64,000 nt of DNA, taken from Mesobacillus jeotgali (GTDB lineage Bacteria > Bacillota > Bacilli > Bacillales > Cytobacillaceae). The notes beneath the pieces were generated by a model. The model was not told the origin of the DNA. It saw only the letters and a program-made list of their open reading frames with translations, and did not search any database. Of this stretch, positions 1 to 64,000 are shown one piece after another. Numbering within the stretch: position 1 is the stretch's first letter; the number at the start of each line of letters is the position of its first letter. Made by a program: the position numbers and the translations under genes. Location: positions 3,280,001 to 3,344,000 of the forward strand of contig NZ_CP109811.1 of assembly GCF_014856545.2 (NCBI RefSeq). The letters are read 5' to 3'.

Positions 1-327
1 CGCTTCAGGTGAAGAAGATTGATAGAAAGTCCCGACCATCGGAGAGACAATCTTATGTAAGTTTGATGTATCCTGTACTTCCTCCTGCTTCACTTCCTGG
101 ACCGCTGCTGCCTCCATCTTTGGCTCAGGTTTCGGAGCTTCCTGTACGACTGGCGCTGGCTGCGGAGCTGGTGCAGATGCTGCTGCCTGAACATTCTCAA
201 CTACAGATTTAACTGCTCCGTGCTTTTTCATTTTGATCTTTGATCCTTCATACTCATATGAAAATTCGTCAATGCTTGATTGATCTACTAGTTTGATTAA
301 CTCTCTGATTTCTTGTACTTTTAACAT
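1..327 (-). CDS. accB: acetyl-CoA carboxylase biotin carboxyl carrier protein, N-terminal part (partial)
   Basis: BCCP carries the biotin that shuttles carboxyl groups between biotin carboxylase and carboxyltransferase in the first committed step of fatty acid synthesis. The 109 visible codons begin MLKVQEIRELIKLVDQSSI, the typical AccB N-terminus. An Ala/Pro/Glu-rich flexible linker (about residues 45-85) follows, then the start of the biotinyl domain (KIVSPMVGTFYQSSSPEA). The biotinylated MKM lysine lies beyond the window edge. The ATG at 327 is preceded by AAGGGGTG about 5-7 nt upstream. In Bacillus, accB-accC follow the spoIIIA operon directly, which fits the neighbours here. The reading frame is open to the window edge, so the gene is truncated by the window and not broken. 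Confidence 0.93.
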   Translation of the reverse strand, partial: MLKVQEIRELIKLVDQSSIDEFSYEYEGSKIKMKKHGAVKSVVENVQAAASAPAPQPAPVVQEAPKPEPKMEAAAVQEVKQEEVQDTSNLHKIVSPMVGTFYQSSSPEA

Positions 328-533
328 CTTTGGGCACCCCTTGTCCATTTCGATTATTAAGACTAGATACTAATACTATACGATAATACCATGTAAAACT
401 TCAATATGTAACAGTGTTTCTTGTCTTCACTCTCTATTTTAATATTTTCTGAAAAAAAAGTGAATTCATACGACAGGAATCCCAAAATTTCTAGCGAATA
501 TTACATTAGCTGAATATGAGGAGAATACATTTC

Positions 534-2015
534 ATGAAAAATATTGAAGAAATAAAAAAAGAGGATTTGGAAAGGAAAAATTCCCTAATCGTCAAAGCCA
601 CTCTTGTATCTGTCGTTCTGGCTGCGGTAGTTGGTATTGCCATGCAAAAGGAACTTGCCGTAATTCTTTCAATCATCGTCGGCGGAGGTGTTGGCGTTGC
701 TGCTGTCGCATTGCTTCACTATACCAAAAGGTTAACAACTTTCATTCCTTACCTTTCCGTTATCATTGTATCTGCTGTTCTGTTCTTGATTATGGAAACA
801 AGCGTTTCGCCGACTGCCTATACCCTTCTTTATTTTATCCTTGCTGCTGCAGCAATCTACATGGACAGGAGATTGCTTTTCATGGCATCCGGCCTTGGAT
901 TCATGCTTATTTCACTGTTCACATGGCTGCATCATGATGCACTGCCGCTGGAAACAAAAAACTATGTAACAATCTATCTATTGTACATGCTGGTCACAGT
1001 CATGCTTGGTTTCCAGTTTTCTATTGCCAAAAAACTGGCTCAGACAATTGAGTCAGCAAAGCAGGAAACAGAGGAACTCTTAATCAAGGATTTAGAGACA
1101 AGGAAAGTCATTGAAAGTAATACAAGGAGCATCGCAAATCTGATTGATGAGGTGAAATTCAAGAGTAAGGAAAATTATCAATTTTCGAAGGAAATGACCC
1201 AGTCTGTGGCAGAGATATCTGCAGGAATCAATATCCAGTCAGATTCTGTCGTAGATATTTCTCAATCTCTTGAAAAAACCAATCAGGTCATCACCCGGAC
1301 ATCTTCCCTTGTCGAAAAACTGAATCAGAACGCAATGGCCGCTGAAAAAGTCTCAGATAAAGGCGATGAGCTGATGTCCAGTCTAATTTCAGAATTGACA
1401 GCTTCCTATGAAAATATGCAGAATGTCAATTCACATATCTTATCTCTTTCCGCGCTGATCAAGGAAACAGCCAGGTTTGCATCAGATATCCAGGGAATTG
1501 CTTCCCAGACTAATTTGCTGGCATTGAACGCATCCATCGAGGCAGCCCGTGCTGGAGACAGCGGCAAGGGGTTCGCTGTCGTTGCGGAAGAAGTAAGAAA
1601 GCTTGCTGACATCACCAGTCATACAGCGACACAGATTACCGAAAACTTAACAAGCGTTATGAGTGATACTTCCAAAACAAAAAAAGGAGTCAACCTGACA
1701 GCTGAAAAACTTACAGAAAACCTCGAATTAGCAGCAGAAACAATGGAAGCATTCGAAACGATCCATCAAACTTTCAGAGTTTTAAAGAGTGACATATCAG
1801 AGCAAGATGAATTAACAAGGACAATCCTGGAATCGTCCATGGCAATCGAAAGTTCCATTACCGGATTCAGCTCCGTCATCCAGCAGGCAAGCGCTGCACT
1901 GGAGGAAATATCATCTGCTGCAATTTCACAAAGTGAACATCATGAGCAATTATTTAAATCTGTGGAAGCGGCGCATCATTCCTTAGATAACTTAATCAAG
2001 CCGCAGCAAAAATAA
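534..2015 (+). CDS. methyl-accepting chemotaxis protein, membrane-embedded sensor type
   Basis: This is a probable chemoreceptor that signals to CheA/CheW. Of about 493 residues, the first ~170 form roughly six hydrophobic segments with almost no extracellular loop, so the sensor part seems buried in the membrane. No HAMP domain is apparent. The remainder is a long cytoplasmic coiled coil whose hairpin tip is visible as [19 protein letters not shown] followed by [15 protein letters not shown], the signature of MCP signalling domains. An in-frame ATG at 516 overlaps the GAGGAG ribosome-binding site, so the ATG at 534, 10 nt after it, is the better start. It is divergent from accB and convergent with spoIIIAH. 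The ligand cannot be inferred. Confidence 0.88.
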
Positions 2016-2040
2016 AGGGAAGGCCACCGCCTTCCCTTTT
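2014..2040. terminator. bidirectional terminator between the chemoreceptor and spoIIIAH
   Basis: Stem GGGAAGGC / GCCTTCCC with a CACC loop, flanked by A- and T-rich tracts, lies between two convergent genes. Confidence 0.8.
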
Positions 2041-2050
2041 GTCTTCCCTC

Positions 2051-2596
2051 TTATTTTACAGGCTCGAATTGTACTGCTACATGCTGCATTGAGCCTAGCT
2101 CTGTACGGACCATCTGGATGATTTCGTTTGCGGCAGATGCTGAATGTTCCTTAGCTTTTACTGTGATTCTGACATTCTCTCCGTCCGCACGGACAAGTGC
2201 GTCTTCATAACCCATTGACTTGATCAATGTTTCAAGAGTGAATTCCTTTTGAGTTACTTCATCCAGCTCGTTCATCTTTTCAATTGCATCGCTGCGGTCT
2301 TGAGCAGGCAGGTCTGTAGATGCAACAATCGCCTGAAGGTCTTCCTTCATTTTAGTGCGCTGTTCTTCCAGCTTCATGCGAAGTGCCTCGAACTTTTCAT
2401 CGCTTGCGACGCCAGAGATAACTGTTTTGCCATCTTCGGATTCAGTTGCTGCTGTTTCTTTTTCTTCAGCCTTCTGCTCCTCAACTCCTGCCAGATCCGC
2501 TTTTTGCTGTTCAGGTGAAGTGATATAGTAAACCGATAGCACCACTACAAGACTTAACATCGTTAACAACCACACTGTTTGCTTTTTCAATAACAT
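2051..2596 (-). CDS. spoIIIAH: stage III sporulation protein AH
   Basis: SpoIIIAH sits in the mother-cell membrane around the engulfed forespore. Its extracellular YscJ/FliF-like domain binds forespore SpoIIQ to form the feeding-tube channel. The 181-residue protein has one N-terminal membrane anchor (about residues 7-25), an acidic Glu/Ala-rich linker (about 30-60), and a C-terminal domain containing SMGYEDALVRADGENVRITV, typical of the ring-forming fold. The ATG at 2596 follows a GGGGGAA ribosome-binding site. It is the last gene of the spoIIIA operon, 3 nt after spoIIIAG, and its transcript ends at the bidirectional hairpin beyond its stop. Confidence 0.95.
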   Translation of the reverse strand: MLLKKQTVWLLTMLSLVVVLSVYYITSPEQQKADLAGVEEQKAEEKETAATESEDGKTVISGVASDEKFEALRMKLEEQRTKMKEDLQAIVASTDLPAQDRSDAIEKMNELDEVTQKEFTLETLIKSMGYEDALVRADGENVRITVKAKEHSASAANEIIQMVRTELGSMQHVAVQFEPVK

Positions 2597-2599
2597 CCA

Positions 2600-3259
2600 T
2601 TATTCCCCCTTAGATTTTTTAGGCATGACTGCCACCCTATGGTTTGGTACATCCAAAGCCCTGGTGACGGCCTCGATAATCCATTTTTTCACTTGTATAT
2701 TTTCGGCTCCCTTTGCCACAACGAGGACACCCCTGATTTCTGGCTTCTTTGTCTCGAGAACGATAGGAACCTCTTTTTCACCGTTGCGGATGATGACCAG
2801 CTGCTCATCCTGTGAAGCCTCCTGGACCTTGCGTTTGCCGCCTTCCCGGTCGGTTTCATCCGTCGTTTGTGACTGGATGACCGTGTTCTTCTCAAGAACC
2901 TTTCTCTCAGTGGCATCCACGTTTACGAAGACTGTGACATTCCCGACGCCATTTATTCCTTCTAGCATTTCAGTCAGCTGAGCTTCATAAGCCTCTTCAT
3001 ACTCGGAAATGACGTCATTACCCGCCGATTTCTTTTGCCCAAATACGGCTGCATCCTCTTGAGTTTCTGCCTCCTTAGTGGCTGTAACAGCCATATCAGG
3101 ATTTTGGTCTCCCAGGATATTGCCTATGAGCATGATTGCGGCCCCGAACAGAACGACAATCATTAAGTATTGGTATTTTCCCGATTTCTTCTCTGGCGGC
3201 CCGTCTTTGCCGCTTAATTGCTTTTTAAGCCAGCTAAGTGGACCTTTCTCATTGTCCAT
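2600..3259 (-). CDS. spoIIIAG: stage III sporulation protein AG
   Basis: SpoIIIAG forms the large oligomeric ring of the mother cell-forespore channel. The 219-residue product has a cytoplasmic N-terminus, a single membrane segment (about YLMIVVLFGAAIMLIGNIL) and an extracellular ring-building domain. That domain contains EMLEGINGVGNVTVFVNVDA and a VPIVLETKKPEIRGVLVVAKGA stretch (given here in part as family landmarks). An upstream GTG at 3268 is also in frame, but the GGGGGGAG site 8 nt before the ATG at 3259 favours the ATG. The start overlaps the end of spoIIIAF, which suggests translational coupling within the operon. Confidence 0.93.
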   Translation of the reverse strand: MDNEKGPLSWLKKQLSGKDGPPEKKSGKYQYLMIVVLFGAAIMLIGNILGDQNPDMAVTATKEAETQEDAAVFGQKKSAGNDVISEYEEAYEAQLTEMLEGINGVGNVTVFVNVDATERKVLEKNTVIQSQTTDETDREGGKRKVQEASQDEQLVIIRNGEKEVPIVLETKKPEIRGVLVVAKGAENIQVKKWIIEAVTRALDVPNHRVAVMPKKSKGE

Positions 3260-3878
3260 GCTCGTCACTCCCCCCTTCTATCATGATTTGAATTGATTTT
3301 TCAGGAACATTCCATTTCTCTGACAGAAGAGAAGATATTTGATCTGTATTCTGAGAGGTTTGTTTTGATGGAAGGGGTGCGTTCGTATCAATTTCTACTT
3401 CTCTTACTACTGCCACAGTCTCTCCCTCATCTTCGGCTTTTTTCAGGTGCACGATGACATACTCCAGGTTTTCAGGGAAAGGCCGCTGATCCTGATCATT
3501 TACTTCAAGCTCGATATTAGCAATCTCCATTCCTTGCTGCTCCATCAACTCCTCCTCTGCGGCTGTTTTCAGTTGGACAGCCATTGTTTCTAAAATATAT
3601 GCATGCTGGGATGCTTGTATTTCTTTTTTCTGAAATTCTATTGAATTTTTTATCTTTTCATCCTCAAAACTACTGAATTGCCCCATCGATGCGATCGCTG
3701 TTTCAAAATCTGATGTAAATAATTTCAATACTGGAGACAGAATGATGGCAATCAAAATCAAACCTGTGACGATTTTTGTGTACTTCTGGAAGCTCGAATT
3801 TGGCAGGAGCATATCCAGGACAGTTGCCAGGAGTATGAAAATAATAATATTGGTAATCCATTCTTTTAGAAAATCCAT
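3249..3878 (-). CDS. spoIIIAF: stage III sporulation protein AF
   Basis: A 209-residue protein with two closely spaced N-terminal membrane segments (about 8-25 and 35-55), followed by a soluble domain of about 150 residues. This is the SpoIIIAF layout, with a C-terminal ring-building-like domain. It is needed with the other SpoIIIA proteins for late sigma-G activity in the forespore; its exact channel role is less settled than that of AG and AH. It lies 12 nt downstream of spoIIIAE and overlaps the 5' end of spoIIIAG. The ATG start at 3878 follows a GGGGGAG site. Confidence 0.93.
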   Translation of the reverse strand: MDFLKEWITNIIIFILLATVLDMLLPNSSFQKYTKIVTGLILIAIILSPVLKLFTSDFETAIASMGQFSSFEDEKIKNSIEFQKKEIQASQHAYILETMAVQLKTAAEEELMEQQGMEIANIELEVNDQDQRPFPENLEYVIVHLKKAEDEGETVAVVREVEIDTNAPLPSKQTSQNTDQISSLLSEKWNVPEKSIQIMIEGGSDEHGQ

Positions 3879-3890
3879 TTCATCTCCCCC

Positions 3891-5090
3891 TTACCTCACC
3901 ATCATCGTTAGATTTCCAGCGGCAATAATAACCGTGATTGTCAGGAAAAACATCAAGGAAACAATACCAAGTGCAGCAAAAACATAGATGATGCTTTTGC
4001 TGATGATATCGAGACAATTTATGACGGGTCCGCCACCAAGCGGCTGGAGAATCGCTGCTGCAAATTTATAGATAAATGCAACCATCAGGATTTTCACTGC
4101 CGGAAAAGCTGCGATGATCAGCAGAATCGCAACTCCCGCTATACCGACCGTGTTCTTAAGCAGCATCGAGGCGCTGATGACCGTGTCCGTCGCATCCGTG
4201 AACACCCGGCCAATGACCGGGACAAAGTTTCCAGTGATGAATTTAGCAGTCTTGACAGTGACTCCATCTGTCACCGCTGACGATGCCCCCTGAACCGAAA
4301 TGACACCAAGGAATACGGTCAGCAAAATCCCAAGCAGTCCGACACTCCAGTTTCGGAGCATACTGGCCAGCTGTGTGACCTTGTATTGCTCTGACAATAT
4401 GCTAACGATGCTCAAGAGGGTGGAAAGGAATAAGAGCGGCAGCACGACATATTGAATGAACATTCCGCTTGTGTTCATCATGAAAATGATGACTGGATGG
4501 AAAAAAGCTGCCGATATCAGGCCGCCGGATGTTGCCATCAGTGCCAGCAGCAGCGGGATCAAGGCAAGAATAAATTGAATCATTGTTCCAATTGCATCAT
4601 TTGTGTAATCAACGACCACATGAAAGCTATTGAGCGCAATAATAATGAGGACCATGAACACAATGGAATAGGCTACCTTGCTGATGGTGCTTTTTTCAAA
4701 AGAATTTTGCAGGGCCTGAAGAAACATGCTGAAAACGGTAAGCAAAATCAAGGAACCTAGTAATTTTCCATTGACGATAAACTCGTGAAAAGCAAAATTC
4801 AGAATCCCTTTAAACCATTCCTTCAACGAAAACTTTTTTTCACCACTGATGAAATCATATAAACTGCCTTTCTGGCTTTCTGGTAAATAACCATCATATT
4901 TGTTGATAATGTCCTCCCAGAAACCTTTGAGTTCATCAATATTCAAGTCCTCAAGCTGGGCTGAGGCAATTTTATCCGGATTGATCATTGTGTTGGTTTG
5001 CTCTTCATCACCAACAGCTTGTACAACCGGAATGAAAAAAAATAACTGGATTAGTATAATGCCAAGTATGAACTGCAAACGCTGCTTCAA
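3891..5090 (-). CDS. spoIIIAE: stage III sporulation protein AE
   Basis: A 399-residue polytopic membrane protein of the SpoIIIA complex, proposed in the literature to act with SpoIIIAA as an export or energy-transducing component. It has an N-terminal hydrophobic leader ending near VVQA, an extracytoplasmic stretch to about residue 95, then about seven hydrophobic segments to the C-terminus. The start is TTG at 5090, with AGAGGTGAA a few bases upstream; no ATG is better placed. It follows spoIIIAD and precedes spoIIIAF in the operon. Confidence 0.93.
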   Translation of the reverse strand: MKQRLQFILGIILIQLFFFIPVVQAVGDEEQTNTMINPDKIASAQLEDLNIDELKGFWEDIINKYDGYLPESQKGSLYDFISGEKKFSLKEWFKGILNFAFHEFIVNGKLLGSLILLTVFSMFLQALQNSFEKSTISKVAYSIVFMVLIIIALNSFHVVVDYTNDAIGTMIQFILALIPLLLALMATSGGLISAAFFHPVIIFMMNTSGMFIQYVVLPLLFLSTLLSIVSILSEQYKVTQLASMLRNWSVGLLGILLTVFLGVISVQGASSAVTDGVTVKTAKFITGNFVPVIGRVFTDATDTVISASMLLKNTVGIAGVAILLIIAAFPAVKILMVAFIYKFAAAILQPLGGGPVINCLDIISKSIIYVFAALGIVSLMFFLTITVIIAAGNLTMMVR

Positions 5091-5122
5091 CTATATTCAC
5101 CTCTTTAAGAAAAGGCCCTCGA

Positions 5123-5512
5123 TCAGCCCGGAATCAAGCGAATGATTGTTTCGATCATGACAGTGAGAATCGGAATGGCCATGGCAAGAATAAGAATTTT
5201 TCCGCCTAATTCAATTTTTGAAGCAATCGCCCCCTGACCTGCATCTTTGGTGATTTGGGCAGCGAATTCAGCAATGTAGGCAATTCCGATGATTTTCAGG
5301 ATCGTTTCTACATAGACGAGATTAACCTTGGCATTTGCTGCCAGCTTCTGGATCATTGAAATGATTTGATATATTTGGTCAACCAGAAATAAAAAGATAG
5401 CTGAACCTGTGAACACGATCAGCAAGAAAGCAAAGTTTGGCTTTTGTTCCTTGACAATAAGGGCCAGGAAAGTCGCGATCAGTGCTACACCTGTTATTTG
5501 AAGGATCTCAAT
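5123..5512 (-). CDS. spoIIIAD: stage III sporulation protein AD, probable ATT start
   Basis: SpoIIIAD is a small polytopic membrane protein of the mother-cell channel complex. The first conventional in-frame start (TTG at 5425) would remove the first membrane segment. Extending upstream in the same frame gives EILQITGVALIATFLALI and then KEQKPNFAFLLIVF, matching the expected SpoIIIAD N-terminus. The codon before this stretch is ATT at 5512, placed 7 nt after GGGGAGGG. No ATG, GTG or TTG lies in frame between the site and the conserved sequence. With ATT the protein is 129 residues, the normal family length, and has three or four membrane segments. It begins 14 nt after the spoIIIAC stop. Confidence 0.88.
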   Translation of the reverse strand: MEILQITGVALIATFLALIVKEQKPNFAFLLIVFTGSAIFLFLVDQIYQIISMIQKLAANAKVNLVYVETILKIIGIAYIAEFAAQITKDAGQGAIASKIELGGKILILAMAIPILTVMIETIIRLIPG

Positions 5513-5526
5513 GGCAAAGCCCTCCC

Positions 5527-5733
5527 CTACCCTTGAAATAGGAATACTGATTTAATTTTTTGAAAGAGGTCATCGACAATGGAGGCTACCATGAAAAGGA
5601 TGTATATGAACCCAAATAAGGTTACCCACTGTGCATATTCCTTCTTTCCCACCTGATCGAGAATGGTGTGTAAAAATGCAACGACGATGCCTACCCCTGC
5701 GATTTTAAAAATAATATCCACTTCAAGACCCAT
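5527..5733 (-). CDS. spoIIIAC: stage III sporulation protein AC
   Basis: A 68-residue membrane protein with two hydrophobic segments, starting MGLEVDIIFKIAGVGIVVAF, which is diagnostic of SpoIIIAC. SpoIIIAC and SpoIIIAD are related in sequence, and both contribute to the SpoIIIA secretion-like channel in the mother-cell membrane. The ATG at 5733 follows AGGAGGACA. Downstream, spoIIIAD starts about 14 nt after its TAG stop. Confidence 0.95.
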   Translation of the reverse strand: MGLEVDIIFKIAGVGIVVAFLHTILDQVGKKEYAQWVTLFGFIYILFMVASIVDDLFQKIKSVFLFQG

Positions 5734-5752
5734 CTTGTCCTCCTCCTAAACG

Positions 5753-6268
5753 CTACATCAGTAAGATGATTAATAATAAGCCTGATAAAAAGCCGATACT
5801 TTTCACCATTTTTTCGTATTTCATTTGTTTTTCGCAGGCATCTGCTTCTTCTCTTTCCAGATGGGAGATTGTCAGCAGGATTTGTTTTTGCTGGGAATGA
5901 CGGTCATGCCTGCCGAGCGTCTCACCAAATTGTTTCATGATCTCAAACTCTCCCTGTTTGAAGGCAGTCATTTTCCAGACCTCTTTCAGGCTGTCTTCCC
6001 AAGCCGCCTTTACCGTTGTATCTGTTTCTGTCAGCTTTTTGGAAAAAGCTTCGAAAAACCAGGATAAAGGCTTGGGCATCTGGGCAGCAAGTTTTCTTGA
6101 GGCATCATGAAGCGGTGTGTGGCCGTACATGATTTCGGCCTCCAATGATTGCAAGGCGGACTTCAGCAGCCGAAGCTGCCTCGGTCGCTCACTAAGATGT
6201 CTTGAGGCTTCGAAACCTGTCCAAGTCGTCGCCAGAATAATCAATATAGCACCGATTATTTTGATCAT
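5753..6268 (-). CDS. spoIIIAB: stage III sporulation protein AB
   Basis: A 171-residue protein with an N-terminal membrane segment (IIGAILIILATTWTGFEAS), a helical soluble domain and a C-terminal membrane segment (IGFLSGLLLIILLM). This layout resembles GspF-like type II secretion platform proteins, as known for SpoIIIAB. Its ATG directly abuts the spoIIIAA stop codon (TAA-ATG), so the two are likely translationally coupled. It is expected to act with the SpoIIIAA ATPase in the mother-cell membrane. Confidence 0.95.
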   Translation of the reverse strand: MIKIIGAILIILATTWTGFEASRHLSERPRQLRLLKSALQSLEAEIMYGHTPLHDASRKLAAQMPKPLSWFFEAFSKKLTETDTTVKAAWEDSLKEVWKMTAFKQGEFEIMKQFGETLGRHDRHSQQKQILLTISHLEREEADACEKQMKYEKMVKSIGFLSGLLLIILLM

Positions 6269-7192
6269 TTATGTCACTCTCACTTTTTGGCGAACTTCTT
6301 TGCCGTTTGCTTCCCTTATTGAGGTGATGGTTCCCGGGCCAGAACTTCTTCCAAGCTCCACAAATCGATCGAAAATCCCCATCTCCAAAATTGGTTTTAA
6401 AGTTGGCCTTTTTTGAATATCTTCCAGCGAATCTCCATGTGTAGTCATAATTAATTTAATGCCTGCGTTAACTGCTTCAAGAATCGCTTCCCCGTCTTCT
6501 TTTCGGCCTATTTCATCTACAACCAGGACATCCGGGCTCATCGAGCGGATCATCATCATCATCCCCTCGGCCTTCGGGCAAGAATCCAGGATATCTACTC
6601 TAGGTCCAAATGTAAGCTGTGGAACCCCCTTCACGCACCCTGCTATTTCTGACCTCTCATCCACAATGCCAGCTTTAAGAGGGGGCAGTTTTTTTTCAGG
6701 GACCCCGCTGGATATCATCCTTGCTATATCCCTGAGCAAAGTGGTTTTTCCAGTCTGTGGCGGACCAATAATTATCGTATGTTTCCAGCCATTCTCGTAA
6801 ATATATGGAAGCAACGGTTCGGCAATCCCGATTTTTTCCCTTGCAATCCGGAAATTAAAGGAAGATATGTCCCTGATTGCTTTTACAAAGCCATTTTCCA
6901 GGATCACCTTGCCTGCCAGTCCGACTCGATGACCTCCGGCAATGGTGATATAGCCACGCTTTAATTCTTCCTCCAACGTATACATTGAAAAATGCCCAAG
7001 CTTGTTCAACAGCTGGACAGCATCCTCAGGCGGAATGATATACGGCAGGAATTGTGGCTTTCCTCTTACCGTTATTTCAAGCGGCCTGTTAATCCGTATC
7101 CGCACTTCTTCCATCCCATCTTGTTCATTAGGAGGCACTGCATCCAGCAATTCGGCAATTCGTTTCGGCAAAAAAGATAAGATATCCTCCAT
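6269..7192 (-). CDS. spoIIIAA: stage III sporulation protein AA, secretion-type ATPase
   Basis: SpoIIIAA is the cytoplasmic AAA/type II-IV secretion-like ATPase of the SpoIIIA complex. The 307-residue product shows a Walker A motif IIIGPPQTGKTTLLRD near residue 145, and a Walker B-like VLVVDEIGRKED followed by MTTHGD. Three starts are in frame: TTG 7210, ATG 7195 and ATG 7192. The AGGAGG site at 7200-7205 leaves 7 nt to the ATG at 7192, giving MEDILSFLPKRIAELL. It is the first gene of the operon, behind a likely sigma-E promoter. Confidence 0.94.
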   Translation of the reverse strand: MEDILSFLPKRIAELLDAVPPNEQDGMEEVRIRINRPLEITVRGKPQFLPYIIPPEDAVQLLNKLGHFSMYTLEEELKRGYITIAGGHRVGLAGKVILENGFVKAIRDISSFNFRIAREKIGIAEPLLPYIYENGWKHTIIIGPPQTGKTTLLRDIARMISSGVPEKKLPPLKAGIVDERSEIAGCVKGVPQLTFGPRVDILDSCPKAEGMMMMIRSMSPDVLVVDEIGRKEDGEAILEAVNAGIKLIMTTHGDSLEDIQKRPTLKPILEMGIFDRFVELGRSSGPGTITSIREANGKEVRQKVRVT

Positions 7193-7223
7193 CATTAATC
7201 CTCCTGACAATACGCTTACTTAA

Positions 7224-7252
7224 TATGTATGCCTGCTTGGACACTTTATGAC
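7224..7252 (-). promoter_or_regulatory. probable sigma-E promoter of the spoIIIA operon
   Basis: Reading the minus strand, GTCATAA (-35 like) is followed after 14 nt by CATACATA (-10 like). This matches the known sigma-E pattern of GTCATATT and CATACANT with 14-15 nt spacing, and lies about 30 nt before the spoIIIAA start. spoIIIA is a known mother-cell sigma-E operon; the assignment here is by pattern only. Confidence 0.7.
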
Positions 7253-7401
7253 CTGCAGATTCGCGAATGGGTGATAGACAGAATTTGTTTTGTGTTTGTT
7301 TACGGATGCATCTCAGATTTATGAAATGTCAGGAACTGAAATCGCGAGGAAATAATATCGCTTTTAAACGAAAAGAATAGTAATGAAAGGAGTTGATAAA
7401 A

Positions 7402-7554
7402 ATGAATAATGATCACCAGAAGTTCCAGAAAGCACAGAAAGCTGACCGAGCTTCCTATCTTGGGGGCGGAAGAAGTCCTAAAGAATCACCGACTAATGAC
7501 ACAAAATACAACAATAAGAATGACACTGACAAAGCACCGGGAGCTGGCGAATAA
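7402..7554 (+). CDS. small hydrophilic protein, unknown function
   Basis: A 50-codon open reading frame (MNNDHQKFQKAQKADRAS at the N-terminus) with a well-placed AAAGGAG site 9 nt before the ATG. The product is very polar, rich in Lys, Asn, Asp and Gly, with a GGGRSP turn in the middle and no hydrophobic segment. It resembles small sporulation-associated or stress proteins in composition only; I do not recognise the family. It stands alone between spoIIIAA (divergent) and a SIMPL-domain gene. Confidence 0.6.
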   Translation: MNNDHQKFQKAQKADRASYLGGGRSPKESPTNDTKYNNKNDTDKAPGAGE

Positions 7555-7663
7555 TCTCTAGTAATCCTTATATCCATTCTTTGCTTTTTTCTATGACCGT
7601 TATTTGTTCTTCAATACCAACATAGTTATAGGTAATAGAAAAAGCAGTGTGGAGGGATTTTGG

Positions 7664-8332
7664 ATGGTTAATGGATTGTATACAGGGTACCGTGGCAATG
7701 GAACCGGGAATGGAAGGAAAATTACCGTTAGTGGAGAAGGTTCTGTGTTCGCTGCGCCAAATCGGGCGACAGCAACGATTGGCGTGCGCACCGAAAATCA
7801 AAACCTGCAAAGCGCACAGTCTGAAAATGCAGAAAAATCTAATGCGATGTTAGCAGCCTTAAGTAGTCTTGGGATTGCAAAGGATGATATTAAAACAGCA
7901 GATTTCCGGATTGATCCCATTTATACCTATGAAGACGGCAAGCAGTTATTCCAGGGATATCGTGTTACACACCTGTACAATATCACGATCAGGAATATTG
8001 CCCAAGCAGGATTGATCATCGACACCGCTGTTGAAAATGGCGCAAACGAAATCATGAACATACAATTTTCAGTTGCAGAGCCCCAGGAGTTGTACAATAG
8101 GGCACTTTCAATGGCAGTGGTCGATTCCTACAACAAAGCTCAAACAGTAGCCCGGACTTTAGGAATCCAAACCTCCATTTCTCCTCTCTCGATTACAGAA
8201 GAAACCCAGAAAGGTTCACCCGGCCCATTCCTGGTGGCATCTTTAGATACTAGCAGCGGGAGCGGGACGCCGATAGAACCGGGTCAACTGGAAATCAAGG
8301 CGACTGTCACAGGAACATATATTAGTTCTTAA
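7664..8332 (+). CDS. SIMPL domain-containing protein (DUF541)
   Basis: A 222-residue protein with the SIMPL/DUF541 pattern: ITVSGEGSVFAAPNRATATI near the N-terminus, then KIxxA-type segments (IKTADFRIDPIYTYEDGKQ) and a C-terminal LEIKATVTGTY strand. Family members form small oligomeric beta-rich proteins, often exported; here no convincing signal peptide is visible, so location is uncertain. The ATG at 7664 has GGAGGG 7 nt upstream and is preferred over an in-frame start at 7604. It is followed by its own terminator. Confidence 0.8.
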   Translation: MVNGLYTGYRGNGTGNGRKITVSGEGSVFAAPNRATATIGVRTENQNLQSAQSENAEKSNAMLAALSSLGIAKDDIKTADFRIDPIYTYEDGKQLFQGYRVTHLYNITIRNIAQAGLIIDTAVENGANEIMNIQFSVAEPQELYNRALSMAVVDSYNKAQTVARTLGIQTSISPLSITEETQKGSPGPFLVASLDTSSGSGTPIEPGQLEIKATVTGTYISS

Positions 8333-8340
8333 ATTTTCAA

Positions 8341-8367
8341 AAGTCAGGCGGATAGCCTGGCTTTTTT
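8341..8367 (+). terminator. terminator after the SIMPL gene
   Basis: AGTCAGGC / GCCTGGCT stem followed by TTTTTT. Confidence 0.75.
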
Positions 8368-8494
8368 CTGGTATAAAGAAGAAGAGTGGTTGTAAAAAAT
8401 GGTTATGTAAACTTCTCCTGACACAATTTGTCTATATCCACTTTAGTTTTTTTGAGTTAAAATACCTCTATAAGTATTTTAAGGAGAGATCACC

Positions 8495-8860
8495 ATGAAG
8501 AAAATATTCGCGGCACTCATGTTTATTTTGTTGATTACCGGCTGTTCAGGCGGAGGTTCTTATACGGATGTTTCAGTCGATGAAGCAAAAGAATTGATAG
8601 ATAATGGAGAAGTTCAGGTTTTGGATGTACGTACCCCTGATGAATTCGCAGCTGGACACATTCCAGGAGCGAAATTAGTACCATTGCAGGTCATTGAGAG
8701 CATGCTTTCCGAGCTTGATCAAGACCAAAAATATCTAGTGGTCTGCCGCAGCGGCAACCGCTCCACCCAGGCAAGCGGAATCCTTGTGGAAAATGGATTC
8801 AAGAATATTTACAATATGACCGGCGGAATGAATGAGTGGAAGTTTGATATTGAGCAATAA
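8495..8860 (+). CDS. rhodanese-domain lipoprotein
   Basis: A 121-residue predicted lipoprotein. The signal peptide MKKIFAALMFILLITGC ends in an LITGC lipobox, and is followed by a single rhodanese domain with EVQVLDVRTPDEFAAGHIPG and the active-site loop VVCRSGNRST (catalytic Cys). Rhodaneses transfer or bind sulfane sulfur; outside the membrane such a protein may act in thiol redox or sulfur handling, but the substrate is unknown. The ATG at 8495 follows AAGGAGAG. It is a single-gene unit with a terminator just after its stop. Confidence 0.85.
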   Translation: MKKIFAALMFILLITGCSGGGSYTDVSVDEAKELIDNGEVQVLDVRTPDEFAAGHIPGAKLVPLQVIESMLSELDQDQKYLVVCRSGNRSTQASGILVENGFKNIYNMTGGMNEWKFDIEQ

Positions 8861-8871
8861 GCAAATTATTT

Positions 8872-8902
8872 AAGCATCTCGGTCATCGAGATGCTTTTTT
8901 TC
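8872..8902 (+). terminator. terminator after the rhodanese lipoprotein
   Basis: AAGCATCTCG / CGAGATGCTT stem followed by a T tract. Confidence 0.8.
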
Positions 8903-8905
8903 CAT

Positions 8906-8937
8906 AAAAAAAACCTGCTTTTCAGCAGGTTTTTTTG
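8906..8937. terminator. terminator of the aroQ-yqhT-efp unit (bidirectional)
   Basis: AACCTGCT / AGCAGGTT hairpin with A/T tracts on both sides, immediately downstream of efp on the minus strand. Confidence 0.8.
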
Positions 8938-8945
8938 ATTATCGA

Positions 8946-9503
8946 TTAAGCACGAGATACATAAGATGCATCTGTTGTGTTGATAACGAGTTTGTCGCCC
9001 TGGTTTATGAAGAAAGGAACCTGTACTGTAAGGCCAGTTTCCAATGTCGCTGACTTAGTACCGCCAGAAGAAGTGTCACCTTTAATACCTGGCTCTGTTT
9101 CTGTCACTTCAAGTTCAACAGAGTTTGGAAGCTCGACACCAAGAGTTTCGTGGCCGAATTGCATGATGTAGACTTCCATGTTTTCTTTAAGGAATTTCAA
9201 TTCATATTCAATAGAAGATCCTGGCAATTCAATTTGCTCGTAAGACTCATTGTCCATGAATACGTGCTGGTCGCCGCTTGCATATAAGTACTGCATTTTG
9301 CGGTTCTCGATTTGTGCTTTTGCTACTTTTTCACCGGCGCGGAACGTTTTTTCCTGGATCGCCCCAGTACGAAGGTTGCGAAGCTTTGAGCGTACAAACG
9401 CAGCTCCTTTTCCTGGCTTAACGTGTTGGAAATCAAGTACACGCCAGATGCCATTGTCCACTTCAATCGTTAAACCTGTACGGAAATCGTTAACTGAAAT
9501 CAT
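8946..9503 (-). CDS. efp: elongation factor P
   Basis: EF-P binds the ribosome between the P and E sites and relieves stalling at polyproline stretches. The 185-residue length and the N-terminus [20 protein letters not shown] are typical. The loop [12 protein letters not shown] carries the lysine (about residue 32) that is modified in Bacillus. The C-terminal OB domains include [23 protein letters not shown] 9503 follows AGGAGGA. It lies 21 nt downstream of the Xaa-Pro peptidase gene, as in B. subtilis yqhT-efp, so the two are probably cotranscribed. Confidence 0.97.
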
Positions 9504-9524
9504 TATTTGTCCTCCTAATGTGTC

Positions 9525-10586
9525 CTATAATATGATGAGTTCCTTAGTAGAATGTGTCAGTGACTCATTATGGTCTTTTGTTATAACAGTATCGTCCTCT
9601 ATTCTTACTCCGCCAAGGCCAGCTATGTAGATCCCCGGCTCGACAGTCACAACCATACCAGTTTCAAGTACGGTATCAGAACGGAAAGACAGACCAGGTC
9701 CTTCATGTACTTCGAGTCCGATTCCATGGCCTGTGGAGTGGCCAAAATACTCTCCGTAGCCTTTTTCAGTGATAAAGTTGCGGGTTAGCGCATCAGCTTC
9801 CCTTCCTGTCATGCCTGGCTTAATGCCTGCCATTCCACGGAGCTGGGCTTCTAAGACGATATCATAGATTTCCCTAAGCTTGTCTGAAGGGCTGCCTACA
9901 GCTAATGTACGGGTAATATCCGATACATACCCATTATAATAGGCACCATAATCAAGGGTGACGAAGTCTCCTGTTTCGATCACCTTGTCACTTGCTACTC
10001 CGTGCGGAAGTGCTGAACGATAGCCTGAAGCTACAATAATATCGAATGAAGAAGATGTTGCTCCCTGTTTTCTCATGAAGAATTCCAGTTCATTAGATAC
10101 TTCCAGCTCTGTCCTGCCCGGACGGATAAACTCAATTATATGTGTAAACGCAGCATCTGCGATGGCTGCTGCTTCCTTTAATATCTTAATCTCTGAATCA
10201 GTCTTAATCAAGCGTAACTTTTCAATTTCGCCTGATACGGGCACTAGTTCTGCTTCCACGCCCTTATCAAAGGTTTTATAAGCAGAATATGTAACATGAT
10301 TTTCTTCAAAGCCAAGTTTTTTGATCCCCAACTTTTTAGCCTGCTCTGCAACCTCGTCCTGAATCAGCCCTTTATGCAGGACGACTTCATAGCCTTCGCA
10401 TTGTTTCGCAGCCTGCTCAGTATACCTGAAATCCGTAATGAATAATGCTTTTTCGGCACTGATCAGCACCATGCCTGCAGAACCAGTGAACCCTGTCATA
10501 TATCTGCGGTTGTAATCACTGGTGACCAGCATTCCATCGATTCCGAGTCTTTGAAAGCTCTCACGTAATTTTTGAATTTTCTCCAT
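9525..10586 (-). CDS. yqhT: Xaa-Pro aminopeptidase/dipeptidase, M24 family
   Basis: A cytoplasmic metallopeptidase expected to cleave X-Pro bonds. The 353-residue protein has a creatinase-like N-terminal domain (YMTGFTGSAGMVLI) and an M24 pita-bread catalytic domain. Metal ligands are visible in DYGAYYNGYVSDITRTLAVG, GHSTGHGIGLEVHEGP and TVEPGIYIAGLGGVRIEDD. The frame is open to 10646, but the GGGGAGGAA site before the ATG at 10586 gives the family N-terminus MEKIQKLRESF. Being next to efp fits a supporting role in proline-peptide metabolism, though that link is inference. Confidence 0.94.
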   Translation of the reverse strand: MEKIQKLRESFQRLGIDGMLVTSDYNRRYMTGFTGSAGMVLISAEKALFITDFRYTEQAAKQCEGYEVVLHKGLIQDEVAEQAKKLGIKKLGFEENHVTYSAYKTFDKGVEAELVPVSGEIEKLRLIKTDSEIKILKEAAAIADAAFTHIIEFIRPGRTELEVSNELEFFMRKQGATSSSFDIIVASGYRSALPHGVASDKVIETGDFVTLDYGAYYNGYVSDITRTLAVGSPSDKLREIYDIVLEAQLRGMAGIKPGMTGREADALTRNFITEKGYGEYFGHSTGHGIGLEVHEGPGLSFRSDTVLETGMVVTVEPGIYIAGLGGVRIEDDTVITKDHNESLTHSTKELIIL

Positions 10587-10590
10587 AAAC

Positions 10591-11037
10591 CTATTCCTCC
10601 CCTTCTGCACCTCTTTTGAATGCTTCAAGCGCCAATTCATAGCCAAGAAAGCCTAGACCGGCAATCTGCCCAGCAGACACTGGAGCAATCACCGACTTGT
10701 GCCTGAAGTCCTCTCTTTGATAAACATTGGAAATATGTACTTCGATAACGGGACAATCAATTCCTGCAATCGCATCCCTGATACCATAACTATAATGCGT
10801 GAAAGCCCCAGGGTTAAAAATAATGCCATCTATATCAGTGTCTTCTGCCTCATGGAGTTTGTCAATCAGTTCTCCTTCATGATTCGATTGAAAGCAAATA
10901 ACCTCAACCTGGCTTTCCGCACCAAGCTGGATCATTCGTTCTTCCAGATCCTTCAAAGTTCTGGCACCGTAAATCCCTGGCTCTCTTTTTCCCAAACGAT
11001 TCAAATTTGGACCGTTGAGCATAAGTATTTTTTTCAT
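10591..11037 (-). CDS. aroQ: type II 3-dehydroquinate dehydratase
   Basis: Converts 3-dehydroquinate to 3-dehydroshikimate in the shikimate pathway. The 148-residue protein carries NGPNLNRLGKREPGIYG (catalytic Tyr and Arg loop), NPGAFTHYSYGIRDAI and EVHISNVYQREDFRHKS, all type II signatures. The start at ATG 11037 gives MKKILMLNGPNLN; the longer frame to 11076 has no better site. It ends 4 nt before the yqhT start, so the genes are probably cotranscribed. The other shikimate gene in this window is aroK at 28.5 kb. Confidence 0.95.
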   Translation of the reverse strand: MKKILMLNGPNLNRLGKREPGIYGARTLKDLEERMIQLGAESQVEVICFQSNHEGELIDKLHEAEDTDIDGIIFNPGAFTHYSYGIRDAIAGIDCPVIEVHISNVYQREDFRHKSVIAPVSAGQIAGLGFLGYELALEAFKRGAEGEE

Positions 11038-11115
11038 GGCAGGCTCCCGTAAAAAAAGAATGTTCAATAAGAACATTCTATCATAATTGATTTCCTTAAA
11101 ACTACCGTGAGAGCC

Positions 11116-11631
11116 TTAAGAGGTAACTTCCTCCTGATTTTTTTCACTGTTGCGATTTTCATTTTCCTCATATGATATTGAATAACCAACAAACACACCA
11201 TACAGAACATAAAAGCAAATTGATGTAATTAACGTGTTCCTTGACAGGTCCCAGAAGGGTTTAATTCCAGGAAAAAGCGGATTGAGAACATAAAAAACAA
11301 GGAAGAACAGCGCCAGCCCAAATGCTGCACCAGCCCAAATGGATTTTAGCTTTCTCATTGCTGCATAGTACACAAGTGCCGCACCAGTTGAAAAAAGACC
11401 AATCGCGATAATGGAAATGACTGTACCCAGCCATTGCTCCTTCCAATCTCCCAATGCCCATGGCTCAAGAATGACATTTGGACGGATTTCTGTAAAGTTG
11501 AAGATATAAGCTAAATAGGCAAGCGCACTCCAAAAAATCCCTCCAAATAACCCGGTGACTATGCTCATCGTGATAAAAGACATTGGTTTTTCTCTTTGAT
11601 TTTGTTCAAGGTTTTCATGATTTTCTGCCAT
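11116..11631 (-). CDS. yqhR: YqhR family membrane protein
   Basis: A 171-residue integral membrane protein with four hydrophobic segments (about residues 20-45, 70-90, 100-120 and 130-155) and charged Asn/Glu-rich ends. Position directly upstream of aroQ and downstream of yqhP matches B. subtilis yqhR; function unknown. GGAGGTG sits 7 nt before the ATG at 11631, so the in-frame GTG at 11646 is rejected. Confidence 0.82.
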   Translation of the reverse strand: MAENHENLEQNQREKPMSFITMSIVTGLFGGIFWSALAYLAYIFNFTEIRPNVILEPWALGDWKEQWLGTVISIIAIGLFSTGAALVYYAAMRKLKSIWAGAAFGLALFFLVFYVLNPLFPGIKPFWDLSRNTLITSICFYVLYGVFVGYSISYEENENRNSEKNQEEVTS

Positions 11632-11926
11632 TAGTTGCACCTCCACCGTTAGTATGTCCCGGACTGACCAATCAATTGCACATCAGGAAAAATTGTTCAG
11701 GAAGCAACCTTCATATAGAGGTTTGTGCAAATTTTTAGTAAAATGAAACTAACAGAACAAATCGACCGAATAATCTTGAAAATGCAAATCACTCGTTTAA
11801 AGCACTTTTAAAAAGGAAAAAGTAGCAGGAGAAGAGTATAAAATCGGAGAATTTGTATAAAGTAATCGTTGGCAAGTTTAAAAGCGGGAATAATTGCTCA
11901 TGATGCTAGTAGGGAGGTGGCTTTCA

Positions 11927-12295
11927 ATGAATCGTGCTTCTAAATATATTGTTTCAGGACTGATCGTTCTTGCAATCTTTGGTTTTGCCTTTCAGTTATT
12001 TACCGATCCTTTAAGTATCCTTACCATGCTTGCAACAATCGCCCTGGTTGGTGCCTTAATTTATTTCCTCGTGACTCGCTTGACAAGTTCAAGCTCAGGA
12101 CGGCAACAGCAGCGTGCATTTCAAAAAGCAGCAAAGCGGTCTAAAAAGCGGTTCCAGACAAAAGATACTAATGTCTCCTCTAAACGTTCAAAAATAAGGT
12201 CGCTCGCATCCGCTCGCAACAAAAAGAAGGATGCGTCACATTTAACGGTCATAGACGGTAAAAAGGGCAGAAAAAAAAATCGGGCTTCGTTTTAA
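11927..12295 (+). CDS. yqhP: YqhP/SA1362 family small membrane protein
   Basis: A 122-residue protein: two N-terminal membrane segments (SGLIVLAIFGFAFQLF and ILTMLATIALVGALIYFLV), then a very basic tail rich in Lys, Arg and Ser that probably faces the cytoplasm. This is the layout of the SA1362/YqhP family, of unknown function. The ATG at 11927 follows GGGAGGTGG; an in-frame upstream start at 11894 lacks a site. It is convergent with the patatin gene. Confidence 0.8.
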   Translation: MNRASKYIVSGLIVLAIFGFAFQLFTDPLSILTMLATIALVGALIYFLVTRLTSSSSGRQQQRAFQKAAKRSKKRFQTKDTNVSSKRSKIRSLASARNKKKDASHLTVIDGKKGRKKNRASF

Positions 12296-12306
12296 GCTCG
12301 ATTTTT
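12272..12306. terminator. terminator overlapping the yqhP stop, between convergent genes
   Basis: AATCGGGCTT / AAGCTCGATT stem spanning the stop codon, with A and T tracts outside; it may serve both yqhP and the patatin gene. Confidence 0.6.
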
Positions 12307-12319
12307 GTGTTTTATAAAG

Positions 12320-13204
12320 TTAATAACACCAAGATTTAAAAAACTTCTCCGCGCTCTTTTGGCCCAGGTCGATCAATTCTTGTTTCTTTTCATCCGAAAG
12401 CTGGAATTCAGTAGTCAAGTTCCCTTCCGTCGGAATGAAAATGATATTCTTTTCATGTTTCCTTGAGATATACCGGGAGTCATGGGCATCCTTCATCGTT
12501 TCAAACAAAGCTTCGAACATTTGAAGTGCATTCTTGATTTTGTTGGTAGGCTGCTGGATCAAATTCTGGCTGAGCTTGACACCAAGTACAGGACGGACTT
12601 TTTTTACATTATCCTTATCAAATAACCACATTGGAAAATTACTTAGCACTCCTCCATCTACTACAATATTCATGCCGACTCGATCACGCAGCTTTACCGG
12701 TTCGAAGAAGAATGGGAGACTGCAGCTCATCCTGATTGCTCTCGCTACTGGGAAAGTCCTTGGATCAACACCATATTTCGGAAGATCATCTGGCAGAATC
12801 AGCAGCCTGCCATTGGTGAGGTCTGACGCGATAATTCTTAATGCATCAGGGGCAAGGTCACCAAAAGTGCGCAAACCTCTGGCAGCAAGCTTTTCACCTA
12901 TCCAGCACTCCAATTCGTCCCCTTTATAGAGTCCCAGCCGCCAGTATACAAAAAGCCATTTCGTCAAAGCTGATGGGATGATCGTTTTCCTTGAGTCGAG
13001 AAATTTTTTCAGGTCAAGATCATCCAAGATGCCGGCCATTTCAGTGCTGGTATATCCAGCTGCAAGCAGGCCGGCAATCAATGAACCCGCACTGGTCCCT
13101 GCGACCCTCTTAAAACGGAATCCCCGCTCTTCTATTGCCGCACAGGCACCAACCAATGCCAATCCTTTGATTCCTCCGCCGGAAAAAACGCCGTCAATAT
13201 ACAT
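12320..13204 (-). CDS. yqhO: patatin-like phospholipase
   Basis: A predicted lipid acyl hydrolase of the patatin family, 294 residues. It shows the oxyanion glycine loop GVFSGGGIKGLALVGA, the nucleophile elbow GTSAGS (Gly-x-Ser-x-Gly) near residue 40, and the catalytic aspartate in VVDGGVLSNFP, so the Ser-Asp dyad is complete. No signal peptide is present. GTG 13213 is in frame, but the GGGAGTG site serves the ATG at 13204. It corresponds to B. subtilis yqhO by position. The natural substrate is unknown. Confidence 0.9.
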   Translation of the reverse strand: MYIDGVFSGGGIKGLALVGACAAIEERGFRFKRVAGTSAGSLIAGLLAAGYTSTEMAGILDDLDLKKFLDSRKTIIPSALTKWLFVYWRLGLYKGDELECWIGEKLAARGLRTFGDLAPDALRIIASDLTNGRLLILPDDLPKYGVDPRTFPVARAIRMSCSLPFFFEPVKLRDRVGMNIVVDGGVLSNFPMWLFDKDNVKKVRPVLGVKLSQNLIQQPTNKIKNALQMFEALFETMKDAHDSRYISRKHEKNIIFIPTEGNLTTEFQLSDEKKQELIDLGQKSAEKFFKSWCY

Positions 13205-13295
13205 ATGAGCCACTCCCGTCGATGTAATCCCATCTTTACATCTTTAAGCGCTTCATTTGTAAAATAGTACGGCGTACAAGTTAAAAAATTTGTGC

Positions 13296-14321
13296 TTATG
13301 TGAAATATTGAATCTCTGCTTCTGGAAAAAACGAATGAATATATCCTCGAATTGTTTCTTCAAGATCCTTCGCTTCATCCTTCTGGTAGACGTACTTACC
13401 AATACCGTAACGTCCCCACTTATACTTTCGCTTCTCTTCATCCATTTCAAGCTTGGATTTAGGATATCTTTTTTGGATCACATTTTTAGCCGGCTTTGTG
13501 AAACGGTGCTGGATGAGCTCAAAGCTAAGGCCTGTCAGGTCGATTCCTTCTAGGGAATGGCTGAGTCTCTCAAATAACTCATGATAACCCTCCCTCCATC
13601 CTTCATGGATATAGATTGGCGCAACAATGAAGCCAAGCGGGTATCCGGCGTTCGCCACCTTTCTTGCCGCCTCCAGTCTTTCATCAAAGGATGATGTCCC
13701 AGGTTCAAAGTTCTTGATCACATAGCGGGCATTGACGCTGAATCGAAATCTTGTTTTGCCGTTATGCTTTGCATCGAGCAGGTGATCGACATGATGGTAC
13801 TTTGTTACAAATCTTAATTGCCCATATTCCGACTCCCCGAAAAATTCGATTGTTTTCTTTAATGCATGGGTTAAATGGTCAATCCCAACAATATCCGAAG
13901 TACATGCGGCTTCAAATCTGGTGATTTCCGGTTTTCTTTCATCCATGTACTTTTGTGCCTGCTCGAAAATTTCATCGAGATTCACATAAGTGCGGATATA
14001 AGGTTTACTGCCAAGTGTGGTCTGCAGGTAACAATAATGGCAATGGCCCATGCAGCCAGTAGCAAGCGGAATCGCATATTCTGCGGACGGCTTCGAGGTA
14101 TCAAATTTCAAAGTTTTCCTGATACCGACAACGAGAGTTGATTTAGCATTCCGGTATTGCTGCAGTTCATTGTCGCCTGGGATGCCGCGCACCTGGTTAT
14201 GCGAGGTCGTTTCCCTGATCTCCAGCCCCATCTTTTCGAATTTCTCCTTTAGCTCCCGCCCAAGCGGGTATTCCAAAGCCCTTGGCTCAATATATACAAG
14301 CTGTGGTACAAAAGCTTTCAT
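13296..14321 (-). CDS. splB: spore photoproduct lyase
   Basis: A radical SAM enzyme that directly reverses the thymine dimer of UV-irradiated spores (spore photoproduct) during germination. The 341-residue protein has the cluster motif CMGHCHYCYL (Cys-x3-Cys-x2-Cys, the SPL variant of radical SAM). It also has the conserved AACTSDIVGIDHLTHAL segment with the hydrogen-donor cysteine, and YPLGRELKEKFEKMG at the N-terminus. The ATG at 14321 follows GAGGAAATG. No splA-like small gene lies upstream; nrdJ precedes it and ends in a terminator, so splB is its own unit, probably under a forespore sigma factor, although I could not define the promoter. Confidence 0.96.
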   Translation of the reverse strand: MKAFVPQLVYIEPRALEYPLGRELKEKFEKMGLEIRETTSHNQVRGIPGDNELQQYRNAKSTLVVGIRKTLKFDTSKPSAEYAIPLATGCMGHCHYCYLQTTLGSKPYIRTYVNLDEIFEQAQKYMDERKPEITRFEAACTSDIVGIDHLTHALKKTIEFFGESEYGQLRFVTKYHHVDHLLDAKHNGKTRFRFSVNARYVIKNFEPGTSSFDERLEAARKVANAGYPLGFIVAPIYIHEGWREGYHELFERLSHSLEGIDLTGLSFELIQHRFTKPAKNVIQKRYPKSKLEMDEEKRKYKWGRYGIGKYVYQKDEAKDLEETIRGYIHSFFPEAEIQYFT

Positions 14322-14377
14322 AAGTCATTTCCTCATTTCATTCCATTAGTCAGTATTGTTAGTATGGGCAGAAATGA

Positions 14378-14412
14378 AAAAAGAGGATGGAAAAAATATT
14401 TCCATCCTCTTT
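14378..14412 (-). terminator. terminator of nrdJ
   Basis: Minus-strand AAGAGGATGGAAA / TTTCCATCCTCTT stem followed by TTTTTT, 10 nt after the nrdJ stop codon. Confidence 0.88.
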
Positions 14413-14420
14413 GAGGTTTA

Positions 14421-15023
14421 TTATAATCCACACTTTAGCTGTGCGTTACAGTTTGTGCATGTGTTGCAGCCGCCGATTTCTTTTACTTCACCTTTGCGGC
14501 AGACAGGGCATGTATTGCCGACTTCAGAGCCGATCGTTACGTTGGTAGAACGTAATTCATTAATCGTGTCGACAAGGACAACATGCTGTTTTTGCTTTTC
14601 TTTCTTGTCGATTTCCTCTTCCATCGTGTTTTCTTCCGCTTTGAGCGTCAATACTTGAGAATCGCGGGAGCCGTCTACATAAACTGTTCCGCCCTTCGCT
14701 CCGCCTTTATAAAGGCGCTCATATACCTTTTCAACCTGCTCTACGCTGTAGCCCTTCGGCGCGTTGACCGTCTTGCTGATCGAACTGTCAATCCAGCGCT
14801 GGATGACACATTGTACATCAGCATGAGCTTCAGGCGCCAATTCCATCGCTGAAACAAACCAATTCGGCAGGTTCTCAGGATCAGCATCCGGATTGCGGTC
14901 AAGATATTCCTGAACGATGTCCGCCTTCACTTCAATGAACTTGCCAAGACGGCCGCTGCGGAAATAGGAGAAGCTGAAGTAAGGCTCAAGTCCTGTTGAG
15001 ACGCCAACCATTGTACCAGTGCT
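14421..15023 (-). CDS. nrdJ: nrdJ exon 3: C-terminal part of B12-dependent ribonucleotide reductase
   Basis: This exon encodes the last 200 residues of NrdJ. It opens with STGTMVGVSTGLEPYFSFSY, the continuation of the exon 2 end (LLTVAPTG), completing the LLTVAPTGSTG phosphate-binding loop of ribonucleotide reductases. The C-terminus carries CPVCRKGEVKEIGGCNTCTNC, a four-cysteine zinc-type domain usual in class II enzymes of Bacillaceae. A GTG directly before the exon (15026) mimics a start codon but belongs to the intron. The exon begins immediately after the G that ends intron 2, in phase 0. Confidence 0.93.
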   Translation of the reverse strand, partial: STGTMVGVSTGLEPYFSFSYFRSGRLGKFIEVKADIVQEYLDRNPDADPENLPNWFVSAMELAPEAHADVQCVIQRWIDSSISKTVNAPKGYSVEQVEKVYERLYKGGAKGGTVYVDGSRDSQVLTLKAEENTMEEEIDKKEKQKQHVVLVDTINELRSTNVTIGSEVGNTCPVCRKGEVKEIGGCNTCTNCNAQLKCGL

Positions 15024-16175
15024 CACTTTTGTTACTCTCTATTCTAAAATAGAGGGCGGGATTATCAGTACCCGCTCCATATGTCGCCATATGGGTCAGA
15101 CTATATCATCAACCACATGATTTTTTGAGTGTCTCTTACGGTGACATGGATATTCACAAAGTGTAACCAAATTCGATAATTGGTTTGCTTGTTTTCAGTC
15201 CCCATTAAAATCGCGAAAAAGCCTTATATGATGAACAGAAAGCTCTTGACCGTATTGTTCCTCTGTAATACCACAATCTTGACAGGTATAATGATCTCGT
15301 TTTCTAGCTTTTCTTCGTTGACTTAACCAGTTCGGACCATAATAGTTTATTTCTCCACCCATCCAAGTTCCACTATTTTCACCTGCGAACATCTTACTCT
15401 CTGCATAAAACTGCCCCATACAATTTACCGAACAAAAATTAAAAGTAGTTATTTCCGAAGGTTTTTTCTCAATTCCTTGTCCACAATTAGCACAATTTGT
15501 TTTAACCCTTCGTCGATAATCTTTCTTACCTCTAATTCCATTCGCTTTACCTAAACAGCTTTTGGAACAATATTTAGCTGATATTTCTCTATTCTTGGGT
15601 ACAGTAAATGTTTTTTCACAGATTGGGCAGGTAAGAGTCACCTGTTTTTTTAAATGTTGGTTAATCTTATGTCCATTTTTTAATTGGAAAGTTGTTTTGC
15701 ACTCACGATCACAAAAAGTCCTTTTGTGTATTTCACTTGGTTTTCTGAGTAGCTCCTTCCCACAGTTAGAGCAGCAAACCCTTTTTTTACGTGAGAATTC
15801 TTTCCAAAACGCAGGTGGGTTTTTAAGTTGGTATTGGGTTTTACATGAACGAGAACAATATTTTTTTCGGTCAAAATGACTAGGCTTAACAATAATGTCG
15901 TTTCCGCAATTTAAACACTGCTTTATCATCTTGAGCACCCCCTCTTATTATATCACACAATAAGAACAGGTGTTCGATTGGTTGCTCGGCATGTAGTCGT
16001 TGAGGGGTCAGCCACGACTTCCCTGCGGATTGTCTGGTAGGTATTCATCCAACACTCCTGCATTTTTACCAGTTACATGGACTGGCTAAGTCCTGGTAGC
16101 AAGAGATACGCCAGAGTTTCCCGCATATAGCCAAGTTTACGCTACATTCTTACGAATATAGGGGGCAAGCAATTT
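15024..16175 (-). mobile_element. group I intron 2 in nrdJ (1152 nt), ORF in P8 region
   Basis: Minus-strand core elements in order: P (TATATGCGGGAAACTC, 16129-16114), Q (GACAATCCGCAGGGAAGTC, 16034-16016), R (CTCAACGACTACATG, 16004-15990) and S (GATGATATAGTCTGACCC, 15110-15093). R and S form P7 through GACTA/TAGTC. The exon ends in GGT and the intron ends in G, as group I splicing requires. Exon GGGT can pair with GCCC near the intron start as P1. The endonuclease ORF lies between R and S, in the P8 loop. Intron identity is clear from the core; exact splice sites follow from restoring the NrdJ frame. Confidence 0.92.
15096..15929 (-). pseudogene. intron 2 HNH homing endonuclease, interrupted by an in-frame TGA
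   Basis: The frame from ATG 15929 (GAGGGGG site upstream) encodes four repeated zinc-finger-like modules of the type CLNCGNDIIVKPS...YCSRSC, then an HNH region: YTCQDCG...LSVHHIRLFRDFNGD. A TGA at 15197-15195 stops translation there (244 residues). In the same frame beyond it, QANQLSNLVTLCEYPCH completes the expected Asn and His part of HNH, and the frame then closes at a TGA inside the S element (15098-15096). A TGG-to-TGA change is the simplest explanation. The shortened product lacks half the catalytic motif, so it is probably inactive. Confidence 0.82.
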
Positions 16176-17312
16176 ACCCGTTGGAGCAACAGTCAGCAAG
16201 TGCGAGTTACGAATCCCGTTTTCAAGGATCGATTCGCGAATATCTTCAGGCATTTTCTTCATGAAACCAGTGTTCGTGAATGCCTGGCGAAGTCTGTTTG
16301 TTTCTTTTTCTGAATCTGCTTTTAGGAATGGGAAGCTGCCTTTTTCCTTTCCAAGTTCAACAGATGCACGGTAAGCCGAAGTCGCAATTGTTTCAAATAC
16401 TTTATCAACAAGCTGGTTTCCTTCTTCAGAACCGTATTCTGTTTCACAGTAGATCAGAAGGTCGTGAAGTCCCATGACACCAAGACCAACACGGCGTTCA
16501 CCTAAAGCTTGTCTCTTATTATCTTCAAGGAAGTAAGGAGTCGCATCGATAACATTGTCTTGCATGCGCACCCCTACTTCTACAGTACGCTTCAATTTTT
16601 CAAAGTTAACTGTCTTTGTATCCTTGTCCGCCATTTCCGCAAGGTTCACGGCAGCGAGGTTACAGACAGAATTTGGTGCGAGAGGCTGTTCCCCACATGG
16701 GTTAGTAGCTACAACCTTCTGTCCATATGCCTGTGCGTTTGTCATGTCGTTGGCATTGTCGATGAAGAAGATGCCTGGTTCAGCTGAGTATGTCGCACAG
16801 ATATTGATCAGGTTCCATAATTCTTTCGCTTTAATTTTTCTATAGGTACGCACTTTGTATCCGAGCTTTTCCCACTCGCGAACGTCACCGATTTTATGCC
16901 ATTCTTCGTTATAAACCTTCATTGTCTCAGCATCATAGCTTTCAACATCAGGGAAGCGAAGGTCATAATCAGCATCGTTATCAACTGCGTCCATGAAATC
17001 CTTTGTCAGAGTGACTGAAATATTTGCGCCTGTAAGGAACTCTGAGTTGTGGACGGTATAAGTTCCTCCTGTTGCAAGCTTTTCTTCAGCTGCTTTGATA
17101 ATATCAGCGCTGAACCCACCGTAACCCGGGATGCTCTTGTAATTAACGATACCCTGGTACATAGCTTCTTCCTGCAAAGTCAGCGGTGTAAATTTCAGCT
17201 TTTCCTTCGCCATTTTCTTGATTGACTCATCGTTTGTGTTTTCAATCAGGAAGCGAAGGATCCTTGGGTTCTGCATTTTTGAAATGATGAATTCTACAAT
17301 GTCAGGATGCCA
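16176..17312 (-). CDS. nrdJ: nrdJ exon 2: catalytic core of B12-dependent ribonucleotide reductase
   Basis: This exon encodes 379 residues (274-652 of NrdJ). It begins WHPDIVEFIISKMQNPR, continuing the exon 1 end GAQMIMLAD, and ends LLTVAPTG. It contains the radical-site cysteine in ATNPCGEQPLAPNSVCNL and the second redox cysteine nearby, plus VEVGVRMQDNVIDATPYF and GERRVGLGVMGLHDLL, all hallmarks of the ten-stranded reductase barrel. Both ends are phase 0. Upstream in-frame codons from 17348 and the 13 codons after GGT are intron sequence, not protein. The 5' exon boundary follows the terminal G of intron 1. Confidence 0.94.
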
Positions 17313-18445
17313 CGTACATACCGTTCCTTTCGGAATATTTCGCTGCAATGCAGCCGGACTAGACTATATCATCACCCTCAGCATAATCTGTTAGGGGCCG
17401 GGCGCTTGTGAGAGTTTATTGTTGGGACTCACTCTCTAGTCGTTGAACCTTCGCCATTACCTTTGCCCAATGACGCTTGGCTGCAGATTGTCCAATGCAA
17501 GCAATTTTTAGGCCCTCACGCTCACCGTTTCCAGTCACGTTGTGGCTTGCCTGCCTCTAAGGAGTTCCCTGCAATTCACCCGATTTTCTAGCCGTTCATT
17601 TTCTGAACGACGCGGACTAGTGCATCTATAAAGTTACTTTCTTTACCATAAGTTTTTTCATGACAGTTTCTACAGAGTGTAATTCCATTGTTTAAAAGAA
17701 ATTGCTTTTCAGGGAAAAGCTTTTTGGGATAAATATGGTGAGCAGCAATATCTCTAGAGTTTGAGTTGCAACCAGGCATCTTACACCTAAAGTTATCACG
17801 AGTATATACTTTTTTACGCCATTCCTTATAGAGTGCAGAATCAGTTATATCAATTGTTTCCACTCTATTTTCTTTAAGGTAATTCTTATAACAGGTATAA
17901 GTACAAAACCTTTTACCTGAACGAGAATATCCTGAGCGCACCCTTTCAGTAGTTTTTCCACATTGAAAGCATTCAAAGTATACACGTTTCTTTATCCTAG
18001 TCGCCTTTATTTTCTCTAGGGAAACTGGAGTATGTTTTGTTCCTCTCCTTGGAGCACCTTTATCAATTTCATTATGGCCCCTAAGCTCCCATCCAAAGAA
18101 AAGAATCCGATCTAAAATTGTTGAATAACTTACCCCTAATTCATTAGCAAGTACAGTATATCCCTTTCTTTTAACAATGTATTCTTCATAAAGCCAATCA
18201 CGATTATCGTATATCTCATTGCCTAGTTTGATTGGTTTTTTCCTAATACCCAACCTTCTAAGCCTTGATTTGATTGTCGTACTTGGCAGCCCTGTTTCTT
18301 CAGCTATCTCTTTTAAGCTCATTTTGTCATGAATATACTTTTGATAAAGATATTCTCTGGTCAGATTCATGAAACGCCCTCCTATAAACGAACGTTTGTT
18401 CTCATGCTAATCTTACCAGTTATAACTTAGAATGTCATTTAGTTA
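17313..18445 (-). mobile_element. group I intron 1 in nrdJ (1133 nt), ORF in 5' region
   Basis: Minus-strand core elements: P (GAATTGCAGGGAACTCC, 17577-17561), Q (GGACAATCTGCAGCCAAGC, 17493-17475), R (GTTCAACGACTAG, 17448-17436) and S (GATGATATAGTCTAGTCC, 17373-17356). R and S pair as P7. Exon 1 ends in GAT and the intron ends in G. Exon bases GGCGGAT could pair with GTTCGTT at 18393-18387 to form P1 (three G-U pairs besides the splice-site wobble), which is tentative. The endonuclease gene lies upstream of P, unlike intron 2. An in-frame TAA directly follows exon 1, so unspliced RNA gives a truncated protein. Confidence 0.93.
17588..18370 (-). CDS. intron 1 HNH homing endonuclease
   Basis: A 260-residue intron-encoded protein expected to cut intronless nrdJ and drive intron homing. 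Two helix-turn-helix units lie at the N-terminus (about residues 4-40, MSLKEIAEETGLPSTTIKSR, and 55-92, YTVLANELGVSYSTILDRI), probably for DNA recognition. They are followed by a CFQCG...FCTYTC zinc finger and a complete HNH domain: FRCKMPGCN, AAHHIYPKK, NNGITLCRNCH. The ATG at 18370 has GGAGGG 7 nt upstream. The gene starts 75 nt inside the intron. Its AT-rich composition differs from the nrdJ exons. Confidence 0.9.
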   Translation of the reverse strand: MNLTREYLYQKYIHDKMSLKEIAEETGLPSTTIKSRLRRLGIRKKPIKLGNEIYDNRDWLYEEYIVKRKGYTVLANELGVSYSTILDRILFFGWELRGHNEIDKGAPRRGTKHTPVSLEKIKATRIKKRVYFECFQCGKTTERVRSGYSRSGKRFCTYTCYKNYLKENRVETIDITDSALYKEWRKKVYTRDNFRCKMPGCNSNSRDIAAHHIYPKKLFPEKQFLLNNGITLCRNCHEKTYGKESNFIDALVRVVQKMNG

Positions 18446-19264
18446 ATCCGCCAGCATAATCATTTGTGCACCACGTCTTGACCCGCCCTGCTCTACTAAA
18501 TGTGTCAGCTTGGCAATGTCATCAAGCCATGAGACCGATCCGGATGATTTTCCGTTTACACCTCTTGCCAGTGTGTTGCGCGGTCTTAGTGTCGAACCGT
18601 TCGTTCCAACCCCTCCGCCGCGGCTCATGATTTCCATGACCTGTTTGCGGTGCTCAGAAATCCCTTCGCGTGAATCTTTTACAAAAGGCATTACATAGCA
18701 GTTGAAGTAGGTAACGTCTGTTTCTGCGCCTGCTCCGTATAGGACACGGCCTGCCGGGATGAAGTTCATCGATACTAGCTCTTGGTAGAACTTCTCGAAC
18801 CACTCCTGGCGCTTTTCTTCGGTTTTTTCAACAGCTGCAAGCCCTGTTGCATTTCGTTTCGCGATTTGCTCGTAGAATACTTCCAGCGGCTTTTCAATTA
18901 CGTCCAGTGAACGTTTGATCACGCCGGTCGCAGCTTCTTCAGGATCATCAAGCACCCCGCGGAATTCCTCATCTACAAGCACTTTAGCTGTTTTGTTCTC
19001 CCAATCAATATCTAGTATGAATCCAAGTCCACGGGCAGGGAACTTTGGATCCTCTTTGATGGTGAGAACCACGAAATCACCATTTGATAGAGTAATTTTT
19101 TCAGTGTCTTTAAAAGTATAGCGGTCCAGCATGACTAATCGGGAGACGCCTTTGTGTGTTAGTTTCATGTCAGATGTAATCGGGTGAACCTGCGGGAACA
19201 GCTTAATATCTTTGTTCAGGCTTTCTACATCCAGGCTCATTTTTTGTCCAATAGTTACAGACAT
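18446..19264 (-). CDS. nrdJ: nrdJ exon 1: N-terminal part of B12-dependent ribonucleotide reductase (gene = join of three exons)
   Basis: NrdJ reduces ribonucleotides to deoxyribonucleotides with adenosylcobalamin as radical source. The complete gene is 19264-18446 + 17312-16176 + 15023-14421 on the minus strand: 273 + 379 + 200 = 852 residues, the usual size in Bacillaceae. Exon 1 starts MSVTIGQKMSLDVESLNKD (ATG 19264 after AAGGAG; an in-frame start at 19336 is rejected). It includes the NCYVMPF redox cysteine and the GGGVGTNGSTLRPR loop, and ends GSRRGAQMIMLAD. Two NrdR boxes lie about 110-160 nt upstream. No other ribonucleotide reductase gene is in the window. Confidence 0.94.
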
Positions 19265-19375
19265 TTCTACAACTCCTTCTAAGGTTTTAAATCTTATCTC
19301 TAATGTATTACTAGAAGTATGTAATTCTAGCTGCATTTTTGAATTACCCTTACGTTATCATATTGAAACATCAAA

Positions 19376-19424
19376 AATCAATATATAGTGTATTTTAAAT
19401 TTTCGACAACACTATATATGGTGT
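19376..19424 (-). promoter_or_regulatory. paired NrdR boxes upstream of nrdJ
   Basis: Two 16-bp sites fit the NrdR consensus acaCwAtATaTwGtgt. Box 1 is ACACTATATATGGTGT (19409-19424, plus strand). Box 2 is ACACTATATATTGATT (minus strand, 19391-19376). Their centres are 33 bp apart, close to three helical turns, the usual arrangement for cooperative repression by NrdR. They lie in the otherwise gene-free stretch 19265-19620, which holds no other feature I can support except the lipM terminator. Confidence 0.82.
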
Positions 19425-19585
19425 TTAGGTCATGTGATAAAGATTTTGTCAAACATGAAAACTATTAAAAAATCGAGTTATTTAGAGAGAACGATAGAAT
19501 ATCTTCAGTAAATGATAAAAAACAACAAATTTCGAGGGTTGCACTTTTTCTAAATCTCAAAAGCCTAGAAAATACTGGATAAAAA

Positions 19586-19611
19586 CAAAAAAAGCGGGTA
19601 ATCCGCTTTTA
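19586..19611 (-). terminator. terminator of lipM
   Basis: AAAAGCGG / CCGCTTTT stem with T-rich sequence on the minus-strand 3' side, 10 nt after the lipM stop. Confidence 0.75.
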
Positions 19612-19620
19612 AAAAATTTT

Positions 19621-20457
19621 TTATCTTTTAAAATTCCACTCATCAGATTCGTACTTATTTTTGGCCAATTCATTTACATAATTCAGCTCTTCATCACTTA
19701 AAGTGTATGGCTCCAAAATAATTCCCAGGCCATCCTCAAAACCTTCCTTAAATGCTTTTTTCGCTTCTTCAAGATTAATTTTGCGGCTGCTGATCTCATT
19801 GATCGCTACTGCCTTAGTCTTGAAGGCTCGCTGCATTCTTTCTTTGACTCTGTCATTCGGATACTTGAATAAGCTGAAAAGTTTATCCTCATCCAAATCG
19901 AGCAAAATGGAACCATGCTGAAGGATAACCCCTTTTTGCCGGGTCTGGGCGCTGCCGGCCACTTTACGTCCTTCAACAACAAGCTCATACCAGCTTGGTG
20001 CATCGAAACAAACTGCAGACCGCGGGTTTTTTAACGCTTCTTTATCAGCAGAAGTTTTTGGTACGGCAAAATAAGCTTCGAGACCTAACTTCTGGAATCC
20101 CTGTAATATGCCTTCAGATATAACCCTGTAAGCTTCTGTTACTGTCTTTGGCATTTCTGGGTGTTGTTCAGTAACGATTACGCTGTATGTAAGTTCATGT
20201 TCATGTAGAACGCCCCGGCCGCCAGTAGGTCTCCTTACAAAACCAAGACCGTGCTGCTTCACAGCCTCCATATCAATTTCTCTTTCAATCTTTTGGAAAT
20301 AGCCAACAGAAAGTGTCGCCGGGTTCCATCCATAAAAACGGACCACTGGAGGAATTTTTCTTGCACCATGCCAATCAAGCAAGGCCTCATCAAGTGCCAT
20401 ATTGAACGAAGGTGAACAGTCTCCTGAATCAATAAATCCCCATACCTCTTTATTCAT
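19621..20457 (-). CDS. lipM: octanoyl-[GcvH]:protein octanoyltransferase / lipoate ligase family
   Basis: LipM transfers octanoyl groups from acyl carrier protein to GcvH in the Bacillus lipoate pathway. The 278-residue protein shows [20 protein letters not shown] (ligand-binding loop), [20 protein letters not shown] with the catalytic cysteine near residue 140-150, and [17 protein letters not shown] with the conserved lysine. ATG 20457 starts [20 protein letters not shown], typical of LipM. It is a single gene 1.7 kb from the glycine cleavage operon, whose GcvH partner is its acceptor but is not encoded in this window. Confidence 0.92.
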
Positions 20458-20634
20458 ACAAGTTTAACCCCATTTAAAAAATAGTTTAAAGCTAAGATTT
20501 TTTTAGTCTAACAAAATAAATTTCAAAAGCAAAGCAAGTTGATTTAAAGAAATTTACTAATTTCCTTTGCTCTCTGACATGAAGGCTTATATAATTATAA
20601 GTGGCTCAGCTAAGCTTGAAAGGAGAAATATGTT

Positions 20635-21015
20635 TTGGATACACTTATCTTTTTAATCGTCCTGACAGTTGCGGTAATTCTATACTCTGTGTTTATGTAT
20701 TTCCGCCAGAAGAAAATCCTCAAGACCCTGACAGAGGAAGAATTCAAAGCTGGTTATCGTAAAGCGCAATTGATTGATGTCCGTGAACCGAATGAATTCG
20801 CCGGTGGACACATTTTAGGCGCCAGAAATATCCCGCTTACCCAACTTAAGACTCGCCTGAAGGAAATCAGGCCGGACAAGCCGGTCTACCTTTATTGCCA
20901 GAGCGGTTCCCGCAGCGGACGTGCTGCACAGCTGCTATACAAAAAAGGCTATAAAGACCTTAATCATCTTCAAGGCGGCTTCAAAAAATGGGGCGGCAAA
21001 GTCAAAGCTAAGTAA
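20635..21015 (+). CDS. yqhL: membrane-anchored rhodanese-like protein YqhL
   Basis: A 126-residue protein with one N-terminal membrane segment (LIFLIVLTVAVILYSVFMYF) and a cytoplasmic rhodanese domain. The domain carries AQLIDVREPNEFAGGHILGA and the active-site loop YLYCQSGSRSGRAAQLL with the catalytic cysteine. The start is TTG at 20635 behind AAGGAGAAATATGTT; the nearby ATG at 20629 is out of frame. Position next to lipM and gcv matches B. subtilis yqhL. The sulfur acceptor is unknown. Confidence 0.88.
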   Translation: MDTLIFLIVLTVAVILYSVFMYFRQKKILKTLTEEEFKAGYRKAQLIDVREPNEFAGGHILGARNIPLTQLKTRLKEIRPDKPVYLYCQSGSRSGRAAQLLYKKGYKDLNHLQGGFKKWGGKVKAK

Positions 21016-21034
21016 GCTATATTCCCATAAAATT

Positions 21035-21062
21035 ACCCCTCAGCATAACTGCTGGGGGGTTT
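21035..21062 (+). terminator. terminator of yqhL
   Basis: CCCCTCAGC / GCTGGGGGG stem followed by a T-rich stretch. Confidence 0.75.
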
Positions 21063-21128
21063 AGCTTTTTAAAATCGCAGCATTCTTTTCGGTTGGCATA
21101 TTTTTTTTAAATGTCTGATACCCTTCAG

Positions 21129-21336
21129 GTTCGGACAGCTTTTCGCTGTTTCCCTTCAAACCTGTCTGAAGTTGCACCAAGTTAGGACAGCTTTCCTCTG
21201 TTTCCCTTCAAACCTGTCTGAAGTTGCACCAAGTTCGGACAGCTTTCCTCTGTTTCCCTCTAAACCTGTCTGAAGTCACGCCAGGTTCGGACAGCTTTTC
21301 GCTGTTTCCCTCCAAACCTGTCTGAAGTCACCCTAC
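21129..21336. repeat. four tandem 52-bp hairpin repeats
   Basis: Four consecutive units of exactly 52 bp start at 21129, 21181, 21233 and 21285. Each begins GTTCGGACAG (GTTAGG in unit 2), passes through CTGTTTCCCT and ends near CTGTCTGAAG. TTCGGACAG can pair with CTGTCTGAA around a 23-nt loop, and in units 1 and 4 ACAGC/GCTGT forms an inner alternative. The array fills most of the gene-free interval between the convergent yqhL and gcvPB genes. There is no coding frame and no spacer diversity. Confidence 0.9.
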
Positions 21337-21363
21337 ATACATCACCACAATAGAATCACCACA

Positions 21364-21402
21364 AAACAAAGTCCTGCCAATAACAAAACTGGCAGGACCT
21401 TC
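21364..21402 (-). terminator. terminator of the gcv operon
   Basis: GTCCTGCCA / TGGCAGGAC stem just after the gcvPB stop, followed on the minus strand by TTTGTTTTG. Confidence 0.75.
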
Positions 21403-21409
21403 TATCGTT

Positions 21410-22873
21410 CTATTCAGCTTTCTGGTAGCGCAGGATTGGCTTCCTTGCAGCTGTTGTTTCATCCAGACGGCCTACAACTGTGGAGTGTGGCGCTTCCTGG
21501 ACGATTTCTGGATTTTCTTCTGCTTCCTTGGCGATCTGGATCATCGCGTCAATGAAAACATCGAGTGTTTCCTTGGATTCTGTTTCTGTCGGCTCAATCA
21601 TGATCGCTTCTTCTACATTCAACGGGAAGTAGATGGTTGGCGGATGATAACCGAAATCAAGCAGGCGTTTTGCGATGTCCAATGTGCGGACGCCAAGCTT
21701 CTTCTGACGCTTGCCGCTTAGGACGAATTCGTGCTTGCAATGCCTGTTGAAAGGCAGGTCATAATACTCTGCTAGTCTTCTCATCATATAGTTCGCGTTC
21801 AGCACAGCATACTCTGTAACGGCCTTCAAGCCATCAGGACCCATTGTGCGGATATACGTATATGCACGGACATTGATGCCGAAATTTCCGTAGAAAGGCT
21901 TAACCCTTCCGATTGACTGCGGACGGTCGTAATCGAACTTATAAACGTCATCCTGCTTTGTCACGATTGGCTTTGGAAGGAATGGAATCAAATCTGCTTT
22001 TACACCGACTGGTCCTGAACCAGGTCCGCCGCCGCCGTGAGGGCCTGTGAATGTCTTATGAAGGTTCAAGTGAACGACATCGAAGCCCATATCGCCAGGG
22101 CGTGCCTTGGACATAACAGCATTCAGGTTGGCTCCATCATAGTAAAGCTTTCCGCCTGCACCGTGGACAATCTCTGCCATCTCGAGAATGTTTTCTTCGA
22201 ATAAGCCAAGTGTGTTCGGGTTGGTCAGCATTAGTGCAGCTGTATCTTCCCCGACAACCTTCTTAAGGTCTTCTAAATCAACCAGACCGTTTTCATCCGA
22301 TTTTACAGTGATTGTTTCAAAACCAGCCACTGTTGCCGAAGCTGGATTGGTTCCGTGCGCTGAGTCAGGAACGATGACTTTCGTACGGTTGTGATCGCCG
22401 TTTGCTTCATGATATGCACGGATCATCATCAAGCCCGTCCATTCACCGTGTGCACCGGCTGCCGGCTGAAGGGTAACTTCATCCATACCAGTGATCTCAA
22501 TAAGATGTTCCTGAAGGTCGTACATCAATTCAAGAGCACCCTGGACAGAGCTTTCATCCTGCAATGGATGCAAATGGGCAAAGCCGTTGAAGCGTGCCAC
22601 ATTTTCATTCATCTTAGGATTGTATTTCATCGTACATGATCCAAGCGGATAGAACCCGGAATCTACACCGTGGTTGCGCTTCGACAATGCTGTGTAATGG
22701 CGCATGATATCAAGCTCGGAAGCTTCAGGAAGTTCTGGTTCCTCTTCGCGCAGGAAACCTTCTGGCAAAAGTTCTGATAAATCTGTTTCCGGAACATCCA
22801 TCTCCGGAAGGCTATAGCCGACACGGCCTGGTGTGCTTAATTCAAAAATGAGTGGCTGATCTTCCTTATGCAT
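21410..22873 (-). CDS. gcvPB: glycine dehydrogenase (decarboxylating) subunit 2
   Basis: P-protein subunit 2 of the glycine cleavage system, the PLP-binding half. It decarboxylates glycine and passes aminomethyl to lipoyl-GcvH. The 487-residue protein has the PLP lysine in [20 protein letters not shown], plus [15 protein letters not shown] and [12 protein letters not shown]. Its start ([23 protein letters not shown] 22873) overlaps the end of gcvPA by 8 nt, implying translational coupling. It is the last gene of the riboswitch-controlled operon. Confidence 0.97.
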
Positions 22874-24212
22874 TGATATCCCCCATTTCCTTTACAAATG
22901 TATCAATTTCTTCTTTAGTTCTTAACTCTGTAACCGCAACAAGCATATGGTTTTCTAGACTGGAATCATCACGTTCCAGGTCATAACCGCCGATGATGCC
23001 CTTTTCAAGCAGCTTTTGATTTACTTCTTTTACTGGTTTATTCAGCTTGACGACGAACTCATTGAAAGTAGATCCTTCAAATGCGATTTCAAAGCCGTTC
23101 TCTTTGAAAGCCTTTTTCGCATAATGAGCTTTTTGGATATTGGCAACAGCCATTTCACGAACGCCTTTTTTGCCAAGAGCCGTCATTGCTACTGAAGCAG
23201 CAAGAGCATTCAAGGCCTGGTTCGAACAAATATTGGATGTCGCTTTATCACGGCGGATATGCTGTTCCCTCGCCTGAAGCGTCAATACGAATCCGCGGCG
23301 TCCCTGGTCATCCTTCGTCTGGCCGACAAGTCTGCCCGGAACCTTTCTCATGAGCTTTCCAGAAACAGCGAAGTATCCGCAGTGAGGGCCGCCGAATGCT
23401 GTCGGGATCCCGAATGGCTGGGCGTCTCCGGTAACAATATCAGCACCGAACTTACCTGGAGGCGTCAATGCACCTAATGCAAGAGGGTTGCTGGATACGA
23501 CGAACAATGATTTATTTTCATGTGTGATTTCTTCGATTTCCTTCATCGGCTCAATGCCGCCGAAGAAGTTTGGATACTGGACAATAACAGCAGCGATTTC
23601 TTCACTTGCCATATCCTTAAGTGCTTCAAGGTCAGTAACTCCATTCTTGTGAGGCACTTCCACAACATCGATGTACTGGCCCTTTGCATAGCTCCGGACT
23701 ACATCCTTGTATTCTGGGTGCACAGCACTTGAAACCAACACTTTCTTTCTTCTGGTATGGCCTGCGCTAAGCATCGCCGCTTCAGCCAACGCTGTGCCGC
23801 CGTCATACATGGATGAATTCGCTACTTCCATGCCAGTCAATTCACAAATCATTGTCTGGAATTCAAAGATAGCCTGAAGTTCACCCTGAGAGATTTCTGG
23901 CTGATATGGTGTATAGGCAGTGTAAAACTCTGAACGCGAAAGGACATGGTCAACAATTACGGGAATGTAATGGTCATAGACACCTGCACCGATAAATGAA
24001 GAATTCATTTTCAAATCAGCATTTTTCGCAGCCATCTGTGCCAGCTCTTTCATTAATGCTGTTTCAGACTTGGCTGGTTTAATGTTGTATTCTCCGGCAA
24101 AACGGACTTTTTCAGGAATGTCGCTGAACAATTCATCAATCGATGAAACCCCGATGCTTTCCAACATAGCGTTTTTATCACTTTCAGTCAGCGGTAAATA
24201 GCGATGCTTCAT
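22866..24212 (-). CDS. gcvPA: glycine dehydrogenase (decarboxylating) subunit 1
   Basis: P-protein subunit 1, the partner of GcvPB in the heterotetrameric glycine decarboxylase of Firmicutes. The 448-residue protein starts [20 protein letters not shown] and shows [20 protein letters not shown] and the glycine-rich [20 protein letters not shown], all family hallmarks. It lies 22 nt downstream of gcvT. ATG 24212 follows a GAGGGG site. Confidence 0.97.
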
Positions 24213-24234
24213 AACTTTAACCCCTCTCCGGCTT

Positions 24235-25341
24235 TTACTTTTTATCTCTTTTATAAAAAGGTGTAGCTGAAACGGCAGCTTTTAAGCGCTTTCCGCGGAT
24301 TTCAACTTCCACTTCATTACCTAACTCAGTTTCTTTTGCATCAATCAGCGCAAGCCCGATATTTTTCTTAAGGGTCGGGGATTGCGTGCCTGTAGTGACT
24401 TCACCAATCTGAGTGTCTCCTTTATAAACAGGATACCCATGGCGCGGGATTCCGCGGTCGATCATCTCGATGCCGACAAGTTTTCTAGGCAGGCCATCTT
24501 CTTTTTGCTGCTTGAGTGCTTCTTTTCCAATAAAGTCTGCTTCTTTATTCAGCTTTACAGCGAAGCCTATTCCAGCTTCAAGCGGGCTGATTTCTGATGA
24601 AAGCTCCTGGCCGTACAATGCCAGATTCGCTTCAAAACGCAATGTATCCCTGGCACCAAGGCCGCATGGGATGACTCCCTCATCTTTGCCTGCTTCAAGG
24701 ATTTCCTTCCAGAGGCTTACAGCATCCCCGGCATCGCAATAGACTTCAAATCCATCTTCTCCTGTATATCCTGTTCGTGATACAAGCGCTTTCTTGCCGT
24801 TCAGGTCGACTTCTTCACTGAACTTGAAAAATCCGATTGTGCTCAGGTCATGATTCTTTGCCAGCTTTTGTAGGACTCCCTCCGCAAGCGGGCCCTGTAA
24901 TGCAAGCTGCGCCATGCCTTCTGACAGATTTTCGATTTTCACATTGCCCTCAAGATGATCCTGCATCCAATCAAAATCTTTTTCGATATTGGAGGCATTC
25001 ACAACAAGCAGGTAATGCTCATCCTCAAGTTTATAAATCAACAAATCATCAACAGTGCCACCGGTCTCATAACACATGGCTGTATATTGGGCTCCGCCGT
25101 TTTTGAGTTTTGAAACATCATTCGTCATCATCTTTTGTAGATAGTCCAGACTATCGGGGCCTTTAACCTCTATTTCTCCCATGTGAGAAACATCGAATAG
25201 ACCAGCTTTTGTCCTAACTGCTTCATGCTCTTCCTTGATGCTCGAAAACTGGACAGGCAGTTCCCAGCCTCCAAAATCAACCGTTTTTCCACCGTATTCC
25301 TTGTACACTTCAAATAGCGGTGTCCGTTTTAATTCAGTCAT
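24235..25341 (-). CDS. gcvT: aminomethyltransferase, glycine cleavage T-protein
   Basis: GcvT transfers the methylene group from aminomethyl-GcvH to tetrahydrofolate, releasing ammonia. The 368-residue protein shows [50 protein letters not shown] and [20 protein letters not shown], the folate-binding and catalytic landmarks. ATG 25341 follows a GGGGGA site. It is the first gene of gcvT-gcvPA-gcvPB and sits directly behind the glycine riboswitch. Confidence 0.97.
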
Positions 25342-25418
25342 TATGTATCCCCCTTCGTCCTATAGCTAAAAAAATCAGTTTGCGTCGTGTCTGATGAGGC
25401 GATTGTTATTGAAGCCAT

Positions 25419-25622
25419 AAAAAAGGACAGAGCACCCCCTCTGAATTCTGAGAAGGTCTCTGTCCTTTCACCTGAAAGTTTACCTGTAAAGGCTTTCCCC
25501 TTTGGTGGCTCCCACTAAAAAAGCGCTCTCCAGAGATGCGTCAAACAAGAGTTCTTTTGCCTGAGAGATTCACAAAGCCTGCTTGCTCCTTCGGCGCTAC
25601 TAAAGTAGTCTCTCCCCTTGTT
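25419..25622 (-). promoter_or_regulatory. tandem glycine riboswitch with terminator
   Basis: On the minus strand the first aptamer shows GGGGAGAGAC, GCGCCGAAGGAGCAA, ATCTCTCAGGCAAAAGAAC and CATCTCTGGAGAGCG. The second shows GCCACCAAAGGGGAAAG and AACTTTCAGGTGAAAGGAC. These are the conserved glycine aptamer blocks in their usual tandem order. The 3' end forms an intrinsic terminator (GGACAGAG / CTCTGTCC, then TTTTTT; 25468-25419) overlapping the second aptamer. Glycine binding is expected to prevent termination and turn on gcvT-gcvPA-gcvPB. Confidence 0.95.
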
Positions 25623-25801
25623 GTCATCCGCATTTATATTATTTTCACAATTGGGCATGCTAGACGTTATTACACATGTCTGCAAACTGACTATTTAAGA
25701 CTATAAAATGACAAATTTCAAAACATTCAAAAGCTAACTTCATCCTACCATTAGAGAGCTAATTTCGGCAATATATTTATACTTTAAAAGAGGTGGATAA
25801 A

Positions 25802-27490
25802 ATGACTCTGCAAATCAACTTTGATTCTTCCTGGCAGGACGAAATGGCTGAGAGAATTGAAAATGACGGACCGTGGGGAAATTGGGAGCTGTACAAGCTT
25901 GCCGTGGAGATAGAAAAACATACCATCATACCGGAATTTGAGGGTCTTCAGGCACCCGCGCATCTCCCAGAACTTACTCCTCTGCCGCATCAGCTGGAGG
26001 TAGCAAAGCAGGTTGTTGAAAACATGAACGGAAAAGCCATACTTGCCGATGAGGTGGGCTTAGGAAAAACGATCGAGGCTGGCTTGATTTTGAAAGAATA
26101 CATGATTAGGGGCCTGGTCAAAAAAGTATTGATCCTTGTTCCTGCTTCCCTAGTATCACAGTGGGCCATGGAGCTTAATACAAAATTCCATATCCCCGCC
26201 ATTGCCCAGAAGAAGAGTTATGTATGGGAGCAATGTGATGTTGTCGTCTCCTCAATCGACACAGCTAAACGGGCGCCCCACAGGGATATCATCAACAACT
26301 TAAATTATGACCTTATCATAATTGATGAAGCTCATAAGCTAAAAAATAACAAAACAAAAAACTATGAATTTGTCCAAAATCTCAAGAAGAGATTTTGTCT
26401 GCTGCTGACGGCCACTCCGATACAAAATCGCATTGAAGAAATTTTCAACCTTGTATCCCTTTTGAAACCAGGTCATCTTGGCTCAGAAACGGCATTTTTT
26501 GATAAATATAAAAAGGACGCCAGATCAGTAAATGATGACGAACACCTTAAAGAACTGGTCAATAAAGTAATGATTCGCAACAGGCGCTCTGATACTGGTA
26601 TCGAATGGACGAAGCGCCATGTAGAAACCATTCCTATTCAGTTTTCCGATCAAGAACGGGCACTGTACGATTCGATTCAGTCATTAAGAGGTTCCGAAAG
26701 CGGTCTCAGCTCCAGTCAATTCTCTTTAATGACGCTTCAGCGGGAAGCTTGCAGCAGCAGGGAAGCAGTTTTCTACACACTCAGAAACATGCTTCAAAGA
26801 CAGGAGAATCCCTCAGTCGGTTTCCAGAATACGATCGCACAGCTGATCAAACGTGTAGAGGCAGTAACAAAGAATTCCAAAGCTGAAAAAGCGCTTGAAT
26901 TAATTCAGCAGATTGATGACAAGGTCATCATTTTTACCGAATACAGGGCCACCCAGCTATACCTTCAATGGTTCCTTAAGCAGCATGGCATCACTTCTGT
27001 GCCGTTCCGGGGAGGGTTCAAACGCGGCAAAAAGGACTGGATGCGGGAACTGTTCCAGAAAAATGTCCAGGTCCTGATCGCAACGGAGGCAGGAGGCGAA
27101 GGGATCAACCTGCAATTCTGCAGCCACATCATCAATTTTGACCTGCCCTGGAATCCTATGCGGCTTGAACAGAGAATCGGAAGGATTCACCGCCTCGGCC
27201 AGGAGAAAGATGTGAAAATATATAATTTCGCAACAAAAGATACAGTCGAGGAACATGTACTGAAGCTGCTATACGAAAAGATCAATCTGTTCGAGAAAGT
27301 CATCGGTGAACTGGATGATATCCTGACAAAATTGGAGTTTGGCAATATCGAGGACCATTTGACCGATATTTTTGGAAAGTCGGCATCTGAAGGCGAAATT
27401 CGGATCAAGATGGAAAACCTGACCTCGATGATCCAGTTCGCAGAGGAAATGAAGGAGGGAAATCAGCGTGCAGCAACAGGAAATCCATAA
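25802..27490 (+). CDS. yqhH: SNF2-family DEAD/DEAH box helicase YqhH
   Basis: A 562-residue Snf2-type ATPase, predicted to translocate on DNA or remodel nucleoprotein. Motif I is ILADEVGLGKTIEAGLI, motif II IIDEAH, motif III LLTATPIQN. The second RecA domain has VIIFTEYRATQLYL, LIATEAGGEGINLQFC and QRIGRIHRLGQ. ATG 25802 follows AGAGGTGG; the GTG at 25793 lies within that site. It is divergent from the gcv operon, as B. subtilis yqhH is, and its end overlaps yqhG by 23 nt. Cellular role unknown. Confidence 0.92.
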   Translation: MTLQINFDSSWQDEMAERIENDGPWGNWELYKLAVEIEKHTIIPEFEGLQAPAHLPELTPLPHQLEVAKQVVENMNGKAILADEVGLGKTIEAGLILKEYMIRGLVKKVLILVPASLVSQWAMELNTKFHIPAIAQKKSYVWEQCDVVVSSIDTAKRAPHRDIINNLNYDLIIIDEAHKLKNNKTKNYEFVQNLKKRFCLLLTATPIQNRIEEIFNLVSLLKPGHLGSETAFFDKYKKDARSVNDDEHLKELVNKVMIRNRRSDTGIEWTKRHVETIPIQFSDQERALYDSIQSLRGSESGLSSSQFSLMTLQREACSSREAVFYTLRNMLQRQENPSVGFQNTIAQLIKRVEAVTKNSKAEKALELIQQIDDKVIIFTEYRATQLYLQWFLKQHGITSVPFRGGFKRGKKDWMRELFQKNVQVLIATEAGGEGINLQFCSHIINFDLPWNPMRLEQRIGRIHRLGQEKDVKIYNFATKDTVEEHVLKLLYEKINLFEKVIGELDDILTKLEFGNIEDHLTDIFGKSASEGEIRIKMENLTSMIQFAEEMKEGNQRAATGNP

Positions 27491-28256
27491 CTTTCTCGAA
27501 AAATATTTCACCGCGAATAACTGTGAATTGCTTGAAAATGACAAGGGGTATATGACAGTCCAGCTGACGATCGATCTTGACAAGGAGCTGATGAACCGTC
27601 CGTTTTACTGGCATTATCTTGAGAAGACAGGCGGCGTTCCCAATCCGATGAAGCTGACCTTGATCACCAATAAACAGCAGGCTCCGGAAGATATGAAAGG
27701 TGAGGTCATCCACTTTGGCTCACCACGCCTTCATCAAATCTTTGCATCGACTAAGAACCTGGCCGGTTATATCCGGTTATATCAAAATAATCAATTTCCT
27801 GCCCAGACACCGCTTATACCCTGGATAGGGCTGAATATGAAAATATCGTATCAATGTGACAGGAAACGCGATGTTTTCCATTCAATCGGGCTGCAGCTGA
27901 TCAACGGAAGGATGGAAGAAGACTTTCATGATAAATTATTGAAGCTGCCATTGAGTACAAAAATACCAGATTACGCCTATACACTTTCTCCATTAATCAA
28001 GCCAAAAAGCGGCGTGAACAGAATCCAGTCTTTTTTGAATGCAAGGGTTGAACAAGAGGACCATACCTGGGCAGAAGATGCAAGAAAACGCTGGCAGAAG
28101 GATTTGCAATTGCTGCATCATTTCTATGAGAACGAAGAAGAAGAATCTGATAGCTATAAAACCGAAAAATCTGCACTGCAGGAGCAATATGAACCAAAAA
28201 TAAAAATCGAAATCGTCAACGGCGGATTGTTTTATATAACAGAAAATGCTTTATGA
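27468..28256 (+). CDS. yqhG: YqhG family protein
   Basis: A 262-residue soluble protein with no recognised domain, matching YqhG by position and by the QQQEIHNFLEKYFTANNCEL start. It begins at a GTG (27468) after GAAGGAGGGAAATCAGC, inside the yqhH coding region, so translation of the two is likely coupled. This strict pairing suggests YqhG works with the YqhH ATPase, but that is inference. The C-terminal third is rich in charged residues and may be helical. Confidence 0.88.
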   Translation: MQQQEIHNFLEKYFTANNCELLENDKGYMTVQLTIDLDKELMNRPFYWHYLEKTGGVPNPMKLTLITNKQQAPEDMKGEVIHFGSPRLHQIFASTKNLAGYIRLYQNNQFPAQTPLIPWIGLNMKISYQCDRKRDVFHSIGLQLINGRMEEDFHDKLLKLPLSTKIPDYAYTLSPLIKPKSGVNRIQSFLNARVEQEDHTWAEDARKRWQKDLQLLHHFYENEEEESDSYKTEKSALQEQYEPKIKIEIVNGGLFYITENAL

Positions 28257-28272
28257 TTCTGAACAAAAAAAC

Positions 28273-28300
28273 AAACCCGGCTCCAGTTAAAGCCGGGTTT
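28273..28300. terminator. bidirectional terminator between yqhG and yqzE
   Basis: AAACCCGGCT / AGCCGGGTTT stem between convergent genes. Confidence 0.85.
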
Positions 28301-28305
28301 ACCTG

Positions 28306-28488
28306 TTATTTCTTTTTCTTTTTGATACTCGACATCAGCATGAATGGCAGAATGCCAAACCACCTGAACATAAAAGTGGCTTCTGCGTCTTTTTTTTCCT
28401 GCTTCATTCTCTGTCGTTCTTCTTTGGGCTGATCAATATATTTTACTACGGTCTGGGTTAGGTATTTTACGTAATCATTTGTTTTCAT
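28306..28488 (-). CDS. yqzE: YqzE family protein
   Basis: A 60-residue protein beginning MKTNDYVKYLTQTVVKYIDQ, the diagnostic YqzE sequence, with a C-terminal hydrophobic stretch (FRWFGILPFMLMSSI) and a poly-lysine end. In B. subtilis yqzE follows the comG genes and is part of the competence-linked region; its function is unknown. ATG 28488 follows a GGATGG-type site; aroK lies 41 nt upstream. Confidence 0.9.
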   Translation of the reverse strand: MKTNDYVKYLTQTVVKYIDQPKEERQRMKQEKKDAEATFMFRWFGILPFMLMSSIKKKKK

Positions 28489-28529
28489 GGCTACACCATC
28501 CTTCGTTCCTTATCAAGTATAACCATGAG

Positions 28530-29030
28530 TTATTTTTTCATACGCTGGATGATTTCATCGACAATCCTTGAAACAGCTTTCCCAGAGGTGTCTACTTCGA
28601 TAGTAGCGGTCTCTCGGTATAATGGCAGCCTGCTATTGTATAGTTTTTCTGCAGCTTCTCTATTGTCTTTCCTTAATAATGGCCTGGTATCGTCATCTTT
28701 GAGCCTATCCATGATGACACGGACCTCAGCATGAAGGAAGACAACATTCACTTTTTCCTTTAAGAACAACCTGTTCTTTTCTGACCCAATAATTCCACCA
28801 CCAGTAGCGACAACGGCATCTGCTTCCGGCATCGAATACAATACCTCGGTCTCCATGCGGCGGAATCCCTCTTCACCATCAATGGCAAAGATTTCATTGA
28901 TTGTCTTTCCGGCCTTATGGACAATTTCCTGATCTGTATCGTACACTGGTACTTCCAGTTTATTGGCCAATTCCTGTGAAACGGTTGTCTTTCCCGAACC
29001 CATAAATCCAATTAGATAGATAGCATTCAT
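28530..29030 (-). CDS. aroK: shikimate kinase
   Basis: Phosphorylates shikimate at the 3-hydroxyl using ATP. The 166-residue protein has the P-loop GFMGSGKTTVSQEL, the DTDQEI shikimate/Mg site, FRRMETEVL with the substrate arginine, VATGGGII and the lid segment DDTRPLLR. ATG 29030 gives MNAIYLIGFMGSGKT. It follows comGG by 16 nt and probably shares the comG transcript or reads from an internal promoter. Confidence 0.95.
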   Translation of the reverse strand: MNAIYLIGFMGSGKTTVSQELANKLEVPVYDTDQEIVHKAGKTINEIFAIDGEEGFRRMETEVLYSMPEADAVVATGGGIIGSEKNRLFLKEKVNVVFLHAEVRVIMDRLKDDDTRPLLRKDNREAAEKLYNSRLPLYRETATIEVDTSGKAVSRIVDEIIQRMKK

Positions 29031-29046
29031 TTCTTTAAATCACCTG

Positions 29047-29421
29047 TCACTTCTTTTCCCTCCATCTTACCATTGCGCCGGTATCCTTGTCATATTGGGC
29101 TATACCAAGAGTCTTTTCCCCGCTGGTGAGATTAAGGGTGAAGAGGACTTCTTCCACACTCCCTGATACATCCCGTGTTTGAAAGGAAACATCTCCTGAC
29201 CGATACTTCAATATACCTGAAGCCGGCAAGGAACCCTCACTCCTCATGGATTCAGTCTGTTTGACCGAACATAGCAAATAATACTCCTGCAGCCGTATCG
29301 TCTCTGTTTCTTTTGCGAATTTTTTTCCGGCAACATAATTCTCAGTCAATATAAGCAAAGAAAATGACATCAATAGTAAAAAAATCATCGTCAGCGGATA
29401 GACAAAACCTTCTTGATTTAT
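29047..29421 (-). CDS. comGG: competence pseudopilus minor pseudopilin ComGG, probable ATA start
   Basis: ComGG is a minor component of the transformation pseudopilus. The first standard start (ATG 29388) removes the prepilin-like N-terminus. Reading upstream in frame gives INQEGFVYPLTMIFLLLMSF, which matches the GFxYP pattern of ComGG followed by the hydrophobic helix. The only suitable codon is ATA at 29421, 7 nt after GGGGGTG, overlapping the comGF stop (CCATAAAT). With ATA the protein has 124 residues, about the B. subtilis length. Last gene of comG. Confidence 0.85.
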   Translation of the reverse strand: MNQEGFVYPLTMIFLLLMSFSLLILTENYVAGKKFAKETETIRLQEYYLLCSVKQTESMRSEGSLPASGILKYRSGDVSFQTRDVSGSVEEVLFTLNLTSGEKTLGIAQYDKDTGAMVRWREKK

Positions 29422-29879
29422 GGTTCCACACCCCCAGTTTGATAATATTGATGGACCCTGACCTGATAATCCCTTCCTTTTAAATCCCTTGCCTTTATCT
29501 CTACTCCATCAGCTATTTTGCCAAAACTGAAGCTTGAAAGGTTTTGTACCAGGATTTCATGTCCCTGGAAATCCACCCTTCTTCGCATGCTGGAATTATA
29601 CTTTTCATAAAGTATAATTTGTTCATCAATCTTCATAAACAGCCTGTCAGGCTGGACAGTCATTTGCTGTGCTGAACGGATTTCTCTTTTTACCTGGCTG
29701 CTGAAGACCTCCCACTCCATTTTCCTCTCCAACGAATCAGCAACACGTTGTTCAAGGATGATTTTCATACCTAATGGCAGCATGGAGGCAATCATCAAAA
29801 ATAGCATGACTGATAAAAGCATCTCAGCCATAGTGAAGCCTCTTTCACTCTGAAGAAGCACATTTTTTTTGGTCATCAT
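29418..29879 (-). CDS. comGF: competence pseudopilus protein ComGF
   Basis: A 153-residue minor pseudopilin-like protein. The N-terminus SERGFTMAEMLLSVMLFLMI carries the hydrophobic helix with a GFTMAEM motif close to the prepilin peptidase signature. The frame is open further upstream to 29948, but that part overlaps comGE; GGGAGG at about 29892 best serves ATG 29879 or GTG 29888. It overlaps comGE by about 35 nt. ComGF is needed for pseudopilus assembly in DNA uptake. Confidence 0.86.
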   Translation of the reverse strand: MMTKKNVLLQSERGFTMAEMLLSVMLFLMIASMLPLGMKIILEQRVADSLERKMEWEVFSSQVKREIRSAQQMTVQPDRLFMKIDEQIILYEKYNSSMRRRVDFQGHEILVQNLSSFSFGKIADGVEIKARDLKGRDYQVRVHQYYQTGGVEP

Positions 29880-30165
29880 AATGGACACAAACCTCCCACA
29901 AAGAATCTCCCTCATTCTTTGTGACATTAATATAATACCGGTCGCCATTCTGAGTAATATTTCCTCTGCCTGAACCGGTCCCAGTAATTTTCAAGTACAT
30001 CAGTTCGTCATATAATAAATGGCTGGCTATCACATTTCTTTCGGACTCCATTGTCTGGTTGATGACATGTATGGCAATCGGAAGCAATACCGCAGCACCC
30101 ATGAAAAACGCAGCCAATGATAGCAGCATCTCACTGAGAAAAAACCCATCATTCCTCCATAACAT
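29845..30165 (-). CDS. comGE: competence pseudopilus minor pseudopilin ComGE
   Basis: A 106-residue protein with a pseudopilin-like start (MLWRNDGFFLSEMLLSLAAF) and one hydrophobic helix, then a short globular part (YYINVTKNEGDSLWEVCVHY). ATG 30165 follows AAAGGG by 8 nt; an in-frame TTG at 30183 is less likely. It overlaps comGD by 17 nt. Order and size within comGC-GG identify it. Confidence 0.85.
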   Translation of the reverse strand: MLWRNDGFFLSEMLLSLAAFFMGAAVLLPIAIHVINQTMESERNVIASHLLYDELMYLKITGTGSGRGNITQNGDRYYINVTKNEGDSLWEVCVHYDDQKKCASSE

Positions 30166-30589
30166 AAAATCTGCCCTTTCCAATCTGGATCATCATCTTA
30201 TATTTCCTTGATCCTGCAGTGATATAAATAGATCCAAAGCTATCGATATTCCCATCAGGCTTATATTGGAACATTAAATTCAACGTCCCTCTTTCCACTT
30301 TGATGTCAGAAGAGTAATGTCTTTCGGCCAGAAATGGAGCATAATAATCCATTCTGTGGATATGGTAGGAATTATTCTCGGGCACGAAATGGAAAGTAAC
30401 CGTCTCTTGATGGGACATCGCATATTGCTGGCTGTACAGAAGGTCGGATTTTAATTGTGAAAAGAATAGCTCTTTTTCGAGCATATCTTTTTGGGGTGTA
30501 AACAGGAAAGCAGATGTGAGGGAGAGCATCAGGAATGCGGAAAGCACAATCAGCATTTCGACCATCGTAAAACCGCCAGAGTGGTTCAT
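30149..30589 (-). CDS. comGD: competence pseudopilus minor pseudopilin ComGD
   Basis: A 146-residue prepilin-like protein: MNHSGGFTMVEMLIVLSAFL has the G/FTMVE cleavage and methylation site and hydrophobic helix. The globular domain follows (QQYAMSHQETVTFHFVPEN). Its ATG overlaps the comGC stop, so the two are translationally coupled. It is processed by ComC prepilin peptidase in other Bacillus. Confidence 0.93.
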   Translation of the reverse strand: MNHSGGFTMVEMLIVLSAFLMLSLTSAFLFTPQKDMLEKELFFSQLKSDLLYSQQYAMSHQETVTFHFVPENNSYHIHRMDYYAPFLAERHYSSDIKVERGTLNLMFQYKPDGNIDSFGSIYITAGSRKYKMMIQIGKGRFYVMEE

Positions 30590-30909
30590 TGGCCGGTTGC
30601 AGTGATCTCTTCTTTCCTAATCACCGCACCTTCAGTAGTAATCACAATGTCAGTACCGTCTGGGCATTTGGAGCCTGTGTTTTTCAGGTATTTGCCCGTT
30701 TGAAGCTGTTCAAAGGTAGGAATTACATTGTTGTCGATTTTATATGCCTGCACTTGTGCTTCGACCATTTTTATATAACCTTCGCAGCCCTTCGTATTAA
30801 TTTTCGAACTATGTGAAGATATATTCGGGACTGTAATAATCAGAAGAACAGAGATCACGAGCAAAACTATCATCATTTCAATTAAAGTGAAACCCTTTTG
30901 ATTTTTCAT
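30586..30909 (-). CDS. comGC: competence major pseudopilin ComGC
   Basis: ComGC is the main subunit of the transformation pilus that brings DNA to the cell surface. The 107-residue precursor starts MKNQKGFTLIEMMIVLLVIS, the canonical type IV prepilin signal with the conserved glutamate at +5. Two cysteines in the mature part (CEGYIKMVEAQVQAY and SKCPDGTD) fit the known intramolecular disulfide. ATG 30909 follows AAAGGAGAA. Confidence 0.95.
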   Translation of the reverse strand: MKNQKGFTLIEMMIVLLVISVLLIITVPNISSHSSKINTKGCEGYIKMVEAQVQAYKIDNNVIPTFEQLQTGKYLKNTGSKCPDGTDIVITTEGAVIRKEEITATGQ

Positions 30910-30946
30910 TGGTCATTCTCCTTTATTTCTCATCTTTAATAAATGC

Positions 30947-31978
30947 TTATATGCCTTTCATCATCTGAAACATCGGCAGCAATATGGCTAGGTACAGTGA
31001 AACGACAAGCATGCCAATGAAGCTGTACAAAATCGGCTGCACTGTTTTCATTGCACTTTCCATTTTTTCTTCGAGTTCATTCAGGCAATGCCTGCTGTAA
31101 AAATAAAGTTCCTGATCCAGCTTACCGTTCTTCTGTCCATGCCTGATGATTCTCGGCAGCTCTGCTTCAAAAAACTGATACTCTCCAGCTGCCTTGTCAA
31201 AATCCTGGCCTGCAGCCAATTTTAAAATCATATCCTTCCCCAATTCCCTTGAAAAAGGTTCATGAAGGTTTTGTTCAAACACCTTCAATGCAGCTAGAAC
31301 GGAAAGGCCTCCAGAAAACAAATAACTCAACTGTACTGAGAAATAGTGCGAGTAAAGAAGCCTGACAAATTTGCCGGCAATCGGAAGCTTCACAAGCATC
31401 GTTATTTGTTTTAGAGGATGGATGTTCTTAAAGCTGATGAAGTAGTATAAAACGAGAAGTGTAATGGTACCAAGAAGGCCATATAGCAAGTATGGAAGAA
31501 TAGAGGCTGCCGCCCCGATGGTTTGCATGAATATATTTGGAGCCAGATTCATGTCTAAAAATAGGGAGTTGAATTTCGGAAGCAAAATCCTGTTGACAAA
31601 AAAGAATAAACTGAATGTAAGCATCAAGAGCAACACTGGATACCCAGCAAGTCTTTTTAACCTCTGGTAGTCAGCGTCCCTCTTTATGACCATGTCACTG
31701 CCCTCAGTCAGGGTGCGGGCCAGCCCGCCATGCTGCTCGGCAAAGTATACATAGCTGACTAGGTCCCTTTTAAAATTCAATTCTTCAAGAATCAGATAAA
31801 GAGGAAATCCTTCACGCAGCTTTTCAAGGCTTCTTTTAACCTCCGCTTTTCTTTTCTTTTCCAAATAAAGAGTCATCGATTCAATCGCTTCTGCGAGAGA
31901 ATAACCGCGCGACAGCAATTCTCCCGTCCTTTTGAGGAACCTGGCCTGTTCGGCGACAGGCCATTTACTCTCCATCAT
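30947..31978 (-). CDS. comGB: competence pilus platform protein ComGB
   Basis: GspF/PilC-like inner-membrane platform protein for pseudopilus assembly. The 343-residue product has two GspF domains (about 10-130 and 215-335) and three hydrophobic segments, with LREGFPLYLILEELNFKRDL and FIGMLVVSLYLAILLPMFQM visible. The frame is open to 32044, but the start lies at ATG 31978, 7 nt after GAGGTGG and overlapping the end of comGA, as usual for this pair. Second gene of the operon. Confidence 0.92.
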   Translation of the reverse strand: MMESKWPVAEQARFLKRTGELLSRGYSLAEAIESMTLYLEKKRKAEVKRSLEKLREGFPLYLILEELNFKRDLVSYVYFAEQHGGLARTLTEGSDMVIKRDADYQRLKRLAGYPVLLLMLTFSLFFFVNRILLPKFNSLFLDMNLAPNIFMQTIGAAASILPYLLYGLLGTITLLVLYYFISFKNIHPLKQITMLVKLPIAGKFVRLLYSHYFSVQLSYLFSGGLSVLAALKVFEQNLHEPFSRELGKDMILKLAAGQDFDKAAGEYQFFEAELPRIIRHGQKNGKLDQELYFYSRHCLNELEEKMESAMKTVQPILYSFIGMLVVSLYLAILLPMFQMMKGI

Positions 31979-33041
31979 TGAGAACCCACCTCTGGTACTC
32001 TGACTCCTTGATGTACCCCAGTGCGATTCCTTTCCGGATTGCATCTTTGAGCGTCTTGTATCGATAGTTTTGCCGCTCTCCCTTTGCTTCCTTCAGAACA
32101 GCGGATAAATCCTTCCCCGTAAGGATTTCGAAGATATTTCCTCTTTTGCCGCTGCCTGATGAATAGCAAAATGGCGAGCAAGTCCCTTCACAATATGGAC
32201 ATGTAAGTTCAACGAGCCTTTGAGCTGTTACTGCAATCAATGTCTGTTCAATCTCAAGCCAATTAATCCCGAATTCAATCAGCCTGTAAATCGCTCCTCT
32301 TGCATCCCTTGTATGCATCGTCGTCAGGACGAGATGTCCTGTCAGCGAAGCTCTTATCGCCGTTTCAGCAGTTTCTTTATCCCGAATTTCCCCAACCATG
32401 ATAATATCCGGATCATGCCGTAAAATGGCCTTTAAGCCAGCGGAATATGAAATTCCAGCCCGTTCATTGACTTGGACCTGCAGTACTGTGTCGCTCGGTT
32501 TTTCAATCGGATCTTCAAGGGTGATGACATTGCGATTGACTAAACCCGAGGTTTCAGAAAGCATGGAATAAAGGGTAGTCGTCTTGCCGCTGCCCGTCGG
32601 TCCAGTAAAAATGATCAAACCATGTGCGTGTTTTAAAAGGGAAATCAGTTTTTTTGATGTGGATGGAAATAATGAAATTTGGAAAGAAGGAGATTGATTT
32701 TGTTCGGGAAGGAGTCGAATGACCATGCTTTCGCTCTGGTAGGCTGGAAGCGTGGAGATCCTTAAGCCAATCTTCATTTCTTGGTATCGATAGGTAAAAG
32801 CACCGCTTTGAGGCCGTCTTTTTTCACCAATATCCATCGAAGCTGTGAATTTAAAGTGGGAAATGAGCCGCTCACAATCAGCCTGTTCAAGCGTATACCG
32901 GGGGAGAAGCTGATTGCCTAGCCTGAATTTAATCAGTGTGTCTTTCTCGCGAGGAATGATATGGATATCCGACGCGCCACTTCGTAAAGCATCTTTCAAG
33001 ACATTTTCCGCTAGCTGTTCAATTGATTTGACAATAATCAT
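31965..33041 (-). CDS. comGA: competence traffic ATPase ComGA
   Basis: GspE/PilB-type ATPase powering assembly of the transformation pseudopilus; in B. subtilis it also holds competent cells in growth arrest. The 358-residue protein shows Walker A FTGPTGSGKTTTLYSML, the Asp box VITLEDPIEKP, Walker B HDPDIIMVGEIRDKETA, and a TMHTRDA His box. ATG 33041 follows AAAGGTGG. It is the first comG gene. I looked for a ComK box (AAAA-N5-TTTT pairs) upstream and saw none that was convincing. Confidence 0.95.
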   Translation of the reverse strand: MIIVKSIEQLAENVLKDALRSGASDIHIIPREKDTLIKFRLGNQLLPRYTLEQADCERLISHFKFTASMDIGEKRRPQSGAFTYRYQEMKIGLRISTLPAYQSESMVIRLLPEQNQSPSFQISLFPSTSKKLISLLKHAHGLIIFTGPTGSGKTTTLYSMLSETSGLVNRNVITLEDPIEKPSDTVLQVQVNERAGISYSAGLKAILRHDPDIIMVGEIRDKETAETAIRASLTGHLVLTTMHTRDARGAIYRLIEFGINWLEIEQTLIAVTAQRLVELTCPYCEGTCSPFCYSSGSGKRGNIFEILTGKDLSAVLKEAKGERQNYRYKTLKDAIRKGIALGYIKESEYQRWVLNDGE

Positions 33042-33175
33042 GCACCACCTTTTAAGTTATAGAAAAGGAATTCGCCAATCCCCCTTTTCTTCCTGCAAAA
33101 AATCGAACTTAAATATGTATAAAAAGTGACAATTCTATTTATAATAACTACCGTAACGTCAGCAAGTCATATCAA

Positions 33176-33247
33176 TGGGCTATAGCCAAGCGGTAAGGCA
33201 ACGGACTTTGACTCCGTCATGCGTTGGTTCGAATCCAGCTAGCCCAG
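33176..33247 (+). tRNA. tRNA-Gln (anticodon UUG)
   Basis: Acceptor stem TGGGCTA / TAGCCCA pairs over 7 bp with G as discriminator. D-loop AGCGGTAAGGC, anticodon arm CGGACTTTGACTCCG with anticodon TTG, and T arm TTGGTTCGAATCCAG are all present. No CCA is encoded. It is a lone tRNA gene, opposite in strand to its neighbours, between comGA and mgsR. Confidence 0.93.
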
Positions 33248-33252
33248 TTCCT

Positions 33253-33286
33253 AAAAAAACGGAAGCAGTTCGCTTCCGTTTTTTAT
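33253..33286. terminator. bidirectional terminator for tRNA-Gln and mgsR
   Basis: AAAACGGAAGC / CGCTTCCGTTTT stem between the tRNA 3' end and the mgsR stop, with A and T tracts on either side. Confidence 0.8.
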
Positions 33287-33636
33287 TTGGCTATTTTTTT
33301 CAAAGCATCCGGATTGAAGCCAACTATAAGCTTTTTTCCATCTGTCAAAATCGGCCGTCTCAGCAGCTTCGGCTCCTCAATGACAAGCTTGATTACCTCT
33401 GAAAGTGGCAGGTCTTCCATATCCATCCCCAGATTTTTATAGGTTTCTCCTCTTGTGGCAAGCAGTTCATCCAAGCCTTCTGTCGTCAGTGCCAAAATTT
33501 GCAGTAATTCTTTTTTTGATGGAGTATCTTTGAACATATGACGTTCATTAAATTTCACGCTGTTTGAGATCAGCCATTTCTTCGTTTTGCGGCATGATGT
33601 GCAGCTCGGATATGAATAAAACGTCAGCTCTTCCAT
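33283..33636 (-). CDS. mgsR: Spx/MgsR family transcriptional regulator
   Basis: A 117-residue ArsC-fold protein of the Spx/MgsR type, expected to bind the RNA polymerase alpha subunit and redirect transcription under stress. The redox switch is visible as YPSCTSCRKTKKW (CxxC), and LLRRPILTDGKKLIVGF is the family C-terminal signature. The neighbourhood (yqgZ = mgsR next to yqgY) supports MgsR over Spx itself. ATG 33636 follows AGGAGGT. Confidence 0.87.
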   Translation of the reverse strand: MEELTFYSYPSCTSCRKTKKWLISNSVKFNERHMFKDTPSKKELLQILALTTEGLDELLATRGETYKNLGMDMEDLPLSEVIKLVIEEPKLLRRPILTDGKKLIVGFNPDALKKIAK

Positions 33637-33828
33637 TAAGTTACCTCCTGGCGAACAAAATTATCTTATATACACATTGTATAACTTTTGTATAACATTT
33701 GTATACTACTTTGTCATCATTTCGCCATTTAGTTGTGAACATTTTCTAAACATATAGTGTAAACAGTGTAAACCTTATTTTCCTCTGTATTATAATGAAG
33801 TCAAATTAGTGGTCTGAGGTGAACTAAG

Positions 33829-34530
33829 GTGGAGCAAACATTAAAAATTACAAGTGTATTGTCTGACCCAACGCGTTATTATATTTATCAATACATCACA
33901 AAAAGGCATAAGGATGTTACTGTACAGGAAATCGCCGATAATTTTGATATCCATCCCAATGTAGCAAGGCTGCATTTATCAAAACTTGAAGATGTGAACA
34001 TGCTGATATCCGAAACGAAAAAAACTGGCAAGGGCGGCCGCCCAAGCAGACTGTACCGCCTTTCAGATGAAGTGATCCAGCTGCACTTCCCATTCCGTGA
34101 TTATCAGCTATTGTCTAAAATCGCAATGACAACAATGATGTCGCTAGGAGAAGCTGGAAAAAAGGCCTTGTACATGACAGGGAAACGCTTTGGTGAAGAA
34201 CTGATGGACCAAGAAATATCCCGCCATCCACAAATGTCTGCTGAAATGACGTTTGAACATAAATTGAATTCAATCAAGAATGCTGCGACTCTTGCTGGTT
34301 TTTACCCAGAATTCGAACCTAACAGCGAAAAGACCAGGATTTACTTCCAGATCTTCAATTGTCCTTTTAAGGAAGTAGCAATGGAGCATACAGAAACAGT
34401 CTGCAATATGCACTATGAATTCTTGCGCGGGATGTTCGAATCCCTCTTTGGTGAAATCGAGCTGATCGAAAAAGAGAATATGTTCACGGGCTGTGACTCT
34501 TGTTCATATCAAGCTGTTATTGCACAATAA
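33829..34530 (+). CDS. ArsR-type winged-helix regulator with C-terminal cysteines (SufR-like, COG2345 type)
   Basis: A 233-residue predicted DNA-binding regulator. The N-terminal winged helix spans about residues 5-75: SDPTRYYIYQYITKRHKDVT, VQEIADNFDIHPNVARLHL, wing GKGGRPSRLYRL. The C-terminal part carries four cysteines: FNCPF, 13 residues later VCNMHY, then near the end GCDSCSY. This resembles iron-sulfur-binding SufR-type regulators, so a metal or Fe-S cluster is plausible but unproven. It starts with GTG 33829 behind GAGGTG. It is not part of the B. subtilis yqgZ-yqgY order that I recall. Target genes unknown. Confidence 0.78.
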   Translation: MEQTLKITSVLSDPTRYYIYQYITKRHKDVTVQEIADNFDIHPNVARLHLSKLEDVNMLISETKKTGKGGRPSRLYRLSDEVIQLHFPFRDYQLLSKIAMTTMMSLGEAGKKALYMTGKRFGEELMDQEISRHPQMSAEMTFEHKLNSIKNAATLAGFYPEFEPNSEKTRIYFQIFNCPFKEVAMEHTETVCNMHYEFLRGMFESLFGEIELIEKENMFTGCDSCSYQAVIAQ

Positions 34531-34609
34531 TCAATCCTTGTTTACTTTTCACTCCACTTTACTTTATAATATGATAGTGATGGACTTGTAGGGTAAAGGA
34601 GGGATATCT

Positions 34610-34855
34610 TTGGATCGTATGTACAGAGTTTTAGGATTCTGGACGGGAATCTTTGCTGTCATGTTTTTCTTGGGTGACATGTATACGACGTCCTTGATTT
34701 TCTTTGGTCAAACTGGATTTTTCTTGCTATTAAGTTACTTGAAACTGTCTGAGCGTATGTACATTTACGTCTTCGGCGCATACTTAACGATTTTCTTTGC
34801 TGGATTTACTTACTGGTCAACATTTATGATGCCATTAGGTGGAACTGGACATTGA
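34610..34855 (+). CDS. yqgY: YqgY family small membrane protein (DUF2626)
   Basis: An 81-residue, very hydrophobic protein with about three membrane segments, starting MDRMYRVLGFWTGIFAVMFF, which matches the DUF2626/YqgY family. The TTG at 34610 sits 7 nt after AGGAGG, an ideal distance, so it is preferred over the ATG at 34619. Function unknown. It is followed by a strong bidirectional terminator. Confidence 0.88.
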   Translation: MDRMYRVLGFWTGIFAVMFFLGDMYTTSLIFFGQTGFFLLLSYLKLSERMYIYVFGAYLTIFFAGFTYWSTFMMPLGGTGH

Positions 34856-34872
34856 TCTTGTTACGCTCAAAT

Positions 34873-34905
34873 AAAAAAAGCGATGGGTATCCATCGCTTT
34901 TTTTA
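34873..34905. terminator. bidirectional terminator between yqgY and the methyltransferase gene
   Basis: AAAAGCGATGG / CCATCGCTTTT stem with A and T tracts on both sides. Confidence 0.85.
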
Positions 34906-34917
34906 TTTGGGCGTATA

Positions 34918-36009
34918 TTAAAATAGTTTTTCATCCAGGCTGCCCATTCCCTTTGCCTGGATGAGCACATCGAACGACTGGCTGATTCCGCCTGGCAGGA
35001 TCAGGCTCCGGATTGCGCGGTTGCGTTTGCTAGCTTCCGAAAACGGATTATGATCGTGGTGTTCCGCCAGCTCATCCAATATCCCTGCAGCCATCAGGAA
35101 CTCATCCTGTCTCATCTTTCGCACGAAGTTCAGGCCGTATTTTTCACCAGTGGATTTAAGCTCATCAAAATGCACATGACTTGTCAAATCCATCTCCCCT
35201 GGATGCTGCAAAACATCATGAATCATTTGGTGCTGGTAATATCCCCTCAAGCTGCCGCGCCTGCGAGATGGGTGCATCCACTCCTCCTTCGTATAACCGT
35301 AATCCACAGTCACCATGATTCCCTTCGAGAGGTGCTCTGCGATTGATTTCATGAATGGTTCATACATAAGCGGTATCTCCATCCTTTGCCCTTCAGCCAA
35401 AACAATCTCCTGGTCATTTAAGAAAGCGGTAATTCGATCATCCATCACGGGAATCATGATCTCTTTTAATTGACCATTATCATGGCCAACAAAAACTTCT
35501 TTTACAACACCCTGGCTTTTTTCGACAACATGAACAGGAAAAGCATCAAATAATTCATTAGAGAAAATCAGCCCTTGTTCCATCCCTGTTCCTTCATATG
35601 ATTCAGCATGAAGGACGTCCACATTTTCCAAGCCATCCAACTTTGCTGCTTGAAGCTTTCGATGATATGGACTTGCTTCCACAATCCAATAGCTAAGGCG
35701 TTTATCATTCAATGCATTCCAACCTTGTATAAATGCCCGTGCAAAACGCCCATTCCCCGCTCCTATTTCACAAACAGACGACGGCAAGCCAAGGGTTCCA
35801 GAATTTTTCGCAAACCATTTCCCGATCAACTTGCCAAATACATCGGCTACATTGCTTGATGTATAAAAGTCACCCTGTTTGCCGATTTTCTGGCGTTCTT
35901 TTATGTAATATCCTTCCTCCGGATGATAAAGGGCAAGCTCCATATACTGTGCATAAGAGATCATTTTTTCCGGGGAGGCTTCAATAAACTCTTTGATTAT
36001 TTCTTTCAT
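34918..36009 (-). CDS. SAM-dependent methyltransferase, MidA/COG1565 family
   Basis: A 363-residue protein of the MidA (NDUFAF7-like) class, predicted to methylate arginine on a partner protein. Landmarks: MISYAQYMELALYHPEEGYY, GKQGDFYTSSNVADVFGKLI, the SAM loop VCEIGAGNGRFARAF, and IFSNELFDAFPVHVVE. The frame is open to 36099, but ATG 36009 after AAGGAG gives the normal N-terminus MKEIIKEFIEASPEK. Its bacterial substrate is not known. Confidence 0.88.
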   Translation of the reverse strand: MKEIIKEFIEASPEKMISYAQYMELALYHPEEGYYIKERQKIGKQGDFYTSSNVADVFGKLIGKWFAKNSGTLGLPSSVCEIGAGNGRFARAFIQGWNALNDKRLSYWIVEASPYHRKLQAAKLDGLENVDVLHAESYEGTGMEQGLIFSNELFDAFPVHVVEKSQGVVKEVFVGHDNGQLKEIMIPVMDDRITAFLNDQEIVLAEGQRMEIPLMYEPFMKSIAEHLSKGIMVTVDYGYTKEEWMHPSRRRGSLRGYYQHQMIHDVLQHPGEMDLTSHVHFDELKSTGEKYGLNFVRKMRQDEFLMAAGILDELAEHHDHNPFSEASKRNRAIRSLILPGGISQSFDVLIQAKGMGSLDEKLF

Positions 36010-36118
36010 ATTAACTCCTTGAAAAAAAGTTTTCACTATTGACATAGTGTTTTCGATATTATATTGTTTTAGTAGTAGCTTAACTATATCCCCTCCCATG
36101 ATATGAATAGAACATCCC

Positions 36119-36154
36119 CCAGGAAAGCCCTTCTCTTTGAGAAGGGCTTTCCTA
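36119..36154 (-). terminator. terminator of yqgX
   Basis: AGGAAAGCCCTTCTC / GAGAAGGGCTTTCCT long stem between yqgX and the methyltransferase gene; the sequence is nearly symmetrical. Confidence 0.75.
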
Positions 36155-36179
36155 GTTTGTCTTTAAATCATTCTGTTCT

Positions 36180-36815
36180 TTAAAATCCGTTTAAAAAAGG
36201 ATTGGAATCCATCTCTAAACCAATAGTGGTTGTCGGTCCATGCCCGGGAAGCACCTCTGTTTGTTCCGGCAATGTCAGGAGCTTATCATGAATGCTTTTG
36301 ATTAATTGATTATGGTTGCCGCCCGGCAAATCCGTCCTTCCGATGCTTCCATTAAACAGAGCATCTCCTGCCAGAACAAACTCCGCATCAGAAAAATAAA
36401 TAGAAATGCTGCCAGGAGAATGCCCAGGCGTTTCAAATACTTCGAATTTAAAGCTGCCAATTGACATGACACCATCGTCTTTGATCAAGTGGTCAGCAGG
36501 ACGCGCTTTGATCGGTTCGTTTAGCATGAAATGCCTGGAACCATTCAAGGCAGGGTCTGGCAGCCAGTCCTTTTCTTTTTCATTGATATATACCTTGATT
36601 CCGTATTTATCCCTAATTCTATCCACCGCGCCGATATGATCGAAATGAGCGTGTGTCAGCAGAATTGCTTCCGGTTTTAATTCAAGCTGTTCAATCACTG
36701 TTGCCAGCTTTTTCGGATTGTCACCTGGATCTACAATCAGGCAAGATTTATTTTCATCATATACAATATAGCAATTTGTTTGTAAAGGACCTAAGGGAAT
36801 CTGTTTCCATTTCAT
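36180..36815 (-). CDS. yqgX: metallo-beta-lactamase fold hydrolase YqgX (glyoxalase II-like)
   Basis: A 211-residue MBL-fold hydrolase with the metal motif THAHFDHIGAVD (HxHxDH), a later ETPGHSPGSIS histidine, the FVLAGDALFNGSIGRTDLPG aspartate region and a VLPGHGPTTT histidine. This set matches YqgX/GloB-type thioester hydrolases, which in bacilli may act on bacillithiol or other thiol adducts. ATG 36815 follows GGAGG by 9 nt; the longer frame to 36851 has no site. Confidence 0.9.
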   Translation of the reverse strand: MKWKQIPLGPLQTNCYIVYDENKSCLIVDPGDNPKKLATVIEQLELKPEAILLTHAHFDHIGAVDRIRDKYGIKVYINEKEKDWLPDPALNGSRHFMLNEPIKARPADHLIKDDGVMSIGSFKFEVFETPGHSPGSISIYFSDAEFVLAGDALFNGSIGRTDLPGGNHNQLIKSIHDKLLTLPEQTEVLPGHGPTTTIGLEMDSNPFLNGF

Positions 36816-36895
36816 CAAATATAGCCTCCAGCTTCTAGTGGTCTTATTCATATATTTATTTTACACTATTGTCAGGCAGGTTTTCAGTATTTGCG

Positions 36896-37462
36896 ATGAA
36901 AAGCTTATTAAGCCTTGATAAGCTCAAGGCAGAGCTGGAGTCGGAATACCGAATTCCAATAAAAAATGGAGGAGATTGTAAAGTGCAAATTTACATTGGA
37001 ATTGAGGCAAACTCTATCCTTTCTGAACTGCCTGAATTCGAACAGTTTCTTCAGTCAGCAGCCCCTCCTCATTTTGTCCATGGAAATATATATATTTACG
37101 GACAGCAGCAAATGGCAGATGCAGCTTCAGAATTGCTGTCAGAAGCCGATCTTCTTGAAGAAACGCATCAAATGATAAAAGTGGAAGGAAGAGCTGGAGC
37201 CGATTTTTACGATTATGGATTCTCTGCTGGACCTGATACTTATTTGTACACTAATGATCTGTCAGCCTTTAGGTTTACATCCGGCGATAACACCCAGATT
37301 GAAATGGCTCTGATTCAGCTGGAAGAACATCTTGTTTATACAGCTGCGGAAGGGATTTATTTTGCGATGGACCATTATACTGACCTGATAATGGGTATAG
37401 TAAAGGCATATAAGGTGAAAGTTGAGTTTTTAGACCTCGACAAATGGTGTAAAAAAATATAA
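36896..37462 (+). CDS. hypothetical protein, unknown function
   Basis: A 188-residue soluble protein from ATG 36896; I do not recognise it. It has no membrane segment or signal peptide and mixes acidic and hydrophobic residues (EFEQFLQSAAPPHFVHGNIY, FRFTSGDNTQIEMALIQLEE). The start is uncertain. ATG 36896 lacks a good site, whereas GTG 36983 lies 8 nt after GGAGGAG and would give 159 residues starting MQIYIGIEANSILSELPEF. It is divergent from yqgX and upstream of the DUF2759 gene, with a 112-nt gap. It is absent from the B. subtilis order as I recall it. Confidence 0.65.
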   Translation: MKSLLSLDKLKAELESEYRIPIKNGGDCKVQIYIGIEANSILSELPEFEQFLQSAAPPHFVHGNIYIYGQQQMADAASELLSEADLLEETHQMIKVEGRAGADFYDYGFSAGPDTYLYTNDLSAFRFTSGDNTQIEMALIQLEEHLVYTAAEGIYFAMDHYTDLIMGIVKAYKVKVEFLDLDKWCKKI

Positions 37463-37574
37463 AATATAAAACGAGTGTATGCTTGTCATTACATAACAGG
37501 CTGCCGCCTAAATTTCAATCAACTTATTCAACAAACAGGCTTAATGTCTGCCTAATTATGAAGGGGGCTTTATC

Positions 37575-37748
37575 ATGGGATTGGCAATTATCTTCGCTTT
37601 AGTTACACTGCTTGCCGGTTATGCAACTTTCTCGGCGCTTAAAAACAAAAACATTCTTGGAATCGTCTTTGGTGGAGGAACTTTCTTGGTTATTGGCTGG
37701 TTCACAGTCATGACGGTCCTTAACTCTGGATTCCCTACAGCACACTAA
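37575..37748 (+). CDS. yqgW: YqgW family small membrane protein (DUF2759)
   Basis: A 57-residue membrane protein (MGLAIIFALVTLLAGYATF at the start) with two hydrophobic segments around a short KNKN turn, matching the DUF2759/YqgW family. ATG 37575 is preceded by AAGGGGGC at 7 nt. It lies between yqgX and yqgV as in B. subtilis. Function unknown. Confidence 0.85.
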   Translation: MGLAIIFALVTLLAGYATFSALKNKNILGIVFGGGTFLVIGWFTVMTVLNSGFPTAH

Positions 37749-37759
37749 TTCGAGCCATG

Positions 37760-37791
37760 AAAAAAGACCACCCCAAAGGTGGTCTTTTTTC
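37760..37791. terminator. bidirectional terminator between yqgW and yqgV
   Basis: AAAAAAGACCACC / GGTGGTCTTTTTT stem between convergent genes. Confidence 0.88.
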
Positions 37792-37799
37792 ATTTATTG

Positions 37800-38111
37800 C
37801 TATTTCAATAATTCATTTACCCTGTCTACCTTATCCTGCATCCTTCTTTTCACGTCACGCCTGTCGTCAATCCGGATATTAGTAGCTACTCTCTGGATCC
37901 CGGCATTGAAGGGCGCTTCGTGGATGGCCTGGATCACTTCAAACAGGACAGGCAATTCTCCTTCAATCAAAGTGTTCATTGGCGTAAGTTGATATTGGAT
38001 GTCACCCCGTTCCTCATACTGCTTAAGAATTTTTTGAATATCCGCTACATATGAACTCACACTTGGCGTCTGAGTTCCGATTGGTATAACTGTTACATCG
38101 ACGATTGCCAT
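37800..38111 (-). CDS. yqgV: MTH1187 family thiamine-binding protein
   Basis: A 103-residue ferredoxin-like protein of the MTH1187/YkoF-like family (DUF77), known to bind thiamine or its pyrimidine part. Landmarks: VDVTVIPIGTQTPSVSSYV at the start and QLTPMNTLIEGELPVLFEVI in the middle. ATG 38111 follows a GGAGAG site; the open frame to 38135 is not needed. It lies downstream of yqgU on the same strand. Confidence 0.9.
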   Translation of the reverse strand: MAIVDVTVIPIGTQTPSVSSYVADIQKILKQYEERGDIQYQLTPMNTLIEGELPVLFEVIQAIHEAPFNAGIQRVATNIRIDDRRDVKRRMQDKVDRVNELLK

Positions 38112-38131
38112 CAAAATCTCTCCTTGCAAAT

Positions 38132-39286
38132 TCATTTGTAAACGAGGTCAAAAATCTCGTTTGTCTCGATATTCAAGACTTTTTCGAGCTGGAAACCATA
38201 CAGGCACATCTCTCCGGAAGGGGAGCAGGAAAGTGGTTCATTGGCCAACTCGTTAAACACAACCTCTTCTTCTTTGGTATCTAAATGATAACGCATCAAG
38301 TTAAATCCACCCTCATAAAGGTCAGCATCTCCCTGACTGTTTGCTCTCAAATAGATAAAGTCCTTCCCATTTTCCATTAAATCATAAAAAGGAACGACCC
38401 ATCCAGAAAAAGAGGTTAGCAGCGGCGATGTAAATTCAGTGACCGGTTTGCCGCCATCCCTGATGAATGTATACAATCCCTCTTCATTATCATTGACTTT
38501 GACAGTCATTAAATACGGCCCAAAGGAATCGAACTGGTATACATCTTCATACAATGTTTCAGTCTTCTTTTCATTAAGAGAAAACGCATTTAATGGGGCC
38601 GTAAGAGACATCCCTTCTTCTTCCCATTCCTGATAGACTAGGACATCCTCAGATATCCATCTTACAAAGGGCTCGGGAAGTTTGACTTCTTTAAACTTAT
38701 TGTTTCTTAAATCAAGCAAGTAACTGTTGAAATCCCAATCTGCTGTAAAAGCAGAAATCGCTAATAAATTTTCATCAAATGGATTCCACTCAAAAGTTAT
38801 TTCATATGATTGAATGCTGGTAGAATACATCTCTTCACCTGACAAGTCAATAATAGTCAGGAGTCCTTCTTCTGATGCCCCGCTATGGATCAGCACCTTG
38901 GTTCTTTCTGGACTTGGTACCGCGTTTATGATTGGCTGAGCACTTGTATATAGCAATGTTGCTTTTCCTGTTCCAAGATTGTAGGAATATAATAAGGAGG
39001 TACTTTCTCCTTTATTTGTTACATAGAGGATTTCTGAATCACTAAGCCAGCCTGCTGATTTATAGAATTCCTCCTGCTCGCCAATACGAATCGGTTTAAT
39101 ATCCGCTCCCAAAAACGAAGGAGCAGGTAGTTCCTTCATCCTTTTTAAGCTGTGACCAGCTCTTTCATGCAATGAACTTTCAAGTTGTTGAGAGCAGCCA
39201 GAAAAGATTGATGCAGAAGTGATGATGATCATCATCACCCATATAACATAAGGTGTATGATATGTACTTACCTTATTGCACTTCAC
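38132..39286 (-). CDS. yqgU: YqgU-like lipoprotein
   Basis: A 384-residue predicted lipoprotein. A hydrophobic leader near the N-terminus ends in the lipobox SIFSGC (about residue 30). The rest reads as repeated beta-propeller-like blades (SEILYVTNKGESTSLLYSYN; TKVLIHSGASEEGLLTIIDL), similar to TolB/WD-type propellers. This matches YqgU, whose role is unknown. The start is uncertain: GTG 39286 has GGGGGTG just upstream, but codons closer to the leader are possible. It is followed by yqgV. Confidence 0.8.
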   Translation of the reverse strand: MKCNKVSTYHTPYVIWVMMIIITSASIFSGCSQQLESSLHERAGHSLKRMKELPAPSFLGADIKPIRIGEQEEFYKSAGWLSDSEILYVTNKGESTSLLYSYNLGTGKATLLYTSAQPIINAVPSPERTKVLIHSGASEEGLLTIIDLSGEEMYSTSIQSYEITFEWNPFDENLLAISAFTADWDFNSYLLDLRNNKFKEVKLPEPFVRWISEDVLVYQEWEEEGMSLTAPLNAFSLNEKKTETLYEDVYQFDSFGPYLMTVKVNDNEEGLYTFIRDGGKPVTEFTSPLLTSFSGWVVPFYDLMENGKDFIYLRANSQGDADLYEGGFNLMRYHLDTKEEEVVFNELANEPLSCSPSGEMCLYGFQLEKVLNIETNEIFDLVYK

Positions 39287-39458
39287 CTCTACACCCCCAT
39301 TTTTACCATGTATATATCTGTACGTTATAAACCTATAAATGTTTCAATGAATTGTGAAAAATCTGCAAAAACCTTTAGTTTGAAACCAGCTATTGCGCAC
39401 TATGTAATATCTCATTGATTCAAGCAAATTACTACTTTTATTTTATATCTTCCATAAT

Positions 39459-39495
39459 AAAAATCCTGCACCCATGATATTAAGGTGCAGGTTTT
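39459..39495 (-). terminator. terminator of the LtaS-type gene
   Basis: CCTGCACC / GGTGCAGG stem with a T-rich run on the minus-strand side, 10 nt after the stop codon. Confidence 0.7.
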
Positions 39496-39503
39496 AAAGA
39501 GCT

Positions 39504-41393
39504 TCACTTATTGGATTTAGGGGACCCATTTTCTTTGTTTGCATCTTGCTCGTCATAAAATCTTAGCAAGTCTCCATAAATAATTTTATCGGAGAACTCA
39601 AGCTCATTCTTTGCTTGTTCAAAGAAAGGCTCACAAGCTGCTTTATCAGTCGGCTCGCCAGTTGTCTTATCATAGCAAGTTTCTCTTGTGAATACATAAT
39701 CCTTAGTGATGAAGCTGCCATCTCGCAAAACAGCGAAATCACGTCGGTCCTTCGAGAAAAGATCCGAACCAAAATCGATGTTATTCTTAGTGTCAATTCC
39801 CAGCAGGTGAAGGATTGTCGGCTTAAGGTCAATCTGTCCGCCAACCGTAGGCATTGTCTTGCCGTCATGACCAGGAATGTGGACGATCAACGGCACTTGC
39901 TGCAGCTGAGTGCTTTCGAAAGGCGTAATCTCCTTGCCTAGGTATTCACCCATTGCCTTATTATGATTCTCCGAGATCCCATAATGGTCACCATATAAAA
40001 TGATGATTGAGTCTTCGTAAAGTCCTTCATCTTTCAATTCTTGTATAAACAGTTTAAGAGCCTCATCCTGATAACGTACAGTTGGGAAATAATTATTGAC
40101 TGTTTTATCATTTGACGTGTATGGTTCGATAAAGCGGTCTTCCTCATTCAGTTCAAATGGGAAATGGTTCGTCAATGTAATGAACTTAGAATAGAATGGC
40201 TTCGGCATAGCCTTCAAGTGGTCCACGGATTGTTGGAAGAACTCAATGTCTTTCATGCCCCAGCCTACTGAATTTTCTTCTTCCACTTCATAATCTGGCA
40301 GCGAATAGAAGCGCTCGTAACCCAGTGATTGATACATGATATCACGGTTCCAGAAGCTCTTGTTATTCGCATGGAGGGAAGCAGTGAAATATCCGTTTTC
40401 ATTCAAAATTTCAGGTGTGGCTGTATACTCATTTCCGGAGTGAGTAAAGAATACTGCTCCTCTGCTTAGTGGATACAGTGAATTCTCAACCAGGAATTCA
40501 GAATCTGAAGTCTTTCCCTGACCGGTCTGGTGATAGAAATTATTGAAGTAATAGCTTTCTTTTATGAAATCATTCAGGAAAGGTGTAATTTCCTCTCCAT
40601 TTACAGTTTGATTTATGACAAAATCTTGCGTGGATTCCATCGAGATGAGAATGACATTTTTACCTTTCGCAACACCAAACATCTCATCGTTCGGCGGTAA
40701 ATAATTTGCACGAACATAGTTGTCAATGTCAGCGAGCTCGCTGCCATCAGCCATTGCTCTCTGTGCGGATGACTTCGATTGCAGGAATGCATCATATAAA
40801 TGGTAATTGTATGTTCCGATATTTTTCACAAGCATTTCTCTATCGAAAGTTCTCGTCAATAGCTGCGGACGCTCAGTTTCTGCCATTCCAAGATTAAAGA
40901 ATGCGATCGCGATCGCCACAAGGAAGAAAGCTCTTCGGTCCACTTTCGAGTACTCGCGGAATGTGATGACATTTGGCTTGATTTTTAATAAAATGGCCAA
41001 CACGAGCAAATCAGCAAAATAAAACAAGTCACTGATATTGATTAATTCGGTGACACTGCTTCCCAAATCACTCATATTACTCGTCTGGAAAAGAACGGGA
41101 ATCGTCAGGAAGTCATTGAAGAAACGGTAAAACACAACATTAGCGAACAAGACTGCTGAAACTATGAAACTTGTTATCAGAATGTAGCGTTTCTGGGCCT
41201 TCTCCTTCATGAACATGCTGATTCCCAGGATGACCATCAAGAAACTTAAGGGATTCATGAGCAGGATAATTTCCTGTCTCCAGTTCTCAATTTTTATATC
41301 AAAGCTAGTTTTATAGGCAATATAAGTCTTTAGCCAAAGCAGGATTGTCGCAATCGCAACAATAGATGCTTTAGTCCAGGTATTCTTCTTCAT
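39504..41393 (-). CDS. yqgS: LTA synthase family protein (LtaS/YqgS type)
   Basis: A membrane sulfatase-fold enzyme that polymerises glycerol phosphate from phosphatidylglycerol onto lipoteichoic acid. The 629-residue protein has five membrane segments (to about residue 200) and an extracellular catalytic domain. The catalytic threonine is in [12 protein letters not shown], metal residues in [10 protein letters not shown] and [13 protein letters not shown], and a WGMKDIEFF segment is conserved. By neighbourhood it corresponds to YqgS, a B. subtilis LtaS paralogue; whether it is the main or an accessory LTA synthase here cannot be told. ATG 41393 follows GGGAGGTAAC. Confidence 0.92.
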
Positions 41394-41621
41394 TTGCTTG
41401 TTACCTCCCTGTCATAAATAACAGATATGGGAATTTTTAGGTTAATTTTTCCACTTACTCAAGAATCAAAGATAATCTTAATACTTTTTTTTCTAAAAAG
41501 CAAACAAAATCAAAGTAAAAAACCCTAGACCAATTACTGTGATTTTCCACTATTTTAGACGAATTAAACCTATAAAAGTTTCAGGAATGTCCAAATTCCG
41601 AAAATTGAAACTTTATACACA

Positions 41622-41660
41622 TAAAAAACAGGGAGTTTTCTCACAGAAAACTCCCTGTTA
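41622..41660 (-). terminator. terminator of glcK
   Basis: AACAGGGAGTTTTCT / AGAAAACTCCCTGTT stem followed on the minus strand by TTTTTT, adjacent to the glcK stop. Confidence 0.9.
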
Positions 41661-41663
41661 CGG

Positions 41664-42641
41664 TTATTCTTGCCCAATTTTGTTCTTGACCAGCCACGCT
41701 GCGCCGATCACACCTGCATCATTTCCCAATGTGGCAATACTGATTTCGGTTGATTGCGCTACCCGAGGAAACGAATTGCGCAAGAATTGTTCTTTTATTG
41801 GATTAAGAAGGACGTCACCTGCTTTTGAAACTCCGCCACCAAGCACGATTTTTTCCGGATTCAGGGTATTGGCGATATTTGCAAGTGCAATTCCCAAATG
41901 CAAAGCTACTGAATCAATGACCTTCATAGCCAATTGATCGTTTCTTTTTGCTGAATCGAAGACATCTTTGGCTGTAACAAAGCCAGTTTCCTTATACACT
42001 GCTGCCAGTTCTCCGGTTGAGGCTCCATTGTTCAATGCTTCAGTGGCAATCCTGACAATTCCAGTTGCAGATGCAATTGTTTCAAGGCATCCTGTTTTAC
42101 CGCAGTTACAAGGCGCTCCACCTTCAGCAAGTGAAGTGATATGTCCGATTTCACCAGCTGCACCGCTTACCCCGTGAACGATATCTCCATTCGTGATCAC
42201 ACCGCCGCCTACCCCTGTTCCCAGGGTGACACATACAAGATCCTTGGCGCCATTTCCTGCACCTTTCCACATTTCTCCCAGTGCCGCACAGTTAGCATCA
42301 TTATCGATTACGGCTGGAAGTGAGGTTTCGACTTCAAGTAAGTCTTTCAAAGGATAAGGTTCTCTCCATCCAAGGTTCACTGCTTCAAAAATTACACCAG
42401 TCGCAAGATCCACTGGGCCAGGAGCACCCATGCCAATTCCGATGATTTCACTCTTTGAATGGCCTAGTTCCTCAAGTTTCGCATCAATCGCCTTAGCAAT
42501 ATTGACGGTGATGTTCTTCCCTTCGTCTGACACATCTGTTGGGATCTCCCATTTATGCATAATTTCACCATACATGCTTATAAAAGCAAGTTTGGTTGTT
42601 GTACCACCTAAATCTACACCCACAAGCCATTTCTCAGCCAT
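41664..42641 (-). CDS. glcK: glucokinase, ROK family
   Basis: Phosphorylates free cytoplasmic glucose. The 325-residue ROK protein has the ATP phosphate loop [14 protein letters not shown], the catalytic region [10 protein letters not shown] and [24 protein letters not shown], and the zinc motif [22 protein letters not shown] (quoted here as its HxxxGxxCxCGxxGCxE pattern). ATG 42641 gives [13 protein letters not shown] after AAGGTGAC. Its 5' end overlaps yqgQ by 8 nt, as in B. subtilis. Confidence 0.95.
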
Positions 42642-42861
42642 TTTTGTCACCTTTTCTCATTTGCGTTTTTTCTGTTTCCATCCGGATTTCCTGCCGTAAA
42701 AGCAAAATCGCAGTCTGGTAATCTTTAGTCTCAATCAATTGGGAATTATAAAGATCTTTCAGTTCGGCGGCCATGAGTTCTAAATCCGCCACTCTGTCAC
42801 CTATGTAAATAATTGTCCCGAATTTTTTCAGGAACTGCTGGATGTCATAAATCGTTTTCAA
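42634..42861 (-). CDS. yqgQ: YqgQ family protein
   Basis: A 75-residue small protein ([20 protein letters not shown] start) of the YqgQ family, a predicted helical nucleic-acid-binding fold of unknown function. The start is TTG 42861, well placed after GAGGGG; there is no ATG alternative. It overlaps glcK by 8 nt, a conserved arrangement that suggests coupled translation. Confidence 0.9.
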
Positions 42862-43028
42862 CGTAATCCCCTCAATGTTTGTGAAAATAAGAGCATGTTT
42901 CCATTACTTAAGTATAAAGGATACTCTATGCCTCCTCAAGTATGCTGGAGAAGATTTTATGACAAATACGAAAGCGTTTTATCCATTAGATAAGAATTTT
43001 TATAACATGCTAAATAAGATTGGCCACC

Positions 43029-43187
43029 AAATGTACCCTTATGGGAGGTCAATGACTCTTCATAGGGTACGATTCTCACCTAATTGTACCCTTATAGACT
43101 GTGATTGCCCTTCATAAGGGTACGATTCCTGCCTAATTGTACCCTTATAGACTGGAGTTTCCCTTCATAAGGATACGATTCCTGCCA
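43029..43187. repeat. three tandem 53-bp hairpin repeats
   Basis: Units start at 43029, 43082 and 43135, each 53 bp. The consensus begins AATTGTACCCTTATAGACTG, has CCCTTCATAAGGGTACGATT and ends CCTGCCT. GTACCCTTAT and ATAAGGGTAC form a perfect 10-bp stem in the middle unit. The first unit is the most diverged. The array lies in the gene-free interval 42862-43306 between the yqgQ start and the end of the spoVAF-like gene; the rest of that interval holds only the spoVAF-like terminator. Confidence 0.9.
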
Positions 43188-43211
43188 ATACAGCTCTTTT
43201 ATCGATAAATA

Positions 43212-43238
43212 AACACCTGACAATGTTGTCAGGTGTTC
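43212..43238 (-). terminator. terminator of the spoVAF-like gene
   Basis: AACACCTGACAA / TTGTCAGGTGTT stem, followed on the minus strand by TATTTATC. Confidence 0.7.
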
Positions 43239-43306
43239 AGGCTGTAGTTGATTTCGATGAGAATCTTATTACCATAAGCTAAAAATCGTAAACGCTGCTT
43301 TTTATC

Positions 43307-44767
43307 TTACCGATCTGGATCCTGTGGTTTCAAGATCCGCGGCCGCCTGTTCTTAAGCGGAATCGGTGACCGGACGAGGACATCACGGAACGCCCTTGGG
43401 TTGAACGGAATGAACGGCCACAAATAAGGTACACCGAAGGACCTCATTCTTGCGAGCAGGATAATGAACAGCACGATCCCGATCAGGAACCCGTAAAGCT
43501 GGAATGCTGCCGTCAATACAAGCAGGAATATCCTTACAAGCCTGTTTGCAAGGCTCATTTCATAACTTGGAGTTGCGAAGGTGCCAATTGCCGCGATTGC
43601 AAGGTAAAGGATGACTTCATTTGTAAGAAGGCCAACTTCGACCGCCACTTGCCCAATCATCAAGGCAGCGACAAGTCCAAGTGCCGTTGCCAGGGAGGTC
43701 GGTGTATGGATCGCGGCCATCCTGAGTACATCAATTCCAATTTCAATCAGGAAAAATTGTAAAAACAAAGGAATTTGACCGGGATCATTCGGGCCAATAA
43801 AGGCCATCTTTTCTGGCAGCAATTCGGGTTTGACTGCGAACAGATACCATAATGGAAGCAAAAATAAAGATGCCCAAACAGCCATAAACCGCACCATTCT
43901 CAGATAAGCGCCTACAAGCGGCTTATTTCGGTACTCCTCGGCATGCTGCAAATGATGCCAGAAGGTTGTCGGAGTAATCAGGACACTGGGTGATCCATCA
44001 ACAATGATACAGACATGCCCTTCATACAAATGTGTTGCCGCAGTATCTGGACGTTCTGTATACCTCACTGTGGGAAATGGATTCCAATGCTGGCCTGAGA
44101 TAAACTCCTCGATTGTTTTCTCCCCCATCGGCAATCCATCCGTATCAATCTTACTGATGGAGTCCTTTACTTGCTTGACCATTTCGGGATCAGCAATATC
44201 TTCTATGTAACAGACAACTATATCCGTTTGCGACCTCCTGCCTACCTGCTGGTACTCCATTCTTAAAGTGCGGTCACGGATTCTCCTTCTTGTCAACGCA
44301 GTATTGAAGACCAATGTCTCGACGAACCCGTCTCTCGAACCTCTTACTACCCTTTCTGTATCTGGTTCCTGCGGTCCCCGAACAGGATAGGTTCTTGCAT
44401 CAATCAAGATGATTTCCGCAACTCCATCTACCGCCAGTGCTGTAGGGCCCGCCAACACCATATCCGCCACCTTATCAAGATCGTCAGTTGTTTCTACCTC
44501 TACATAAGGTATGTACGTCTTGACCAGCTTCTTGAGGGTTTCAACGTCCAAAGCTCCTTCCTCAAGCTTCGCCAGTAATTGCATGATATAGAGCAGGATA
44601 TCATCTTTTACAAATCCATCGACAAGAAACAATGCCATTTCTCTGCCAGCGTACTCGACGTCCAGCTGGATGACATCAAAACTTTTACCAATTCCAAGTT
44701 CTTCTCTTAAAAACTTAATATTTTCTTTCAGATTCTCATGTACGGGATGCTTCACTTTTTCTGCCAT
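43307..44767 (-). CDS. spore germination protein, SpoVAF/GerA A-subunit family
   Basis: A 486-residue member of the GerA-A/SpoVAF family, inner-membrane proteins of the spore involved in germination. The N-terminal cytoplasmic domain spans about residues 1-260. It is followed by HLYEGHVCIIVDGSPSVLIT, then TPTTFWHHLQHAEEYRNKP, and about five membrane segments. The basic tail is PLKNRRPRILKPQDPDR. The sequence looks closer to SpoVAF than to GerAA, but there are no spoVA neighbours. ATG 44767 follows AAAGGTG; an upstream in-frame start at 44797 is weaker. It stands alone, ending in its own terminator. Confidence 0.83.
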   Translation of the reverse strand: MAEKVKHPVHENLKENIKFLREELGIGKSFDVIQLDVEYAGREMALFLVDGFVKDDILLYIMQLLAKLEEGALDVETLKKLVKTYIPYVEVETTDDLDKVADMVLAGPTALAVDGVAEIILIDARTYPVRGPQEPDTERVVRGSRDGFVETLVFNTALTRRRIRDRTLRMEYQQVGRRSQTDIVVCYIEDIADPEMVKQVKDSISKIDTDGLPMGEKTIEEFISGQHWNPFPTVRYTERPDTAATHLYEGHVCIIVDGSPSVLITPTTFWHHLQHAEEYRNKPLVGAYLRMVRFMAVWASLFLLPLWYLFAVKPELLPEKMAFIGPNDPGQIPLFLQFFLIEIGIDVLRMAAIHTPTSLATALGLVAALMIGQVAVEVGLLTNEVILYLAIAAIGTFATPSYEMSLANRLVRIFLLVLTAAFQLYGFLIGIVLFIILLARMRSFGVPYLWPFIPFNPRAFRDVLVRSPIPLKNRRPRILKPQDPDR

Positions 44768-45036
44768 ATTAACCAAACACCTTTCATTAAGGCTCATCTA
44801 TAAACTTTGTTGTTATATCCAAAGAGCTTATCGCAATTGGATCAAGAACGATTCGTAAAGAGAACAAAGCAATTAGTGCGTGAGCAGGCAGCCAATAAAG
44901 CTGCCCAGTATTTTCCTGTCCACTTCTTTCACCATCTTAGACAAATAAAGAGAAAATCATACTTAATTGCATGTGTTCCGGACAAGTATCATATAGTGGT
45001 TATACCGACTCCTGACAATATGAAAAGGGTGAGCAA

Positions 45037-45918
45037 ATGAAAAAGTATTTATTTTTGGGTATTAGTGCACTGGCTATAGCAGTCTCTGCTTTGATGATCC
45101 AGCTCCAGAATACTAACAGTACAGAGGAGACCATCACTTTTTTCCCATTGAATGATGCAGTAAAGTATAAAAGCGCAAGCACGTCATTAACGTTACAAAA
45201 AGATAAAAAGAATAATAAACATGTAGTTGATTGGAAGGTACAGTCAACTTTGGACCAGGATGCATACTTGAGACAGGATATGGGGCTCTTGTTTGTAAAT
45301 GGTCTATTGAAAGGAAAGTTTGCTAAGTGGGAGCAGGAGACAGCGGATTTAGAGCAGCAAGATTTCATTTCACGCGGAGAAAGCGCAAAATATGACGCCA
45401 TCACTTTTCATTATTCGGAACTTCATGGTGACGGGGATAGAATCACAAGCTCGCAGAGGATGTCTGATGATATGCTATATGTAATTGATTCTCCTTTCAG
45501 CCCACTTCAGTCCTTTTCGGTCGCTAAAAGCAAACAGGAGAAAGAATGGAAGAAAGTTCTTGACCAGAGCGTAAGTAACACTCTTAATAAAAGCTTAAGC
45601 AAGGCTGAAAAAACGTATGATTTTAAAGCTGTGAATTATATAACTGTACCGCTCGATACAATCAGACAGTACGAAGACCAGCCTCTAAAAGGTTTTACAC
45701 AAAAGGAAACTGCCAATATCCTCGGGAAGCTCTGGGAAGGATTGTATAAGAATTATTACCTGGGCATAAAAAAAAGCGATGGCACTGTCGTTAATCCGAT
45801 TGACAGTACCATGCCTATGATTCTGGTTTCAAGAGATAAAAGCCATCTGCTGGTTGTGACGCAAACCGCTTCTGGTGAGAGCATCGTGCTTAAGCAGCTT
45901 CTTCAAGGTAGCGATTGA
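45037..45918 (+). CDS. hypothetical exported or membrane-anchored protein
   Basis: A 293-residue protein with an N-terminal hydrophobic leader (MKKYLFLGISALAIAVSALM) and no lipobox, so it is secreted or stays as a signal anchor. The rest is soluble, rich in Lys, Ser and Asp, with no domain I recognise. ATG 45037 follows GGGTGAG. Its last 29 bp overlap, tail to tail, the end of gluP on the other strand. The gene-free stretch before it (44768-45036) shows no supported feature beyond a GGCAGC/GCTGCC hairpin at about 44890. Confidence 0.7.
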   Translation: MKKYLFLGISALAIAVSALMIQLQNTNSTEETITFFPLNDAVKYKSASTSLTLQKDKKNNKHVVDWKVQSTLDQDAYLRQDMGLLFVNGLLKGKFAKWEQETADLEQQDFISRGESAKYDAITFHYSELHGDGDRITSSQRMSDDMLYVIDSPFSPLQSFSVAKSKQEKEWKKVLDQSVSNTLNKSLSKAEKTYDFKAVNYITVPLDTIRQYEDQPLKGFTQKETANILGKLWEGLYKNYYLGIKKSDGTVVNPIDSTMPMILVSRDKSHLLVVTQTASGESIVLKQLLQGSD

Positions 45919-47437
45919 TCTGCTCAAGTGTTGTACGGTAACTTTCTTGCCCAGGATTTAACTCTACCGCTTTTTCAGCATAAGTTTTGGCTTCCTTCAG
46001 GCTCTTTTCATCAAAATAAATCAAGGCCAAATTATAATAAGCTTCGTGGAAATCAGGAGCCAAGTCAATAACCTTTAGAAGATTACTTTCGGCTTCTTCA
46101 AGCTGGCCCAGCTTTATTTCTGTAAAAGAAAGCATAAATAATGATTCGGCCGAAAGTGTTTCCTGCTGGCGAAAATCTGTCAGCAGCTTATTGGCCTGCT
46201 CATACTCTTCCGCTTTTACATGCTGTTGTGCAAGAACCAATATGGATCTTTCATCTACTAAGTTTGCTTTTCCGCTGAAACCATACTGCAATGATAAAAA
46301 AATGGCCGAAACGGAAATAACCAGGAATGCTCCTTGAAGCATGGGGCGTTTCTTTTTAGGAAGGTGGAAAATGCCAGCTGATGCGAATCCGCCAACAAGT
46401 CCCCCTATATGTCCTGCATTATCGATTCCAGGAATAGTAAAGCCGAAAGCAAGGTTAATGCCAAGAACAACAAGAATATTCAGTCCCAATGTCCTCCAAA
46501 AAAGCCTTGGCTTGGCGACACCAAAATAAAGTAAAGCGCCAAAGCAGCCAAAAATCGCGCCGCTCGCTCCTGCAGAAAGATTCGGACTGAAGATGAAACT
46601 CGCCAGCACACCGCTGAAGCCAGAAATAATATATATAAACAAAAATCTCATATTGCCGTAAAGCCGTTCAACCATCGTCCCTAAATAGTATAAAGCGAGG
46701 GTATTCATGAACAAGTGAAGCAATCCAATATGGATGATAATCGGTGTGAAAAAGCGCCACCACTCTCCCTCAAGTATCAGCGGGTTGAACTTTGCACCGA
46801 ATTTTATCAACGTTGATGTATCCGTGCTTCCTCCTGCTGCCTCAAGAACGAGGAACATCAGCACCTGGACAGCAATAAATAGATAGGTGAAAAAGGGTTT
46901 TCCATAATTAAATACAGATTGTTCTTCTTTAGCTCGGCCAACCGCTTTGGAGAGGGCATTTCTCTTAGTGGACTCTACAACATCCACAGAAAATTCCTCT
47001 GCCAGCTCAATCTCGATTTGGCCGTCGAACCTATTTTCTATTTGAATTAATGCTTCTGACGCATTGGCCCTATCCACTAAAATAGACTCAACCGTTACCT
47101 TGCCATTATCAGAAAGTGCCGGTTCGGCGATCCTGAACTCATAGTCATCAACTGGGGGATAGGCACTAAAATAAAGATTGAGAATCTTCAAGTCTCCTTT
47201 AGCCAGTTTCCTGCGGATTCTGTCTCCATTCTCCGCAGTCATTCCAATATCGCGAAGCAGCCAGTTGCTCCAATCAAGATTATAATGCAGCAGGCGAACA
47301 ACCTGCGAATGCTTGTTTTCTGTCTTTTCCAGCCACAGCTCTCCGTGTTCCTGAGATATCTGGAGGATACGATACTCCTTCTTCACAATCAGGAATTCCG
47401 CGACCTTCCAAAACAAATACTCTTCCAAAAAAGCCAA
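45890..47437 (-). CDS. gluP: rhomboid intramembrane protease with TPR domain
   Basis: GluP/YqgP is a rhomboid serine protease. The 515-residue protein has a soluble N-terminal domain of about 180 residues, a rhomboid domain of about seven membrane segments, and C-terminal TPR repeats (LLKVIDLAPDFHEAYYNLAL; YAEKAVELNPGQESYRTTLE). The catalytic serine is in AGASGAIFGCFGAL and the histidine in DNAGHIGGLVGGF. The start is TTG 47437 near GGGGAG. In B. subtilis this protease helps degrade the magnesium transporter MgtE; a similar role here is inference. Confidence 0.93.
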   Translation of the reverse strand: MAFLEEYLFWKVAEFLIVKKEYRILQISQEHGELWLEKTENKHSQVVRLLHYNLDWSNWLLRDIGMTAENGDRIRRKLAKGDLKILNLYFSAYPPVDDYEFRIAEPALSDNGKVTVESILVDRANASEALIQIENRFDGQIEIELAEEFSVDVVESTKRNALSKAVGRAKEEQSVFNYGKPFFTYLFIAVQVLMFLVLEAAGGSTDTSTLIKFGAKFNPLILEGEWWRFFTPIIIHIGLLHLFMNTLALYYLGTMVERLYGNMRFLFIYIISGFSGVLASFIFSPNLSAGASGAIFGCFGALLYFGVAKPRLFWRTLGLNILVVLGINLAFGFTIPGIDNAGHIGGLVGGFASAGIFHLPKKKRPMLQGAFLVISVSAIFLSLQYGFSGKANLVDERSILVLAQQHVKAEEYEQANKLLTDFRQQETLSAESLFMLSFTEIKLGQLEEAESNLLKVIDLAPDFHEAYYNLALIYFDEKSLKEAKTYAEKAVELNPGQESYRTTLEQINRYLEEAA

Positions 47438-47553
47438 CTTCTCCCCTACTTTCCTGCTCCGGTCCCAGCCGTTAATATGTATTTTCTTTTTCCTCTATTT
47501 AATTATTATAAACTAAAGCTTCAATACCAAGATATCAATAGCCCTCCGAAACA

Positions 47554-47577
47554 GAAAAAGACCCGACAAGGTCTTTT
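47554..47577 (-). terminator. terminator of the YqgO-like gene
   Basis: AAAAGACC / GGGTCTTTT stem overlapping the stop codon, T-rich on the minus-strand 3' side. Confidence 0.65.
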
Positions 47578-47773
47578 ACTGATACTCTGAAGGTCCTGAG
47601 AACAATGAATCCATCATTCTGCTCCTAATACCAGGCATGCCCATGATTGAACCCACAGCCACCCGGCGTAAAAACCTGTTGCCAAGAAGCATATTCATGA
47701 GCCTGTACCTATTCTCAAAAACAAAATATCCTGCCAGTCCAAGCATGAAGATTGAGACCATTTTCCTTACCAT
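47576..47773 (-). CDS. small membrane protein, YqgO-like
   Basis: A 65-residue protein with one hydrophobic segment (MVSIFMLGLAGYFVF), then a basic region (RYRLMNMLLGNRFLRRVAVG). ATG 47773 lies 6 nt after AGGGAGGG, so the longer frame to 47878 is rejected. Its place directly before gluP fits B. subtilis yqgO, but the identification rests mainly on position. Function unknown. Confidence 0.7.
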   Translation of the reverse strand: MVRKMVSIFMLGLAGYFVFENRYRLMNMLLGNRFLRRVAVGSIMGMPGIRSRMMDSLFSGPSEYQ

Positions 47774-47891
47774 ATATATCCCTCCCTTTTTATTTTGGTA
47801 ATAAACCCATTTTTTTATCCACTCATCTTTAAAGTCCACTGTACAAAATGTATATATAATAGAAGAAAGCGGTTGCAAAATATTTAATATG

Positions 47892-47926
47892 AAAAAATAG
47901 GCTGCAGTAATCAGCAGCCCATTTTT
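47892..47926 (-). terminator. terminator of ldh
   Basis: GGCTGC / GCAGCC stem with T-rich flanks just after the ldh stop. Confidence 0.65.
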
Positions 47927-48877
<951 letters not shown>

Positions 48878-49035
48878 TTAGAATACCACCTTATATAATT
48901 TACTCATTATTTAGATTGTACTTTTTCTTTACAGCTGAATATATGGCTAATATTCTTAGTAAACGTTATCATTATAAACATTTTGTTACATTTCAATTCT
49001 ATAAGTTTTGCCTTGATTGGCTTTGTTAAACACGA

Positions 49036-49292
49036 CTGTTGATTTTCGTTCCAGGCGCTTCGCTTTCCGCGGGGAAGAATTATGAAAAAGCCCAACTGCC
49101 GGCTTTTTCAAAGATGAAATTCTTCCTTGCAGTCGGGGAGCCTCCTCGGCGCTTTATGCGTCTGCGGGGTCTCCCCATGACTTTCTCATCCCGCAGGACA
49201 ATGATTGATCTTCCTCGAACCTGCCCACGCACGATGGAAATGCGGTAGCATTTTCGGAGGAGTCTTCGCGCCTTCCACTACAATCAACAGGA
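49036..49292. repeat. intergenic element with inverted ends (Bacillaceae dispersed-repeat type)
   Basis: A GC-rich element of about 255 bp in AT-rich surroundings. Both ends read inward as CTGTTGATT followed by imperfectly matching AGGCGC blocks. Internal strings CGCTTTCCGCGGGG, GAGCCTCCTCGGCGCTT and GCGGGGTCTCC match a repeat that recurs in many Bacillus genomes, as far as I recall. It has no coding frame of its own. It fills the gene-free interval 48878-49332 between ldh and the DUF92 gene. Confidence 0.75.
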
Positions 49293-49332
49293 TGTAAAAA
49301 CAACATTCATCTTTAACAGAGCCATTATCGTT

Positions 49333-50121
49333 TTAAAGAATGTTATATAAAGACATTCCCATAATAGCCACTGTAAAACCTGAGATGAAATTCACAGCGT
49401 CGTTGTTTATTCTGCTAAAACCTGATATCTGCTTAGTTGGACTGGAGCAATGGATCATTTTTTCAGTAGGCAAATGACAGCGGACACATTGAAATCCTGC
49501 CTGCAGGTAGGCACCAAGCAATGTATCCAGCAGCGACCCTGCCAAGCCGAATAAAAATACTAAGAACACCCCTCCAGACCCCATTCCGAATAGATATCCA
49601 GCGGTTAAGGCAATCACCAGGGACCCCGCGGCAGTAGCTGCTGTTCCAAATCCCGAAATTGCACCCGAGGTTCCTCGTGGTACTCTTTTAAAGGATTTAA
49701 TAGACACTGGCTGTTGTTTGCTTAATACGCCCAGTTCTGATGCCCATGTATCTGCATTGGCACTGGCGATGGAGATTGCAAGGACAATGAGCCACACCGG
49801 GTCGGGTGAAATAAAATTGGCCAGACCCGCTAATGCTGCGGTTCCCCCATTTGCAGCTACCTGGGCCCAATCCCTTGCCGAGCCCTTTTCATGTATTTCT
49901 CCGAGGTGTTCCTTCACTTTACTTTTATACCTGGACAGGAGGCTCGAAGTGAGAAAGAAAACCCCCAATAAGATAAGTCCCTTTAATTCGAAGCCAGCCC
50001 ATATTAACAGCCCGGTCAAAAAAGCGGCAAAAGCTCCCGATGGTTTCAGAAATTTAAAATATCCTGAAGCTGCCGAGAATATTGCGATAAATCCAATTAC
50101 CAAGAGCTGGTCAGTCTCCAA
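49333..50121 (-). CDS. DUF92 family membrane protein
   Basis: A 262-residue integral membrane protein of the DUF92/TMEM19 family, with about six hydrophobic segments. Landmarks: the N-terminal AASGYFKFLKPSGAFAAFL, then SANADTWASELGVLS and VPRGTSGAISGFGTAATAAG. Some family members act in isoprenoid or phytyl-phosphate metabolism in plants; the bacterial role is unknown. Its ATG (50121) overlaps the end of yqgN by 11 nt, so the pair is likely cotranscribed. Confidence 0.85.
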   Translation of the reverse strand: METDQLLVIGFIAIFSAASGYFKFLKPSGAFAAFLTGLLIWAGFELKGLILLGVFFLTSSLLSRYKSKVKEHLGEIHEKGSARDWAQVAANGGTAALAGLANFISPDPVWLIVLAISIASANADTWASELGVLSKQQPVSIKSFKRVPRGTSGAISGFGTAATAAGSLVIALTAGYLFGMGSGGVFLVFLFGLAGSLLDTLLGAYLQAGFQCVRCHLPTEKMIHCSSPTKQISGFSRINNDAVNFISGFTVAIMGMSLYNIL

Positions 50122-50680
50122 TGATGATAACTCCCTCGCTGGTAATTATTTTCTTCACCGCAATATCATGGTTTTCAACGGGAACCTCAGATAGAATCTG
50201 GTCTTTAAACGCCAGAGAAACCGTTTTCCCCTGATAGTTTGCCAGAAAACGGTCATAGTATCCTCCCCCGAACCCAAGCCTATAGCCGTTCTTTGAAAAA
50301 GCGAGCCCTGGGACGACCACTAAGTCTATCTCATCAGAGTTCACTGAAATCGTTTCTGAAACAATCGGCTCCAATAAACCATAATAGACTGATTCAAGTT
50401 CCGAAAATCGCTTCAGTTCCCTAAAATCCAGTTTCCGTGGCTTTGGTTCACATTTTGGGACGACCATCCTTTTTCCCTGCTCCCAGCCCTTCCTGATGAT
50501 TTGGAAGGTATCTACTTCCGGAGCTTTCGAAACAGTTACTGCCACTGTTGAAGCTTCCATCCATTCGTCAGTTTTAAATAGCTGCTGCGCAATCTTGTAT
50601 GACTGGTCTTCGTATTGAGGCAGGCTAATCTCTGATAACTTTGCTTTAATGCTCTTTCTCAGATCTTTTTTTGCATCCAT
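50111..50680 (-). CDS. yqgN: 5-formyltetrahydrofolate cyclo-ligase
   Basis: Converts 5-formyl-THF to 5,10-methenyl-THF using ATP, rescuing an inactive folate. The 189-residue protein starts MDAKKDLRKSIKAKLSEISL, and shows GKRMVVPKCEPKPRKLDFRE, LVVVPGLAFSKNGYRLGFGG and GGYYDRFLANY, the substrate and ATP sites of the family. It corresponds to B. subtilis yqgN by position next to rpmG. ATG 50680 follows GGGGGAAGC. Confidence 0.93.
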   Translation of the reverse strand: MDAKKDLRKSIKAKLSEISLPQYEDQSYKIAQQLFKTDEWMEASTVAVTVSKAPEVDTFQIIRKGWEQGKRMVVPKCEPKPRKLDFRELKRFSELESVYYGLLEPIVSETISVNSDEIDLVVVPGLAFSKNGYRLGFGGGYYDRFLANYQGKTVSLAFKDQILSEVPVENHDIAVKKIITSEGVIIIGD

Positions 50681-50808
50681 TCATGCTTCCCCCAAACGTT
50701 ATAGGCTAGTTTATGTATTTGCTTTCTGTATATTTGATATTAGCTATATATATTAACAATACCATTACTGCCAGCATCGGAGAAATGATTTATCGGTTTT
50801 TAGACAAA

Positions 50809-50841
50809 CAAAAAAGCAGCTGGGAAAAATCCCGCTGCTTA
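50809..50841 (-). terminator. terminator of rpmG
   Basis: AAGCAGCGGGA / TCCCAGCTGCTT stem followed on the minus strand by TTTTTTG, directly after the rpmG stop. Confidence 0.85.
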
Positions 50842-50988
50842 TTTTGTTTCGCGATGTGTAGTTGCGCGCTTATCTCTAGAGCAGTATTTCTTAAGCTCAA
50901 GACGATCTGGGTTGTTACGCTTATTTTTTTTAGAAATATAGTTGCGCTCTCCGCATTCTGTGCAAGCTAATGTAATATTTACACGCAT
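50839..50988 (-). CDS. rpmG: 50S ribosomal protein L33
   Basis: A 49-residue L33 ([20 protein letters not shown] start). Two CxxC-type pairs, CTEC and the partial KKYCSRDKR, are seen: the first pair is intact, while the second has a single cysteine, so this is the zinc-poor or intermediate form. The ATG 50988 follows GGAGGG; the longer frame to 51027 is not needed. It corresponds to rpmGA in B. subtilis, between yqgN and the yqgM/yqgL glycosyltransferase cluster. Confidence 0.93.
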
Positions 50989-51044
50989 GTAATTTCCCTC
51001 CAAACTATTCGAGCTAGGTTCGTGCATACGACTTTTCTATAATA

Positions 51045-51677
51045 TCACTTTTTGTCGGGAATTGCTAGTGTGTTTTTTAAAAGCATTGCATTCAAATGAA
51101 CAACTGTGTTTTTTTCACTTCCTTCGATCATCCAGCAGCTGCTTTTTTGTGTTTCACGGGGGTTCATTTTCAGATCGAGCGAAAACAGGCTGGCTGCAGA
51201 TCCCTTTGCCATTGGCTGATAATTAAGCTTCCCTGATTTCCGGCAATTCCAAAGCCGTTCAGTGCTAACATTCCAGATTGGCTGAACTGTACACTGTTTC
51301 ATCCTCCCATTGCTATTCAAACCATTTACGAGGTAAACCCTTTTATCTGCAAAATGGAAAATGACATTTTCATTTGGTGAGACAAAGCTGAATTGTTCAT
51401 TGGGACTTTCTGCATGGCGCTGCATCAGGATTAATCTCGCTTCTTTGCCAACTTTGGAATGGTTCGTCACATAAAGATCGAAAAAATCAACCCTAGAATG
51501 AACATTTGCCTGTTTGATTCTTATCGATAAATCTTCCTGAGGCAGGAGTTTCTCCGTCATATTCCCAAGCCAATACACTTTTCCATTCACCCATATGCCT
51601 GGACTAAAAATCAATGGTTTCCTGCTCCGTCCGAAGTTCTCTTCATTGTCGATCTGGAGATAAGCATTCGTCTTCAT
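51045..51677 (-). CDS. hypothetical protein in the glycosyltransferase/DUF4912 cluster
   Basis: A 210-residue soluble protein; I do not recognise it. Beta-rich composition with strands such as SRVDFFDLYVTNHSK and RVYLVNGLNSNGRMKQCTVQ suggests a carbohydrate-binding or immunoglobulin-like fold, but this is a guess. No signal peptide is present. Its ATG overlaps the glycosyltransferase stop by 4 nt (ATGA), so the genes are translationally coupled and the proteins probably work together. Confidence 0.75.
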   Translation of the reverse strand: MKTNAYLQIDNEENFGRSRKPLIFSPGIWVNGKVYWLGNMTEKLLPQEDLSIRIKQANVHSRVDFFDLYVTNHSKVGKEARLILMQRHAESPNEQFSFVSPNENVIFHFADKRVYLVNGLNSNGRMKQCTVQPIWNVSTERLWNCRKSGKLNYQPMAKGSAASLFSLDLKMNPRETQKSSCWMIEGSEKNTVVHLNAMLLKNTLAIPDKK

Positions 51678-52888
51678 TTAATACCCTCCTTTTGGCAATT
51701 GTTTGATAGCGCTCTTATATACAGTGTATCTGTTGCCTTTGCATTTTGTGACCAACTGAATTTCTCATTGATGGATTCCATAGCGTTTCGGGCGATTTCC
51801 TGAGACCGGGCTTCATTTTCAAGAATCCATTCGATAATGCGGACTAGATTTTTTTCATCCCCTGACTGCATATAGAAACCCGTTTTATAATCTTCTATCA
51901 AAGTTTGCATGCCACCGGTTTTCGCGACGACAGTCGGGACACCTGCAGCAAGTGTCTCAGCAGCAGCAAGTCCAAATGGTTCATAACTGCTGGCAAAAAC
52001 AGCGATATCAGCTCTCTTCATCAAGCTGTTCCGGATATCTTCATTAACGAAGCCGATAAAATGGACAAACCCATTCAGTTCCAGCTCCCTAACCTTTTGC
52101 CTGTACCATTCTAATAAGGGCCCATTACCCGCTACCACAAAACATATATCCTTGGCATTCATCTTCAACAGGTCTGCAGCAGCAATCAAGGTTTGAAATC
52201 CTTTTTCCTTAACGATTCTTCCTATGGAGTAAATCATTTTCTTTCCTTTTAAAAACGGATATAACTCTTCAATATCGAAATGGGTTTGCTGCACTTTTTC
52301 TGACACTGCCCCATTCGTAATGACCGAAATCTTTTCATTGGGGACTTTAAATAATGAGAGGATCTCAGCTTCCATAAAGTCACTGCATACGATAATTTCA
52401 TCAGCACAATGGCAAAGTTCATTCTCTTTCTTTGAAATAAATTGCTGAAGCTCGGTAAAAACGCCTTTATTACGGCCAAATTCCGTACCATGCACTGTTG
52501 CAATCAGTGGTATCTCCAATTTTCTGCTGAGAAACTTTGCAGCGGGTCCTGTCATCCAGTCATGGGTGTGGACAAGATCAAATTCAATATGGTTGGCGAT
52601 TCTTAATGCTTCTTCAATGATTGCTAGATTCAACCCGGCCATCCAGGAGAGGAAATCCATATCCTGGTCATTAATTGGATTTACCCGGTGGATATGTACA
52701 TTTCCTTGTTGTTCATATTCTCGGCTTTCATTCGGTCTGCTCGTTAAAACGTGAATTTGCTGATTTATTTTGCCAAGTTCAGTTGCCAGTGCATGTACAT
52801 GTCTGGCAAGCCCGCCTATTATATGGGGGGGATATTCCCATGAGAGCATCAAAATAGTTTTCTCTTTTTGACTCCCGATGCCTTTCAA
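51674..52888 (-). CDS. yqgM: GT4-family glycosyltransferase YqgM
   Basis: A 404-residue GT-B glycosyltransferase. The N-terminal domain has MLSWEYPPHIIGGLARHVHA, like starch/glycogen synthases, and HTHDWMTGPAAKF. The C-terminal domain has IYSIGRIVKEKGFQTLIAAA and the nucleotide-sugar site FASSYEPFGLAAAETLAAGV. It corresponds to B. subtilis yqgM. The acceptor and sugar are unknown. It overlaps the gene before it (DUF4912) and the one after it by 4 nt each. Confidence 0.9.
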   Translation of the reverse strand: MKGIGSQKEKTILMLSWEYPPHIIGGLARHVHALATELGKINQQIHVLTSRPNESREYEQQGNVHIHRVNPINDQDMDFLSWMAGLNLAIIEEALRIANHIEFDLVHTHDWMTGPAAKFLSRKLEIPLIATVHGTEFGRNKGVFTELQQFISKKENELCHCADEIIVCSDFMEAEILSLFKVPNEKISVITNGAVSEKVQQTHFDIEELYPFLKGKKMIYSIGRIVKEKGFQTLIAAADLLKMNAKDICFVVAGNGPLLEWYRQKVRELELNGFVHFIGFVNEDIRNSLMKRADIAVFASSYEPFGLAAAETLAAGVPTVVAKTGGMQTLIEDYKTGFYMQSGDEKNLVRIIEWILENEARSQEIARNAMESINEKFSWSQNAKATDTLYIRALSNNCQKEGIK

Positions 52889-53328
52889 TTGTGGATGCTC
52901 CCTTCTAAATTCTCATAATAGGTGTAGGTGCTTACCTTTCCAATCCAGCCGGGTGAAAGTGGCTGCCCCGCCGTTAACCGGATATTGCTATCATGAATAA
53001 TCGAATTTGATTTTAATAAGGGCAAAAATGTCTCTGAACTGCGTTTAACACCTAATTCAACATAATAATTACCGTTCGGCTTGATTCCCTTGAACACCCA
53101 GCTTGACACTCCTTGACGAAGAATGACCTCATGAAGGACTATACTGGAACCATGCTCCATTAACCGCAGGCTCTTTATGACCTGGTCTTCCGGTATATAA
53201 AAATATTCGCAGATGAACTGAACTTTTTCATCATGCAGCTGCCAGTAAACCAGCATCTTTTCAGGCGTAAGGCTTCTCGCAACTAACTGGTCCTGAAGCT
53301 TGTATATATGATGATCCTTCTCCGTCAC
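52885..53328 (-). CDS. yqgL: DUF4912 family protein YqgL-like
   Basis: A 147-residue protein with the DUF4912 pattern: LVARSLTPEKMLVYWQLHDE near the N-terminus, then SSIVLHEVILRQGVSSWVFK and GNYYVELGVKRSSETFLPLL. DUF4912 proteins are commonly encoded next to glycosyltransferases and glycan-branching enzymes in Firmicutes. The start ATG 53328 lies at the head of a three-gene cluster joined by 4-nt overlaps. The symbol follows the B. subtilis order and is moderately certain. Confidence 0.78.
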   Translation of the reverse strand: MTEKDHHIYKLQDQLVARSLTPEKMLVYWQLHDEKVQFICEYFYIPEDQVIKSLRLMEHGSSIVLHEVILRQGVSSWVFKGIKPNGNYYVELGVKRSSETFLPLLKSNSIIHDSNIRLTAGQPLSPGWIGKVSTYTYYENLEGSIHN

Positions 53329-53655
53329 GATGCACCCCCAAATGAATCATTATATTAATGGAATTGAAAATATATTCATTGAATTTATGTTAGCACGTTC
53401 CTCTTCCAGCCACAATGAACGCAAATTGTCGCAATTTGCAGCTTGCTGGATACTCTGTGGTGAACACTCCAATTATTTTTCAATAGTCTATTAGGATTAC
53501 AAATATGGCGGTAATTCGACAGCCTTTACAGTGAATGGAAATCATAATAAGACAAATCTATCATTTTTTTCAGAAAAAAATATAAATCGAATTTTCCTGC
53601 CTTGAATGGTAAACTAATTCTATGTGTTCTAATAACAGCTCGGGAGGAATAACAG
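53329..53655. other. gene-free divergent interval
   Basis: An AT-rich 327-bp stretch between the yqgL-like gene and yqzD. The only structure I see is a perfect inverted repeat GCAAATTG-TCG-CAATTTGC at 53421-53439, which could be an operator. No RNA or coding frame is supported. Confidence 0.5.
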
Positions 53656-54030
53656 ATGGGCTACATAATCATCAGCCTTTTTGTCCTGGCCGCGCTTCTT
53701 TTCGCACTTTCTTTCTTTTTGAAAGATCCATACAAAGAATTGCGCGAAGAAATCGACCAGCTGACAATCCAGCAAATCCAGGATTTATACCAGATCAAAA
53801 AGAAGCTAAAGGTACTGGAGGAAGAACTGCTCGTAAACGATACAACTCTGGAAAAGCAATCTTCATTCAATACTGGCAAAAAGCAAATCCACGATATCAT
53901 AAAAAATCAGGTATGGTCGCTTGCCCAGCAAGGGATGGATATAAACCAAATTGCAAAGCAATCATCTCTTACGAACCAGGAAGTTCAGGAGATCATTAAT
54001 GAATTTGTTGATAAAGGACAGATCGTATGA
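53656..54030 (+). CDS. yqzD: YqzD-like membrane-anchored protein
   Basis: A 124-residue protein with one N-terminal membrane segment (GYIIISLFVLAALLFALSFF), a predicted coiled coil (about residues 28-65, heptad-like LTIQQIQDLYQIKKKLKVLE), and a C-terminal helix-turn-helix-like part (GMDINQIAKQSSLTNQEVQE). ATG 53656 follows GGGAGGAA. It overlaps the next gene by 4 nt. The symbol is by position between yqgL/yqgM and the pst operon; function unknown. Confidence 0.75.
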   Translation: MGYIIISLFVLAALLFALSFFLKDPYKELREEIDQLTIQQIQDLYQIKKKLKVLEEELLVNDTTLEKQSSFNTGKKQIHDIIKNQVWSLAQQGMDINQIAKQSSLTNQEVQEIINEFVDKGQIV

Positions 54031-54506
54031 ATAAACGAACAGCACAAGCATTCGCATTAGGACTCATTTTTGCAGCGATCTTTCTCTGGGCAGGCAGCAG
54101 CGTGATTGCTGAAAAAGAACCAAAGAAGAAAGTTGTTGCGGTGTCAGATGCAACGAAGATACTTGAAGATAAGGGCTATAAGGTGTTGAGCAGCGCCGAG
54201 TTTGCCGAACTAAACGAGAAAAAAGCAGAAGTTGTGAAAGAAGAAAAGCCGAAAGAAGAAGCCACTGAAGAAAAGGTCGAGGAAGTTAAAGAGGAGAAGC
54301 CATTTACCCTCATTATCGCTGGAGGCATGTCACCTGGTGATGTCGCAACGATGCTGGAAAGTCAAGGGATCATCGATGACGAATCCAAATTTGAGCGATT
54401 CCTTATTGATAAGGGTTACCATACAAAGGTACAAATCGGCAAGTATGAATTGAAAAGCGGCCTTGATTACCACCAAATCGCAAAAATCATTACGAAAAAT
54501 AGATAA
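54027..54506 (+). CDS. yqzC: YqzC-like protein with MltG/YceG-type N-terminal domain
   Basis: A 159-residue protein with a membrane anchor or signal segment (LGLIFAAIFLWAGSSVIAE), an acidic Glu/Lys-rich linker (about 70-95), then a small domain FTLIIAGGMSPGDVATMLES, IIDDESKFERFLIDKGYH, KYELKSGLDYHQIAKII. The domain resembles the LysM-like part of MltG/YceG endolytic transglycosylases without their catalytic region. It starts inside yqzD (ATGA overlap). Role inferred only loosely as cell-envelope related. Confidence 0.75.
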   Translation: MNKRTAQAFALGLIFAAIFLWAGSSVIAEKEPKKKVVAVSDATKILEDKGYKVLSSAEFAELNEKKAEVVKEEKPKEEATEEKVEEVKEEKPFTLIIAGGMSPGDVATMLESQGIIDDESKFERFLIDKGYHTKVQIGKYELKSGLDYHQIAKIITKNR

Positions 54507-54511
54507 TGAAC

Positions 54512-54541
54512 TGTAGGCCCTCTTTTGGAGGGTCTATTTTT
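54512..54541 (+). terminator. terminator of yqzD-yqzC
   Basis: TAGGCCCTC / GAGGGTCTA stem followed by ATTTTTG. Confidence 0.7.
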
Positions 54542-54736
54542 GTGAACATAAAAGGCTGTTTTCGTAAAGATTGTTGTTAAAATCCTAAAGCCGATTTTAA
54601 CGTGATAGAAGACTATTTTGCTGGTCGGTATTAAGTTTGCATGCTCTTTTCTCACAAAAGAGTCAACTTTGCGAAGAAAAATAGGTCATTCAATCTTGTT
54701 TTGTAGTCAATAGCAACAAAGTTTGAGAAAAGAGCC

Positions 54737-54766
54737 ATAAAAAAAGAGAGGGGATTCCCCTCTCCT
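54737..54766 (-). terminator. terminator of the pst-phoU operon
   Basis: GAGAGGGG / CCCCTCTC stem followed on the minus strand by TTTTTTTATGG; phoU ends 8 nt away. Confidence 0.88.
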
Positions 54767-54774
54767 CCAAATGC

Positions 54775-55434
54775 TTATTGATTCAGATCGTACCGCTTGC
54801 CTTTTACAAGGTAAAATACATTTTCAGCGATGTTTGTCACGTGGTCAGCTGCGCGTTCCAGGTAACGGCTGATGAATGACAACTGTGTGATTTGGGCCAA
54901 TTGCTCTGGCTTTGTTTGCGCAAGGCTTAATAGTTCCTTGATGGTCTGGCCGTATAGGTCATCGACCTGATCGTCCATCTGGGCAACCTGTCTCGCTTTG
55001 CCCAGGTCTTCCTCATTATAGGCTTCCAGCGACAATTTCAGCATTTCTACTGATAATTGATGCATCTGTTTGATGTGCTCAATGGGCTTTACAAGCGGTT
55101 CTTTACCAATCCTGATTGTAGACTTGGCAATATTGACGGCAAAGTCCGCCATTCTCTCGATATCTGTCGCGATTTTGATCGCAACAATCAACCGTCTTAA
55201 ATCTACAGCAACTGGCTGCTGTTTAGCGATCAATAAAATCGCAAAATCATTGATTTCTTCTTCCAGTATATTAGCTTCCGCATCATCTTCAAGGATTTTC
55301 AAAGCAAGTTCAATATCCTTATTCTCAAGGGCTTCGAGCGACTGGTTAAGTGCGGTGACCGCAAAGTTTCCGAGCTCCAGCAATTTTTCATGCAATGTCT
55401 TCAGATCTTCTTCAAACTTCCCTCTAACTACCAT
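54775..55434 (-). CDS. phoU: phosphate signalling complex protein PhoU
   Basis: PhoU links the Pst transporter to phosphate sensing. The 219-residue all-helical protein has two repeated PhoU domains (about 10-95 and 115-205), each with a metal-binding ExxxD-type region (IATDIERMADFAVNIAKS; SFISRYLERAADHVTNIAEN). ATG 55434 starts MVVRGKFEEDLKTLHEKLLE after GGAAGGATGAGG. It is the last gene of the pst cluster, 40 nt after pstB. Many Bacillus lack phoU near pst, so this arrangement resembles non-subtilis Bacillaceae. Confidence 0.95.
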   Translation of the reverse strand: MVVRGKFEEDLKTLHEKLLELGNFAVTALNQSLEALENKDIELALKILEDDAEANILEEEINDFAILLIAKQQPVAVDLRRLIVAIKIATDIERMADFAVNIAKSTIRIGKEPLVKPIEHIKQMHQLSVEMLKLSLEAYNEEDLGKARQVAQMDDQVDDLYGQTIKELLSLAQTKPEQLAQITQLSFISRYLERAADHVTNIAENVFYLVKGKRYDLNQ

Positions 55435-55473
55435 GCATCCTCATCCTTCCAATGAAATTTTCAAGATAAAAAA

Positions 55474-56292
55474 TCAACCGAATCGTCCAGTAATATAATC
55501 TTCAGTCCTCTTGTCTGATGGATTAGAGAAGATCTTATCCGTCTCGGCAAATTCAATGACTTCCCCATTCAGGAAGAATGCAGTCTTGTCAGAAATACGG
55601 GCAGCCTGCTGCATATTATGTGTAACGATTATGATACTATAGTCTTTCTTCAATTCCTGTACCAGTTCCTCGACTTTCAAGGTTGAAATCGGGTCAAGTG
55701 CAGATGTAGGTTCGTCCATCAGGATGACATCCGGTTCAATGGCCAGGGCACGTGCGATACAGATACGCTGCTGCTGCCCGCCTGACAAGCCGTAGGCATT
55801 CTGGTTCAAACGGTCTTTAACATCATCCCAGATTGCAGCACCTCTTAAGCTCTTTTCAACAATTTCATCAAGGATCTTCTTATCGCGGATTCCATGGATC
55901 TTAGGTCCGTAAGCGATATTGTCATAAATGGATTTTGGGAATGGATTCGGCTTTTGGAACACCATGCCGACACTTGTTCTCAAGTCCTCAACCTGATAGG
56001 ACTTTTCAAGGATATTTCTCCCTCTGTATAAAATCTCTCCGGAAATTTTAACAGTAGGGACCAACTCCACCATTCTGTTCAATGTTTTGATGTATGTCGA
56101 TTTACCACAGCCGGATGGCCCGATGATAGCTGTTACCTCATTCTCATTTATCGCAAGATTAATATTTTTCAACGCGTGACCTTCTCCATACCACAGGTTA
56201 AGATCCTTTGTTTCATATACAACCTTTTGAGCATCTTCTTTCACCATGTTTGTATCTACAGTCGTTTTCGCCTTATCTGTTACTAATGACAT
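55474..56292 (-). CDS. pstB: phosphate ABC transporter ATP-binding protein
   Basis: ATPase of the high-affinity Pst phosphate importer. The 272-residue protein shows Walker [18 protein letters not shown]-loop [15 protein letters not shown], signature [14 protein letters not shown], Walker [14 protein letters not shown] and the VTHNM H-loop; YYTGRFG-like EDYITGRFG closes the protein as in other PstB. ATG 56292 lies 19 nt after pstA. A single pstB is present where B. subtilis has two. Confidence 0.96.
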
Positions 56293-56310
56293 ATGTTAAA
56301 ACCTCCCAGA

Positions 56311-57195
56311 CTAATATCTCTTTTGGAATTTATTACGGATTAAGATGGCAATTGAGTTCATCACAAACAAAACGAGCAACAGAATGACAATTGTTGCAGC
56401 TGCCAGGTTAGCATACTCAGCAACTAGTGCAGAGTCAATTGTCCAGTAATAAATTTGTACTGGCAATATCGTGAATTTATCAAAGATTCCGTCTGGAATA
56501 GGTATTAACAGTGCAGGAATGCCTATAACAACAAGTGGTGCGGTTTCCCCAATCGCACGTGACAGGGCAAGAATAACACCAGTAAGAATCCCAGGCAATG
56601 CAGCTGGCAAAACGACATTCTTGATTGTCTGCCATTTAGTAGCGCCCATGCCAAAAGATGCTTCCCGGAGGAATTGGGGTACAGCCCGAATCGCTTCCTG
56701 ACTTGCCACCACAACAACTGGCAGTACGAGCAGTGCCATCGTCAATCCGCCGGCAAGTACAACTGAACCTAAATCAAGGGTCCTTGCAAACACAGTCAAA
56801 CCAAGGATACCGAAAACAACGGAAGGAACCCCGGCCAGGTTAGAAATGTTGGTCTTAATAAAAGAAGAAATACGGCCTTTGGTTGCGTATTCTTCAAGAT
56901 AAATCGCTGTTCCGATTCCAAGGAGCATCGTTACAGGAGCTACTACAACCATTAACCAAAGGGTTCCGGTAATCGCTCCCCATATCCCGGCTCTTTCAGG
57001 GTCAGTCGATAGTCTATTCAACAAGAAATCCACGTTGATCCATGGTAATCCATCTTTTAACACACGGTAGATCAAGACAACCAAAACGATTAGGCCAAAA
57101 AGTGTGGCAAGCAGGAATAGTCCTTTTGCAAGGTTGTTTGCCATTAATCTGGAACCCATTTTTTTCTGGACTTGATTCGTATCTACATATTTCAT
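56311..57195 (-). CDS. pstA: phosphate ABC transporter permease PstA
   Basis: A 294-residue permease with six membrane segments. The ABC-coupling loop is visible as REASFGMGATKWQTIKNVVL followed by GILTGVILALSRAIGETAPL, the conserved EAA motif and ARAIGETAPL-type sequence of PstA. It forms the membrane channel with PstC. ATG 57195 lies 1 nt after the pstC stop, so the two are translationally coupled. Confidence 0.95.
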   Translation of the reverse strand: MKYVDTNQVQKKMGSRLMANNLAKGLFLLATLFGLIVLVVLIYRVLKDGLPWINVDFLLNRLSTDPERAGIWGAITGTLWLMVVVAPVTMLLGIGTAIYLEEYATKGRISSFIKTNISNLAGVPSVVFGILGLTVFARTLDLGSVVLAGGLTMALLVLPVVVVASQEAIRAVPQFLREASFGMGATKWQTIKNVVLPAALPGILTGVILALSRAIGETAPLVVIGIPALLIPIPDGIFDKFTILPVQIYYWTIDSALVAEYANLAAATIVILLLVLFVMNSIAILIRNKFQKRY

Positions 57196-57196
57196 C

Positions 57197-58153
57197 CTAA
57201 TATTCCTCCCTGAACTTGCGAGAGATATACTGAGCGATAAGGTTCATGATCAGCGTGAACACAAATAATGTCATGGCAACAGCATAAAGACTGTAGTATA
57301 AGGTTGTGCCGGCAGCAGCCTCGCCGCCAGTTACTTCAACAATATACGCCGTCATTGTCTGCATTGATTGTGTTACGTCAAAGGTAAAGTTCTTTGAGCT
57401 GCCGCTGGCAATCGCAACAATCATCGTTTCGCCAATTGCCCTGGAAATTCCAAGCACAAATGAGGCAATGATTCCTGAAATGGCTGCCGGGATGACAACC
57501 TTCCATGTTACCTCGAGCTTTGTCGCACCGAGAGCCAAAGCACCTTCCCTCATGGCGTTCGGTACAGAACTCATCGCATCTTCCGATAAAGAAGCAACCA
57601 TCGGAATGATCATGATTCCCATTACGATACCCGGGCTCAATATATTTGTCGGTTCCAGGCCAGGAATAAATGATCTCAATAACGGTGTTACAAAAGTAAA
57701 AGCAAAGAATCCATAAACGATGGTCGGAATCCCTGCCAAAATTTCCAGGATTGGCTTTAAGAACCTGCGAGTCTTCTCAGAAGCATACTCACTCAAGAAG
57801 ATCGCTGTCATCAGTCCAACCGGAATAGCTACAAGCATCGCAATTACAGTGGAAATGAGAGTACCCGTAAGCAAAGGTAATACGCCAAAGACTGCATTTT
57901 CACCAAGAGGCTTCAATTTAGTCCCTGTAAAGAAGTCTATAAAAGGAACAGCCCTGAAAAAGGCGATTGTTTCGGTCAATAATGTAAGTACAATTCCAAT
58001 TGTCGTAAAAACTGAGATTGCAGCAATTCCAAATAATATTTTTGGTATTAATTTTTCAGTTGTATTTGTGATGCTTTTGGTTCTTTTCTTTTCCTGTATG
58101 ATTTCACGAACATTCAACTCTTGGCCGTGATCTCGAACAACGCTTTTTGCCAC
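57197..58153 (-). CDS. pstC: phosphate ABC transporter permease PstC
   Basis: A 318-residue permease with six membrane segments and a longer cytoplasmic N-terminus (to about residue 35). Landmarks: EILAGIPTIVYGFFAFTFVT, the EAA loop REGALALGATKLEVTWKVVI and LGISRAIGETMIVAIASG. It partners PstA in phosphate import. It is separated from pstS by about 130 nt containing a hairpin that may lower expression relative to pstS. Confidence 0.95.
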   Translation of the reverse strand: MAKSVVRDHGQELNVREIIQEKKRTKSITNTTEKLIPKILFGIAAISVFTTIGIVLTLLTETIAFFRAVPFIDFFTGTKLKPLGENAVFGVLPLLTGTLISTVIAMLVAIPVGLMTAIFLSEYASEKTRRFLKPILEILAGIPTIVYGFFAFTFVTPLLRSFIPGLEPTNILSPGIVMGIMIIPMVASLSEDAMSSVPNAMREGALALGATKLEVTWKVVIPAAISGIIASFVLGISRAIGETMIVAIASGSSKNFTFDVTQSMQTMTAYIVEVTGGEAAAGTTLYYSLYAVAMTLFVFTLIMNLIAQYISRKFREEY

Positions 58154-58244
58154 GCGAATAAACCCCTTTCATCCTTCTCATCCAAGGAAGAACTTTTCCT
58201 TATAATACCCAAGGGAAAATAAAATAACATATTCACACGCAAGA

Positions 58245-58272
58245 AGATGAGAAGGTTAAACCTCTCATCTCC
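58245..58272 (-). terminator. attenuator-like hairpin between pstS and pstC
   Basis: GATGAGAGGTT / AACCTTCTCATC stem 15 nt after the pstS stop, lacking a full T tract. Such hairpins often stabilise the pstS message or terminate part of the transcripts. Confidence 0.6.
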
Positions 58273-58286
58273 TCAAGTGCCTGGTT

Positions 58287-59240
58287 TTACTTCTTCATGC
58301 CATTCAATGTATCAAGAACAGCTTTTACATCTTCGTCAGCTAAAGGCGCGAAGCCAGTTTCCTTGGCAACATCCTGTGCATTGTTCATTGTGTAAATAGC
58401 ATAATCAAGTACTTGTGGTTTTTCTTTAGCATTGTTCACGTTTAGATAAGTGAACACCGGACGTGTGAATGGAGCATAGTCACCATCTTCCTTGATTGTG
58501 TCCAGGGACGGCTCTACAGGGCCATTGCCGAAGTCCACTTTTACCGCAGAAAGCTTGTCTTGGTTGCTTTCATAGTAACCGTAACCAAAGAAACCAATTG
58601 CATTTTTATCTTTTGATACTAGATCTACAAGTGTTGAGTAGTCTTGCTGCAGATTGATACCTTCAACTAAATCTTGTTCTTCTAGGATATTTTCGAACAT
58701 GAACTCGTAAGTTCCGTGGTTTTCGTTAGGGCCGTATGTCTTGATTTCTTCATCCGGGAAATCAGCACGGACATCAGACCATTTTTTCTTTCCAGCGCTA
58801 GCAAGGAAAATATCTTTTACTTCTTGTTCAGTAAGTTCAGCAGCCCAGTCATTATCTTTATTGATGACAATTGTAATCCCATCAAGTGCAACTTTCATTT
58901 CTTGTACTTCAATACCAAGTTTTTCAGCTTCCGCTTTTTCTTCTTCCTTAATCTGGCGAGAAGCATTGTTGAAGTCTGTTCCATCTTCTGCAAGGAATTT
59001 CTTGAAACCTGCAGATGTTCCCGAGCGGCTTACTTCAACTGAGACATTTTCTTGTTCTCCCATATAGTTTTCAGCCATACGTGCCATGAATGGATAAACT
59101 GTCCCAGAACCGTCGATGACTACGCTGCCCTCAAGTTCCTCACCGTTTCCACCTTCGTTATCTCCACCGCCACAAGCTGCAGCGAATACCATAACAGCTG
59201 ACAGCATTAAAAACATGCTCATCTTTTTAAGACTTTTCAT
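58287..59240 (-). CDS. pstS: phosphate ABC transporter substrate-binding lipoprotein
   Basis: Binds inorganic phosphate outside the membrane and delivers it to PstCA. The 317-residue lipoprotein has the signal MFLMLSAVMVFAAAC with lipobox, a Gly/Asp-rich linker, and phosphate-site segments VIDGSGTVYPFMARMAE, SRSGTSAGFKKF and DFNNASRQIKEEE. First gene of the operon, with a Pho box upstream. ATG 59240 follows GGGGGAA. Confidence 0.96.
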   Translation of the reverse strand: MKSLKKMSMFLMLSAVMVFAAACGGGDNEGGNGEELEGSVVIDGSGTVYPFMARMAENYMGEQENVSVEVSRSGTSAGFKKFLAEDGTDFNNASRQIKEEEKAEAEKLGIEVQEMKVALDGITIVINKDNDWAAELTEQEVKDIFLASAGKKKWSDVRADFPDEEIKTYGPNENHGTYEFMFENILEEQDLVEGINLQQDYSTLVDLVSKDKNAIGFFGYGYYESNQDKLSAVKVDFGNGPVEPSLDTIKEDGDYAPFTRPVFTYLNVNNAKEKPQVLDYAIYTMNNAQDVAKETGFAPLADEDVKAVLDTLNGMKK

Positions 59241-59287
59241 TTTTGAATTCCCCCTACGAGATGTGGATGTTATGTCCTACAGAAATA

Positions 59288-59341
59288 AGAATACTTTTTT
59301 TCTTTTAACGTTGTTTTAACTTAATGTAAAGGTTTTGTAAA
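59288..59341 (-). promoter_or_regulatory. PhoP (Pho) box and -10 element of the pst operon
   Basis: Minus strand: TTTACA-N5-TTTACA-N5-TTAAAA-N5-TTAAAA (59341-59303), four 6-bp repeats with 11-bp spacing, as known for PhoP-binding TT(A/T/C)ACA repeats. A TATTCT (-10 like) follows 9 nt later at 59293-59288. This places pstSCAB-phoU under PhoPR control in phosphate limitation, by pattern and established knowledge of the regulon. Confidence 0.85.
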
Positions 59342-59421
59342 TTCGGATGAATTTTGTGTAATTCTGTCGATTTACATTAACAAAGGATTGTCCAATTGCT
59401 GATAGTATACCCAGCATGAAT

Positions 59422-59450
59422 TAAAAAAAACTGCCTCAAAAGAGACAGTT
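59422..59450 (-). terminator. terminator of pbpA
   Basis: AACTGTCTC / GAGGCAGTT stem followed on the minus strand by TTTTTTTT. Confidence 0.85.
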
Positions 59451-59461
59451 AAAATCTTTCA

Positions 59462-61639
59462 TTATTGTTCTGTTTCATCTTCTATTTCCTCTAACAGCTC
59501 CGTTCCTTCTTCTTTTTCTTCAATTTCCTGGATCGGCTGCTCAGGATTCATGTTTCCTTCAAGACGTTTCTTTTTCAATTCAAAATAGGTATCAAGGACT
59601 CGTCGTCCTATATCATTATTCGCATGGTGCCCCTGGTTGCCTTCATATGCCCACGGAACCATGACAGCCATCGCAATTTCCGGGTTTTCATATGGTGCAT
59701 ACGCAACAAGACTCAAATTCATTACTTCCGGCGGCTTATCATAATTCTTTCTTTTCGGGCCATCATAAAAAGCTTGTGCCGTACCCGTTTTGCCTGCCGG
59801 TTTGTAATCGGCAGTATAAAATGCCCCGTAGGCTGTACCGCCCTTCTCCTGCATGACCCTTCTGAAACCCTCCTGGACTCTGTCAAACCATTCTGGTTTC
59901 GCGTCCACTTTATTGAGGATGACTGGCTCCATTTCATTCAGTACAGGACCTACCTCATTATTTTTCATGACAGGTTCCCGAATTTCCTTTACAACCCTTG
60001 GCTGAAGTCGCGTACCGCCATTCGCAATGGTTGAAACATATTGTGCCAATTGCAGTGTCGTGTACGTATCATACTGCCCAATCGCAAAGTCAAGCAAGAG
60101 ACCAGGTCCTCGATCTGCCCCTTTGAAACCGACCATTTCATTTGGAAGGTCTATGCCTGTCCTTGCACCAAGACCAAACTGACTGAAATAGTTCCTCATC
60201 GTGTCAAAGGCTTGTGGCTCAAGGTACAATGGCTGATCATATCTGTAATTCCCTTTTCCGATATTGATTGCTGTCATGAACATATATACGTTAGATGACA
60301 CCTTAAGGGCATTGCGATCGTCAAGGGTACCCAATCCAGCTTTCCAGGACTTTTTTGGATTGGTTTTTGCTATCTTAACCGGTGTATCATAAAACTGCGT
60401 GCCCGGACTGATTGCCCCGGTGCTGAATCCTGTTAAAACGGTTGCTCCTTTAACAGCAGACCCAACATTATAAGAAGTTGTAAAGTTACCGCTGGCAAAA
60501 TCCTGCATCGAGGTTTTACCTGTTTCTTCATCTTTAACGATCTGCTTTCCAGCAAGTGTTAAGACCTCTCCAGTATTAGGATCCATCAATACAACAAATG
60601 CCCTGTCCAGGAGTCCAGTTCTAGGCTGCTGCTTCGCATTCGCCAACTCTTCTTCAATAATTTTCTCAACAGCCAGCTGGAGGTCCATGTCAATTGTCAG
60701 AACCAGGTCCTTGCCTCGCTGTCCTTCGGTAATTATCTGTGTATCCAGGACGTTTCCGCCCTTGTCTGTAATGTTTTTCACCTTTGCCTTCTGACCGTGC
60801 AGCACATCTTCATATTGCTGCTCGATATAACTTAAACCAACCCTGTCATTCCGGCTGTACCCGCGTGCCAGATAATACTCTAGCTTTTCTCTCGGAAGCC
60901 CTTTCTCGGAATCACTTACTTTTCCCAAGATTGATCCTAGTGTCTTATCAAAGGCATATTGTCGCTCCCAGTCGGTGGTAGTGTCGACGCCTGGCAGCAT
61001 ATCCAGGTTTTCGCTGACAATCGCGAACTCTTCAGGTGTTACATTTTTTTTGACGATTTGCGGCGAAAGTGCGTATCCGCTCATCATTTCACGCAAGATA
61101 GCGAGTATTTCCAAATCCGCTTTTGATAATTCTTTCAGTTCTTTTTCGGTAATTCGTTCCAGCTGGAGATTATAAAGAGCCTTATCATCCAGCTTTTTCT
61201 CATCATACTGTGCCCATTCAGTTTCTTTAATTTTTTCTCTGGCACGTTCTTCATTTCTTAATATCCAGTAATCCTTTTTATCCCTTTCCCTGACTTTCTT
61301 TAAATCATCTTTTGAATCCTTTGAGATCAGTTTTGCGAGACGTTCTGCGACCATGAGCATTTCCTTTGTATCAGTACTCTGGCTCTTTGTATACGTTATA
61401 GCCTTACTAGCTATATTATCTACGATTGTTTTCATGTTCCTGTCATACATTTTCCCTCTTGGAACAGGATTGTTCACGGTCACATCTTCCGTTCGTTCAA
61501 TTTCCCGTTTAAAATCCTCTCCGTAAACAATCTGAACAATCCCAAGTCTTAATATCAGCATTGAAAATAACACAAAGACCGCAAAAAACAACATATTCAG
61601 CCTGAATGGCACATGCGTCTTCTTTTTCTTCTTATTCAA
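59462..61639 (-). CDS. pbpA: penicillin-binding protein 2 (class B transpeptidase)
   Basis: A monofunctional class B PBP that cross-links peptidoglycan during elongation. The 725-residue protein has a cytoplasmic N-terminus, one membrane segment (LNMLFFAVFVLFSMLILRLG), a dimerisation domain (about 60-330) and a transpeptidase domain. Active-site motifs: SxxK in YNVGSAVKGATVL, SxN in KVSSNVYMF and KTG in PAGKTGTAQAF. The C-terminal tail is highly acidic (Glu-rich). ATG 61639 lies after GGGAGAGG. Position between yqgE and the pst operon matches B. subtilis pbpA. Confidence 0.94.
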   Translation of the reverse strand: MNKKKKKTHVPFRLNMLFFAVFVLFSMLILRLGIVQIVYGEDFKREIERTEDVTVNNPVPRGKMYDRNMKTIVDNIASKAITYTKSQSTDTKEMLMVAERLAKLISKDSKDDLKKVRERDKKDYWILRNEERAREKIKETEWAQYDEKKLDDKALYNLQLERITEKELKELSKADLEILAILREMMSGYALSPQIVKKNVTPEEFAIVSENLDMLPGVDTTTDWERQYAFDKTLGSILGKVSDSEKGLPREKLEYYLARGYSRNDRVGLSYIEQQYEDVLHGQKAKVKNITDKGGNVLDTQIITEGQRGKDLVLTIDMDLQLAVEKIIEEELANAKQQPRTGLLDRAFVVLMDPNTGEVLTLAGKQIVKDEETGKTSMQDFASGNFTTSYNVGSAVKGATVLTGFSTGAISPGTQFYDTPVKIAKTNPKKSWKAGLGTLDDRNALKVSSNVYMFMTAINIGKGNYRYDQPLYLEPQAFDTMRNYFSQFGLGARTGIDLPNEMVGFKGADRGPGLLLDFAIGQYDTYTTLQLAQYVSTIANGGTRLQPRVVKEIREPVMKNNEVGPVLNEMEPVILNKVDAKPEWFDRVQEGFRRVMQEKGGTAYGAFYTADYKPAGKTGTAQAFYDGPKRKNYDKPPEVMNLSLVAYAPYENPEIAMAVMVPWAYEGNQGHHANNDIGRRVLDTYFELKKKRLEGNMNPEQPIQEIEEKEEGTELLEEIEDETEQ

Positions 61640-61860
61640 GCCTCTCCCACCTCTTCAGTCTGTATGTCTAAAATATGCACTATATATTATATTATCGAAA
61701 ATGGACATCTTTTTCTATCAATAAACTATTGCAGAAATATTTTCCATTAGTTTTATATTAATAATGGAAAGCTTGAGCTCCTCGTCTAGCCTACTAATGC
61801 GCTGAACTGAATTACGGCATGTAATTTTCCACAGCTAAACCATTTTTCTTATCAAGAACA

Positions 61861-61977
61861 AAAAGCGCAAGCGCCTCGTTCTGCCCCGACAAGCGCTGGA
61901 GGGCTGACCGGTGAAGTCGTTCTTTGACTTCATTGGGCGGACCGAAGCGACTCGAGGGGCTAGGCGCTGGAGCTGGA
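61861..61977. repeat. intergenic GC-rich repeat element (Bacillaceae dispersed type)
   Basis: A block of about 117 bp with AAAAGCGCAAGCGCCTCG at one end and CTCGAGGGGCTAGGCGCTGG at the other, plus internal CCGACAAGCGCTGGAGGGC. From memory this resembles a structured repeat common between genes in Bacillus genomes. It has no coding frame. It lies in the gene-free interval 61640-62058 between pbpA and yqgE; the remainder of that interval is plain AT-rich sequence. Confidence 0.7.
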
Positions 61978-62034
61978 TTAAGACACCCACATGTAGTTAT
62001 TCAGACTAACATGCTTTTATAATTTCCTATAAAA

Positions 62035-62061
62035 AGAAAAAACCGGGAGTCATCCCGGTTA
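62035..62061 (-). terminator. terminator of yqgE
   Basis: AACCGGGA / TCCCGGTT stem followed on the minus strand by TTTTTTC, overlapping the stop codon. Confidence 0.85.
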
Positions 62062-63279
62062 TGCTGGAGCTTTCAACTGAATTTTCCTGATAAAAAGGTA
62101 AATCAAAGTATGTCCGCTCCCAAGAATGACGAGGAGGACTGGTATTGCCTGTTCTTCGTTGAAAATATGGATTGCTGCCAGAAATAATAATATAGAAGCA
62201 ACTCGGCCAAGATTCAAAAATAATTCACGGACAACTATATATTCGATTCTCATTTCAGCCGCCTTCCAGCCGCGCCCTATAACATCATAGGTCATTGAAG
62301 CATATGGGACTAGAAGCAAAGGATAAGCGACTGCAATCAGAGCCGCATACAGCAGCAGACGGAAATAGCTGACCTGGAAAACAATCAGGAATATGGCCAG
62401 GAAAAGAATGATTCCTCCCACCAGGATCGCTTTTTTCCTGTGTTCCTTTTTCAGCATTCTCGAGACAAAATAATAAGCCAGAAATGATATCCCTGAATTG
62501 ATCAGTCCGTAAGTGCCCAACGCCATTTCACTGTCTGTGGCAATGAATACAAAAACCGAAACAATGAAAACAAATACGCCCTCTCTCATGCCTTGAAAAA
62601 AATGAGCATTTGTAACCATTCGCCAATTTTTATCATGCTTTCTTTCAGCTATAATCCGCTGAAACCAGTACTTCCCGTGGGCAGGTCTGCGTTTCAGGAA
62701 GAAACTCAGCAATACCGCGATTGAAAACAGTCCTAACGAAAGTCCAAATACTACTGTATAGCCAGTCAACTTTTCAAGCCTGGATATGATAAACCCAGCG
62801 GCGATCGGCCCAATCATGCCGCCGACGGAACCGAGGATGCCAAGAAAGCCATTAAAGAAATCACGTGTTTCCGGTTCAGTGATTTCAAAAGTGAGGACAT
62901 TGTAAGCAAGCCAATAAAAACCATAGCCAATTCCCAGGAGCACACCTAATAGCAGTAAAAAATCGGAAGCTTTCGTTCCTACCAGCAAAACTGTTACATA
63001 AAACAACGCCAGAAAAATAACACCGATTCGAAGGACAATGACCCTGTCTACCTTCTTAGCCCACCTTCCCGCAAGGATAAAGGTGAGCGGCTGGGCCACG
63101 ACAATCGATAAATTATACATGGCGAGATCGGCAAGTTCGCCGGATTGCTTCCATAAATAAATGTTAACAAAGGTATTCGAAAGGGCAATGCTCAATGAGT
63201 ACAATCCCCCAATAATCAATAGGAGCGCTAAATCCTTTGTCAGTTCAATGTCTCCTAATAATTTGTTTACTTTGCTCAT
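62059..63279 (-). CDS. yqgE: MFS transporter YqgE
   Basis: A 406-residue major facilitator protein with about twelve membrane segments. The cytoplasmic loop after segment 2 (AGRWAKKVDRVIVLRIG) has the MFS A-type motif, and GGMIGPIAAGFIISR is typical of segment 5. Substrate unknown; the family is often listed as multidrug or sugar efflux, but nothing here decides. ATG 63279 follows AAAGGGG. It sits between pbpA and sodA, as in B. subtilis. Confidence 0.88.
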   Translation of the reverse strand: MSKVNKLLGDIELTKDLALLLIIGGLYSLSIALSNTFVNIYLWKQSGELADLAMYNLSIVVAQPLTFILAGRWAKKVDRVIVLRIGVIFLALFYVTVLLVGTKASDFLLLLGVLLGIGYGFYWLAYNVLTFEITEPETRDFFNGFLGILGSVGGMIGPIAAGFIISRLEKLTGYTVVFGLSLGLFSIAVLLSFFLKRRPAHGKYWFQRIIAERKHDKNWRMVTNAHFFQGMREGVFVFIVSVFVFIATDSEMALGTYGLINSGISFLAYYFVSRMLKKEHRKKAILVGGIILFLAIFLIVFQVSYFRLLLYAALIAVAYPLLLVPYASMTYDVIGRGWKAAEMRIEYIVVRELFLNLGRVASILLFLAAIHIFNEEQAIPVLLVILGSGHTLIYLFIRKIQLKAPA

Positions 63280-63372
63280 GATCGACTCCCCTTTTCTCTT
63301 GGGTAGTTTCTAACAAAGTAAAGGGGGTTATTCAGTTTTTCCCGAGGGTCTTTTCAGGATAGAGCAGCCGAA

Positions 63373-63412
63373 ACAAAAAAAAGAGAGGCTGCATTCAATT
63401 GCAGCCCCTCTA
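63373..63412 (-). terminator. terminator of sodA
   Basis: AGAGGGGCTGCAATT / AATGCAGCCTCTCT stem followed on the minus strand by TTTTTTTTG, just after the sodA stop. Confidence 0.9.
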
Positions 63413-63424
63413 ACGATCATTTGA

Positions 63425-64000
63425 TTATTTTGCAGAAGCGTAACGCTTGCTGACTTCTTCCCAGTTAACAACGTTCCAGAATGCACCAATGTATTCCGGT
63501 CTTCTGTTTTGGTAGTTCAGGTAGTATGCGTGCTCCCAAACATCAAGTCCAAGAATTGGAGTCTTGCCTTCCATTAATGGAGAGTCCTGGTTTGGAGTGC
63601 TAGTCACTTCAAGTGCACCATTATTAACAACAAGCCAAGCCCAGCCAGAGCCGAAACGAGTAGTTGCTGCTTTTGAGAACTCTTCTTTGAAGCCTTCGAA
63701 GCCGCCGAACTTAGAGTTGATCGCATCAGCTAATTCACCAGTAGGCTCGCCGCCTCCGTTTGGAGAAATGACTTGCCAGAATAGTGAGTGGTTAGCATGT
63801 CCGCCGCCGTTGTTGCGTACAGCAGTGCGTGCTGCTTCAGGAACAGCATCCAGGTTAGAAACTACTTCCTCAACTGTTTTTGACAGAAGTTCTTCGTTTC
63901 CTTCCAATGCATTGTTAAGATTTGTTACATAAGTGTTGTGGTGCTTTGTGTGGTGAATATTCATTGTTTCTTTGTCGATGTGTGGCTCAAGTGCATCATA
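63425..64000 (-). CDS. sodA: superoxide dismutase (Mn/Fe type), 5' end outside window
   Basis: Converts superoxide to hydrogen peroxide and oxygen. The visible 191 residues begin [20 protein letters not shown], only about a dozen residues after the expected start. Metal ligands: histidines in [13 protein letters not shown] and NHSLFWQVI, and the [18 protein letters not shown] motif with Asp and His. [11 protein letters not shown] and the Gly-Gly-x-x pattern favour the manganese form, though sequence alone cannot fix the metal. The frame is open to the window edge, so this is a window truncation. Confidence 0.95.

Follow-up and report, generated by a model that had tools for sequence, protein, structure and literature searches.

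Two group I introns in the class II reductase gene nrdJ of Mesobacillus jeotgali and the SOS-type boxes before their endonuclease genes

Homing endonucleases pose a problem of control. They should be silent when all sites in the host are filled, yet available when an empty allele arrives, and to our knowledge it is hardly known how chromosomal bacterial introns keep their endonucleases in this state. The nrdJ gene of Mesobacillus jeotgali raises the question in concrete form. It lies in a window of 64,000 nucleotides, the whole stretch of DNA that was analyzed, and is interrupted twice. We consider it likely that two mobile group I introns splice from nrdJ and that endonucleases under LexA/SOS control drive a damage-induced homing. 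An SOS operator common to two unrelated endonucleases would, if true, be a concrete and easily tested answer.

A class II reductase gene in three exons

The class II NrdJ has 852 residues and is joined from three minus-strand exons of 273, 379 and 200 codons: exon 1 (18446..19264, codons 1-273), exon 2 (16176..17312, codons 274-652) and exon 3 (14421..15023, codons 653-852 and the stop). A single NCBIfam model, PRK08115 (B12-dependent RNR), covers the three exons one after the other, with model positions 2-273, 274-652 and 653-858. This bears out the sequence-only reading, which had placed one gene of this length in three stretches between 14421 and 19264. The inserts run from 18445 to 17313 (1133 nt) and from 16175 to 15024 (1152 nt), each preceded by U and ending in G. 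The same reading had claimed these ends, and a boundary scan of 75 nt either way confirmed them by finding a single cut per insert that gives the best joined protein plus U^...G. Comparison with intronless nrdJ of relatives, proposed earlier as a check, returned the same boundaries with gap 0 from empty and single-intron alleles (L005 and L006 have neither intron, L003 only the second, L004 only the first). In the survey of relatives, open frames of 1235-1278 aa next to partial matches had suggested inteins at the intron sites. They are ruled out by the lengths of the inserts, by the U^...G ends and by in-frame stops, as no single frame runs through the insert.

In the model search suggested by the sequence-only reading, intron 1 (17313..18445, minus strand) scores 73.4 bits against the Rfam covariance model Intron_gpI (RF00028), above the gathering score of 50. 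Intron 2 (15024..16175, minus strand) is also matched, in two halves on either side of its endonuclease gene, but with 42.4 bits for the 5' half and 31.5 bits for the 3' half it stays below that score. The RF00028 search of this genome found only the two nrdJ introns. At site 273 (after codon 273), 32 of 80 pairs are changed on both sides among 36 introns, which none of 500 shuffles reached, and 98.9% of the alignment cells are paired compared with 34-44% when the alignment is slid. At site 652 (after codon 652) the figures are 29 of 84 pairs among 20 short introns, and 98.5% against 35-45%. Covariation supports a P3-P9 core with the P7 pseudoknot in both introns, although P7 contributes nothing to it, being invariant at site 273 and lacking changes on both sides at site 652. 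Folds, covariation and empty sites agree on two group I introns with exact boundaries, as had been claimed.

The P7 5' strand (R) of intron 1, GACTA, lies at 17437..17441 (minus strand) with its partner TAGTC at 17362-17366, and the GACTA/TAGTC pairing described earlier is present in both introns. The internal guide of intron 1, GTCCGC (17612..17617, minus strand), pairs with the exon end GCGGAT to form P1, and its columns are invariant in 36 of 36 introns. It lies 828 nt behind the 5' splice site, and the endonuclease gene sits in the P1 loop. In intron 2 the guide strand TTGCCC (16163..16168, minus strand; invariant in 20 of 20 short introns) forms P1 with exon GGGT plus AA, pairs that the window copy keeps. 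Both introns have the U before the 5' site paired in P1 with a G of the guide, and a terminal G. The ribozyme part of intron 1 (17313..17629, minus strand), delimited by alignment and by blastn against 21 short introns, matches the endonuclease-less introns at site 273; over its first 42 nt it overlaps the 3' end of the endonuclease coding sequence. By eye, GAUGC before the guide and exon GCAUC make a candidate P10. Translation that continues from exon 1 meets a stop at codon 1 of intron 1; continuing from exon 2, it meets one at codon 13 of intron 2.

The same genome also has uninterrupted nrdE and nrdF genes for a complete class I reductase, with an alpha subunit (L105:4640-6862; PRK09209, 1311.6 bits, cut-off 1057) and a beta subunit (L105:6880-7917; 414 bits, cut-off 310); a class III NrdD was not found. 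DNA-precursor supply therefore need not depend on splicing, and the earlier claim that it hangs on two self-splicing events does not hold. One could go further and suppose that the inserts no longer splice, that nrdJ is broken into three fragments and that the cell lives on the class I enzyme, the more so as the endonuclease of intron 2 is already broken. The gene itself speaks against such decay: all exon frames are open, dN/dS is 0.02-0.03 against four relatives with changes almost all silent, and the window introns keep 80 of 80 (counted pair by pair) and 83 of 84 consensus pairs. We find a broken nrdJ hardly credible and continue with two introns that splice.

An intron hot spot in the nrdJ genes of the family

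The two introns of the window belong to a large hot spot of introns in the nrdJ genes of relatives. Among 193 genomes of the family we obtained 183 full-length nrdJ genes, 95 of them with at least one group I intron and 150 such introns in total. They occupy seven sites in three conserved stretches, with up to four introns per gene and thirteen pairs only 30 nt apart. Two introns in one nrdJ, which the sequence-only reading had called less usual, are ordinary in this family, where 45 of the 183 genes have two or more. Group II introns were found in four genes (three checked by their protein). Interruption affects 97 of the 183 genes, which would probably be called as fragments, and this should serve as a warning for annotation.

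The distribution is patchy and the introns group by site; in the intron tree a cluster includes site 650, the site-480 introns fall into two parts and site 263 is without branch support. All but one of the 150 group I introns (the exception is in L118) have U before and G last. Counted over 177 loci, with some genomes present twice, the exon hexamer GCGGAT precedes site 273 in 52 of 52 intron-bearing alleles and 10 of 125 others, and ACGGGT precedes site 652 in 36 of 36 and 6 of 141, respectively. Two of the sites 263, 264 and 265 occur together in none of the 95 genomes, but by our estimate chance alone would give about two such genomes, and we make no claim of exclusion. The nrdJ set, seven sites and 150 introns with and without an endonuclease, can be seen as a natural laboratory. 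What goes beyond the sequence-only reading is the clustering of sites, the location of the intron 1 endonuclease gene within the P1 loop, and the boxes of SOS type described below.

Endonuclease genes and the boxes before them

The endonuclease gene of intron 1 (17588..18370, minus strand) encodes 260 aa with a helix-turn-helix (HTH) and an HNH domain (PF01844, 24.5 bits, cut-off 21.4; HTH matches as well). Its dN/dS is 0.12-0.15 against three relatives, and the nuclease looks functional. The gene in intron 2 (15195..15938, minus strand) is truncated. Its reading frame holds zinc-finger-like repeats and the start of an HNH motif, within which an in-frame stop falls (15195-15197), so that the complete domain is missing; the rest of the motif is stranded in the 3' end of the frame (15096..15194, minus strand), overlapping ribozyme P8/P7. 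Intact copies exist in L090 and L098. Since the intact L098 relative has no PF01844 match, the second HNH assignment was made by eye (HH..N..H) and from the names of matching phage records, which call the protein an HNH endonuclease. The two endonucleases are unrelated to each other and both of HNH type. The claim that each intron carries its own HNH gene accordingly stands for intron 1, and for intron 2 with respect to type but not to intactness.

It might be that the stop in intron 2 arose from a sequencing error, in which case neither endonuclease would be broken, and the interrupted, frameshifted recA frame of this assembly may point to base-level errors. Other long site-652 introns (L112, L136, L160, L163 and L173) also have shortened frames, of 221-232 aa compared with 280; decay or shortening is thus common at this site, and we judge an error rather unlikely. 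With its nuclease broken by the stop, intron 2 would now only splice.

At silent sites the endonuclease genes have diverged less than the nrdJ genes beside them, which we count in favor of mobility. For intron 1 the values are 0.165 against 0.464 (L092) and 0.206 against 0.305 (L091), and for intron 2 0.12 against 0.45 (L098); in L095 the endonuclease value alone was computed (0.158). A phage origin was considered and rejected, as no phage source appeared among the phage and viral collections searched. The intron 1 endonuclease retrieved 65 proteins in a protein search, the named ones from Bacillales. In the phage collection it matched 24 records and the intron 2 protein 16, and in no record did a single place account for 80% of the query. 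The intron 1 endonuclease also matched 39 contigs in the viral collection, and its relatives in both collections share the HNH part or little more. A pattern scan of IMG/VR found no relative of NrdJ exon 2.

Directly before both endonuclease genes of the window lies a box of the form GAACN4GTTC, which we take to be the Bacillus LexA/SOS operator, with CGAACRNRYGTTYG as its presumed consensus. The intron 1 box, GAACAAACGTTC (18390..18401), lies in the 14-mer AGAACAAACGTTCG, which agrees with this consensus at 13 of 14 positions. For the intron 2 box, GAACACCTGTTC (15964..15975; 14-mer CGAACACCTGTTCT), agreement is 12 of 14 on the gene strand and 13 of 14 on the other, hence 13 of 14 for each site on its better strand. 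A sigma-A-type promoter is predicted for the first gene (ATGACA-N17-TAAGAT, 18410..18438, minus strand; 9 of 12 in the consensus scan), with TG before the second hexamer; the scan found 2 promoters in this stretch with 0.7 expected, and 13 of 15 endonuclease-size introns at site 273 have a similar one. For the second gene the two-hexamer scan found no full promoter on the gene strand, and inspection suggests TATAAT after TGA, just behind the box (15947..15952, minus strand).

Two exact boxes in 64 kb are not rare per se (0.82 expected; at least two in 20 of 100 shuffles), and the weight rests on place and conservation. Of the endonuclease-size introns, defined as over 650 nt, 14 of 15 at site 273 and 8 of 9 at site 652 retain the box; the exceptions are L131 at site 273, with an endonuclease but neither box nor promoter, and L112 at site 652, with an imperfect box only. 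Short introns have none, neither at these two sites (0 of 41) nor at all sites together (0 of 101). Introns with nuclease genes at sites 263 (0 of 8), 264 (0 of 1) and 265 (0 of 1) lack the box, and at site 480 it occurs in 1 of 15, inside the gene. In the genome of 4.84 Mb there are 37 exact boxes compared with 135 matches to a reversed control pattern. Only 2 of 19 exact-match stretches inspected elsewhere precede a recognizable repair gene, so most exact matches are probably due to chance. The genome's own recA, lexA/yneA, sbcD and Y-family polymerase genes have boxes with 12-13 of 14 positions; those of lexA and recA have one arm mismatch and therefore escape the exact pattern.

These boxes could instead be operators for the endonucleases themselves, with the introns otherwise as described. 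Autorepression would suit the DNA-binding regions of both proteins and the position of the boxes beside the promoters. However, the DNA-binding parts are unrelated, HTH in one and zinc-finger-like repeats in the other, while the same box stands in both introns and agrees with the boxes at the repair genes just named. We consider autorepression improbable. Even less probable is an RNA hairpin, with a GAAC/GUUC stem and a four-base loop, that tunes endonuclease translation or intron folding. A four-pair stem is possible wherever the box occurs. In the 22 exact-box introns the four central bases differ (nine versions in one kind, four in the other) and the arms do not, although compensated arms could not show in a scan that required exact arms. 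The sole imperfect copy (L112) breaks the stem, and the intron 2 box precedes the predicted transcription start. A LexA operator remains the reading that we favor.

Known introns and a possible route of homing

Group I introns are known in nrdE of Bacillus species and of phages SPbeta, Twort (Staphylococcus) and A9 (Brochothrix), with two introns in Twort and three in A9, and two phage nrdJ genes are noted there as split; most of the cases are in phage or class I genes (PMC3984707, PMC3653736). The introns described here resemble these in carrying homing endonuclease genes, of HNH or other type, and in interrupting a reductase gene close to conserved residues. They differ in that their host gene is a class II nrdJ on the chromosome, for which the family has seven group I sites and up to four introns per gene. 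By 2009 more than 100 group I introns of RNR genes had been curated in RNRdb, and the accessible part of that account mentions neither insertion sites in nrdJ nor a hot spot or regulation (PMC2795772). Introns in nrdJ of Bacillaceae may belong to that set. Bastillevirinae phages have self-splicing introns in polymerase, terminase, RNR and other genes, and share with our set several group I introns per gene and an overlap of ribozyme and nuclease gene. They differ in that these are phage genes, and LexA control is not described in the available text (PMC11878797). In the open-access papers that our searches listed, we found no description of an nrdJ intron hot spot or of LexA-controlled homing.

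A parallel in regulation is I-TevI of the phage T4 td intron, which has its own, tightly repressed promoter inside the intron. The endonucleases here are likewise predicted to be made from in-intron promoters, but I-TevI uses a phage late promoter and autorepression, whereas here a host SOS-type operator is predicted. Judging from structure and covariation, each intron would be transcribed with nrdJ, and the ribozyme would excise itself and join the exons to give full-length NrdJ. The early in-intron stops would keep ribosomes off the ribozymes. Each endonuclease gene appears to be served by a promoter region of its own inside the intron, with an operator of LexA/SOS type. As long as the cell is undisturbed, LexA would hold the nuclease gene off. 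Upon DNA damage the nuclease would be made and cleave nrdJ alleles that lack the intron when such DNA enters the cell; the recombination machinery, likewise induced, would then copy the intron into the cut allele. Since recA reads as frameshifted in this assembly, SOS induction in this particular strain is uncertain. With somewhat less confidence than in the basic scheme, we favor a joint reading in which nrdJ, a source of DNA precursors in demand during repair, is in this family an archipelago of seven sites colonized by nucleases of at least three kinds. Upstream of nrdJ itself lie two NrdR-box-like sites (19376-19391 and 19409-19424), as judged by what we take to be the NrdR-box consensus.

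Fold and anatomy of the two nrdJ inserts

The window nrdJ occupies 19264-14421 on the minus strand and is divided into coding stretches of 273, 379 and 200 codons. That these belong to a single gene, as the sequence-only reading had proposed, is borne out by PRK08115 (B12-dependent ribonucleotide reductase), which all three match at the consecutive model positions 2-273, 274-652 and 653-858. Intron 1 (18445-17313, minus strand) follows codon 273 and intron 2 (16175-15024, minus strand) follows codon 652. The earlier statement that the inserts follow a U and end in G holds: of the cut positions scanned, a single one for each insert combines these features with the best joined protein. Comparison with relatives, which had been suggested as a check, gives the same boundaries: the intronless genes L005 and L006 and the one-intron genes L003 and L004 reproduce both cuts with gap 0. 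The closest named relatives are Mesobacillus and Bacillus sp. records. Directly downstream, the gene at 13296-14321 resembles by eye a spore photoproduct lyase, another DNA repair link. Upstream, at 19376-19424, are two NrdR-box-like sites with 2 and 1 mismatches to the NrdR consensus. The window also contains a glycine riboswitch (25539-25627, minus strand; RF00504, 72.2 bits) and a tRNA gene (33176-33247; RF00005, 66.7 bits).

Both inserts are nearly certainly group I introns, as first read. The expected Rfam match was obtained in full for intron 1 (RF00028, 73.4 bits, gathering 50) and below gathering for intron 2, where the endonuclease gene separates two halves of 42.4 and 31.5 bits. The alignment of all 36 site-273 introns of the family set gives 80 pairs in 15 helices, 98.9% paired, and that of the 20 short site-652 introns (19 distinct) gives 84 pairs, 98.5% paired; slid controls drop to 34-45%. 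Changes on both sides of a pair occur in 32 of 80 and 29 of 84 pairs, respectively, each matched by 0 of 500 shuffles, counts that are not probabilities, given that the aligned introns share ancestry and that the structures were in part drawn from these same sequences. The window introns keep 80/80 and 83/84 of the consensus pairs.

The short site-273 introns (n=21, 319-361 nt) align to intron 1 only from nt 816-820 onward (L154 from nt 784), which places the intron 1 endonuclease gene in the P1 loop, inserted after the 5' splice site and ahead of the guide. A distance of 828 nt separates the splice site from the guide, GTCCGC, which the final endonuclease codons overlap together with P2. The intron 2 gene occupies the P8 loop instead: short site-652 introns align up to nt 196-198 and again from nt 1049-1061 (about 13 of 20, among those listed), and where relatives have an intact frame, P8 and the P7 3' strand are overlapped by the end of the gene. 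In frame with the preceding exon, the earliest stop is the first intron codon in 35 of 36 introns at site 273 and the thirteenth in all 29 at site 652.

Endonuclease genes and SOS-type boxes

Each intron had been credited with an HNH gene. For intron 1 this is confirmed by a product of 260 residues with helix-turn-helix matches and PF01844, and the gene is under purifying selection as judged by dN/dS of 0.12-0.15 against L091, L092 and L095 (L086 was left out for its short open frame). The intron 2 gene is HNH-type as judged by its motif, but it is not intact: a stop at 15195-15197 halts the frame inside the motif, while the relatives L090 and L098 have intact copies. The endonuclease-less site-273 intron of L093 (319 nt) shares 98.7% identity with the ribozyme portion of window intron 1, from which it is deduced that the endonuclease was lost or acquired recently. 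The site-652 endonuclease frames of L136, L160, L163 and L173 have a stop close to the N-terminus, beyond which the long open stretch begins at a corresponding position. In L120, L179, L100, L124, L140 and L146, introns of intermediate size (495-907 nt) contain short open frames only and are possibly stages of endonuclease decay.

A candidate LexA operator, GAACN4GTTC, precedes the endonuclease gene of intron 1 (18390-18401) and of intron 2 (15964-15975). These are the only exact matches within the 64 kb window; with 0.82 expected and two or more in 20 of 100 shuffles, their count alone is unremarkable. The whole genome has 37, against 135 for the backwards pattern. Among introns over 650 nt the box occurs in 14 of 15 at site 273, always at nt 43-47 and with nine middle quartets, and in 8 of 9 at site 652, at nt 201-206 with four quartets. 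It is absent from all 101 shorter introns, whatever the site, and from all 10 introns of the longer class at 263-265; of the 15 longer introns at 480 one has it, inside the gene. At site 273 a TGACA-like/TANNAT promoter is followed 7-9 nt on by the box in 13 of 15; at site 652, 7 of 8 have a TATAAT 5-11 nt after the box.

Against the Bacillus LexA consensus CGAACRNRYGTTYG, both window boxes score 13/14 on the better strand. Elsewhere in this genome, boxes of 12-13/14 precede recA, sbcD and a Y-family polymerase gene, and another lies between lexA and yneA (NCBIfam identifies yneA and sbcD; the polymerase was recognised by eye). Besides the lexA and recA regions, we inspected 20 of the 35 other exact matches, contained in 19 stretches. 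Among these 20 the only recognisable repair genes are sbcD and the polymerase, and several matches have no fittingly placed gene, so that exact matches in this genome are probably mostly chance. The recA gene (G000:C1:1846551-1847509; L246, L247) reads in two frames in this assembly, model 1-41 and 32-320, with one stop; the frameshift may be genuine or may come from a wrongly called base, which matters for whether this strain can induce SOS.

With fairly good confidence we infer, as the most likely reading, that both introns splice, that both endonuclease genes are under LexA control and that the second nuclease is now dead; group I identity is its firmer half and LexA control the less certain one. 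What the data show directly are the sequences, the folds, their conservation and their distribution, while splicing, LexA control and homing are deduced. Ribonucleotide reductase genes are already known to harbour group I introns that contain HNH genes (PMC3984707, PMC3653736), and RNRdb had curated over 100 group I introns in such genes by 2009 (PMC2795772). The open-access literature, the only literature searched, yielded no description of an nrdJ hot spot or of SOS-controlled homing.

Distribution and mobility of nrdJ introns

The survey of 193 genomes of the family gave 183 full-length nrdJ genes; outside these stand G079, whose gene is cut by a contig end, and nine genomes without this gene type or with a fragment only. 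Uninterrupted matches (residue 1 or 2 to 852) number 86, and 97 genes, the window's included, have at least one insert. Group I introns, 150 in total, are present in 95 of the 183 (one in 50, two in 36, three in 8, four in 1), distributed over sites 480 (42), 273 (36), 652 (29), 263 (20), 265 (17), 650 (5) and 264 (1). Only L118 has a group I insert with an assigned 3' end other than G. Thirteen genes combine 263 and 273, leaving a 30-nt exon; in L031, from the genome_contigs set, introns at 265 and 273 are 24 nt apart. An alignment to T. maritima NrdJ (1xje) puts the sites within SRRGAQM or immediately after it, within NPCG^E and within AP^TG^S; these are presumably specificity loop 2, the motif of the radical cysteine and the one that binds phosphate. 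Inserts of 2.6-2.7 kb interrupt L180 and L181, which lack group I introns, and L095 and L157 besides theirs. Those of L095, L157 and L180 contain a group II reverse transcriptase/maturase (TIGR04416); that of L181 is probably also group II, judged by its likeness. They sit at further places, codons about 461, 482 and 526.

Other sites hold other endonucleases: LAGLIDADG at 263 (two examples) and 264, and a DUF559-type nuclease at 265 (one example each); the one example examined at 480 had no Pfam match. In a tree of 104 introns from six sites, the five site changes are the minimum possible. Sites 273, 652, 265 and 650 form one group each (support 95-100), the 263 group is without support, and 480 is split into two parts. 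Sites 263, 265, 273 and 650 lie on one side of a branch (support 97) where long branches meet.

Intron presence was mapped onto a tree built from 148 distinct nrdJ genes after removal of the columns around the sites; L095, L157, L159, L180 and L181 were omitted, as were duplicates and rows that had gaps in coverage or a length not divisible by three. Presence is nearly random at 480 (34 changes, shuffled mean 35.3; 30/100 shuffles as low), 263 (18, 19.2; 22/100) and 265 (18, 20.1; 5/100), and somewhat clustered at 273 (28, 32.6; 1/100) and 652 (19, 26.9; 0/100). Silent-site divergence in the same genome pairs is lower for the endonuclease than for nrdJ (0.165 v 0.464, 0.206 v 0.305, 0.12 v 0.45). 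The nrdJ introns thus appear to move, and would do so by homing. Across 177 loci (some genomes counted twice), the six exon bases before a site are fixed in intron-bearing alleles, as expected from guide pairing and co-conversion, and varied in empty ones; the lone exception, TGTGGG at 480, is the L157 group II insert.

Beyond this family, the order includes 249 further genomes with a match, and in at least 45 of them nrdJ looks split as well, as read from the match table. In these 45 the breaks mostly appear to fall near the same residues, with exceptions that include G366 (near 431-441) and G224, which has further breaks.
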